A stretch of 34,965 nucleotides of DNA from the IMG/VR virus record IMGVR_UViG_3300044939_000015, positions 1-34,965 of that record, one strand, 5' to 3'. A model generated the notes under the pieces. That model was not told the origin of the DNA, searched no databases, and saw only the letters and a program-made list of their open reading frames with translations. The translations under genes and the position numbers were made by a program. The DNA is from a virus. Numbering within the stretch: the stretch's first letter is position 1; each line of letters starts with the position of its first letter. Shown here piece after piece: positions 1-34,965 of this stretch.

Positions 1-823
1 AAAGTCACCCGTCAGCAGTTGCCACGCTCTTGCGGCGCACAATGGAACTTGGCCGTTTCCCAGGGCCCTAAGTCGGTCCACCCGAGCGACCACTCCATCA
101 GCCACTCGCATAATCCCGTCTTCCCAGTCTGGACCCCAAGGCTCAGTTCCCGCCCATTCACTGACTGGCATGGGCTCCAGTGAGGTCCAGTCCTTGGGCC
201 AGCCCATCAGTCGTTCGACCCACGTCGGGTTCAGTTTCCCATTAGTTTGCGATGCCTTTTTTACAGCCGTTGCCAATCCGTCCCCGCTGGTCGGGCTTGC
301 TCCTTTCCGGTTGTAGTTCCCATTAACTGTCGGCGTAGGCCACAAGCCAGAACCTGTCGCGCCGGTGCGGCGCACCAACATCGGCAGCGCCCAACACCGT
401 CCACCGACAGTCATACCCGAGCGCGGCCAAGTCACCGAGTACTCGTCCGAGTCCCCGAGTAACGAGGGCTGGACTGTTTTCCACGAACGCGAATCTCGGT
501 CGAACCTCGCTAATGATTCGGGCCATTTCTGACCAGAGTCCGCTTTGCTTTCCGTCAATGCCCGCGCCTTTTCCGGCGACGCTGATGTCTTGGCAGGGAA
601 ACCCGCCAGAAACCACGTCAACAATTCCGCGCCAAGGTCTTCCGTCAAAGGTGCGAACGTCATCCCAAATCGGGAAGGGCGGGAGAAGGCCGTCATTTTG
701 TCGGGCGACAAGTACGCTTGCGGCGTATGGGTCGCACTCAACGGCGCAAACCGTTCGCCATCCGAGCAGTTTGCCGCCCAGTATTCCGCCACCAGCGCCC
801 GCGAAAAGAGCCAGCTCATTCAT
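1..823 (-). pseudogene. C5 cytosine DNA methyltransferase, frameshifted and cut by window edge
   Basis: The first frame (823 down to 323, 166 codons) carries C5-methyltransferase motifs. These are the FAGAGG cofactor loop near residue 7, GFPCQD with the catalytic Cys near residue 75, ENSPAL near residue 115 and the RRDRFWLVAYA motif near the end. A stop follows at 323-325. The other half continues in the +1 frame without a stop down to position 1 (110 codons). It contains LNPTWVERLMGWP and the C-terminal LGNGQVPLCAARAW motif that closes such enzymes. Removing one T/A near 324-326 would fuse YADS directly to NGNYNRKG, the expected join. A GGGGAG ribosome-binding site lies just upstream of the ATG. 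The enzyme would transfer a methyl group to cytosine C5, probably to protect phage DNA from restriction. As read it lacks its target-recognition end. A sequencing indel is the alternative to real decay. Confidence 0.88.
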
Positions 824-938
824 TTTTCTCCCCGATGTATGCGCGGATCACGTCCCAAGCCGCCTCCCACCCACGACAGACCTCTGCGCGGTAGCCATCC
901 TCGCGCGCTTCTGCAAAAATTTCTTTAGGTGTTTTCAT
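816..938 (-). CDS. Small hypothetical protein (40 aa)
   Basis: This open frame encodes 40 residues starting MKTPKEIFAEAREDG and ending IRAYIGEKNE. Its ATG lies inside the last codons of the upstream 67-residue gene, and its stop overlaps the methyltransferase start, so it fills the gap between two genes with overlaps on both sides. The product is acidic/amphipathic with two tryptophans and no recognised domain. The Shine-Dalgarno signal is weak (GTGAGA), so translation would probably be coupled to the upstream gene. Real coding status is likely from packing alone. Confidence 0.55.
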   Translation of the reverse strand: MKTPKEIFAEAREDGYRAEVCRGWEAAWDVIRAYIGEKNE

Positions 939-1128
939 AGTTTCTCACAACCCTTTTTGAAGGATATTTTTCAACTAGCTTAGTATACCAGTCTTTATCT
1001 CTACGTACTTTACCGTTTAAATATCTACTAGCTTCTCTTTCAATTATATATGTTCTAGCAGCTACATAATCTACAGTAAGCCCGGGGCGCCAACCCCATC
1101 CAATAGGCATCATTTCATCTTCAGTCAT
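925..1128 (-). CDS. Hypothetical protein (67 aa)
   Basis: The start is placed at the ATG reading MTEDEMMPIGWGWRPG because a strong AAGGAGGG site sits 5-7 bases upstream, inside the end of the preceding gene. A longer frame from 1152 lacks such a site. The protein has a Trp/Gly-rich N terminus and a basic, Tyr-containing C-terminal half (YLNGKVRRDKDWYTKL). I do not recognise a family. It overlaps the preceding gene's stop, as expected for a co-translated operon. Confidence 0.65.
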   Translation of the reverse strand: MTEDEMMPIGWGWRPGLTVDYVAARTYIIEREASRYLNGKVRRDKDWYTKLVEKYPSKRVVRNYENT

Positions 1129-1360
1129 CGTCTCCCTCCTTAAATCTTGCAATTATTTTATCAAACGTAAGTTTAGTAGAACTTTGCATACTACGTAGTT
1201 TACCTAAACTTAATCTACATCCTACTATCTCTTCAATTTCCTCAAGAGTATAGGCTTTGCCTTCTACTCTAAGCAATCCTTTTCTATACGTTTTCTGACT
1301 AGAATGCCTTGAAGGGTTACGATGAATATGACAAGGCACTCCATATGAACTGTTTTTCAT
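1121..1360 (-). CDS. Hypothetical protein (79 aa)
   Basis: This frame begins at an ATGA overlap with the DNA ligase stop and ends in an acidic GDDD tail that overlaps the next gene. The N-terminal part is basic, with Cys and His (VPCHIHRNPSRH). The middle part (YTLEEIEEIVGCRLSLGKLR) could form a short helix-turn-helix, which would suggest nucleic-acid binding, but this is inference from pattern only. No catalytic motif is visible. Confidence 0.65.
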   Translation of the reverse strand: MKNSSYGVPCHIHRNPSRHSSQKTYRKGLLRVEGKAYTLEEIEEIVGCRLSLGKLRSMQSSTKLTFDKIIARFKEGDDD

Positions 1361-2232
1361 GCTCTAAAGCTCCTAAAAACTGGAAGTAATGGAACTCCAT
1401 CTGCTGATTCTTTAAAATACTTAATCGTAACTAACTTACCTAGTAACTTGTCACGAGTGGCCCATAAATTGTAGCGTTGTAGTTCTGTAAACCCAGAACC
1501 TACCCAACATGTGGTTCCATTAGTAAGCCGAAGTTTTAAACTACCGAGAGCTTCTAACTCAACCATACCGTCTTTGTTATGGCTTCGCTTTGTATAACCA
1601 AGCTCGTCTAACTCGGCTTCGTTAGCGTTATGGCGTAAAGGAGCTACATCTATAACGACACCTTCAATATCTTTAAATCGTTTGACTTTTTGTAGTTCCG
1701 GCCAGCAAACTCCACTGCGCCCAAACTTATATAGCCCATTGGCGTCGCGGAGCATCACGCCTTCGCCACCTAAAGCAAGGACGCTTTGCTCAAACTTGTC
1801 TAAGTCTGTATCTTGTTTAACTTCGTAATGCGGTAAGATATTAACGTACTCTATTTTTTCTACTTTTTGTAAACTTTCGTATCTACTTAACCACGGTGTG
1901 TTTGGTATAAATCTATCAAATAGATGGATTTCAAACGGGTCGTCGCTGTAGAATGACATAGCGACAGACACACTTTTTTGTAAAACATCTTGACTATACA
2001 AACTACCAGATGTAAGTTCGCCGTCGCAGCCTTCAAGTAGTTTCTTATTAGCTCTTGCAAACTCTTGAAGTTTAGTATTAGGTAAGGGCTTAAGCGATCT
2101 ACTATACGCAATTCCGTCGAAAAACAAAATCCGCACACCGTCGATTTTCTCGCTCATATAGAGCGATTTAGGATTTTCCCGTACTTTTTCACTATTGACT
2201 GCTAAAAGCGGGCGGAATCCATGTGGGATCAT
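1357..2232 (-). CDS. ATP-dependent DNA ligase
   Basis: The protein has 291 residues, the short size usual for phage ligases. Motif I is SEKIDGVR, with the adenylated lysine at about K29, followed by the DGELTS element near residue 70. Motif IV is seen as EGVMLRD and motif V as KVKRFKD. The C-terminal portion (LRLTNGTTCWVGSGF) fits an OB-fold. It seals nicks with ATP as AMP donor, joining fragments during phage replication in the cytoplasm. It lies in the leftward replication operon with the primase-helicase and polymerase. A GGGGGTAG stretch upstream can serve as ribosome-binding site. Confidence 0.93.
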   Translation of the reverse strand: MIPHGFRPLLAVNSEKVRENPKSLYMSEKIDGVRILFFDGIAYSRSLKPLPNTKLQEFARANKKLLEGCDGELTSGSLYSQDVLQKSVSVAMSFYSDDPFEIHLFDRFIPNTPWLSRYESLQKVEKIEYVNILPHYEVKQDTDLDKFEQSVLALGGEGVMLRDANGLYKFGRSGVCWPELQKVKRFKDIEGVVIDVAPLRHNANEAELDELGYTKRSHNKDGMVELEALGSLKLRLTNGTTCWVGSGFTELQRYNLWATRDKLLGKLVTIKYFKESADGVPLLPVFRSFRA

Positions 2233-2235
2233 ATA

Positions 2236-2535
2236 CTACCCCCGCAAAAGTGATATTGGATTGATGTTAGTCGAAACTGAATAATAAACAGACAACTCAC
2301 ATTCTATTGTTATTCGTTCTATAAGCAGCACAGCTTTTAGCGGTATGACCATTACAGTCGAGTATTCTATCTCACTGTCTTCGTCTTCTTGCGTTTCAAT
2401 CTGAAAACTGACCACTGGAAACGCAGTATCATGCCCTTCAAATATAAATGACGTAGCATGTACTACGATAAATTGAGGGAGAACGCCTTTATATTCAGGC
2501 GTTGTGGTAACCCTAAAAGCTATGCAACTTTCCAT
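2236..2535 (-). CDS. Hypothetical protein (99 aa)
   Basis: A good AGGGAGG site lies three bases before the ATG, and the gene fits tightly between the primase-helicase and ligase genes. The sequence is beta-rich, with alternating hydrophobic residues and an acidic stretch ETQEDEDSEIE near the middle. No family is recognised. Its place between two replication genes suggests an accessory role, which is inference only. Confidence 0.7.
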   Translation of the reverse strand: MESCIAFRVTTTPEYKGVLPQFIVVHATSFIFEGHDTAFPVVSFQIETQEDEDSEIEYSTVMVIPLKAVLLIERITIECELSVYYSVSTNINPISLLRG

Positions 2536-2544
2536 AAAGCCTCC

Positions 2545-5418
2545 CTAATTTAAATGGAGTTTATTAGTTGACAAAATAGGAGTTAGTTTCTTAGCTTCAG
2601 TAATACAATCAGCATTTGAAAGAGCTTCTGTATCAAAAATAAAACAATCCACTTCAACAGGCGGCAAGCCTGTTTTTTCTAACAGATTAGCTTTCTTAAT
2701 ACCCTTAAGCAGCTTTCTGTCTTTTAGCGCAGAAACTAGCCAGCCATACTCAATTTTATAGAAATTGCAGTAATCAATCAGAGCTTTCTTAGTTACATAA
2801 ACTTCATTAATTTGTTTACCAATACCTTGGTATCTAACTGCAATACTACGAGCATTGGGCGGAACCATAATCATGTTGGAAGAGCCATCATCACGTATAG
2901 TAGTTCCCAAATTTTCAAGCAAGAACTGATTGAGTACGTTGAGCGGATCGCCAAAGTTGTCTTTTATAGTAGTTCTAATAGACTTCATAGCGGCAACCGC
3001 CCATTCAAATATTGACTTAACATCGTAAGTATGCAAGCCAATACTCTTCGCAATCTCACCGCCAACCTTCATGGCAGCCAAAGACGCTAACCAAAATCGT
3101 TCAGCCGGTGCCGATTGATACTGCGCAGTAATCTCTTTCATTGCCTCATTCATACGACGGCGAACAGATACAAGATTGTCTACCAAATACTGAACGTAGA
3201 CTTTACCAGCAATACCATAGTTAGCGTCAAGAACGTTCTTTGCTTCATCTATTACTAATGCGTTACACGCTAACGCTGGACTAACTTCAAACTCTAAAAC
3301 CCGGTAAGCCTGTCCGTTATTTCCAGCGCGAATACGAGCTATTTTGGTATAGATGGACGTATTAGAACTACTAATTATAACAGTCTTCCAAGTAGTCTCG
3401 TTAGTTTTCGTAATACCAGAAATGTTAGCGCGTTCTTTACCACGTCCACCAGATATTTCGTACAACAAAGTGCCCAACGCCTCGGGGTCCATCTCGGTCA
3501 ACTCATCGAAAGTCACCGGAAGATTCCGCATAGCGCCGATCCGATTAAGCATCGGAATTCTGTTGTCATGCGTAAGAATCATCCGTTCGTTGGGTGTACC
3601 CCAAATACTAGTCGCAAACCGTTGGGCGGTGGACTTACCTCGACCAGAACCGCCATATAAGTTAACCAAAATGCCATTATATGGAGTGAACTCAATTAAT
3701 GGCGCTGCAAACCCCATAAGCGCGGCAGCGATCAACGGTTCAGAATTAGGTATTTCATTCAGACAACTAAAAGCTCGAATCCACTTTTCTAAATTTCCCG
3801 ACGACGAACTAGCCGCAGATTTAACGGGTAAAAGTACAGGACTGATGCTGGTATTCGGTGTCCACTGTCTGTCGTGGTAAACCATGTCGCCGAGGATAAA
3901 CTCTGCGACGTTTTCATTATTGATGTCTGGAAACCTCCAACCAAGCTGCGAGTAATTTTTGACGGCGGGCTTGCGTGCTTGTAGTTCCCTGACATAGTTA
4001 GTAAGGTACTTGAATAAGTACGGTGCAAAGGATCGCTCGGGTAGAATACCATAGTCAGCTAAAAATACTCCTAGTCTCTTATCGTCAGCCAATAAACTCA
4101 TTGGCATTTTAATGATGCGGTCACCATCGTGCGGAAACTTGACCAAAAACTCCACCATTTCTTGGCCTGTGTACTCATCCTTACACCGCCTATGGGGTAC
4201 AATCAAGAAGTCAAATATCCGCACAATAGCATCTGCTTTGTGCATAAATATCTGGCCGTCCTTTATAAAATACGGCTTTGGCGGTTCTACTTCGCCAAGG
4301 TCTTCTATTCTAGGCTTTTCAGTAGGAGAAGAGCTTAATATAAGCTGAACGTCCTCCTCGTCTGTATTCGCGATCTTTCGGCCAGCCGCTACAGGGCTGC
4401 CGACGAAGCCTCGTAGCGGGCATGTCCTGCATCGATCCGGGAACATACCGCCCAGGGTGTCACACGTTGCAGGCCCGATGCCGTTCTGGACTAGCTGGTC
4501 GATCTTTTTCAGCGTCCCGGCTAGGGTATAGCCGGGGTGCCCTTTTGAGAATGCTATCGCAGCTTCAGTGTCGCTATTTGGGTCAGTAATGAAAACAAAT
4601 CGAGCAACAGACAGGGCCGCATACCACTCCGGTTCAGAAGCGGTTTCTTTGTTATCAATATATTCTCTAATCCAGTTACAAGCTTTGACTACGTGATTTA
4701 TATGCACGCGGTCTTCTGCTTTAATAACTGAGTATTCCTTAGTCGGAACTGGGGTAGATGTAACTAGAGATTCGGAATCTTCTGACAGAAAAATGCGATG
4801 GTCTACTTCGCCATCAGCATCCTGCAATATAGACACCAGTTTAACTTGACCATGCTTATGATTAAGCGACCCCGGAAGACGTAGTAAAGCGGACTTATCT
4901 CGTGGACGCGATCCGTCGGCGACTAGTTTAGGCGCTATTTTAGATACGGTATTAAAGAACTCTGTAGCTACTTTAGTCCAAGTAGCCGGAGATAAGTGAG
5001 TGTCAAGCGGCCAGTAAATATGCAACCCCAAGCCTGAATCTACGATCCAAGGATTAGGCAGGTTTGCACTTTGACGTAGTTTTTCTAGCTCGCTTAGAGC
5101 TTCTTCATAAGAATGGCAATAGACCGGGCTATCTGGACGTATGTCTACATCCAGATATAGTGATTTAATATACTTTACGTTAGTATTCTTACGAAAGCCA
5201 TTATTAGCTGGCTTTTCTTCTACGTAAGATGATGGCGAAAAATAAAGTTCTCTGTTAGAGTTAGATTGAATTATAGAAGGAAGGAGTTTTCTAAGCTCAT
5301 CCATACCCTTAATCGGAATATGGACTAACTTTGATAGTCTTGATTTCCCGTCTTCTAGTTTTGCACTTGCAATGCAGTAAAGCCCATCGGGCGGTAAAAT
5401 AGATTCAAAAAAGTCCAT
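2545..5418 (-). CDS. Primase-helicase with AEP-like N terminus and DUF927-like ATPase
   Basis: This 957-residue protein fuses two replication activities. The N-terminal third resembles archaeo-eukaryotic (Prim-Pol) primases: a metal-binding D-x-D in LYLDVDIRPD (D90, D92), then SGLGLHIYW near residues 128-136 and a basic GSRPRDKSALLRLPGS segment. A Cys cluster (CDTLGG...CRTCPLRG, about residues 317-336) may bind zinc. The C-terminal half has Walker A GGSGRGKST near residue 590 and a Walker B-like LPVTFDELTEM, typical of the DUF927 helicase group. It would prime and unwind DNA at the phage fork. A stem-loop lies just before its start (see 5420-5440). Confidence 0.88.
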   Translation of the reverse strand: MDFFESILPPDGLYCIASAKLEDGKSRLSKLVHIPIKGMDELRKLLPSIIQSNSNRELYFSPSSYVEEKPANNGFRKNTNVKYIKSLYLDVDIRPDSPVYCHSYEEALSELEKLRQSANLPNPWIVDSGLGLHIYWPLDTHLSPATWTKVATEFFNTVSKIAPKLVADGSRPRDKSALLRLPGSLNHKHGQVKLVSILQDADGEVDHRIFLSEDSESLVTSTPVPTKEYSVIKAEDRVHINHVVKACNWIREYIDNKETASEPEWYAALSVARFVFITDPNSDTEAAIAFSKGHPGYTLAGTLKKIDQLVQNGIGPATCDTLGGMFPDRCRTCPLRGFVGSPVAAGRKIANTDEEDVQLILSSSPTEKPRIEDLGEVEPPKPYFIKDGQIFMHKADAIVRIFDFLIVPHRRCKDEYTGQEMVEFLVKFPHDGDRIIKMPMSLLADDKRLGVFLADYGILPERSFAPYLFKYLTNYVRELQARKPAVKNYSQLGWRFPDINNENVAEFILGDMVYHDRQWTPNTSISPVLLPVKSAASSSSGNLEKWIRAFSCLNEIPNSEPLIAAALMGFAAPLIEFTPYNGILVNLYGGSGRGKSTAQRFATSIWGTPNERMILTHDNRIPMLNRIGAMRNLPVTFDELTEMDPEALGTLLYEISGGRGKERANISGITKTNETTWKTVIISSSNTSIYTKIARIRAGNNGQAYRVLEFEVSPALACNALVIDEAKNVLDANYGIAGKVYVQYLVDNLVSVRRRMNEAMKEITAQYQSAPAERFWLASLAAMKVGGEIAKSIGLHTYDVKSIFEWAVAAMKSIRTTIKDNFGDPLNVLNQFLLENLGTTIRDDGSSNMIMVPPNARSIAVRYQGIGKQINEVYVTKKALIDYCNFYKIEYGWLVSALKDRKLLKGIKKANLLEKTGLPPVEVDCFIFDTEALSNADCITEAKKLTPILSTNKLHLN

Positions 5419-5514
5419 ACTTTGCGTCCCTGTCGCAAAGAGATAGCCCCCTTGTCCGGCACGTCGGGGGGCATACGACGCGGGAGGATGTACGCCGGAC
5501 TGTACTGTACTTAG
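5419..5514 (-). promoter_or_regulatory. Structured leader upstream of primase-helicase
   Basis: This 96-base gap is unusually full of inverted repeats. CTTTGCG (5420-5426) and CGCAAAG (5434-5440) form a 7-bp stem with a 7-base loop that, on the minus strand, displays AGGGA, the likely ribosome-binding site, two bases from the ATG side of the stem. Further upstream GTCCGGC (5454-5460) pairs with GCCGGAC (5494-5500). Inside it CGTCG (5462-5466) pairs with CGACG (5476-5480), or GCCCCC (5446-5451) with GGGGGC (5467-5472). No U-tract follows, so a translational switch or processing site is more likely than a terminator. Confidence 0.55.
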
Positions 5515-6480
5515 TTAGCTAGCTTGGCGGCTAGCATTAAGCTTTTCCAGAATTCTCTGGATATTCGCAGTAGTGCCAGTAGTAGGCGCGGCAGCAGGTG
5601 CCGGGACGGCCTGCTGGATCATAGCACTAGGCTGCGGTGACGAGAACGGAATAGCCATCTGCTGCGGCTCAGAAGGCATTACAGCGGGGGTCGGAGGGGT
5701 TGGACCAGGCTGAACAGCAGGAGCACCCACAGAAGCGCCCACAGAAGCGGTTCTATATTCGACTTTACAAACCTCTTCAACTACATTATAATTATCACAC
5801 ACCCGCTTAACTATTGCAGCAGTTTGTGGATCAATAACACTACGAGCTTCAAACAACAGTTTTGGTACAGATTCGTTTGAGTCAAAACTCAAGCGAGTAA
5901 TGAGGTGCTGAAATTCAAACTGTGTGCGGCTAACAGCCTTGGCATAGTCGATAAAATTAAACTTTCTAGCTTGTGAATACGAGGTGCCAAACAAGCCCTT
6001 AGCCTTAACATCAAGCCGCCACACTCGGCCTTCAGGATCGCCGACAATAATGACAGCTAAACGGCGGAAATAAGCACAGGCTTTGCCAACACCATCGCCA
6101 CTAAGCGACGAACCCTTAATGTTCTGCGGACAGAGATCGCATTGTGCCGCTTGCTTAGCACGAGCATTATCTGAAGGCTTTTTGCCATCAGCACTGTAAC
6201 AAGCAGGCGTTACGTTTTCTGCATTAGGATCGTACTTAGTGTCGTAATAAACCCGACTCGTATGCGGCGCACTACCGACGATCACGACATCCAAATATGT
6301 CGTATCAAACGGGTCCATCTCCTGCCCGTTAACAACACAACGAAATCGATTGCCTTTTAGACTAATGTAGTCCGCACCTTGAGCCGGTGCGATCTCTCTT
6401 GCAATCGGACGAACTTCAAAATTTAAATAATCAGGAAGTGCGACTGCATTATTTGGTTCAAAAAGAGTCAAGTCACTCAT
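5515..6480 (-). CDS. Candidate ssDNA-binding/replication accessory protein
   Basis: The 321-residue product has a folded N-terminal part (about 1-240) with a Cys-containing segment: PACYSADGKKPS, then QCDLCPQN and GKACAYFRR, which could hold a zinc ion. A low-complexity Pro/Ala/Gln-rich tail follows from about residue 240, then a short helix ILEKLNASRQAS. This design (compact domain plus flexible tail) and the position directly upstream of the primase-helicase fit a single-stranded DNA-binding role, but that is inference. A strong GGAGGAG site precedes the ATG. The tail contains the short direct duplication VGASVGA. Confidence 0.6.
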   Translation of the reverse strand: MSDLTLFEPNNAVALPDYLNFEVRPIAREIAPAQGADYISLKGNRFRCVVNGQEMDPFDTTYLDVVIVGSAPHTSRVYYDTKYDPNAENVTPACYSADGKKPSDNARAKQAAQCDLCPQNIKGSSLSGDGVGKACAYFRRLAVIIVGDPEGRVWRLDVKAKGLFGTSYSQARKFNFIDYAKAVSRTQFEFQHLITRLSFDSNESVPKLLFEARSVIDPQTAAIVKRVCDNYNVVEEVCKVEYRTASVGASVGAPAVQPGPTPPTPAVMPSEPQQMAIPFSSPQPSAMIQQAVPAPAAAPTTGTTANIQRILEKLNASRQAS

Positions 6481-6495
6481 ATCTCCTCCACAGAA

Positions 6496-6714
6496 TTATA
6501 CAGGTTCGCAGAAAAACGTCACAAGCATATCGCGCGCGGCATCTAAATCTTTTGCGTATGCTTCGCTATAAAAGTACTTAGTATTGCCTTCTTTAGAGAC
6601 ACAATCTCCTGAAAACTCTAAAATATATCCGTTACTTATCTGCTTAAGTCTCACGACTTTATTACTTGTGTTTTTACTATGTTCAATAAGATCAAGTTCT
6701 ACAATACTATCCAT
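6496..6714 (-). CDS. Hypothetical protein (72 aa)
   Basis: The start is the ATG at 6714, which overlaps the upstream stop (GTGATGG). A GTG three bases earlier is an alternative. The product begins MDSIVELDLIEHS and looks like a small alpha/beta protein with an acidic helix at the end (AKDLDAARDMLVTFF). No family is recognised. It is packed between the 132-residue gene and the candidate ssDNA-binding gene. Confidence 0.62.
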   Translation of the reverse strand: MDSIVELDLIEHSKNTSNKVVRLKQISNGYILEFSGDCVSKEGNTKYFYSEAYAKDLDAARDMLVTFFCEPV

Positions 6715-7112
6715 CACTTCGCTCTCACTATTGGTTGATATTCCTGAAACACCGTTATCCCTGGGGGTGTCATCCCGGTTTCTTCGACAAACTGCTTGAC
6801 AACAGAATCGCTTAACCTACGCTGCAATAAATCAAACCTCCCATTTTTAGCCATAAACTCGTGAATCAGCGCCCAATCTTCGGCCTTTGCACGAGTCTTA
6901 AGCTCAAGATAAACAGTGCCCTTAGTACCGCCAAAACTCCTGATCCCGTCAGCTAATAATCGTTTATGCAGCTCTTCCTCAATAATCTCCATCTGGGCTT
7001 TATAAACGTTATCAGTAGCCTCATAGTTTTTTCTATGTTCAGACCTGATCTCGCGAAGTTCCAAATATGCAGAAATCAAATCATCAATCGAGACTTGCGT
7101 CGAGCCGTCCAT
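6714..7112 (-). CDS. Conserved-type phage protein, helical N terminus (132 aa)
   Basis: The first half is a long charged helix, probably coiled coil (LREIRSEHRKNYEATDN...EEELHKRL). A compact domain with FGGTKGTVYLELKTRAKAEDW and a C-terminal TGMTPPGITVFQEYQPIVRAK follow. I recognise this overall pattern, with the PPG turn and basic end, from small phage proteins encoded beside replication and recombination genes, but I know no assigned function. The start has a GAGAGGA site, and the gene overlaps the VRR-NUC nuclease, so the two are probably co-translated. Confidence 0.72.
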   Translation of the reverse strand: MDGSTQVSIDDLISAYLELREIRSEHRKNYEATDNVYKAQMEIIEEELHKRLLADGIRSFGGTKGTVYLELKTRAKAEDWALIHEFMAKNGRFDLLQRRLSDSVVKQFVEETGMTPPGITVFQEYQPIVRAK

Positions 7113-7419
7113 CGTTCTGTCCTCTCCCGAGCAGTTCGTTGAGTGTATCTGCCGCTTCCTGAAGGTTGCCTGAATGGATCACGAGGAAGGTGCCGCCAGA
7201 TTTCTTAATGTTGTCTGACTCTCGTTCCTGCATTTTCGTTAGTTTACTCGTCGGTTCAGCTTTTGTTTCAATTGCAATGAAATGACCATTGCAACATACT
7301 GTAAAATCTGGAATACCTGGTCTGCCCATGCCGGTCATATATGGCATATGATACCAAACATCATCACCATAACTATCGAGAAGCCTCTTTAATCTAGCTT
7401 TTACTGCACGCTCACTCAT
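7084..7419 (-). CDS. VRR-NUC domain nuclease
   Basis: This compact 111-residue protein has the PD-(D/E)XK signature of VRR-NUC nucleases: GRPGIPDF supplies the first Asp, and the FIAIETKA strand supplies the Glu-x-Lys. A helix with Gln/Glu follows (KLTKMQERESDN). Stand-alone VRR-NUC proteins are common in phages and are thought to cut branched or flap DNA. It lies next to a second PD-(D/E)XK gene and DNA polymerase, so a role in resolving replication or recombination intermediates is likely. The AGGAGG ribosome-binding site is strong. Confidence 0.88.
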   Translation of the reverse strand: MSERAVKARLKRLLDSYGDDVWYHMPYMTGMGRPGIPDFTVCCNGHFIAIETKAEPTSKLTKMQERESDNIKKSGGTFLVIHSGNLQEAADTLNELLGRGQNDGRLDASLD

Positions 7420-7421
7420 AT

Positions 7422-8090
7422 CTACCTCCTGCCATTGTATTCACATGTTGTAACAACACAATGCCTCTTACATAATCCACTAGGTTTAGGGTAAAATGTA
7501 TTAGTGCTTATTGCTTTTTCAATAGCTGCACTACGTTCCAACAAACTAGCTTTTAATCTTGGTATATCGTCGCGCGTGTATTGCTCAGACGCTATATCCC
7601 CAAACTTTACAAATATAAACGAAGCAGTTAGCTTTTGAATCTTCGGATAGTGGATAAACGTCAGTAGAGCCATGTCCATTAACTGGACTGAATCTTTAAC
7701 TGGCTTGCCAGTTTTGTAGTCGTAAATAGTACCAGATGTACCGCATGGGTCTATATGCAGCAAATCACCTTTACCACGGAACCAAACTTTAGGATCAAAA
7801 AAGTCCACGGGATTGAAAGAGGAATCAATTCCCATAGGTAATTCTACGTACCTTTCTCCAGGAATCGACTCCAAATATTGACATAGTGGTTCTAAATACT
7901 GAACATTTTCAGGAAGCGCCACTCGCTTACCGATTCGTTCCTCTAAGCATTTGTGTACGTGATTCCCCCACTTAAGGTATTCAGTCTCAGGCTCTTTAAA
8001 GTTCTTATCAATGCGAACTTCTTTGCACTGACGAGGGCACGTCTCAAACGCATTGAGCAAACTATACGAGTAAGCGAGTGGCTTTGACAT
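7422..8090 (-). CDS. Cas4/RecB-like PD-(D/E)XK exonuclease with Cys cluster
   Basis: The start is set at the ATG giving MSKPLAYSYS, because AAGG lies eight bases upstream. A TTG start 27 bases earlier is weaker. The 222-residue product has the RecB-family plan: SYSLLNAFETCPRQCK at the N terminus, GNHVHKCLEE, RGKGDLL, the catalytic strand TIYDYKTG, and the QLMDMAL helix that binds near the active site. One Cys sits in the N-terminal CPRQC and three more in GLCKRHCVVTTCEY at the end, the layout of a Cas4/AddB-type iron-sulphur cluster. It probably resects or trims DNA ends. No CRISPR array or other cas gene is visible. Confidence 0.82.
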   Translation of the reverse strand: MSKPLAYSYSLLNAFETCPRQCKEVRIDKNFKEPETEYLKWGNHVHKCLEERIGKRVALPENVQYLEPLCQYLESIPGERYVELPMGIDSSFNPVDFFDPKVWFRGKGDLLHIDPCGTSGTIYDYKTGKPVKDSVQLMDMALLTFIHYPKIQKLTASFIFVKFGDIASEQYTRDDIPRLKASLLERSAAIEKAISTNTFYPKPSGLCKRHCVVTTCEYNGRR

Positions 8091-8100
8091 ACTATGTACC

Positions 8101-8337
8101 TTACTTGACTGAATCAAACATCGTAAGCATAAGCCTCTCCTGCTCGTGTTGAACAGCTGATTCTAAAGTAAGGTAAGACCTACCATTACAATAATACAAA
8201 TCTCCGTCAATAGCACGACTAATGACAGCCAACACTCGCCCACGATGATGTAAATACACCGTTTCGGAATCTTTTCTGCAAATGATTTGCATAATATCCG
8301 ACGAACACTCAATAGATTTTGAATTGGTCTTTTTCAT
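8101..8337 (-). CDS. Hypothetical protein (78 aa)
   Basis: The ATG overlaps the DNA polymerase stop in an ATGA arrangement. The sequence is mostly beta-strand-like (MQIICRKDSETVYLHHRGRVLAVI) with a C-terminal helix. I recognise no family. Its stop is followed directly by the Cas4-like gene, whose ribosome-binding site lies inside its end. Confidence 0.65.
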   Translation of the reverse strand: MKKTNSKSIECSSDIMQIICRKDSETVYLHHRGRVLAVISRAIDGDLYYCNGRSYLTLESAVQHEQERLMLTMFDSVK

Positions 8338-10181
8338 TTGATCTCTCCATAATAAGTGCCATGACTAGTCTTAGCGGCCAGCGGAACATCAGGCCACCAA
8401 TCCACAGGGGCACTCATAATCCTGTGGATTTGTTCAACGCACTCCTCTAACCTGCTACTCGGTACTGCATACACAAGCTCGTCGTGAGTAGTCATAACTA
8501 ACTTTGCATCTTCGACACTACTAGCAATCTCTAGCGCCTTGTCAAACATAATATTCCGCGCAATGGACTGCGCCAAATTCTCTACTAACTTGCCGCCAAA
8601 TAAATGTTCCCTACCAGTGGCCGGTACAAAGTATAGTTCACGATTGTCATTGTCGTAAGACAAGTTAGGGTATTTAACTTTCAACCCACAAGGTAATTGA
8701 AAGCCATATTCAATCGCTCCGTTCGGCAGTTCCCAGTAATCAAAAATAACTGGGACATTATTAACCACACCCCTCATTTGAGTTTTGAAGACATTCTCTA
8801 TGGTCTTCCAAAGTCTTGGAATCAAATGGAATGTATTACGAAAGCCAGCCACAATAGACTCCGCTTCCGTAGGACTAATACTGACGCCCATGGATTCCGC
8901 ATAAGTCATGAACTTGGAAGCGCCCATGCCAAAGCCGCACCCAAGGACTGCTGATTTAGCGATTTGCCGTTCATTTGGATGGTCTTCGGCATTTATTTCT
9001 TTGCCATACATTTTACTGGCGAACCAGCAATACAGATCGTCGCCTCGGCGGAGCACGTCGAGGGCGTCGTAGTGCCCGGCCATTGCCAGCGTGACCCGAA
9101 GCTCGATCTGGGACAGGTCTGACACCACCAGAGAGCGCCCCTCCCGCGCTCTAATGGCCGATCTAAGCCCACCCCCTCGGGGTAGGTTCTGCATGTTGAG
9201 CTTGTCGCCTCCTGAGAGCCTGTGAGTCTGCACAGCGCCACTATAGCGGTATGGCACCCCTAAATGGCTGAACTGGGCCAGTCTAAGAAACCGGGCCGCC
9301 CGGGTCTCCTCGATGGTCGACGAAGATTCCAACTTGGCGGCCACCAGGGCCTGAATGTCCGGATTCGGGTGCTCTAGTAATGCCTTAATCTCGGGGTCAT
9401 TTTTGGCAAAAGCGTAGGTTTCTTTGCCAGTCGTTGGTGAGATTTTTGTCGGCGGCTTAACGCCAAACTTTCTTAACGTTTCTGCAAATACCTCCCGTTT
9501 TCGTAACTCGGATACATCCCTAACTCCGGCTCTTGCAAAGACCGTCTTTTTACGCTCAATGACCCGATTGTAGTATGATTCGATTCTTTCTCTGTCGAGT
9601 TTTATGTAGTTATCGAACGCCATCCGTGAGACCAGATCACACAACACAAGTTCGCGGGGCGGCATATACTTAAAGAGAACAACGGCAATTTTAGCCGTGA
9701 GTTCTACGTCTCGCTTACAATATTCGGCTAATTTGTCTGATATATACGACGGAAGTTCTCTTAAACCTTTAGTGTCGCTCAGACCGTCTAGTTTATCAAT
9801 ACCGAATAAGTATTGGCTCACACTACCTAGACTATGGCTACCTAATGTATTGCCCAACACAGCGCGTGACATGCTCGCTGTGTCAATAATAAAATCTGGA
9901 ACATAGCCTAGCCGGGCAAGAATGTTGCCCTCAAATATGGCGTTGTGGCATACTACATTAAAGTTACTTTCTTGCTTTAGTTGCTTGATTAAGTCTTCAA
10001 CGGAAACGAAATTGTCAAAGTAATAAGGCTCTGAAATCTCTCCAGTCGCCAGATCAACCGTGGCTAGTCCTACACCGTGAATTTTGAACTTATCGAAGTA
10101 GACATACTCCTGCGTGGTCATTTTGCTAAGAGAGTATTCGTCATCATAATAAGTCTCAAAATCCATCACTAATGCTTTCAC
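8334..10181 (-). CDS. Family A DNA polymerase with 3'-5' exonuclease
   Basis: The 615-residue protein contains a proofreading exonuclease domain (MDFETY with D7 and E9, CHNAIFEGN near 78-86, YCKRDVE with D158). The polymerase domain has motif A SDLSQIELR (D355), motif B ERQIAKSAVLGCGFGMG (R405, K409) and motif C THDELVY (H566, D567). There is no 5'-nuclease domain. The residue matching E. coli Pol I Phe762 is Leu413. Translation starts at GTG with a strong GGAGGAG site. It is the replicative polymerase of the phage, working with the primase-helicase, SNF2 helicase and ligase of the same operon. Confidence 0.96.
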   Translation of the reverse strand: MKALVMDFETYYDDEYSLSKMTTQEYVYFDKFKIHGVGLATVDLATGEISEPYYFDNFVSVEDLIKQLKQESNFNVVCHNAIFEGNILARLGYVPDFIIDTASMSRAVLGNTLGSHSLGSVSQYLFGIDKLDGLSDTKGLRELPSYISDKLAEYCKRDVELTAKIAVVLFKYMPPRELVLCDLVSRMAFDNYIKLDRERIESYYNRVIERKKTVFARAGVRDVSELRKREVFAETLRKFGVKPPTKISPTTGKETYAFAKNDPEIKALLEHPNPDIQALVAAKLESSSTIEETRAARFLRLAQFSHLGVPYRYSGAVQTHRLSGGDKLNMQNLPRGGGLRSAIRAREGRSLVVSDLSQIELRVTLAMAGHYDALDVLRRGDDLYCWFASKMYGKEINAEDHPNERQIAKSAVLGCGFGMGASKFMTYAESMGVSISPTEAESIVAGFRNTFHLIPRLWKTIENVFKTQMRGVVNNVPVIFDYWELPNGAIEYGFQLPCGLKVKYPNLSYDNDNRELYFVPATGREHLFGGKLVENLAQSIARNIMFDKALEIASSVEDAKLVMTTHDELVYAVPSSRLEECVEQIHRIMSAPVDWWPDVPLAAKTSHGTYYGEIK

Positions 10182-10437
10182 TTTTCTCCTCCGAGTACAT
10201 TTCCCTTATTCTGTACTCTATTGTATTATAAAGCAAATCGAAGTCTACAAAATTAATGTCGTCTATTTCAATCAAAAAATCCCAACCTCCTTTATTGATC
10301 TTCGAGATGCGAGTACCCTGAATGTTTAAATACAAAGAAACTGGGAGAGGTTGGACACCCGATCTAATCCTGCAAACAAGCACCCTCAAATAGTTTATTA
10401 TCTTACTCGGAAGTTTGCGTACCTTCCTCTTTGGCAT
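10156..10437 (-). CDS. Hypothetical basic protein (93 aa)
   Basis: The product starts with a highly basic segment (MPKRKVRKLPSK) and continues with an alpha/beta part ending in an acidic, Tyr-rich tail. An AGGAG site precedes the ATG. The 3' end overlaps the polymerase start by about 26 bases, so translation coupling to the polymerase is likely. No family is recognised. Confidence 0.65.
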   Translation of the reverse strand: MPKRKVRKLPSKIINYLRVLVCRIRSGVQPLPVSLYLNIQGTRISKINKGGWDFLIEIDDINFVDFDLLYNTIEYRIREMYSEEKSESISDGF

Positions 10438-10774
10438 TGCCCTGCTCCTCTGCGTGCCTTTCCAATAACCGACCGATCTCTGAAACGATAGAGAAAGTCA
10501 TGTCCCCATTCAACCCTATAAACCCGCCACGAGGATCAAATGATTCTTTTAATTCTGTAGCTACTGCTTTAGGACTCGCGCCCAGGTTAAGCGCCATTGT
10601 AGCTAACCTTGTAACAGCAGTAAGCCATGCCACACTTTCGGCATGTTTAGTATTAGAAAACAACTCTACGGGGTTGCCGTTAGCATCGTTATTTATGGTG
10701 ACATAAACTGCGCCTTCGATGTAAGGACAACGAATTTTGTAAGTCTTACCATCCAATCTAACGGGTCTTGACAT
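10403..10774 (-). CDS. TSCPD-domain protein
   Basis: The 123-residue product matches the stand-alone TSCPD pattern known from the C terminus of adenosylcobalamin-dependent ribonucleotide reductases and from small phage proteins. A strand reads GAVYVTINNDANGNPVELF. Then come a helix with AWLTAVTRLATMALNLG and the PKAVATELKE segment leading to DPRGGF. The exact role of stand-alone copies is not settled, and a link to nucleotide metabolism is plausible. The AGAGGGG ribosome-binding site is good. The gene lies immediately downstream of an intrinsic terminator, so its transcription depends on readthrough or a local promoter. Confidence 0.78.
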   Translation of the reverse strand: MSRPVRLDGKTYKIRCPYIEGAVYVTINNDANGNPVELFSNTKHAESVAWLTAVTRLATMALNLGASPKAVATELKESFDPRGGFIGLNGDMTFSIVSEIGRLLERHAEEQGNAKEEGTQTSE

Positions 10775-10795
10775 ACGCCCCTCTAAATCAAGAGT

Positions 10796-10827
10796 AAAAA
10801 GCCGTAGCGCATTACGCGCTACGGCTT
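10796..10827 (-). terminator. Intrinsic terminator inside the leftward operon
   Basis: On the minus strand AAGCCGTAGCGC pairs perfectly with GCGCTACGGCTT across a five-base loop (10799-10827), and TTTTT follows at 10800-10796. This is a textbook Rho-independent terminator. It separates the 126-residue gene from the TSCPD and polymerase genes and probably lowers expression of the latter group. Confidence 0.9.
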
Positions 10828-10852
10828 ACAGTGTGGACCATACTCACTCGTA

Positions 10853-11233
10853 TTAAGACTGATTACGAGGAGTACGAGGAGTACGAGGCTTCCGAGGCTT
10901 CACCGTAGATGGATCACGGTAGAAAATCCCGATCTGCGGCACACCATTGAATGCCTGAAGGATTTGCGCCGTAACCTCATCCTTAGCAGCAGTCGTTTGG
11001 TCAATCAAACGAACGTAAAAGTACCGTCCATGAGTCTTGGCGTGAGCATTCGCTGCCGACTGCACAGCCTTAAGACCCTTGGTTTCGGCCAACGGAATGA
11101 ATGCCGCCTTGCCCGGCGCATTGATGGCCTCGAACGGATACATCGACTTACGACCGCCACCACGAAGATGGCTGGTATCACGGACAACCTTCGGAACCAT
11201 CACATTGTCAAACACTTGGAAGTTGTAGCTCAT
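10853..11233 (-). CDS. Hypothetical protein with basic PRTPRTPR tail (126 aa)
   Basis: A strong GAGGTGA site precedes the ATG, and an intrinsic terminator follows the gene, which suggests high expression. The folded part (about residues 1-105) includes FIPLAETKGLKAVQSAANAHAKTHGRYFYVRLID. The C terminus is a disordered, positively charged KPRKPRTPRTPR tail likely to touch nucleic acid. No family is recognised. It is encoded between the SNF2 helicase and the TSCPD gene. Confidence 0.72.
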   Translation of the reverse strand: MSYNFQVFDNVMVPKVVRDTSHLRGGGRKSMYPFEAINAPGKAAFIPLAETKGLKAVQSAANAHAKTHGRYFYVRLIDQTTAAKDEVTAQILQAFNGVPQIGIFYRDPSTVKPRKPRTPRTPRNQS

Positions 11234-11234
11234 T

Positions 11235-12851
11235 TTAAATCACCTCACTAAAGTTGTCAAAGAGATCAAACAATTCACGTTGTGCGGCTTCTTTTTTCTT
11301 CAGGGCATCGTATACTCTCCATTCAAGTGGATGGCATCCTACATTGTAGACCACAGTCTTGTCAACTTGACCTTTTCGGTGCATCCGTTTGTTAGCTTGG
11401 GCATAAGTCTCCTGGTTGTACACAGGGCTGTACCAGATTGTTGCTTTAGCGTTTACTAATGTAAGGCCATGACTTGCAACGTCCGGATGGCATACAAGGG
11501 CTTTGTACATGCCACCCCGAAACTCGTTGAAAATCCTAGCCCTCTCACCAGCACTGGTCGCACCGTAGACCGACGCTACTTCGTAGCCGCTACTGTGCAA
11601 CGCTTGGACCAGCAAAGGTATAGTAGCAACGAACGGTGCGAAGATCAATACCTGTCCCTGCACATCACCGACGATTTCTAGCACTGCGTTTAATCGAGGT
11701 TCAGGTAAGATAGTGATAGGGTCATTCGATCCGGTCGAAGACCGGACCGCTCCTGCTAAGATTTGCAGGAGCTTTGTGGCCCTGACCGCAGACGTAGTGG
11801 CCTTCGCCACCTTACCGTCACACTCGATCTGCAACTGATCGACCATCTCATTAAAGTATACACGCTGTTCTTTAGTCAATTCTGCGTGTCGATTAACATA
11901 CGTAATCTCTGGTAGATCAATGCAGTCTTCTGCGGCAAATCGAACCGCAGGAAACATAAACTTTTTTACTTCTTCAATCGCTTTTGGCTTAGGAACCCAC
12001 TTAAACGGCCCTTGTTTGTACATGAATGTATTAAGAAACGTTGCTTTGTTTCTCGCAACGCTCAAGTTAGGATACATCATATGCAAAAGTGGGTAAGCAT
12101 CTAGTAAACTATTAGCCATTGGCGTTCCTGTCATTATGACAGTACGCATCGGTTTTGATTTCCGTATAGCTGTTACAGCTTTGTAGATGTTAGTCCGTGT
12201 AGACTTAAAGTTCCTAGTTGCCTCATCAATCACGAGCATGTCGTACTTTTCTGCGATTAGTTTGTCTTTTAGTACGGCCAGCCCGTGATGATTTATGATA
12301 TGGACTTGTGCGTCTATTTGCAGTGCTTTTAGCTTAGCCTGCTTATCCCCAAACAAGTTAGCTATTCGGATATGCGGTGCAGCCAAGAAAAACTCTCGTG
12401 CCCATTCGGGTTGGACAGAAATAGGACTTGCTATTAGCGCTTTTTTGATTTTACCTACTTTGAGTAGATAGTCAATGGCCCAGATTACACACCGAGTTTT
12501 GCCAGTACCTGGGTCATTGAATATAAAAATGTCGTCGTAAAGCGTTATATAATCTGTTGTTATTTCTTGATGCTTCATGGGCTTGTCTGGACCTACAAAC
12601 GCCCATGATCCTTGTTGCCGTGCCAGAGCGCACGGCGTTGGAATAGACTGATATATCTGGGAATTCATGCCAAAAATGGCATGAAGTGTTGATACAGTAT
12701 CCCAAGAATAATCTATTGAACTTAGTTTTGGGTGGTGCTTCTCTAGTTTAAAGTGTTTACTAAGTGGATATAGCTTCTCAATATATTCTAGAGTTTCGGT
12801 ATGAAGCCATATCCTACCGTCAATGAAAACTGGGAGAATCGGGCAACTCAT
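11235..12851 (-). CDS. SNF2-like superfamily 2 helicase/ATPase
   Basis: The start is taken at the ATG giving MSCPILPVF. A TTG two codons earlier is possible. The 538-residue protein shows motif I DPGTGKT, motif II VIDEATRNF, motif III MTGTP, and in the second RecA-like lobe QVLIFAPF, VASHGLTLVNA and motif VI QANKRMHRKGQ, the SNF2-type order. It would use ATP to translocate on duplex DNA, perhaps remodelling forks or displacing proteins. Helicases of this type are common in phage replication modules. Several 7-8 bp perfect hairpins occur inside this gene too. Confidence 0.92.
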   Translation of the reverse strand: MSCPILPVFIDGRIWLHTETLEYIEKLYPLSKHFKLEKHHPKLSSIDYSWDTVSTLHAIFGMNSQIYQSIPTPCALARQQGSWAFVGPDKPMKHQEITTDYITLYDDIFIFNDPGTGKTRCVIWAIDYLLKVGKIKKALIASPISVQPEWAREFFLAAPHIRIANLFGDKQAKLKALQIDAQVHIINHHGLAVLKDKLIAEKYDMLVIDEATRNFKSTRTNIYKAVTAIRKSKPMRTVIMTGTPMANSLLDAYPLLHMMYPNLSVARNKATFLNTFMYKQGPFKWVPKPKAIEEVKKFMFPAVRFAAEDCIDLPEITYVNRHAELTKEQRVYFNEMVDQLQIECDGKVAKATTSAVRATKLLQILAGAVRSSTGSNDPITILPEPRLNAVLEIVGDVQGQVLIFAPFVATIPLLVQALHSSGYEVASVYGATSAGERARIFNEFRGGMYKALVCHPDVASHGLTLVNAKATIWYSPVYNQETYAQANKRMHRKGQVDKTVVYNVGCHPLEWRVYDALKKKEAAQRELFDLFDNFSEVI

Positions 12852-13149
12852 TACCAACTAGCTCCATTAACGCTATAGTTGCTAACCGACAGCTTTCAAG
12901 TATCTTCCGTATATCGTCTGAATCTAGCTGGATATTAAAAAGAGTCTTAGCTATCAGAAAGCCGTAAGCTATAGAAAACAAAAAAATGCATTCCTTTTGT
13001 AAATTAGCTTCTTTTTCACTTTCAGGTTTATATATAGCAGCAAGAGTGAAAGCTCTATGGCAAAAGTCAGCTAAGTCTTCCGCCGCTCCCTCTTTAAATT
13101 CCAACTCGTTATTAGAATTAATTTGAACGTATGTAGTTTCAGAATTCAT
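12820..13149 (-). CDS. Hypothetical helical protein (109 aa)
   Basis: The protein is mostly helical, with an acidic start and a hydrophobic segment (CIFLFSIAYGFLIAKTLF) that could be buried or weakly membrane-associated. Its 3' end overlaps the helicase start, so coupling is likely. The GAGAGAAGGA ribosome-binding sequence is very near the ATG. No family is recognised. Confidence 0.65.
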   Translation of the reverse strand: MNSETTYVQINSNNELEFKEGAAEDLADFCHRAFTLAAIYKPESEKEANLQKECIFLFSIAYGFLIAKTLFNIQLDSDDIRKILESCRLATIALMELVGNELPDSPSFH

Positions 13150-13519
13150 GTCCTTCTCTCTTAAGCGTCTGCCGCATAGATTCTATCACTTGTTCGTAAG
13201 ATATTACTTGTTTAATTTTATTTGTTAGCTGCCAATATCCTGGTCTGCCGTATGACCTAGCAACGGCCACCGCCAGGACCTCGGCAGCCTCCATCGGAGT
13301 TTGGCAGTCCGCGACTGAACGCGGACTTAACCACTCTGTGACTGGACGAACGATTTGCTCCATCGTTCTAGCATAGCCTATCCTAGCTAGTAGCCAAACT
13401 AATCTGGAAGGCTCTACGCATTTATCCCATGCTTCTTTAGATGATACTGATTCATCAGCGTCGTCCGCATAGGATCGGCATGCACCTAGCTTCTTAATCG
13501 CATCACTCCAATTGTTCAT
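13139..13519 (-). CDS. Hypothetical protein (126 aa)
   Basis: The start ATG overlaps the stop of the last array gene (ATGA). No Shine-Dalgarno site is evident, so translation probably depends on the array gene upstream. The sequence contains WDKCVEPSRLVWLLARIG and a helix-rich centre (PMEAAEVLAVAVARSYG). No catalytic motif is seen. A perfect 8-bp stem (AGTCCGCG...CGCGGACT) lies in its coding sequence near 13312-13333. Confidence 0.68.
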   Translation of the reverse strand: MNNWSDAIKKLGACRSYADDADESVSSKEAWDKCVEPSRLVWLLARIGYARTMEQIVRPVTEWLSPRSVADCQTPMEAAEVLAVAVARSYGRPGYWQLTNKIKQVISYEQVIESMRQTLKREGHEF

Positions 13520-13734
13520 AGTAAAGTACTAACACTAAAGAGCCTGTGATTTCCGACTACTGATCTAGAATAAATGTATGGATAACTAGAAGTACAGACT
13601 TCTCCCGTATATCTTTTTATTTTAACAAAATCGCCTGTTCTAATCACTGACTGACTATAAATATGTTGCAGTCTATGTATCTCTGATTTAATTATAAGAC
13701 CTGTTTTACTACGAATTCTAGAGTACGCTATCAT
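13516..13734 (-). CDS. Array protein 1: [S/T]-x-[I/V] repeat protein (72 aa)
   Basis: This is the last gene in transcription order of a seven-gene tandem array. Serine-led triplets recur as SRI (5-7), SEI (17-19), SVI (29-31), then a basic linker KIKRYTGEV and a Tyr/Ser-rich end (YPYIYSRSVV). The 12-residue period suggests a small beta-solenoid or stacked hairpins. An AGGA site lies seven bases before the ATG, and the stop overlaps the next gene's ATG, which supports real translation. No signal peptide or known domain is seen. Confidence 0.68.
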   Translation of the reverse strand: MIAYSRIRSKTGLIIKSEIHRLQHIYSQSVIRTGDFVKIKRYTGEVCTSSYPYIYSRSVVGNHRLFSVSTLL

Positions 13735-13735
13735 A

Positions 13736-13948
13736 CTACGGTCCTAAACATTCTGAAAAATAGTAAATATTATGTTTGTTTAAGATTCTTGAATAAGTGT
13801 AAACGTATGGAAACCTGCAAATTTCCGATAAATACTTTATTCGTCCAAACTTATTAGGACAGATTTTGCTTTGTATATAGCTACCGTAAAGGCTGCAAAT
13901 TATTGTTTTATTTACCAAGCCTTTACTTAAGTAAAGTTCAGATCGCAT
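13736..13948 (-). CDS. Array protein 2: [S/T]-x-[I/V] repeat protein (70 aa)
   Basis: The repeat triplets are SEL (3-5), TII (15-17), SKI (27-29), SEI (41-43) and SRI (53-55), a 12-12-14-12 spacing. Over the first 57 residues about half of the residues match array protein 3, including RIKYLSEI and FPYVYTYS. DNA differences between the two copies include several synonymous third-position changes (for example TCG/TCC, GTT/GTA, TAC/TAT), which argues for selection on protein. The upstream AAGAAGATATACAT resembles a phage leader with a modest Shine-Dalgarno site. Confidence 0.72.
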   Translation of the reverse strand: MRSELYLSKGLVNKTIICSLYGSYIQSKICPNKFGRIKYLSEICRFPYVYTYSRILNKHNIYYFSECLGP

Positions 13949-13965
13949 ATGTATATCTTCTTACT

Positions 13966-14172
13966 TTAACAAATCTGCCTTATGAAAATAGTAGACATTA
14001 CATTTGATACTGTAGAATGAGTATATACATCTGGAAACTTATGAATTTCGGATAAATATCTTATCCGCCAGCGTGCATTTAGACAAATTCTGCTTTGTGT
14101 ATGAATATGGCGAAAGCCACGAATTATTGTTCTACTGACTAAACCAAAATTTGAGTGGACTTCAGATCGCAT
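13966..14172 (-). CDS. Array protein 3: [S/T]-x-[I/V] repeat protein (68 aa)
   Basis: The ATG at 14172 (MRSEVHSNFGL) is chosen because it aligns with array protein 2. A TTG frame start 18 bases upstream is unlikely. Triplets SEV, TII, SRI, SEI and STV fall at residues 3, 15, 27, 41 and 53, identical in spacing to protein 2. The shared core RIRYLSEIxxFPxVYTxS is evident. The upstream gene ends TAG, one base before this ATG, and the ribosome-binding site is weak, so reinitiation is likely. Confidence 0.7.
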   Translation of the reverse strand: MRSEVHSNFGLVSRTIIRGFRHIHTQSRICLNARWRIRYLSEIHKFPDVYTHSTVSNVMSTIFIRQIC

Positions 14173-14173
14173 A

Positions 14174-14413
14174 CTAACAAAATCTCGCAATAACGCTACT
14201 AAAGTACACTTTATTGCCTTTTCTTATTGTTGATCGAACATTCAAATGTACGCCATTATAAACCTCTGTCTCTCTTACTCTGGACCTCTTTCCACTAAAA
14301 CTTTTCAGATTAACTCTAGATGATGTATAGACATATGGATTTACATAAATCTCTGTTTCACCCATCAGTCCTAAGTTTGTATATATTTCTGATCGTGAAT
14401 AATTAAGAAACAC
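14174..14413 (-). CDS. Array protein 4: [S/T]-x-[I/V] repeat protein (79 aa)
   Basis: Translation probably starts at GTG, with GGAG seven bases upstream inside the previous gene's end. Triplets SEI (8), TEI (20), SRV (32), SRV (44), TEV (49), STI (61) and a final SVI (73) give a 12-residue rhythm with one phase shift. Basic residues cluster in KSFSGKRSRVRE. The protein lacks cysteine-rich, catalytic or membrane motifs. It is the clearest example of the repeat in the array. Confidence 0.72.
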   Translation of the reverse strand: MFLNYSRSEIYTNLGLMGETEIYVNPYVYTSSRVNLKSFSGKRSRVRETEVYNGVHLNVRSTIRKGNKVYFSSVIARFC

Positions 14414-14416
14414 CGA

Positions 14417-14674
14417 TCATCTCCATACTTTTTCAATTCTAGATTTAAATATGTTAAATCCGGGCATAACCGTTTCTGCCCAACAACAGGGCTTATTAAC
14501 CACGGTCGATTTATACCGTGGCGCTCCTCCTTTCTTAGTAACTATCATAGATTTAGACCTTATAGCTTTCCCTTTAGTAATATAGTAGGAGTTAGTAATA
14601 AAATAATTTTTGTGCTGGACCTCAGCACTATAAAAGTATCTTAGCATAAACCTTGGAGCTGAAATTTTCCGCAT
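14417..14674 (-). CDS. Array protein 5: [S/T]-x-[Y/I/V] repeat protein (85 aa)
   Basis: The repeats here are longer (13-14 residues) and carry Lys/Gly turns: SYYITKGKA (29), SMIVTKKGGAP (42), STVVNKP (56). HKNYFITNSYY aligns with HKNKYYNFTESYY in array protein 6. The start codon is uncertain, because the GGGGT stretch is too close to the ATG at 14674 to be an ideal site. Two stems inside the gene (CCACGGT...ACCGTGG) lie near 14500-14521. Function is unknown. Confidence 0.6.
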   Translation of the reverse strand: MRKISAPRFMLRYFYSAEVQHKNYFITNSYYITKGKAIRSKSMIVTKKGGAPRYKSTVVNKPCCWAETVMPGFNIFKSRIEKVWR

Positions 14675-14680
14675 ACCCCG

Positions 14681-14863
14681 TCATTGTTGTCTCCGCAAAG
14701 AAACGGAGTTCATTCCGTTTTTTAATAACCATATATGACGTATATCTGGGGCTCCTCCTTTTGTAGTGTAATAAGATTCAGTAAAGTTGTAATACTTATT
14801 TTTATGTCTGATTTCAGTCTCAGTAAAAAACTTAACTACTGATCTTTGTCTTAGTTTCAACAT
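14681..14863 (-). CDS. Array protein 6: repeat protein (60 aa)
   Basis: The ATG giving MLKLRQRSVVKFF is preferred. An ATG four codons upstream exists. The product shares TEIRHKN, ESYYTTKGGAP and a basic end with array protein 5, so the two are probably duplicates. The start lies inside the 3' end of array gene 7 in another frame. No strong ribosome-binding site is visible, and coding status is less sure than for proteins 1-4. Confidence 0.55.
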   Translation of the reverse strand: MLKLRQRSVVKFFTETEIRHKNKYYNFTESYYTTKGGAPDIRHIWLLKNGMNSVSLRRQQ

Positions 14864-15071
14864 AACTAGAACCATATAACATATAGGTGCCTGACTTTTG
14901 CGCGTAGGTACTATGCAAAAATGTTTTGTTTTTTCCAGATTTTATTTCAGAGCAAATAAATTGCCCTACATTTGATTCTAACAGAGTTGTTTTATCTTTG
15001 TAAACTAGCACTGAATGTGTGGCGTATTTTCCCACAAACGAGTGTTGAAGAGTGCGAGTTAAAGTATTCAT
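14832..15071 (-). CDS. Array protein 7: repeat protein (79 aa)
   Basis: This is the first gene of the array in transcription order, right after the tRNA genes. Serine-led triplets occur as SVL (20), SNV (33), SEI (41), STY (54) and SSY (68), each followed by Lys/Gly turns (KSGKNK, QKSGTY). The ribosome-binding site TTTGGA is modest. It overlaps array gene 6 by about 32 bases. Similarity to proteins 1-4 is only in the repeat rhythm, so membership in the family is inference. Confidence 0.58.
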   Translation of the reverse strand: MNTLTRTLQHSFVGKYATHSVLVYKDKTTLLESNVGQFICSEIKSGKNKTFLHSTYAQKSGTYMLYGSSYVETKTKISS

Positions 15072-15101
15072 ACGTTATTCCAAACGCTGTTTTTCTGTAC
15101 G

Positions 15102-15186
15102 TGGTGGGGCTGGAGGGACTCGAACCCTCATGGCGTTAGCCGGCGGATTTTAAGTCCGCTGTGTCTACCAGTTGCACCACAACCCC
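15102..15186 (-). tRNA. tRNA-Leu (anticodon UAA)
   Basis: The minus strand folds as a type II tRNA. Acceptor GGGGTTG pairs with CAGCCCC, the anticodon stem GCGGA/TCCGC holds loop CTTAAAA with anticodon TAA, a long variable arm (GGC-TAAC-GCC) follows, and the T arm is GAGGG-TTCGAGT-CCCTC. The 3' CCA is encoded after discriminator A. Leucine identity fits the long variable arm. Confidence 0.93.
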
Positions 15187-15191
15187 TATTA

Positions 15192-15267
15192 TGGTGGGCC
15201 TGCTCGGATTCGAACCGAGAACCAACCGCTTATGAGGCGGCTGCTCTAACCTTTAAGCTACAGGCCC
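15192..15267 (-). tRNA. tRNA with CAU anticodon (Met or Ile2)
   Basis: This 76-base minus-strand tRNA has acceptor GGGCCTG/CAGGCCC, anticodon loop CTCATAA (CAU), T arm CTCGG-TTCGAAT-CCGAG and an encoded CCA. The stretch around GCAG-CCGC-CTCATAA resembles bacterial tRNA-Ile2, in which C34 is changed to lysidine so that AUA is read. Elongator Met remains possible because the anticodon alone cannot decide. It precedes tRNA-Leu by five bases, so the two are processed from one transcript. Confidence 0.92.
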
Positions 15268-15278
15268 ATTAATCGCAA

Positions 15279-16406
15279 TCAAGTTCGGCAACGTACAACG
15301 TCGCCAAACGGGTACTCGACAGTACCCGACAAGTCTACCCAGACCAGCGGGTATGATGGCGGAGTGCTTGGAAACACACCGTAACCGTCAGTAATGTACA
15401 GAACCACATCTGGCGAATGTGATCCCATACGCTCAAGAGCTTCGCAGAAGCTAGTACCGCCACCTCCACGAAACTCCATAGGAGAATCCAGCATACTGGA
15501 AGGCGTAGTCTCTTCTTCATAAGCCACTCTGATATCTGCATCCATGCGATGCACAGTCCGCACGCAGACTTGTGTCAGAATATCTTTGATTACCCCGACG
15601 ACTCTGCTGAAAAACTCGTCCATCGAAGCACTGGTGTCGAAGATAACTCCGACCTTCTCGATGCCCGGACAGTTCAACGTCGGCGAAATGACGCCGCTAA
15701 CCCCATAACTAACTACAGCCATTTTCTTTAGGCTATAATCAGTTGGCGATAGAGCGTTTAGATATTGACTAAGTTCCGACGCCCAATCGTGGGGCGGAAC
15801 CCAGGCCGATTCTACCGCTTTAACTAACTCTTGGGGAATACTCCCAGGAGGGGCGGCAGTAACAACCGACTGCACCGCCATCCGCAGGTCTTGAACCTCC
15901 TGGGAAGACAGCGGATTTGTTTCAGATTCCCGACCACAATCGGTCAGGACTGAGTTCTGCACAATGCTCTCAAGGGCGTCCTTGTCCTGATTCTGAACGA
16001 GCCAGTTATATACTCGTTCGCTAGTCCATTCATGGGGGTTGTACCCCATGTCAGGAAACTTCGATGCCGTGATAATCTTATCCGGCATCGAAAAAGTAAA
16101 CTGGTTACTGAACAAGAACTCGTTAATAACGAGATCTTGTGCCACATTGAACGTGCGCGGATTCCGACCTTTTGTTCTTCCAAAAAAATCATAACCCAAA
16201 TGCAGTGCTTCGTGCGCAAGCACAAACACTTGCGAATCTACATCCAAACTGCTCCAGAAATCTGGATTAACCAAGATTTGCCGCCCATTCGTGGCGGCAG
16301 TGGGAATCGAACGATCCTCCTTAATCGGGAGGATCTTAGCGAACCCATAAATTACTGGGTTCATCTTGAAAAGACGCATCAACGCCTTGGAGTATTTGCT
16401 AAACAT
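15279..16406 (-). CDS. HExxH metallopeptidase-like / VWA domain protein
   Basis: The 375-residue protein combines two parts. Residues 1-130 include LAHEALHLGYD (HExxH at 65-69) and AQDLVINEF (D91, E96), the metallopeptidase-like N-terminal domain of the DUF2201 group. The C-terminal part is a VWA domain with a complete MIDAS: DTSAS at 257-261, GGGGTSF near 320 and ITDGYG near 344. Such proteins work with MoxR AAA+ ATPases in metal-dependent protein remodelling, and a MoxR gene lies about 0.6 kb upstream. A strong GAGGAG site and a one-base overlap (TAATG) with the preceding frame support the start. The coding sequence carries many perfect hairpins, notably a 10-bp stem at 16060-16092. Confidence 0.88.
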   Translation of the reverse strand: MFSKYSKALMRLFKMNPVIYGFAKILPIKEDRSIPTAATNGRQILVNPDFWSSLDVDSQVFVLAHEALHLGYDFFGRTKGRNPRTFNVAQDLVINEFLFSNQFTFSMPDKIITASKFPDMGYNPHEWTSERVYNWLVQNQDKDALESIVQNSVLTDCGRESETNPLSSQEVQDLRMAVQSVVTAAPPGSIPQELVKAVESAWVPPHDWASELSQYLNALSPTDYSLKKMAVVSYGVSGVISPTLNCPGIEKVGVIFDTSASMDEFFSRVVGVIKDILTQVCVRTVHRMDADIRVAYEEETTPSSMLDSPMEFRGGGGTSFCEALERMGSHSPDVVLYITDGYGVFPSTPPSYPLVWVDLSGTVEYPFGDVVRCRT

Positions 16407-16606
16407 TATCTTCTCCTCTTGATTACTGTCTTAAACTCCCTACTCCAAACGGGGAGTTTAGCTTTTCTTGGCTCTAAAAGCTCGAACGGCGGTAAAGAAA
16501 CCGCCGTAACAAAACAACTTGCATGTATAATCGATTGATCGTACATGCGGACAAAAGACCGAGGATAGGTGACCTCACCTATCTTGATGCAAGATTTTTC
16601 ATTCAT
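16406..16606 (-). CDS. Small hypothetical protein with embedded hairpins (66 aa)
   Basis: The frame starts at MNEKSCIKIGEV (a start three codons earlier is possible) and ends in a basic KTVIKRRR whose TAA overlaps the ATG of the VWA gene. It begins just after an intrinsic terminator. The DNA holds four strong inverted repeats: GATAGGTGA/TCACCTATC (16564-16583), GCATGTA/TACATGC (16521-16548), ACGGCGGT/ACCGCCGT (16486-16507) and TAAACTCCC/GGGAGTTTA (16432-16460). It may be a real gene or a structured leader of the VWA gene that happens to be open. Confidence 0.45.
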   Translation of the reverse strand: MNEKSCIKIGEVTYPRSFVRMYDQSIIHASCFVTAVSLPPFELLEPRKAKLPVWSREFKTVIKRRR

Positions 16607-16620
16607 CCATTTCATCCCAC

Positions 16621-16651
16621 AAAAGTCGGGCACCGTGCAACGGTGCCCGAC
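16621..16651 (-). terminator. Intrinsic terminator between MoxR-side genes and VWA gene
   Basis: On the minus strand GTCGGGCACCGT and ACGGTGCCCGAC form a perfect 12-bp stem with a three-base loop (16625-16651), followed by TTTT at 16624-16621. The short U-tract suggests partial termination, which would make the VWA protein less abundant than the ATPase. Confidence 0.82.
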
Positions 16652-16664
16652 TCGATTGACCAGA

Positions 16665-17012
16665 TCAAGCCCTAGTAATGGGCTTGTCTGGCAACTCATG
16701 CGGGAACTCCCGCCATCCAGTGATGGAGGAGTAACGAACCGCATAAAATGCGGTTGCGAAGGGGTATACTTCGTGCAACGCCGCTGTGCCCTTTTGGGCG
16801 ATGTCAGTGACAACGCCCATCTGCACAACCATGCTAACTTTATCCAAAATCCAAAATTCTCCATCCTTGGACCTACCACGGAACCGACCGATAAAGAAAA
16901 ACCTATCGGTGTCGACCCAAATTGAAGTGCCGATTTCAGGATCACCGATATTAAGGGCGGGCAGGTTGGTGTCGTTAGTGGTGGTAGTGTCGTCGATGTT
17001 GATGCCAAACAT
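16665..17012 (-). CDS. Hypothetical protein between MoxR and VWA genes (115 aa)
   Basis: The ATG is preceded by GAGGAG at seven bases. The product begins MFGINIDDTTTTND and is beta-rich with several aromatic residues (RFFFIGRFRGRSKDGEFWIL, then FATAFYAVRYSS). It has no known motif. Its position between the two partners of a MoxR-VWA system suggests it is a third member of that complex, which is inference. A longer open frame (16406-17008) covers the same DNA but is a shadow. The DNA contains the perfect stems AACCGCAT/ATGCGGTT and GCGGGA/TCCCGC. Confidence 0.72.
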   Translation of the reverse strand: MFGINIDDTTTTNDTNLPALNIGDPEIGTSIWVDTDRFFFIGRFRGRSKDGEFWILDKVSMVVQMGVVTDIAQKGTAALHEVYPFATAFYAVRYSSITGWREFPHELPDKPITRA

Positions 17013-17028
17013 TGTGCTTCTCCTCTAA

Positions 17029-18075
17029 TTACTTGTTGAGATACCGCCCGATTTCTCGGGCGAAGATTTGATACGCGTGAGTGCTAGCAAAGTGCGAGGA
17101 CTTTGCTAGCAAGTTATCCCACATGACCTTTTGTTCCTCAGCCGGGAACCGGCTGATTAGACCTCCCATTCGATCAACTACAGCCTCCTTTGCAAGCCCG
17201 ATAATTTGGTTGACAATCAGTGACCGAACAACCGGATTGCTCGGTATCTCCATTGTGGCGATCTGGGCCTTATCCATGCCCGAGAAATCAGGCAACTCAG
17301 CCCAGAGGCGGATAATCGCCTCACATTGGGCGGCTGCCTTGTCACCGACATGGCTGGCAATAATCGCCAGCCGATTGATCGATGAGATGGTGTTATTTTG
17401 CAGCAGCATTTCTGCTGCCGACAGTTCAGCACTACACTCCACCCAACCGCGATGAGTTGGGAGTTTATCGGCTTTGATCTCGATATCTTTGTAAGCCCCC
17501 TTTAGGAAGTGCGACAACTCGGGGTTGTATTCGATTGCAGTGGCCACCGCAGGGTGGCCGTTTACCCGAAGATAATCGACGTATTCCTGGTCCGTTGGAC
17601 CAAGGTACGTGATTGTCGGGCATCGGGTGTTAATCAATCGGCTGATAGCCGACGTACCAGCCGTATCTCCTACCCTGTTTGCAGTCAGAATAAAAGTCTG
17701 ACCTTTCGGCAATGCCTTGCCCTGAATCGTGCGATTCAGGACAACTTCTCCGAGTAAGGCCTGTGTGGTGGGCACCATGTGCCCAAACTCATCGATCAAA
17801 TGGATAGTACCCTCGGGACTATTCATAAATCGAGAGTTACGCAAAAAAGTGTAGTCATCGAAGTTCTTCGATGGCACGTTGATGCCGAAACTCTCTGGAC
17901 TAATCGACGGTCCAATATGGACCTCGACATGACGGCCAAGGACCTTGGCCGCCTCAAACACAGCACTAGTCTTGCCCACACCATTCGGTCCCTGAATAAT
18001 CAGGGACTTGGTCGCAGAAATAGCGACCAGAAGTCGCTCCATCAAAACCTTATGCCCAATGATTTCATTCAACAT
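17029..18075 (-). CDS. MoxR-type AAA+ ATPase
   Basis: The 348-residue protein has Walker A GPNGVGKTS (29-37), Walker B IHLIDEFGH (91-99), sensor 1 ILTANR (129-134) and an arginine-finger segment AISRLINTR (143-151), in the MoxR arrangement. Together with the downstream VWA/HExxH protein it forms the usual MoxR-VWA pair, where the ATPase powers assembly or metal-dependent activation of targets. The GGGAGG ribosome-binding site is strong and spaced seven bases from the ATG. The coding DNA holds about 17 perfect stem-loops of six or more base pairs with short loops (for example 11 bp at 17082-17111 and 9 bp at 17721-17740), far above chance. Confidence 0.92.
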   Translation of the reverse strand: MLNEIIGHKVLMERLLVAISATKSLIIQGPNGVGKTSAVFEAAKVLGRHVEVHIGPSISPESFGINVPSKNFDDYTFLRNSRFMNSPEGTIHLIDEFGHMVPTTQALLGEVVLNRTIQGKALPKGQTFILTANRVGDTAGTSAISRLINTRCPTITYLGPTDQEYVDYLRVNGHPAVATAIEYNPELSHFLKGAYKDIEIKADKLPTHRGWVECSAELSAAEMLLQNNTISSINRLAIIASHVGDKAAAQCEAIIRLWAELPDFSGMDKAQIATMEIPSNPVVRSLIVNQIIGLAKEAVVDRMGGLISRFPAEEQKVMWDNLLAKSSHFASTHAYQIFAREIGRYLNK

Positions 18076-18214
18076 CTGCCGACCTCCCGATTAATTAATT
18101 AATTATGCACCGCCTATAGTCAGGCGGCGCGAGGGTAGAATCCCACAGCGATCCTGAACCGACCCTGAACGGGGTCTCGCGCGGGGGCGCGCACCTGCGT
18201 GCGCCTGCGTGCGG
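18076..18214. other. Non-coding leader upstream of MoxR gene with CTGAAC pair
   Basis: This gap contains ATTAATTAATTAATTA next to the MoxR ribosome-binding site and a CCGCCT/AGGCGG stem (about 18111-18128). Two CTGAAC copies are spaced exactly 11 bases (18154 and 18165), followed by GGGGTC and a GCGCG/CGCGC hairpin. A tandem duplicate of CCTGCGTGCG lies at about 18193-18212. The CTGAAC pair plus GC-rich hairpin is repeated at 19390-19430, which suggests a shared regulatory element. Confidence 0.6.
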
Positions 18215-18346
18215 TTAGACCAATCCAAGTTCTTTTTTCAGAACATAGGCTACTAACCGCTTATTCACTTGCTCTGGCAGAATAATCTCGCCAGACTGAA
18301 TGTTTTCTAATGCACAGCGCAGCAAGTGCTGCCTATCTGCGCCCAT
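18215..18346 (-). CDS. Small hypothetical protein, start uncertain
   Basis: An open frame reads through 18409 and ends at 18215. The ATG at 18346 gives 43 residues starting MGADRQHLLRCALEN. A GTG at 18361 adds VDNIP, and the upstream open part reads YDALDLRPDAFLVR. That upstream part looks coding but has no start in frame. A GTG at 18413 would read MSNI and then hit a stop, whereas two extra AT bases would join it to YDALDLRP. The gene may carry a 2-base contraction in an AT run. The helical C terminus (LPEQVNKRLVAYVLKKELGLV) has no known family. Confidence 0.5.
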   Translation of the reverse strand: MGADRQHLLRCALENIQSGEIILPEQVNKRLVAYVLKKELGLV

Positions 18347-18420
18347 TGGGATATTATCCACCCTGACTAAAAAAGCATCTGGACGCAGATCTAGCGCATC
18401 ATATATTGCTCACTATATAT

Positions 18421-19053
18421 TTAGATTACTCCCATCTTTTCTTTAGGAGCGTTTAAAATTTCGGCATACTTCTCCTTGAATCCAAAGAGAGCGTACGCCC
18501 AAAAATGGGTGCCCATTCGCTCCTGCATATAGCGTAGGGCGTAGTAATCGTGTTTTTCAAGTGCGTGGTTAATAGATTGGCTGATTACGTCCTCTATGAG
18601 AGGAACTAAGTCATCTTTCTCTATGTCCAAGTCATCCTTTCTATGTCGAATTTCTTTACCATCGGGACTATAACCCCAATAGCAATAAAAATCGACAGAT
18701 CTACAGTCCTCCGAGGTAAACACGTTACCCCGGATGTCCTCATATTCTGCAAATATCAAAGACGTTGTATAGCTCCCATCATACATCGCCTTGATTTTGG
18801 CGACTTCGTCCAGCGCACGAAAGTGCGCTTCACGACCGGTCATACCGCGAAGACGGTATGACCTGACCAACTCTTGAAAATCGATGCAATGCCCTTTGTT
18901 TTGCAAACCGGGCCTTGCTTGTACCAAGACTTCGTAAGATCGCTTCTTTTTAGTTGGGTAGATATTTACATCTACCCATTCTAACGGGTTGTCGTGCCCG
19001 TCGTTGTACCTTAAAACAATTTCTAGCCCATTATGCTTTATCTTTTCGTACAT
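18421..19053 (-). CDS. Hypothetical protein (210 aa)
   Basis: The gene starts inside the end of the upstream 64-residue gene. The first part is beta-rich (NGLEIVLRYNDGHD). The middle has basic and aromatic residues, and FYCYWGYSPDGKEIRHRKDD is followed by a helical end. No motif is recognised. The coding DNA holds several perfect stems, for example GGTCATACCG/CGGTATGACC (10 bp, near 18838-18863), so it shares the hairpin-rich style of the MoxR/VWA genes. Confidence 0.72.
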   Translation of the reverse strand: MYEKIKHNGLEIVLRYNDGHDNPLEWVDVNIYPTKKKRSYEVLVQARPGLQNKGHCIDFQELVRSYRLRGMTGREAHFRALDEVAKIKAMYDGSYTTSLIFAEYEDIRGNVFTSEDCRSVDFYCYWGYSPDGKEIRHRKDDLDIEKDDLVPLIEDVISQSINHALEKHDYYALRYMQERMGTHFWAYALFGFKEKYAEILNAPKEKMGVI

Positions 19054-19232
19054 TGTTCTTTCACCACCGTCTGGGCAACAAACTTTGAATTCAGCGTGTA
19101 CACCTTGAATTCCTTTTCAATCTCTGCAAAAGCATTGTTCCGCGCATAGTCACGCGCTTCTCTCAAGTTATCGGTTTGCATTAGTACGCGATCACCGCGC
19201 ACAACGATGTAAAGATTAGGATTAGATTTCAT
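19038..19232 (-). CDS. Hypothetical protein (64 aa)
   Basis: The product has a small alpha/beta pattern: NLYIVVRGDRVLMQT, a helix LREARDYARNNAFAEIEKE, then a strand and a basic end. The ATG overlaps the end of the 38-residue membrane peptide, and the 3' end overlaps the 210-residue gene. No family is recognised. Confidence 0.65.
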   Translation of the reverse strand: MKSNPNLYIVVRGDRVLMQTDNLREARDYARNNAFAEIEKEFKVYTLNSKFVAQTVVKEQCTKR

Positions 19233-19338
19233 CGTTCTCTAGCCAATAAAGGAACACAAAAAGAATCACGAAGTACCACTTTAACTCCCACACGAAACGT
19301 AACAAAAGGATCAAAGTTTCGAAAATATCGTCCAACAT
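19222..19338 (-). CDS. Small single-pass membrane peptide (38 aa)
   Basis: This frame is first in the leftward operon and has an AGGAG site eight bases before its ATG. The product has an acidic N terminus and one hydrophobic helix of about 19 residues (WYFVILFVFLYWLE), ending END. The stop overlaps the next gene's start. Small membrane peptides made early often act in superinfection exclusion or host membrane take-over, but nothing here proves that. High confidence comes from the start signal and overlap rather than from homology. Confidence 0.62.
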   Translation of the reverse strand: MLDDIFETLILLLRFVWELKWYFVILFVFLYWLENDEI

Positions 19339-19454
19339 TATGTGTCTCCTATATAGGTGGGCCTGCGATGCGAGGTTGCCACAGGAAGACTGAACGCCGG
19401 CTGAACGGGGTCGCGAGCGCGCAGGCGCGCGTTAAGAAAATGTGAAATTTTTTG

Positions 19455-19482
19455 TTGGCAAAAATTCAGTTTTGTTTACATT
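19455..19482 (+). promoter_or_regulatory. Candidate sigma70-like rightward promoter
   Basis: TTGGCA (19455-19460) matches five of six bases of the -35 consensus. It is followed 16 bases later by TACATT (19477-19482), which matches four of six of the -10 consensus. It lies in the divergent region and points toward the rightward genes. The match is moderate and no transcription data exist. Confidence 0.35.
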
Positions 19483-19506
19483 ACGTCCACGACAGTAGGA
19501 GGGCTA

Positions 19507-19545
19507 GTGGCGGCGCTGTCCAGGCGTTGTAATAGATATCACTAG
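19507..19545 (+). CDS. Possible 12-codon leader peptide
   Basis: A very strong AGGAGGG (19497-19503) lies three bases before GTG, and the frame reads MAALSRRCNRYH then stops. It follows the candidate promoter at 19455. A TATAGG/CCTATA stem (about 19592-19608) and the TTCCCCGGGGAA palindrome lie downstream, so a leader-controlled attenuation system is conceivable. The spacing is short and chance is a real alternative. Confidence 0.25.
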   Translation: MAALSRRCNRYH

Positions 19546-20000
19546 TAATATATATTTAATATATATAAGGAGATGTGTCTCAGTAGGTATAGGGCTTTCC
19601 TATAGTGTGTTCCCCGGGGAATCTATTACAAAATTTCAGCGCGCTGTCCGTTCAGATTCGGGCGTGGACTTATGCGGCCTCCAGGCCCGCCGTTCAGATT
19701 CGGTGAACTTCGATAAGTATTACTGAACTGTAATTAAACAGTAATAAATATTACTGGCTAGTAAAATCAATGACTTACGCGCGTCATCATGTAATGAAAA
19801 CGAATCGTTAACGTTACTTTTACTTCGCTGAACATACTCTGAAATCTAGCAAAAATGCGGGCTAAATCCGTTACATTTCAGTCTTTTTTGAACGATCCGA
19901 ACGTTAATGTAATGTATACGTCAAAATTTGACCAAATTTCACGCGGTTTTCACTAACTTCTTCACATTACCTTAACATTCGGGCTTAAAGACAAATTACC

Positions 20001-20152
20001 GTCGTATAGTCCCGTAAATAAGGAGAAACTAGTAGTATTTCCCGTGGGCGTCTAGGTTTAAATCGTAATATTATCACGCGGGGTTTTTGTTGCCTATTTG
20101 CCGTATAGTCTCGCAAATAGGTACTATTCGCCGTATAGTCTCGCAAATAAGG
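20001..20152. repeat. Three copies of a CCGTATAGTC-type element
   Basis: Copies at 20001-20023, 20100-20121 and 20130-20152 follow the consensus CCGTATAGTCTCGCAAATA then AGG. The second copy is flanked by CCTATTTGC and GCAAATAGG, a perfect 9-bp stem with an 11-base loop holding CGTATAGTC. The conserved loop and variable stem suggest recognition sites, perhaps of a replication initiator or regulator. Confidence 0.65.
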
Positions 20153-20165
20153 CATTCTAGAGCGT

Positions 20166-20197
20166 AAAAAATAATAAAGCCTCGAATATTCGAGGCT
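20166..20197 (-). terminator. Palindromic terminator, leftward
   Basis: AGCCTCGAATATTCGAGGCT (20178-20197) is a perfect palindrome. On the minus strand it is followed by TTATTATTTTTT (20177-20166), a good intrinsic terminator. It would stop leftward transcription arising from the rightward gene side and insulate the control region. Confidence 0.65.
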
Positions 20198-20271
20198 CGG
20201 CTGAACGAAAAATAAACGGCGAAGTGCAAGGTTCTGCATATTCAGGTTTTGTTCAGCATTGTTGTGCTACT

Positions 20272-20303
20272 CGCGCGCGCACGTGCGCGCGCACGTGCAT
20301 ATA
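20272..20303. other. 32-base alternating pyrimidine-purine tract
   Basis: From 20272 to 20303 every step alternates pyrimidine and purine: CG and CA/TG steps, then ATATA. The core CGCGCGCACGTGCGCGCG is an 18-base palindrome. Such tracts can adopt Z-DNA or a cruciform under negative supercoiling and may mark an origin or a promoter boundary. Confidence 0.7.
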
Positions 20304-20372
20304 GAGTTGGCATTCATTCATAGTCGTTCAGGTTCTGTTCATGTAGGCTATGCGACTCTAAGCGGGTCGACA

Positions 20373-20391
20373 GGATTGCATAGTGCAATCC
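20373..20391 (+). promoter_or_regulatory. Stem-loop in the leader of the first rightward gene
   Basis: GGATTGCA and TGCAATCC form an 8-bp stem with a TAG loop, about ten bases before the GGGAG ribosome-binding site of the gene at 20414. It could influence translation or mRNA stability. Confidence 0.5.
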
Positions 20392-20413
20392 GGACATTGG
20401 GAGTAACGCAATC

Positions 20414-20869
20414 GTGAAAAACTCAGCACTACGTGACGCAATCATCGATGCGACAACAAAAGTCGTTTCAGCCAAGTCAGCCAAGTCAGCCAAGTCAGCC
20501 AAGTCAGATAAGCCAGTAACGAAAGTGGAACTCGCCGCTCGATTGCGCGCACTAGAATCCGCTGGATTGCTTAAGAAAGCGGAGCGCCAAGATATTCCTG
20601 GTCATATCTGTTTCTGGGCGGGTAGTAGGCTTGCCGTATGGTCAGGCGTGGACCGTTCTGACTACTATCGAGTGTCTTTTCGAGTAGCCGAAGATGATCC
20701 AAGTGTAGTCATTACCGGTCGAGGTCTCTTGGATTCTGAGCGTATGGAACGTGCGACGCTCTCGGCGAAAGCCATTGCGAAGTATCTTCGCAATGGCGGC
20801 ACATTGAATGTGCCGCCAGCGTCAGCACGGCCGCGAAAGGTAGCGGGCATTCGTATCACCGCGGATTAA
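20414..20869 (+). CDS. Hypothetical protein with SAK repeats (151 aa)
   Basis: Translation starts at GTG with GGGAG ten bases upstream. The product has an N-terminal helix, a repeated SAKSAKSAKSAKSDK segment (about residues 19-33) encoded by a perfect 9-base repeat, and a globular part. LAARLRALESAGLLKKAE looks like a helix pair or HTH, followed by beta-rich segments and a basic C terminus (ASARPRKVAGIRI). Lysine-rich repeats are typical of DNA-binding tails. It is flanked by its own terminator, so it is a monocistronic unit, perhaps an early regulator. No family is recognised. Confidence 0.72.
   Translation: MKNSALRDAIIDATTKVVSAKSAKSAKSAKSDKPVTKVELAARLRALESAGLLKKAERQDIPGHICFWAGSRLAVWSGVDRSDYYRVSFRVAEDDPSVVITGRGLLDSERMERATLSAKAIAKYLRNGGTLNVPPASARPRKVAGIRITAD
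20471..20506 (+). repeat. Four tandem GCCAAGTCA repeats in coding sequence
   Basis: Four identical 9-base units encode AKS repeats in frame. Copy-number changes would keep the frame and only alter the length of the basic linker, so the tract can evolve by slippage without inactivating the gene. Confidence 0.9.
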
Positions 20870-20878
20870 GTCTAACCT

Positions 20879-20915
20879 AGGCTACGCCAGATATCTGGCG
20901 TAGCCTTTCTTTTTT
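20879..20915 (+). terminator. Intrinsic terminator after the SAK-repeat gene
   Basis: AGGCTACGCCAG and CTGGCGTAGCCT form a perfect 12-bp stem with an ATAT loop, followed by TTCTTTTTT. The preceding CTAACCTAG and the core CGCCAGATA...CTGGCG recur in the terminator at 21426, so the two are related in sequence. Confidence 0.92.
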
Positions 20916-20927
20916 CGGAGAGAAAAC

Positions 20928-21416
20928 ATGGACTTTTACGGTATTGTGAGAGAGTTAATTGCGAATCTTAAGCGCCAAGACTTGCTAAGCTTTGCTGTCA
21001 GTCTTAAGTGTCCAAAAGAATTGATTCCAGATTGCGGATTGGCTTTTCGCGAAATTGCGTGCAATATCGCGTCAAGTCTCGCGCGCGATTTTGGTATGTA
21101 CTATCGCGAAGATGTAGTCCGTGTACTATCGGAAGCTTTGGTCGAAGCTTCGCATAGCCATGGCAGACTGCGTACAAAAAAGACTGTCGATAAGTACTTG
21201 AAAGACTTCAATGACGGTACAGATACGGGGCGGGCGATACTGTACGCAATAGGCGAGCCTAATCCTATCGAAGCTTTCATGAATGTTGTTCGTCTAACTG
21301 GCAATAATTTTCTTGATGCGCAGATGACCGAAAAAGATATCGTCGAATGGCTCGACCCACACAAACGAAAGCTTATCGATGAACTTGATTATGTTCTTCG
21401 AGGCCTAAGGAACTAA
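20928..21416 (+). CDS. Hypothetical protein (162 aa)
   Basis: The ATG follows a GGAGAG site. The predicted protein is helical throughout (RELIANLKRQDLLSFAV, then EALVEASHSHG and a C-terminal DPHKRKLIDELDYVL helix) and has no membrane segment. Terminators on both sides make it a single-gene unit, although no clear promoter is visible between the upstream terminator and its start. Function is unknown. Confidence 0.72.
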   Translation: MDFYGIVRELIANLKRQDLLSFAVSLKCPKELIPDCGLAFREIACNIASSLARDFGMYYREDVVRVLSEALVEASHSHGRLRTKKTVDKYLKDFNDGTDTGRAILYAIGEPNPIEAFMNVVRLTGNNFLDAQMTEKDIVEWLDPHKRKLIDELDYVLRGLRN

Positions 21417-21425
21417 CCTAGTCTA

Positions 21426-21455
21426 AGTCGCGCCAGATACTGGCGCGACTTTTTT
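21426..21455 (+). terminator. Intrinsic terminator after the 162-residue gene
   Basis: AGTCGCGCCAG and CTGGCGCGACT form a perfect 11-bp stem with an ATA loop, and a T-run follows. It ends the second single-gene unit before the packaging region. Confidence 0.92.
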
Positions 21456-21797
21456 CTGTCCTAAAACATGAAAATTTTTTCGTGTATTTGGATGCTTGTG
21501 TTGCTATGCGATTGTGGTAAACTAGAATCAGCAAACCTGTATTGGCAAGCCTGTATTTTTAGGCTTGCATAAGAAACGTGCAATCTGATTCTGCGCATCG
21601 AGGTGCGCGGCACCGGCCTCCGGGCCCCGGCCCCCCACGCGGACCACGAGGCCCCCCGCGCGCGCCGCCCCTCCCCCACCCCCCTATAACATCGACATCC
21701 CGACAAAACTCAACCATACCGCGCCCTCTATACCCCCATGCGGACCACGACCCCCGTGTACTTCGCAAAAGGCTCCCCGGACTTGATTTTATAGTAC
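21456..21797. other. C-rich region upstream of terminase, candidate packaging site
   Basis: No convincing gene lies here. A weak promoter candidate TTGTGT-16-TAAACT is at 21496-21523. GCAAGCCT/AGGCTTGC forms an 8-bp stem at 21545-21568. From about 21610 the top strand is rich in C-runs. On the minus strand this gives four or more G-runs (21652-21684) able to form a G-quadruplex. CCCCCA-YGCGGACCACGA occurs twice, at 21631-21649 and 21732-21750. Repeats directly upstream of the small terminase gene fit a pac or cos site, which is inference. Confidence 0.55.
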
Positions 21798-22346
21798 ATG
21801 AGATGTACACTATCAGGCATGGGCAGCATGACCGTTTCCAACAAAGCGCTAAAATCTTATATCGTGCAGTCTGGATTTACTCCAGAATCGCTGTACAACT
21901 ATCCTGCGCGCCACTTAATACCAGAGCAATATCTTGAAGAAGTGGGCATCCGTCGCATAGCAGAAATGCTATGTTATGGTATCAGTACTCGTAAAGTGGC
22001 AGAATACCTGGGTGTAAGTCCTATTATACTTAGACGTTGGATCAAGGAAGACCCAGAACGGGCTAGTTTTTACCAGACTGCTTTAGAAATTGCAGGCGAA
22101 GAGTTTGCCTTCAAAGCCATTGAAGAACTAGAACAAGCAGACGTGCATTCAAAAGCCGACGTTGCACGAGTCACGGCTATGGCCGACCATTTCCGGTTTA
22201 TGGCTAAGTCGTTTAACAAAGACACATTTAGTGAGCGCAAAGAAATCAAAGGCACTACAACAGCGCCGTTTGTCCTTAATGTTTCGTTTGATCGTAGTAA
22301 GCAGTCTGTTATAGAACTGGACTCGGAATCTTATGGCGAAGCCTAA
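21798..22346 (+). CDS. Terminase small subunit
   Basis: The protein has a helix-turn-helix (STRKVAEYLGVSPIILRRWIKED, about residues 63-85) for packaging-site recognition. A helical region follows (ALEIAGEEFAFKAIEELEQA), then a C-terminal tail that would contact the large subunit. The start is uncertain: ATGs at 21798, 21819 and 21828 are in frame, and none has a strong ribosome-binding site. The 3' end overlaps the large subunit gene by 14 bases. It selects phage DNA and activates packaging at the procapsid. Confidence 0.82.
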   Translation: MRCTLSGMGSMTVSNKALKSYIVQSGFTPESLYNYPARHLIPEQYLEEVGIRRIAEMLCYGISTRKVAEYLGVSPIILRRWIKEDPERASFYQTALEIAGEEFAFKAIEELEQADVHSKADVARVTAMADHFRFMAKSFNKDTFSERKEIKGTTTAPFVLNVSFDRSKQSVIELDSESYGEA

Positions 22347-23814
22347 GCACTTTCTTAGTGATAAGCCAAAAAGCAACGAAATAAACTATAACGCAACTCC
22401 AACTGCTTCAGAGTTTCACCACTCTGACGCTGGTTTTCGTTGTTTATTAGGGCCTGTGGGCTGTGGTAAGTCTGTGGCCTGCGTGATGGAACTGCTGTTC
22501 CGTGCTTTGGAACAGGAACCGAATCCTCTTGGAGTGCGCGAAACAAAGTGGCTTATTGTTAGAAATACGTATCCAATGCTAGAATCGACTACGGTCGAGA
22601 CTTTCGTTAGATGGATACCGGCATCAATATGCAAAATGACCTACGATTACCCCATTGAAGGGCATATATCCTGTCCTCATCCGTCGGGTGATGGAACCAC
22701 AGTCGATGCTCGCTTTATATTTATGGCACTGGACAGGCCGGAAGATGCGAATAAACTGCTTTCTTCTGAGTATACTGGCGCGTGGTTGAACGAAGCGTCG
22801 GAAATTAATCGCGCTATTTTTGAGAGAATCTTCACTCGACTGCGGTTTCCACAGACGATCAAGGACAAAGACGGCAAACAAATCTATGGGCCGACGTGGA
22901 AAGGCGTGATCGCGGATACAAACCCGCCAAAAACTTCACATTGGATTTACGACGAGTTTGAAAACAAAAAGCCAAACCCAAAAATATCGCGGTTGTTTAA
23001 GTATCCACCTGCTGTTTATTACGATTACGAGAAGAAAGATTGGGTTGTAAACCCTGATGCAGAAAACTTGGTCAACTTACCAGACGACTACTACTCTAGC
23101 CAACTAGATCGACTTTCGGAAGACGAGATCAGAGTTTTCCTAGCTAACGAATACGGCATGGTCCGGCTTGGGATGCCGGTGTTCCCGCAGTATCAAGAGT
23201 CGTTACATGTCGCAAAGCAGCCGTTGCAGCCCCATCGAGGGCTGCCGCTCATTCTGGGGTTTGACTGGGGCCTGAACCCGGCAATGGTCGCAGCACAACT
23301 TACCCCAATGGGTAGGCTTCACGTTCTGGATGAGTTTAGCCCGGAAAATGAAGACTTGGAGTCGTTCCTAGACGACTACGTCGTGCCGCTCCTAAGGTCC
23401 AAATACAACGGCTTCAGAATCGAAGCTGTTGGCGATCCGGCTGGTCGTGGGCGTTCTGGTCTTGACAAGCGCACGCCGTTCGACGTGGTGCGTTCCAGGG
23501 GCATCCTAGCCCGTCCAGTGGGCAACAACTCCTTCGTCACCCGCAAGGAAGCTGTGGACTACTTCCTCAACCGCACTAACGGCCTCCTCCTCGACCCACG
23601 ACTCCGAATGTTGCGCGAAGCGTTGGGCGGTGGATACTGCTACGCTAAGCTGTCGAACTCTTCACAATATCGCGAGAAACCTGATAAACAGAATCCATAC
23701 TCGCATATTGCAGATGCGTTGCAGTATTTGTGTCTATACCTTCGATTTGGGTATGGTGGAGTGCAACAACACAAGCCGGAAACTAAACCTACCGTTAAAT
23801 ACGCCTACGCTTAA
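22333..23814 (+). CDS. Terminase large subunit
   Basis: The 493-residue protein has an ATPase domain with Walker A GPVGCGKS near residues 40-47 and a Walker B-like GAWLNEA. The nuclease domain has FDWG, GDPAGRGRS and a C-terminal HIADALQY with a metal-binding Asp, the usual TerL layout. It drives DNA into the procapsid and cuts the concatemer. The stop lies inside a direct repeat that recurs after the adenine methyltransferase gene (24908), so the next gene pair was probably separated by an insertion. Confidence 0.95.
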   Translation: MAKPKHFLSDKPKSNEINYNATPTASEFHHSDAGFRCLLGPVGCGKSVACVMELLFRALEQEPNPLGVRETKWLIVRNTYPMLESTTVETFVRWIPASICKMTYDYPIEGHISCPHPSGDGTTVDARFIFMALDRPEDANKLLSSEYTGAWLNEASEINRAIFERIFTRLRFPQTIKDKDGKQIYGPTWKGVIADTNPPKTSHWIYDEFENKKPNPKISRLFKYPPAVYYDYEKKDWVVNPDAENLVNLPDDYYSSQLDRLSEDEIRVFLANEYGMVRLGMPVFPQYQESLHVAKQPLQPHRGLPLILGFDWGLNPAMVAAQLTPMGRLHVLDEFSPENEDLESFLDDYVVPLLRSKYNGFRIEAVGDPAGRGRSGLDKRTPFDVVRSRGILARPVGNNSFVTRKEAVDYFLNRTNGLLLDPRLRMLREALGGGYCYAKLSNSSQYREKPDKQNPYSHIADALQYLCLYLRFGYGGVQQHKPETKPTVKYAYA

Positions 23815-23825
23815 ATTGCTTATGT
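23798..23825 (+). repeat. Left direct repeat flanking the adenine methyltransferase
   Basis: AATACGCCTACGCTTAAATT followed by GCTTATGT is repeated at 24908-24936 with one extra A. It spans the terminase stop and a vestigial start (MFKAIERGIRD then stop), which resembles the MSKVIKIADR start of the gene after the right repeat. Confidence 0.85.
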
Positions 23826-23849
23826 TTAAAGCAATCGAAAGAGGTATTC

Positions 23850-24909
23850 GTGATTAAGTATATTGGTTCTAAGCGGAAACTTATTCCAGTAATCCTTGAG
23901 GCAATCCGTAGGGTTACGGACGCTCGAACGGTAATTGATTTGTTCTCCGGTACCGCTCGTGTGGGGCACGCCCTCAAGGCCGCCGGTTATCGTGTGTTGT
24001 CAAATGACCATAACGCCTATGCGGCAGTCTTGGCGCGCTGCTATGTGCAGGCGGATGCTGACGATGTGCTGGAAGACGCGAGAAAACTTATCCGCGAGTT
24101 CAACGCCCTGAAGGGCGCGCCTGGTTACTTCACCGACACCTTCTGCGTGAAGTCCCGCTTCTTTCAACCGAAGAACGGGGAGCGCATTGACGCCATCCGC
24201 GAAGCAATCGCGGCAAAAGGGCTCGATCCGGAGCTGGAAGCCGTGTTGCTCGTTTCGCTCATGGAGGCGGCTGATCGCGTGGATTCGACCACTGGTGTGC
24301 AGATGGCGTATTTGAAAACGTGGGCGCCTCGTTCATATAATGATTTAGAACTGCGTGTGCCTAACTTGCTTCCTCGCGCCAAGCATGGAAAAGGGCAAGC
24401 TGTATGTCTTGACGCATTTGAAGCTGCTAAGGTACTTGAGGGCGATGTAGCGTACATCGATCCTCCTTACAACCAGCATTCATACTTAGGCAATTATCAT
24501 ATATGGGAGTCATTTGTACGATGGGATAAGCCGGAGGTCTATGGCATCGCCTGCAAACGTGTTGACGTTCGTGAAAGACAGAGCGTGTTCAACTCTCGAC
24601 CTCGCTTTGCGAGTGCGATGCAGGAACTACTGGCCGCCGTGCGCGCCCGTACTTGTAGTGTCGTTCAATAACGAGGGGTACTTGTCGCGCGAAGAACTGG
24701 AGTCAATGTTACGTTCTCTTTGGAATGGTCAAAGCAAAGTTGTAACAATTGAGAATGACTACAAACGATACGTCGGGGCTCAGATTGGTATTTATAATTT
24801 AGATGGCGAGATAGTTGGGACTGTGAGCCATCTTTTTAACAAAGAATTTATTTTTATTGCGTCTAAAGAAGATGTATCTGATACGTTTGCATCGGTGTTA
24901 AAACACTAA
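23850..24909 (+). pseudogene. D12-class N6-adenine DNA methyltransferase, frameshifted
   Basis: The first frame (GTG at 23850 with AGAGG upstream) shows YIGSKRKL, FSGTARVGHALKAAG and the catalytic DPPYNQHSYLGNYH, the D12/Dam-like order. It ends at 24671 in an aberrant RTCSVVQ. The missing end continues in another frame: APVLVVSFNNEGYLSREELE through KRYVGAQ to the stop at 24909. The shift lies in GCGCGC at 24641-24646, and two extra bases (GC) there would join VRA to PVLVV. GC content is higher than in the neighbouring genes, and direct repeats flank the gene, so it looks like a recent insertion. It would methylate adenine to evade restriction. A sequencing error is the alternative to decay. 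Confidence 0.87.
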
Positions 24910-24936
24910 TACGCCTACGCTTAAAATTGCTTATGT
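24908..24936 (+). repeat. Right direct repeat flanking the adenine methyltransferase
   Basis: This is the partner of the repeat at 23798-23825. It overlaps the ATG of the following gene and is followed by CGAAAG, which also occurs after the left copy. One extra A is the only difference in the core. Confidence 0.85.
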
Positions 24937-25169
24937 CGAAAGTAATTAAAATCGCTGATAGATTTGCGAAGTCGCCGTTAAATAAACTAGTAGAATTGCT
25001 TGGGGAAGAAGATGAGAGTGCAGTAGTAGCTACAGTTGTGATCTTGCACCGCAAGGATGGGTCCGTTGTGTTCAACGCGACTGGTGACTTTGTGTCGCTG
25101 ATGATGCTTGGTGCGATGCAGATGGCTGAACGAGAGATCGCGGACCAGTTCGGGGTGGGCAATACATGA
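24933..25169 (+). CDS. Hypothetical protein (78 aa)
   Basis: The ATG at 24933 lies inside the right direct repeat. The product begins MSKVIKIADRFAKSP, with an acidic centre (GEEDES) and a helical C terminus rich in methionine (LMMLGAMQMAEREIADQFG). No family is recognised. Before the methyltransferase insertion it was probably the gene directly after the large terminase. No strong ribosome-binding site is present. Confidence 0.68.
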   Translation: MSKVIKIADRFAKSPLNKLVELLGEEDESAVVATVVILHRKDGSVVFNATGDFVSLMMLGAMQMAEREIADQFGVGNT

Positions 25170-25336
25170 CCGCTGTTAGGCCGTTTGGCGGCCCTCAGAG
25201 GCCGGTTACGCCATCCGGCGCTACTCAGCGTCCGCCCTGTGGGAGTGCCGCGCTCCAGACGCTTGGGGCCGGCTGCAAGGGGAGGAGACGGCCCCGCAAC
25301 CGTGGTAGCCGTGTCGGCGCGGTGTTAGTATACTAA
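25166..25336 (+). CDS. Possible GC-rich basic peptide (56 aa)
   Basis: This frame starts in an ATGA overlap with the 78-residue gene and encodes a Pro/Arg/Gly-rich peptide ending in KGRRRPRNRGSRVGAVLVY. GC content is much higher than in the flanking genes. No homology is recognised, and the composition could also reflect a non-coding insert. The overlap is the main support. Confidence 0.35.
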   Translation: MTAVRPFGGPQRPVTPSGATQRPPCGSAALQTLGAGCKGRRRPRNRGSRVGAVLVY

Positions 25337-25367
25337 CCTCTGTAGGCCAGTCAATCGCTCTCACCAT

Positions 25368-25667
25368 ATGACACCAGATGACATAAAGCAATGGTGGGAG
25401 TTCGCTATACATGCGCCTATCGTACTGACTTTATTAGTTATTTTAGTTGGGCTTGTTTACGTTACTTATAAGTTTCTTGTTTATGCTATACGTGAGATAC
25501 GTCTGACTATTGACGTTACTTCTAGACTTAGAGACGATCTCATAGATAAACTTAATGAGCAAGACAGATACATAAAAGAGCTTGAGGCTTTAGTAGATGA
25601 GTTAAAACTTAGAGTTAAATGCCTTGAGGCGCTATTAAGTGAGTTAAAAAGTAAATCGATTGAGTAG
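25368..25667 (+). CDS. Single-pass membrane protein with coiled coil, lysis-region
   Basis: The 99-residue product has one membrane helix (about residues 17-40, PIVLTLLVILVGLVYVTYKF) followed by a charged coiled coil (DDLIDKLNEQDRYIKELEALVDELK). It lies immediately before the endolysin gene, where holins and other lysis membrane proteins are usually encoded. A holin or accessory lysis role is plausible, but single-pass proteins with long coils are not a standard holin class, so the call stays open. Confidence 0.6.
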   Translation: MTPDDIKQWWEFAIHAPIVLTLLVILVGLVYVTYKFLVYAIREIRLTIDVTSRLRDDLIDKLNEQDRYIKELEALVDELKLRVKCLEALLSELKSKSIE

Positions 25668-25676
25668 AGATTTAGT

Positions 25677-26390
25677 ATGTTAACCACAAGTCCGGAAGGT
25701 AAAAAGTTAATCAAAGAGTCTGAAGGTCTCAGACTTTCGGCTTATCTCTGTCCTGCTGGCGTGTGGACTATCGGTTATGGCCATACTAGAACCGCTACTA
25801 AAGGTATGCGGATAACTGAGCAGCAAGCTGATAATTTATTTGACCGGGATATTAGCGTCTGCGAGAAGTGTGTCAATAATGCCGTAACCGTCAAGATTAA
25901 CCAGCAGATGTTCGATGCGCTGGTTAGTTTTGTGTTTAATTTTGGGTGTCCCCGGTTTCAGTCTTCGACTATGCTAAGGTTGTTAAACCAAGGCGACTAT
26001 GTCGGTGCTGCGCAGCAGTTTTCTAGGTGGGTATACGGAACGAACCCTAAAACTGGTAAAAAAGAACAACTTCCAGGCTTAGTGGCTCGAAGGGCCAAGG
26101 AACGCCAGATGTTCGAAGCTGGTATGTTGCAGTTGATGGGTACTCCTAAGCCTACGGCGGATATTCCTGAAGAAAATAAAAGATACCCCGTTAAATCGAC
26201 TACAAACGCTGGTTTAGCTGTGACGACGGCTGGTATAGTTGGTTCGGAAGTCACTACGATAGCTAGTGATTTATCTCCTCTAACTCCTCATTCTTCTACT
26301 ATCCAGACTGTTTTTGTTATTTTAAGTTTAATTGGTATTGGTTTAGCTGCGTGGGGTAGGTACAAAGTTTACAGAGACAGTGGGAGGTAA
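25677..26390 (+). CDS. Phage lysozyme (GH24-type endolysin) with C-terminal membrane segment
   Basis: The N terminus matches T4-type lysozymes: E16 in ESEGLRL, Cys25 in YLCPAGVW and T31 in TIGYGH, giving the E-8aa-C-5aa-T catalytic triad known from P22/P1-type enzymes. The catalytic domain covers about residues 1-150. A linker and a hydrophobic segment near residues 205-230 (TVFVILSLIGIGLAAWG) follow, so the enzyme may be tethered to the inner membrane until lysis. It cleaves peptidoglycan, and the spanin genes follow directly. Confidence 0.9.
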   Translation: MLTTSPEGKKLIKESEGLRLSAYLCPAGVWTIGYGHTRTATKGMRITEQQADNLFDRDISVCEKCVNNAVTVKINQQMFDALVSFVFNFGCPRFQSSTMLRLLNQGDYVGAAQQFSRWVYGTNPKTGKKEQLPGLVARRAKERQMFEAGMLQLMGTPKPTADIPEENKRYPVKSTTNAGLAVTTAGIVGSEVTTIASDLSPLTPHSSTIQTVFVILSLIGIGLAAWGRYKVYRDSGR

Positions 26391-26395
26391 TATAG

Positions 26396-26848
26396 ATGGG
26401 CCCCCTCACTCCCAGTTTGGCTACAAAAATATGCACTACTCTCGCTCTCCTTGGGATGCTTACTGGGGGACTTGCAGCGTGGACGCTACAATCAATTCGA
26501 TATGGCGCAGCACTTGCGATAAAAGATACGGAATTAGCTAATAAAGATAAAATAATTGCAGAAATGCGTGAGCAGATGGCTGCTACTGCTTCGGATGAAC
26601 TAACTAAGATTTTAGAAAATAATAGAGCAGCTGATGTTAAGTATGCTCAACGATTTAATGAGTTACAGAAGGCGATTCGAGATGCTAAATTATCTGTTAA
26701 AACTAGTCCTAGTGAGCCTCGTAGGCTTACTCCTGACGAGTTGTGCATCCTTAGACAAGCCGAAAGAATTGCCCAAGGCCGTGATCTGTCCCCAGGTTGC
26801 GGCGAAACCAGTATTGCCGTTTCCTCCGGTAAGTACGATAAAGACTGA
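26396..26848 (+). CDS. Inner-membrane spanin (Rz-like)
   Basis: A strong GGGAGG site lies eight bases before the ATG. The 150-residue product has an N-terminal membrane helix (TTLALLGMLTGGLAAWTL, about residues 14-31) and a long periplasmic coiled coil (KDTELANKDKIIAEMREQM to AIRDAKL), the i-spanin plan. An o-spanin gene is nested in another frame inside its 3' half, as in many Gram-negative phages. Together they fuse inner and outer membrane at lysis. Confidence 0.82.
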   Translation: MGPLTPSLATKICTTLALLGMLTGGLAAWTLQSIRYGAALAIKDTELANKDKIIAEMREQMAATASDELTKILENNRAADVKYAQRFNELQKAIRDAKLSVKTSPSEPRRLTPDELCILRQAERIAQGRDLSPGCGETSIAVSSGKYDKD

Positions 26849-26960
26849 CGAAGAAGCGATTGTGTTTTATATTTACGCTGCTGGTGCCTATCGAAGCTGT
26901 ATTATAGCCCTTGAAGATTTAGAGAAGCGAGCAAATGGCGGTGAACTTAACGAGCGCTGA
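26682..26960 (+). CDS. Outer-membrane lipoprotein spanin (Rz1-like), nested
   Basis: The ATG at 26682 (MLNYLLKLVLVSLVG) is preferred, with AAGG nine bases upstream. An earlier in-frame start at 26634 adds 16 residues. The signal peptide ends in the lipobox LLTSC, so the Cys would be lipidated and the protein held in the outer membrane. A Pro-rich linker follows (KPKELPKAV, KPVLPFPPV). It begins in another frame within the i-spanin gene and runs past it to overlap the portal start. This nested arrangement identifies the pair. Confidence 0.86.
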   Translation: MLNYLLKLVLVSLVGLLLTSCASLDKPKELPKAVICPQVAAKPVLPFPPVSTIKTDEEAIVFYIYAAGAYRSCIIALEDLEKRANGGELNER

Positions 26961-28926
26961 TTCTGATAGCGCCTTCAGTGCTTACGATAAATATGCGTCG
27001 CAGCTTGCTGTCGAGCAAGCGCTGGCTCTCTACGTTCGCAAAAAATTTGAGGAAGCAGAGCAGCACCGAACTGAAACAGGGATTTCACGGCGTCTAAATG
27101 AGTGCTTACGAGCGAAGAAGCGTGAGTACACGGCTGAAGAATTGCAGATGCACGGTGGAATCGACGTTTACGTCGGTATCTGCGATCTGAAGAGTAAGGG
27201 CGCCGAGTCTTGGATAACTGACATTCTTCTAAGTTCTATTGATAAGCCGTTTACTCTTAAACCTACGCCTATTCCTGAACTTCCCGAGTGGATGAAAGAG
27301 CAGGTCGTTGACATGCTCGAACAAGAACTTGAGTCACTCGGTGGAATAGAAAATATCACAGGCTTGATGGATAAGGCTAAAGAACTGAAGTCTATTAGTC
27401 TGAAGTTTGCCTACGCTCAAGCTGAACGTGCTGCCGCTGCTATGGAGAAGCATATCGAAGACCAGCTTCTCGAAGGCGGGTGGCGTACAGAGTTCGCTAA
27501 TTTTATACACAATCTTACAGTTTTTCCTTTCGCAGTCATCCGCGCTCCTGTGATTACTTCAAAGCGTGTTGGAGTGTGGGATGGCGATTCGTATAAGATC
27601 AAGCAAGAGCCTGTGTGGGCTGTTAAAGCTATTTCTCCGTTTGACTGCTTCTGGTCTCCAGACTCAACTAACCCACAAGATGGCGAGTACTTTATCCAGC
27701 GTACTCGGATGAAGCATTCAGAATTGCATAATTGCATCGGTCTTCCGGGGTTTAATGAAGAAGCTATTCGTAGGGTGCTTGACTCTTATAGTCATGGATT
27801 TTCGTTGGATGTCAATGAAGATAATACCCGCAATGATTTAGAAGAAAAGGAAGACTCGATTTTCAGCGGTAATACCGTTGATGTCCTTATAATGAATGGG
27901 CTGATTCCGGGCGACTTGTTAGCAGATAATGGCGTCATAGTGCCGGATATTCAGCAACATTACGAAAGTGAAGTTTGGGTAATCAACGATGTTTGCATTA
28001 GAGCGGTATTGAATACCCATCCGCTTTTGACTCGTCCGATCTACGGCACTTCGTTTAGTAAAATACCGGGCACATTTGCTGGTAATGGTGTCGTTGATCT
28101 TGTGCGAGATATTGAGCGCATGTGCAATGCGTCGGTCCGAGCCATGCTGCGAAACTTTGCTTATTCGGCAGGGCCGATAGCCGAAGCTGTTGTGGAAAGA
28201 TTTGAGGCTGGAGAAAATATAGAGGAAATACAGCCATTTAAGATTTACAGCGTTAAGCCTGACTATACAGGTCAGAATGGCGAGGCTATGCGCTTCAAGA
28301 TTGTGCCGAACGTGGCTAATCAGTTGCTTGAAGCGTTTGCGTATTATATGAAACTAGCCGATGACTTTAGTCAAGTCCCGGCTTACGTACTTGGTAATCC
28401 GCATGTCGCGGGCGCTGGTCGGACACTCGGCGGGTTGTCCATGTTGATGGGCAATGCCGCAAAAGGTATTAAGCAAGTACTTCTCAACATAGATCGAGAC
28501 ATCATTGAGCCGATGGTTGAGTCCTATTATGTTCTCAATATGGCTGTCGGCGATGATGAAGATATAAAAGCGGACGCCAAAGTTGTTGCGCGTGGGGCTT
28601 CCGGGTTGCTTCAACGAGAGCTTGCGCAGACACGTACTGTCGAAATACTTAATCTTCTTACGCCATATGCTCAAGCCGGGGCTCTGGACGGAGATAGCAT
28701 TAAGATACTACTTCGTGAGATTTTGAAGACAACTGGGTTGCCGGTAGACGACATTATTCCAGACCCGAATCGTATAGCGGAGATTCAATCGGCTCTTGGG
28801 CGGGTTGGCGTCGTTAACGGCCTAGACAGAGGCACTTCCAATCCTGTACCATTACCCCCGCAGAGTCGCCCACCGAACATTCAGCCGGGTAATCCAGTCC
28901 CGATTAATTTGCCTACTGGAGCTTGA
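26935..28926 (+). CDS. Portal protein
   Basis: The 663-residue product has the size and helical pattern of a portal: WRTEFANFIHNLTVFPFAVIR, the AISPFDCFWSPDS strand region, a central IERMCNASVRAMLRNFAYSAG segment and a helical C-terminal crown ending in a Pro-rich tail (PPQSRPPNIQPG). Portals form the dodecameric ring through which terminase pumps DNA. The call rests on pattern and on the position after terminase and lysis genes, not on a diagnostic motif. The start overlaps the o-spanin gene. Confidence 0.78.
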   Translation: MAVNLTSADSDSAFSAYDKYASQLAVEQALALYVRKKFEEAEQHRTETGISRRLNECLRAKKREYTAEELQMHGGIDVYVGICDLKSKGAESWITDILLSSIDKPFTLKPTPIPELPEWMKEQVVDMLEQELESLGGIENITGLMDKAKELKSISLKFAYAQAERAAAAMEKHIEDQLLEGGWRTEFANFIHNLTVFPFAVIRAPVITSKRVGVWDGDSYKIKQEPVWAVKAISPFDCFWSPDSTNPQDGEYFIQRTRMKHSELHNCIGLPGFNEEAIRRVLDSYSHGFSLDVNEDNTRNDLEEKEDSIFSGNTVDVLIMNGLIPGDLLADNGVIVPDIQQHYESEVWVINDVCIRAVLNTHPLLTRPIYGTSFSKIPGTFAGNGVVDLVRDIERMCNASVRAMLRNFAYSAGPIAEAVVERFEAGENIEEIQPFKIYSVKPDYTGQNGEAMRFKIVPNVANQLLEAFAYYMKLADDFSQVPAYVLGNPHVAGAGRTLGGLSMLMGNAAKGIKQVLLNIDRDIIEPMVESYYVLNMAVGDDEDIKADAKVVARGASGLLQRELAQTRTVEILNLLTPYAQAGALDGDSIKILLREILKTTGLPVDDIIPDPNRIAEIQSALGRVGVVNGLDRGTSNPVPLPPQSRPPNIQPGNPVPINLPTGA

Positions 28927-29210
28927 TGATGCAGTTTGACGGTAGTAATATACTTGTCGGGGATAGCGTGTATGATCTTGCATACGGCCCCGGTATCGTA
29001 GTCGAACTTAAACCTAACGAAAACAGGTTTATCGTTAGATTTGGTGAAAGATATGTAGGCTACAACCTTAACGGCCAAGGTAATTTTGATCGTAAGACGT
29101 TGTATTGGCGCGACCCGACTGATTCTCTACCAGTGCCAAAAGACAACGCCCGATGGGCACTATTTACTGCAATTAAAGCAAGTCTTCATAACGCTATTCT
29201 TTCGTCATAA
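28926..29210 (+). CDS. Hypothetical small beta protein (94 aa)
   Basis: The ATG overlaps the portal stop (TGATG), and the next ATG at 28929 has the better spacing from GGAG. The first half reads VGDSVYDLAYGPGIVVELKP then RFIVRFGERYVGYN, a barrel-like pattern similar to KOW/SH3-type folds. A helical tail follows. A structural or head-completion role is possible from context only. Confidence 0.65.
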   Translation: MMQFDGSNILVGDSVYDLAYGPGIVVELKPNENRFIVRFGERYVGYNLNGQGNFDRKTLYWRDPTDSLPVPKDNARWALFTAIKASLHNAILSS

Positions 29211-29212
29211 TT

Positions 29213-31795
29213 ATGAGCAATCCTATTTCTAAAGCTCCTACTCCTACTCTGGCTTCCGGTGTTTCGGAAGTTGAGATGGGTAGTTCTACTTTTACGGCAA
29301 ACTCTGATCTTTCGCCTATCATAGTAGTTGATAGAGAGCCGGTTAAGATTGTTTCTTTTAATATCACCGGGAATACTGCGTTAGTTGTTAATCATATTGC
29401 AACTATTGGCTCCACAGAGATAATGGAGTCATACCGTCCAAATGGTGAAGAAGTAGCTCTTAACGCCAACAGAAACGAAGTTATACTTCATCGTTCTGGA
29501 CGTTATCGACTCGAAGCTAGAAATATACAAACTCAAGTAACTGCCTTTTGGTGGCAGTTTTCAATGACTCATGAGTGGTATGACGAAATCGCAGAAGCTC
29601 TGCGATTTTTGTGTTCTTGCGTCTCACCACAAGACGTTCAGTTAGTCGCTGGTCCTGGTATTGCAATTGAGAATCTCGGAGGAGGTTCTTGGCGCATTAG
29701 CAATACTGGAATTATTAATGCGTCTAATTCTACTACTGTCGAGCACCAAGTAACTAATGGTGTTCTGAATTCACACGTTAAGATTTCAGAAGACCCAAAT
29801 AACGAGCTTTTTGCTAGAGACGATGGTCTTTACGCCACTGTCAATGCATCTAATGTTCCTTGTGCTTTAGGACAAGCAATTCAACCCACCGCAATTCCTG
29901 TAAGAAATCTTCGTTTTGTTGTTTTAGACAACAATAACTGCCTGCGTTGGGTCAGTCCTCGTGCGCTTGCTAACTATGTTTGTGACTATGACTGCGAGGG
30001 CGAACCGCCTCCGCCGCCGTCTAATTGTTGTAATCTTGTTTTTAATCACACCGTCTCATTCCCTACTTTAGTAGAAGTAGGTAGCACCGCTACTATTACT
30101 ATTACAGCTACTGGGTCGAATGCAGCTATATGTCGTGCAGTTACGAATAGTGTAAATATCAGTAGCGCTTTAGGTAATTTAAATGGGTGGCAGTTAGATA
30201 ATACTTCGTTTACTGGCGCTAATCCATTTACCCTTGTTGACTTCAACACCAGTAATATAACAACGTGGTCTTTGACGCTACGGTTTATTGCTACTGAATG
30301 TAATTCAAACGGTCGTGTAATATCGTTGACTCCGACAGGTTTTTGTCGAAATGCGCAGGGTCAATTAATACCTAACTCGCAGATTACGTATCCAATTTCG
30401 GTTACACTTCCTGCTATTACAAATAACTGCGGAGAGCCGCCACCGCCTCCGCCTTCTTGCTGTGGCCTAAGTATTTCTAGTAACACTATAATACCGCCTG
30501 GTCCTTTAGCGGTTGGTGATACTATTACTATACAAATAACTTCGATTGCTGGCGCTTTCGCCAGTTGCCATGGGCGGTTGTTTGTAAATAGTTTAGCTGA
30601 TCTTGTTGGTTCTGGATGGGTTATTGATAGTGTAACTTCTTCACCTCCAGGTCAGAGTATTCAGACCGGTGTTAATCATAATGCCGCTGGATCAAATACA
30701 ATCGTTAATACGATTGTACTAAGAGCTACTGAATGCGTTTCCGCTTCAACGAGAACGCTAACGGTTTCTGGTGCCTGCTTTAATGAGTTCAGTAACCAAA
30801 TAACTAATACATTTGTCCAAGAGACCTTTACTTATAACCTACCTCAAGTTAACGCCAATTGTAGTGGTGGACCTGGGCCAGAGTGTGGTATATCTTTCTC
30901 TGGTATTATAACTTATCCGAATCCGCCTGTTACTGTTGGTTCTACTTTGACTGTTCAGATTACAGTCAATGGGTCTAACAATCCAAATAATAAGACGGTT
31001 TCGCTTCCTTTAGGAATCCCATTCCCGATAGGTAGTGGGTGGAGTTTCCCAAGTATAACTATCTCTGGATTGCCGCCTTCGTTTGATCCTATCACTCAAC
31101 CTGTTGATTTTGCTGCCGCTGGTGTAACTAGCTTTACTGTTACTTATACTTATACTGCAACGGCGTTAACACAAGGAAATCCTGGTGTTGGAATTATTAC
31201 TCCTAGTGCGCTTTGTAGAAACGCTTTAGGTCAAGATATTGACGGTTCTTTCCGATCTGCTGAGTATCAAGTTGTTTGGCCACAGATTGTTGCTGGTGGT
31301 GGCGGCGGACCGCCCACACCTAATTGTTGTGGATTAAGTATAGATCAAAGTCCGCTTCAGAATTTAACTCGTCCTCCGTCTGAAGTAGTTCATAAGTGTG
31401 ATGAGTTTGCTTATAGTATTACTGCTACTACAACTACTAATACTGCACAGTGTCATGCTGTAACGCAGGCGTTTAATCCGTTTTATGTACCACCTCCTTT
31501 TGTTAATAAATACCAAGTTTATAATGTAGTAGCAACACGTGCTGATGGTAGTCCGCTTCCTCCTGGAGTTAATCCAGCTAATGGTGTTGACTTTTTTGCT
31601 GCTGGAATAACTGATTGGAAAGTAACTATATTTATACGTATTCTTCAGTGTTTTTCGGAACCGATGGATCATATTTTGACTATCAGGGGTGCGTGTGTTA
31701 ACCAGCAAGGAATCCCAATAGGAGATGTCCAAGAATTTATCACGGACATTATAGTACCTATGGCACAAGCTGGTTGTAGTGAACCTTGTCCTTAA
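29213..31795 (+). CDS. Large multi-domain beta-rich virion protein (860 aa)
   Basis: The N-terminal region (about residues 1-260) is shared with the next gene: NNIVVDREPVK-like, then FWWQFSMTHEW, ITNTGIINAS and LDNNNCLRWVS. Four Ig-like beta domains follow, each introduced by a Pro-rich and Cys-flanked linker (GEPPPPPSNCC, GEPPPPPPSCC, GPGPEC, GPPTPNCC), with recurring CRxAxTxS and ATECxS patterns. Free-standing Ig-like modules on a common anchor are typical of phage surface decoration or fibre proteins. No strong Shine-Dalgarno is visible before the start. A perfect 10-bp stem (AAATCGCAGA/TCTGCGATTT) lies at about 29585-29607. Confidence 0.78.
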   Translation: MSNPISKAPTPTLASGVSEVEMGSSTFTANSDLSPIIVVDREPVKIVSFNITGNTALVVNHIATIGSTEIMESYRPNGEEVALNANRNEVILHRSGRYRLEARNIQTQVTAFWWQFSMTHEWYDEIAEALRFLCSCVSPQDVQLVAGPGIAIENLGGGSWRISNTGIINASNSTTVEHQVTNGVLNSHVKISEDPNNELFARDDGLYATVNASNVPCALGQAIQPTAIPVRNLRFVVLDNNNCLRWVSPRALANYVCDYDCEGEPPPPPSNCCNLVFNHTVSFPTLVEVGSTATITITATGSNAAICRAVTNSVNISSALGNLNGWQLDNTSFTGANPFTLVDFNTSNITTWSLTLRFIATECNSNGRVISLTPTGFCRNAQGQLIPNSQITYPISVTLPAITNNCGEPPPPPPSCCGLSISSNTIIPPGPLAVGDTITIQITSIAGAFASCHGRLFVNSLADLVGSGWVIDSVTSSPPGQSIQTGVNHNAAGSNTIVNTIVLRATECVSASTRTLTVSGACFNEFSNQITNTFVQETFTYNLPQVNANCSGGPGPECGISFSGIITYPNPPVTVGSTLTVQITVNGSNNPNNKTVSLPLGIPFPIGSGWSFPSITISGLPPSFDPITQPVDFAAAGVTSFTVTYTYTATALTQGNPGVGIITPSALCRNALGQDIDGSFRSAEYQVVWPQIVAGGGGGPPTPNCCGLSIDQSPLQNLTRPPSEVVHKCDEFAYSITATTTTNTAQCHAVTQAFNPFYVPPPFVNKYQVYNVVATRADGSPLPPGVNPANGVDFFAAGITDWKVTIFIRILQCFSEPMDHILTIRGACVNQQGIPIGDVQEFITDIIVPMAQAGCSEPCP

Positions 31796-31804
31796 ATAAC
31801 TAAT

Positions 31805-33421
31805 ATGGCAAACCAAAAGTCTACACACCCTACGCCAACTATTTATGCTGCTGGCGCAGAGAAGCAATCGTTTGCTATGGCGTTTTCGCCAAGCTCAACG
31901 TCTGCTTTTTCTAACAACATTGTTGTTGATCGCGAACCAGTTAAAGTAATAGCGTTTGGCTTACGTGAGAATGAGTATATCGAAGTTATGCACCTAATTG
32001 GTGATAACTCCGGTAGTAATTTTGAAGCGTATAAGCCATACGATGGTGCACTGCGTTTAACTGCTGACCAAAACGAACTTGTTTTAGGTAAAGCTGGACG
32101 GTATAGACTTCGTTTTGAAGGCGTACATGGGGCGATGCACTGCTTTTGGTGGCAGTTCTCAATGACCCATGAATGGGCTAATGAAGTTTTAGCTGAAGGG
32201 CTCCGGCAACTGTGTGAATGTTTACAGCCGCCTCCGTTTGAAATTGTTGACGGACCTGGTATTCAGTCACAACAACTTAATCCTGTTACTTGGAAGATTA
32301 CTAATACTGGGATAATCAACGCTTCGGATTCGACTACTATAGACCATACGGTCTATAACATGCTTCCAAGTGTTCGATGGTTAATGTCGAACGTTAAAAT
32401 ATCTGGGTATGAAGGTAATCTTCTTGAAGTGCGCCCTGATGGGCTTTATGTTAACTTAAGTTCGCAGCTTACTGTATGCGGAATTGGTAGCGGCATTCGG
32501 CCATCTACTGATCCGTTGCCGTTACGTTTTGTGGCTCTTGACCAAAATAACTGCTTGGTTAGCGTTACTACTAACGCTATTGTTACTTATTTATGTTCAG
32601 CAGAGTGTGAGCCTGTCATTAATCTGAGTGTTAGTAAGACTAGCAGCGCAACTGAAGTTTTAGTAGGCCAGCAAGTTTCTTTTACAATTACTGTAAGTAA
32701 CTCTGGCCCAGATGATGCAGAAAACTTACTAATACAAGATTTGATTCCGCCAGCGTTCATAGGTTTTGGGCCGTTTGAAGTAGTTTATTCTGGCGGAGCC
32801 GTTGGCCCTGCTTCGGTTACGCGCAGCCAGCTTGCTTCTGGATTTTATGTTAATATTCCAAAAGATGGCGGTGTTATTCTAACGCTTCCGCTTACTGCGG
32901 CTAATCAAGGTAATTTTAGAAATACTGTAAACGTCGTCCCGATGAGTGTTTATACAAACTTGGGGCAGTCGTCGGCTTCTACTAATGTTATAGTTACTTT
33001 AGTAAATTTTGATTTACGTATAGAATGCACCGACTATTTAGCTTCAGCTACACTTTGGAATGAGTTTAGTTTCAAATTTACTGTAGCTAACCTTGGTTCT
33101 ATAACTGCACCTGAACCTTTCGTAAATATTAGTGTACCGACTCCATTTATACTACCGTTCCCCTACATTGGTGCTCATGTGTTTATTACATATACTTCGG
33201 ATGGTTCAACTGAAATAGTGCCTTATGGAAATTTTGAAGGAGGTTATCAACTTAGGCCAATACCTCCAGGACATAAAGTACATATAGTTATACCTGTAAT
33301 AACAGATAGTCCAACTCCAAATTGGACGCAAACATTTAGTGTGACAGATAACGTCCTTGGTTTTACTGAAACTGATACAACTAATAACTCTATAACGCTT
33401 ACTGGATCTGTTACTTCTTAA
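31805..33421 (+). CDS. Paralogous virion protein with DUF11-like domains (538 aa)
   Basis: Residues 1-260 resemble the N terminus of the preceding gene (VVDREPVKVIAFG, FWWQFSMTHEW, WKITNTGIINASDSTT, LDQNNCLVS). The rest consists of two DUF11-type beta domains (NLSVSKTSSATEVLVGQQ, VSNSGPDDAENLLIQDLIP and a second copy starting DLRIECTDY). The two genes look like products of duplication followed by exchange of the outer domains, which suggests adaptation of virion surface contacts. No strong ribosome-binding site is seen. Confidence 0.78.
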   Translation: MANQKSTHPTPTIYAAGAEKQSFAMAFSPSSTSAFSNNIVVDREPVKVIAFGLRENEYIEVMHLIGDNSGSNFEAYKPYDGALRLTADQNELVLGKAGRYRLRFEGVHGAMHCFWWQFSMTHEWANEVLAEGLRQLCECLQPPPFEIVDGPGIQSQQLNPVTWKITNTGIINASDSTTIDHTVYNMLPSVRWLMSNVKISGYEGNLLEVRPDGLYVNLSSQLTVCGIGSGIRPSTDPLPLRFVALDQNNCLVSVTTNAIVTYLCSAECEPVINLSVSKTSSATEVLVGQQVSFTITVSNSGPDDAENLLIQDLIPPAFIGFGPFEVVYSGGAVGPASVTRSQLASGFYVNIPKDGGVILTLPLTAANQGNFRNTVNVVPMSVYTNLGQSSASTNVIVTLVNFDLRIECTDYLASATLWNEFSFKFTVANLGSITAPEPFVNISVPTPFILPFPYIGAHVFITYTSDGSTEIVPYGNFEGGYQLRPIPPGHKVHIVIPVITDSPTPNWTQTFSVTDNVLGFTETDTTNNSITLTGSVTS

Positions 33422-33430
33422 AGGATTACA

Positions 33431-33568
33431 ATGTTTAACAAAATAGGCACTTTTGTCTATAACTTAACAACTTTTGGAACAGATTGCGCTGTCTGTATTG
33501 GATGGCGAATACTGTTGGGCGTAGTTATAGCGTTCATTCTTGGGGTTTTTAGTGGGCTAGCATGGTAG
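33431..33568 (+). CDS. Small membrane protein (45 aa)
   Basis: AAGGA lies five bases before the ATG. The product starts MFNKIGTFVYNL and carries one membrane helix (about residues 25-43, ILLGVVIAFILGVFSGLAW) directly before its stop. The stop overlaps the ATG of the glycosyltransferase-like gene. Function is unknown. Confidence 0.62.
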   Translation: MFNKIGTFVYNLTTFGTDCAVCIGWRILLGVVIAFILGVFSGLAW

Positions 33569-34149
33569 ATATTCACGTAATACGCTACCATTCTTTGCGA
33601 AAACCTGAGTTATTTGAGCGCTGTGCTAGTTCTTTACAACACCCAAAAGTTAAAATATACGAAATAGAAGGGTATGAGAACCCACATTTTGGAAAACTAA
33701 GAGTACAAGGATTTAGTAAAGGGAATAGCGAGTACGTATCTTTCGTAGATGATGACGATTATCTATATCCAAATGCAGTAGATGAAGTTTTAAATGCTAT
33801 AAGTGATGCAGATTACGTTATTTCTGGGTATAGCTTAAATAGAGGGCCGTTTGCATCTATACAGCCTCATAGTTTAGAATTTAGTGTAGCTAAATCTAGA
33901 CCTTACTATATTCAGGGTTTTAAAATAATAAAACGCAGTGTTGTAGAAAAGTACTACGATCTTTTAGAAAAAGTTGATTTTTTAGAAGATGTGTTTCTTT
34001 GGTTAGCTTTATCTAAAAATCATCGTGGTGTTATTGTAAACAAGATTTTATTACATCGTGAGTTACATGATTCAAATGTTTTGTTTCGATCTAACTCACG
34101 CAATATAAGTAAGGCCGATTTTAATAGATTATTGGAGTTGTTGAAATGA
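33562..34149 (+). CDS. Glycosyltransferase family 2-like protein (195 aa)
   Basis: The sequence starts with a strand (DIHVIRYHSLRKPELFERC) followed by the acidic metal-binding motif FVDDDDYLYP (D63-D66), typical of GT-A fold glycosyltransferases. A later region LEDVFLWLALSKNH fits the acceptor-side loop. At 195 residues it is short but near the size of a minimal GT-A domain. It probably adds sugar to a phage or host acceptor. Its place among appendage genes suggests virion or receptor glycosylation, which is inference. AT content is higher than in flanking genes. Confidence 0.7.
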   Translation: MVDIHVIRYHSLRKPELFERCASSLQHPKVKIYEIEGYENPHFGKLRVQGFSKGNSEYVSFVDDDDYLYPNAVDEVLNAISDADYVISGYSLNRGPFASIQPHSLEFSVAKSRPYYIQGFKIIKRSVVEKYYDLLEKVDFLEDVFLWLALSKNHRGVIVNKILLHRELHDSNVLFRSNSRNISKADFNRLLELLK

Positions 34150-34514
34150 GCAGTAACGAAGTCTATGCGGTCCTTACCCAAGCGAAACCAGCTAGTAAAC
34201 CACTACGTCTAGTTAATGGCAAAGCGACACTATTTGTTGCTGGACTTTATAATGCATTAACTAACGCTTACGCCTCTATACCTCCTGGAATTGAAGTAGG
34301 TTTGCAAATCCGACCTTACTACAATTTTGACGGCACTCCGTGGGCTAATAACGAACAAGGTTGGTTTACTGAATCTATTCAGACTCAAAACGGCTTTACC
34401 GGTACTATTTATCTTGGCGGTGAGTGGCAAGTTAGGGCTGCTATCGTTAGTAATAGTATTGGACCGTCAACGCAGATCGGCGTGGTTATTGGTACTTCTG
34501 TAGAGAGTAAATAA
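34146..34514 (+). CDS. Hypothetical protein, likely virion-associated (122 aa)
   Basis: The start overlaps the glycosyltransferase-like gene and has GGAG eight bases upstream. The protein is beta-rich with aromatic residues ([24 protein letters not shown]) and no membrane segment. The stop overlaps the fibre start (TAATG). A small fibre or fibre-attachment role is plausible from context. Confidence 0.62.
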
Positions 34515-34965
34515 TGAGCGTCTCTCAAAAAGGCATTATTTACGACCCTAATACCGGTGGAGGTGGCCCTCCAGGCCCACAAGGTCCACAAGGCCCGCAA
34601 GGTCCGGCTGGTCCGCCTGGACCACAAGGCCCGCAAGGTCCGGCTGGTCCGCCCGGACCGCAAGGTCCTGCTGGACCGCCTGGCCCTGCTGGCCCCTCAA
34701 ACATCATCACCGAATCGAGCGGGCCCACTAATCTGAGCGTGGGCGCGATTGCCGATGGCGAATATCTGCGCCGCGTTGGCACGACGGTGGTCGGCGCGTC
34801 GATTACGGGTGGCGGATCACCTGCCGGGACCAACTCGGAAGTTCAGTATCGCGTCGATTCATCGACTTTCGGCGCAGCGCCTTTGCGGCGCGGTGGCGCC
34901 AACACGATGGAGCAGCACAACGGCACGAACGCGCAGATTCAAGATTGGTATCGCACGCGGATAGA
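34514..34965 (+). CDS. Collagen-like fibre protein (partial, cut by window edge)
   Basis: After a short N terminus ([14 protein letters not shown]) come about 15 Gly-Pro-X triplets (GPP, GPQ, GPA, roughly residues 19-64), as in the collagen-like shafts of phage tail fibres. A region with [13 protein letters not shown] follows, similar to phage tail-fibre baseplate-contact segments. The frame is open to the end of the window. From about 34,690 codon use becomes GC-rich, unlike the preceding genes, which suggests that the fibre body was exchanged by horizontal transfer. Confidence 0.87.

What the first reader, a model, noticed from the sequence alone, without database searches (positions are those of the whole stretch)
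13516..15071. Tandem array of seven small proteins with a 12-14 residue [S/T]-x-[I/V] repeat
Seven consecutive minus-strand frames encode 60-85 residue proteins whose serine/threonine-led triplets recur at a regular spacing (12-12-14-12 in copies 2 and 3; 12-12-12 and 12-12 runs in copy 4). Copies 2 and 3 are about half identical over 57 residues and differ by several synonymous third-position changes. Frames are packed with 1-17 base gaps, two have clear ribosome-binding sites (AGGA, GGAG), and the last stop overlaps the next gene. I know no family with this design. A 12-residue period is what small beta-solenoids (for example insect antifreeze folds) use, so a set of mini-solenoids diversified by duplication is a testable idea.
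Basis: partly seen in the sequence, partly recalled or inferred. Interest (0 to 1): 0.85.

Follow-up and report, generated by a model that had tools for sequence, protein, structure and literature searches.

The report
Fast-changing phage mini-protein gene array
A phage carries seven small, positively charged, serine-rich genes in a row, which look like real protein genes, several copied from one another, and which its closest relatives replace with different ones, as one expects of gene sets used in the contest with bacterial hosts, although what they do is not known.

Summary
Seven small minus-strand ORFs fill 13516-15071. Four of them (13516-14413) are paralogues with [S/T]-x-[I/V] every 12 residues (12 pairs against 0.4 expected); two more are paralogues of each other without that period; the seventh stands alone. 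Substitution patterns support translated proteins, and no RNA structure was found.

The array lies between two tRNA genes plus a DUF2201/VWA gene on one side and a conserved gene of about 125 aa plus an SNF2 helicase on the other. In two related phage lineages (flanking genes 54-72% identical) the same interval again holds 6-7 small, serine- and arginine-rich ORFs among tRNAs, almost unrelated in sequence. One of those phages has a second array of about 15 tandem small ORFs with start-stop overlaps and broken copies.

My reading: a birth-and-death family of small basic beta-strand proteins, most likely host-takeover or counter-defence effectors; that function is inferred. The mini-solenoid idea is not supported: AlphaFold confidence is low (pLDDT about 59), and six strands with tight turns point to an antiparallel meander. 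No match in Pfam, PHROGs, PADLOC, PDB sequences or 50,697 phage records.

The parts
14832..15071 (-). small ORF c1 (79 aa), first of the array; S/T 28%, not clearly homologous to the others
14681..14875 (-). small ORF c2 (64 aa at longest; a later in-frame start is possible), paralogue of c3, TKGGAP motif
14417..14674 (-). small ORF c3 (85 aa), paralogue of c2, TKKGGAP motif
14174..14413 (-). small ORF c4 (79 aa, GTG start preceded by GGAG); best 12-residue [ST]x[IV] periodicity (12-12-12, 12-12)
13966..14190 (-). small ORF c5 (74 aa at longest; ATG at 14172 is the start that aligns with c6)
13736..13948 (-). small ORF c6 (70 aa), 45% identical to c5; dN/dS 0.33
13516..13734 (-). small ORF c7 (72 aa, AGGA upstream); stop overlaps the next gene's ATG
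15102..15186 (-). tRNA-Leu (UAA), immediately upstream of the array
15192..15267 (-). tRNA with CAU anticodon called tRNA-Met (possibly tRNA-Ile2 by its resemblance, inference from memory)
15279..16406 (-). conserved upstream flank: DUF2201 metallopeptidase-like + VWA-like protein (54-55% identical in the relatives)
13139..13519 (-). conserved downstream flank: 126-aa protein, 60-61% identical in the relatives, no family match
11235..12857 (-). conserved downstream flank: SNF2-type DNA helicase (70-72% identical in the relatives)

Best explanation
The array is a tandem, birth-and-death set of real small proteins (64-85 aa; basic; rich in Ser, Arg, Ile, Val and Tyr; poor in Ala, Asp and Pro). 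They are probably small antiparallel beta-sheets in which, for four copies, each 12-residue unit is one strand plus a tight turn. The genes lie on the replication-gene strand of a phage, probably within one operon (DUF2201/VWA gene, tRNAs, array, 126-aa gene, helicase). Copies duplicate, diverge, break and are lost fast enough that relatives keep the slot but not the sequences. The most likely role, which is inferred, is a set of separately targeted early or middle binders (host-takeover or counter-defence proteins) whose copy number and diversity are the adaptive feature. Shown: coding signal, duplication, conserved slot, lineage-specific content. Inferred: operon, fold topology, expression time and function.
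For: Coding: dN/dS 0.33 for c5/c6; amino-acid identity above neutral expectation in five paralogue pairs (P from below 0.001 to 0.04); zero stops where 3-5 are expected. No RNA structure (mean z -0.5 and -0.3 on the two strands); no Rfam family but tRNA above its gathering score. Duplication: phmmer c5/c6 1e-15, c6/c7 1e-8, c2/c3 1e-7. Conserved slot: L002/L003 and L008 keep DUF2201 gene, tRNAs, small ORFs, the ~124-aa gene and the helicase in order. Shared style: Ser 11.5-13.1% against 7.2% in large window proteins; [ST]x[IV] 4.4-6.7 per 100 aa against 1.7; mostly high pI. Turnover: a second array of about 15 ORFs in L008's phage at L095:763-4459, with ATGA overlaps, a frame-broken copy at 2386-2600 and a C-terminal remnant at 3302; a 60-nt inverted repeat in the equivalent array of L002. 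Beta structure: six strands in both AlphaFold models.
Against: AlphaFold confidence is low, so the fold is weak evidence. Sequence links between arrays of different phages are marginal: d5/b6 and d4/c6 each have P about 3e-4 for one pair among 133 cross-phage pairs, and the profile comparison of the second array with c4-c7 is null. So 'one family' across phages rests on position and style more than on homology. Nothing tested bears directly on function. c1 is not shown to be related to the rest. Only three relative contigs (two lineages) were available. The broken copies that show turnover lie in a relative, in a different locus, and not in the window.
Confidence: 0.5

Rival explanations
1. 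Mini beta-solenoids: each 12-residue repeat is one coil with a Ser/Thr ladder, as in insect antifreeze folds, possibly acting as a surface binder.
For: 12-residue spacing of [ST]x[IV] in c4-c7; self-similarity peak at shift 12 in c4 and c6.
Against: AlphaFold gives strands of mostly 8-11 residues with short turns, so a 12-residue unit holds one strand and not a closed coil. No fold match is significant. No Cys ladder. The period is absent in the related arrays.
Confidence: 0.1
2. Nucleic-acid- or tRNA-associated accessory proteins: the basic small proteins act with the neighbouring phage tRNAs, or on phage or host RNA, and stay beside the tRNA genes for that reason.
For: In all three lineages the small ORFs sit among or directly after tRNA genes. 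pI is mostly above 9. AGA, TTA and AAA codons are enriched in the window array.
Against: The largest array (L095:763-4459) has no tRNA near it. tRNA clusters of three other phages show no such ORFs. The codon bias may simply follow the lower G+C (33% against 45%).
Confidence: 0.17
3. A decaying or noncoding spacer region between tRNAs and the next gene whose open frames are relics of duplicated DNA.
For: Low G+C; broken copies in a relative; no clear orthologue between relatives.
Against: Seven intact frames in 33%-GC DNA, protein-level constraint between paralogues, a stop-start overlap with the next gene, and some SD sites.
Confidence: 0.1
4. Structured noncoding RNA or a cis-element on either strand.
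For: Position beside tRNAs only.
Against: Fold z-scores of about -0.5 and -0.3, weaker than in neighbouring genes; no Rfam family apart from the tRNAs reaches its gathering score; constraint is in the reading frame.
Confidence: 0.03

Closest known systems
Phage host-takeover or accessory early-gene clusters (for example the SPO1 host-takeover module, T4 small early genes; from memory)
   Same: Runs of small, closely packed, poorly conserved genes of unknown function on the early/replication strand.
   Different: Here most of the genes are tandem paralogues with a shared composition and, in four, a repeat design, in a slot anchored by tRNAs; expression time and effect on the host are untested.
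Anti-CRISPR / anti-defence gene islands (from memory)
   Same: Small, fast-evolving, largely unrelated proteins occupying a conserved genomic slot.
   Different: No match to known families, no functional test; PADLOC holds mainly defence systems rather than inhibitors, so its silence says little.
Insect hyperactive antifreeze proteins (Tenebrio 12-residue beta-helix; fold from memory, papers PMC8038014 and PMC5991737 seen by title and abstract only)
   Same: 12-residue period with Ser/Thr positions.
   Different: No Cys ladder, predicted as hairpin-like strands, basic and Tyr/Arg rich; no sequence match.
Interval from the DUF2201 gene to the helicase in IMG/VR contigs L002/L003 and L008
   Same: Same flanking genes, tRNAs, 6-7 small S/R-rich ORFs.
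   Different: Different ORFs; 12-residue period absent; L008's phage has an additional array of about 15 ORFs upstream of the AAA ATPase gene.

Membership tests
Tandem paralogous protein-coding array | Neighbouring copies homologous to each other | tested here: met
   c4-c7 and c2-c3 by phmmer; c1 not shown
Tandem paralogous protein-coding array | Protein-level purifying selection | tested here: met
   dN/dS and neutral simulations; dS partly saturated
Beta-solenoid (antifreeze-like) | Regular repeat with one coil per unit in a confident model | tested here: inconclusive
   models show long strands with tight turns, which speaks against it, but pLDDT is only about 59
Insect antifreeze protein family | TCT / Cys-ladder 12-mer and sequence match | tested here: not met
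   no Cys ladder in the sequences; no Pfam match and no significant PDB sequence match (best E 0.034 to an unrelated chain)
Host-takeover / counter-defence effectors | Small early genes that act on host targets | not testable with these tools
   position and turnover only; no function assay
Host-takeover / counter-defence effectors | Hypervariable content in a conserved slot among relatives | tested here: met
   window, L002/L003, L008
Known phage protein families (PHROGs, Pfam, PADLOC) | Significant profile match | tested here: not met
   best PHROG E 0.008 for c2, not significant over the set scanned

The most novel reading that the evidence does not exclude
A previously undescribed system in which a phage group keeps one or two dedicated loci that generate sets of small basic single-sheet proteins by tandem duplication and fast divergence, each set lineage-specific, as a renewable repertoire of binders against host targets.
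Probability: 0.3. Interest if true: 0.75.

Novelty: new variant of a known kind. Interest (0 to 1): 0.5.

Why it matters
If each copy binds a different host factor, the arrays would be a readable record of a phage lineage's contest with its hosts and a compact source of new inhibitors. They also offer a test of how new small protein genes are born: in a related phage, copies at several stages (intact, overlapping, frame-broken, C-terminal remnant) lie side by side, and a 12-residue strand-turn unit may show a simple way to build a small beta protein.

Tried and rejected
Near and distant DNA searches of phages and of plasmids: only the tRNAs matched. tblastn of single and concatenated array proteins: nothing, or a hit at E 6. 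Pattern-based scans of viral contigs with c5/c6, c2/c3 and c4: no relatives. A3 profile against 20 related records: nothing.

The idea that such ORFs are usual in phage tRNA clusters: not seen in avDM6, F336 or FBKp24. Structured RNA: rejected. Homology of the window array with the second array in L008's phage: null profile comparison, so not claimed. Foldseek against viral and PDB libraries: no significant match, as expected for low-confidence models. A genome-contig scan with the helicase found no relative in prokaryote genomes. Paper searches found no description of such arrays; the terms were narrow, so this is weak evidence.

Full report
WHAT WAS CHECKED. The window is an IMG/VR virus record of 34,965 bases. 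It carries a head-tail connector/portal match (phrog_332), terminase subunits, DNA polymerase (phrog_17), a primase/helicase match, a ligase and an SNF2-type helicase, plus an AAA ATPase and a DUF2201/VWA protein. Relatives of the DUF2201/VWA protein occur in N4-like phages among others. So the finding lies in a phage, on the strand of the replication genes.

THE OBSERVATION. Seven small ORFs run on the minus strand from 15071 to 13516. In c4-c7 the triplet [ST]x[IV] recurs at 12 residues: c5 has 12-12-14-12, c4 has 12-12-12 and then 12-12, c7 has 12-12, and c6 has the c5 pattern if its first triplet, SEL, is allowed. In all there are 12 pairs at distance 12 against 0.37 expected, none of 5000 shuffles reaching it. 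Paralogy makes the four proteins non-independent, but c4 alone is significant (P = 2e-5 with motif number fixed). In about 954 kb of six-frame translation from this and related records, c4 and c5 have the highest counts and c6 and c7 share the next value with one other frame. c1-c3 do not show a strict run.

ARE THEY GENES? c5/c6: dN 0.41, dS 1.24, ratio 0.33. Scattering the observed nucleotide changes at random gives 22 identical residues on average against 30 seen (P = 0.004) and 3.5 stops against none (P = 0.02). Four more pairs (c6/c7, c4/c5, c5/c7, c2/c3) also exceed neutral expectation, c4/c5 only at P = 0.04. dS is near saturation and the alignments are protein-guided, so the ratio is approximate. 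Folding energy is close to shuffled sequence on both strands (mean z -0.54 and -0.25), while neighbouring coding DNA has stronger structure. Rfam finds only the tRNAs above threshold. I conclude that the frames are most likely translated genes; direct evidence is lacking.

DUPLICATION. phmmer groups c4-c7 (best 1e-15, weakest about 1e-3) and c2-c3 (1e-7). c1 is not placed.

SURROUNDINGS AND RELATIVES. Upstream lie tRNA-Leu(UAA), a tRNA with CAU anticodon and the DUF2201/VWA gene; downstream a 126-aa gene, a 109-aa gene and the helicase. Scans of viral contigs found three related contigs: L002 and L003 (nearly identical to each other in this region) and L008. Flanking proteins are 54-72% identical to the window's. 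All keep the slot between the DUF2201 gene and the ~124-aa gene. In L002/L003 it holds four tRNAs and small ORFs b1-b7 around a 161-aa gene; in L008 two tRNAs and d1-d6. These ORFs share a style with c1-c7: Ser 11.5-12.2%, Arg 7.5-9.7%, [ST]x[IV] 4.4-6.7 per 100 aa against 1.7 in large proteins of the window, mostly high pI. Yet only two cross-phage pairs are suggestive, d5/b6 and d4/c6, each about 3e-4 for a single pair among 133 tested. d4 also overlaps an 81-aa ORF in another frame, so its extent is uncertain. The 12-residue period is not shared.

A SECOND ARRAY. Reading more of the L008 record showed about 15 further tandem small ORFs at L095:763-4459 (record about 40.8-44.5 kb), upstream of the AAA ATPase gene. 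Several start within the stop of the previous one (ATGA). Nine were aligned: they begin MK, usually MK[LIYM], and most end with a motif close to RSW[VI]...D...G.L.E[IS]S, with a variable middle. Pairs e9/e12, e9/e10, e10/e12 and e10/e11 again show protein-level constraint (P <= 0.006). One copy is broken by a frame change (2386-2600) and another survives only as a C-terminal piece (3302 on). A profile comparison with c4-c7 finds no homology. A scan with strict composition rules finds clusters of at least three such ORFs only in the window and in this record among 99 loci; the L002-type array falls below those rules, so the scan is conservative. No tRNA lies near the second array.

STRUCTURE. 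Two AlphaFold jobs (c4 and c6, four-row alignments) gave pLDDT 58.6 and 59.5 with six beta strands in each; in c6 these are 2-7, 10-18, 22-32, 35-45, 48-57 and 61-68. Strand starts mostly 12-13 apart with 2-3-residue turns suit a hairpin meander, and the [ST]x[IV] triplet falls in strand regions. The output gives secondary structure only, so the antiparallel topology is inferred from geometry. The models are weak, and Foldseek gives nothing significant in viral or PDB libraries.

WHAT IT MOST LIKELY IS. A tandem set of small basic beta proteins that turns over quickly in a fixed slot of one phage group. Shown: coding signal, duplication, slot conservation, lineage-specific content, broken copies in a relative. 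Inferred: one operon with the tRNAs, early or middle expression, meander fold, and function as host-directed effectors. The effector reading follows from the pattern (small, unrelated between relatives, duplicated) and not from any test. The main rival with some support is a nucleic-acid- or tRNA-linked role, weakened by the tRNA-free second array and by three unrelated phage tRNA clusters without such ORFs.

NOVELTY. No significant match to Pfam, PHROGs, PADLOC, PDB sequences, phage records or plasmids, and no paper found in the held library. Clusters of small fast-changing phage genes are a known kind (from memory); the tandem design with a 12-residue unit and a fixed, renewable slot is a variant I could not find described.

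Noticed in passing
L095:763-4459 (record IMGVR_UViG_3300048597_000042, about 40763-44459): Second, larger tandem array of about 15 small ORFs with start-stop overlaps, shared N- and C-terminal motifs, one frame-broken copy and one C-terminal remnant.
   Followed up: yes
L002:7007-7066 and 7277-7336: 60-nt inverted repeat, 98% complementary, flanking 210 nt inside the small-ORF region; looks like a recent inverted duplication or an invertible segment.
   Followed up: partly
window 16617-16655, - strand: Strong GC hairpin (gggcaccgttgcacggtgccc) followed by a short T run, just downstream of the 115-aa ORF at 16665-17012; the fold window starting at 16620 has z about -9. Probably an intrinsic terminator, not caught by the pattern scan.
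   Followed up: partly
window 19985-20239: Direct repeats of about 26 nt giving the peptide YLRDYTAN and close variants, in an otherwise gene-poor stretch at about the place where L008's phage has its second array.
   Followed up: partly
window 15192-15267: tRNA called Met(CAT) resembles bacterial tRNA-Ile2 (AUA-reading) more than elongator Met (from memory); ATA and TTA codons are somewhat more frequent in the array, which may just reflect its low G+C.
   Followed up: partly
window 34573-34692: Tandem 9/18/27/36-nt GC-rich repeats near the end of the contig; collagen-like Gly-Pro repeats suspected.
   Followed up: no
window 13516-15071: G+C of the array is 33% against 45% for the window.
   Followed up: yes
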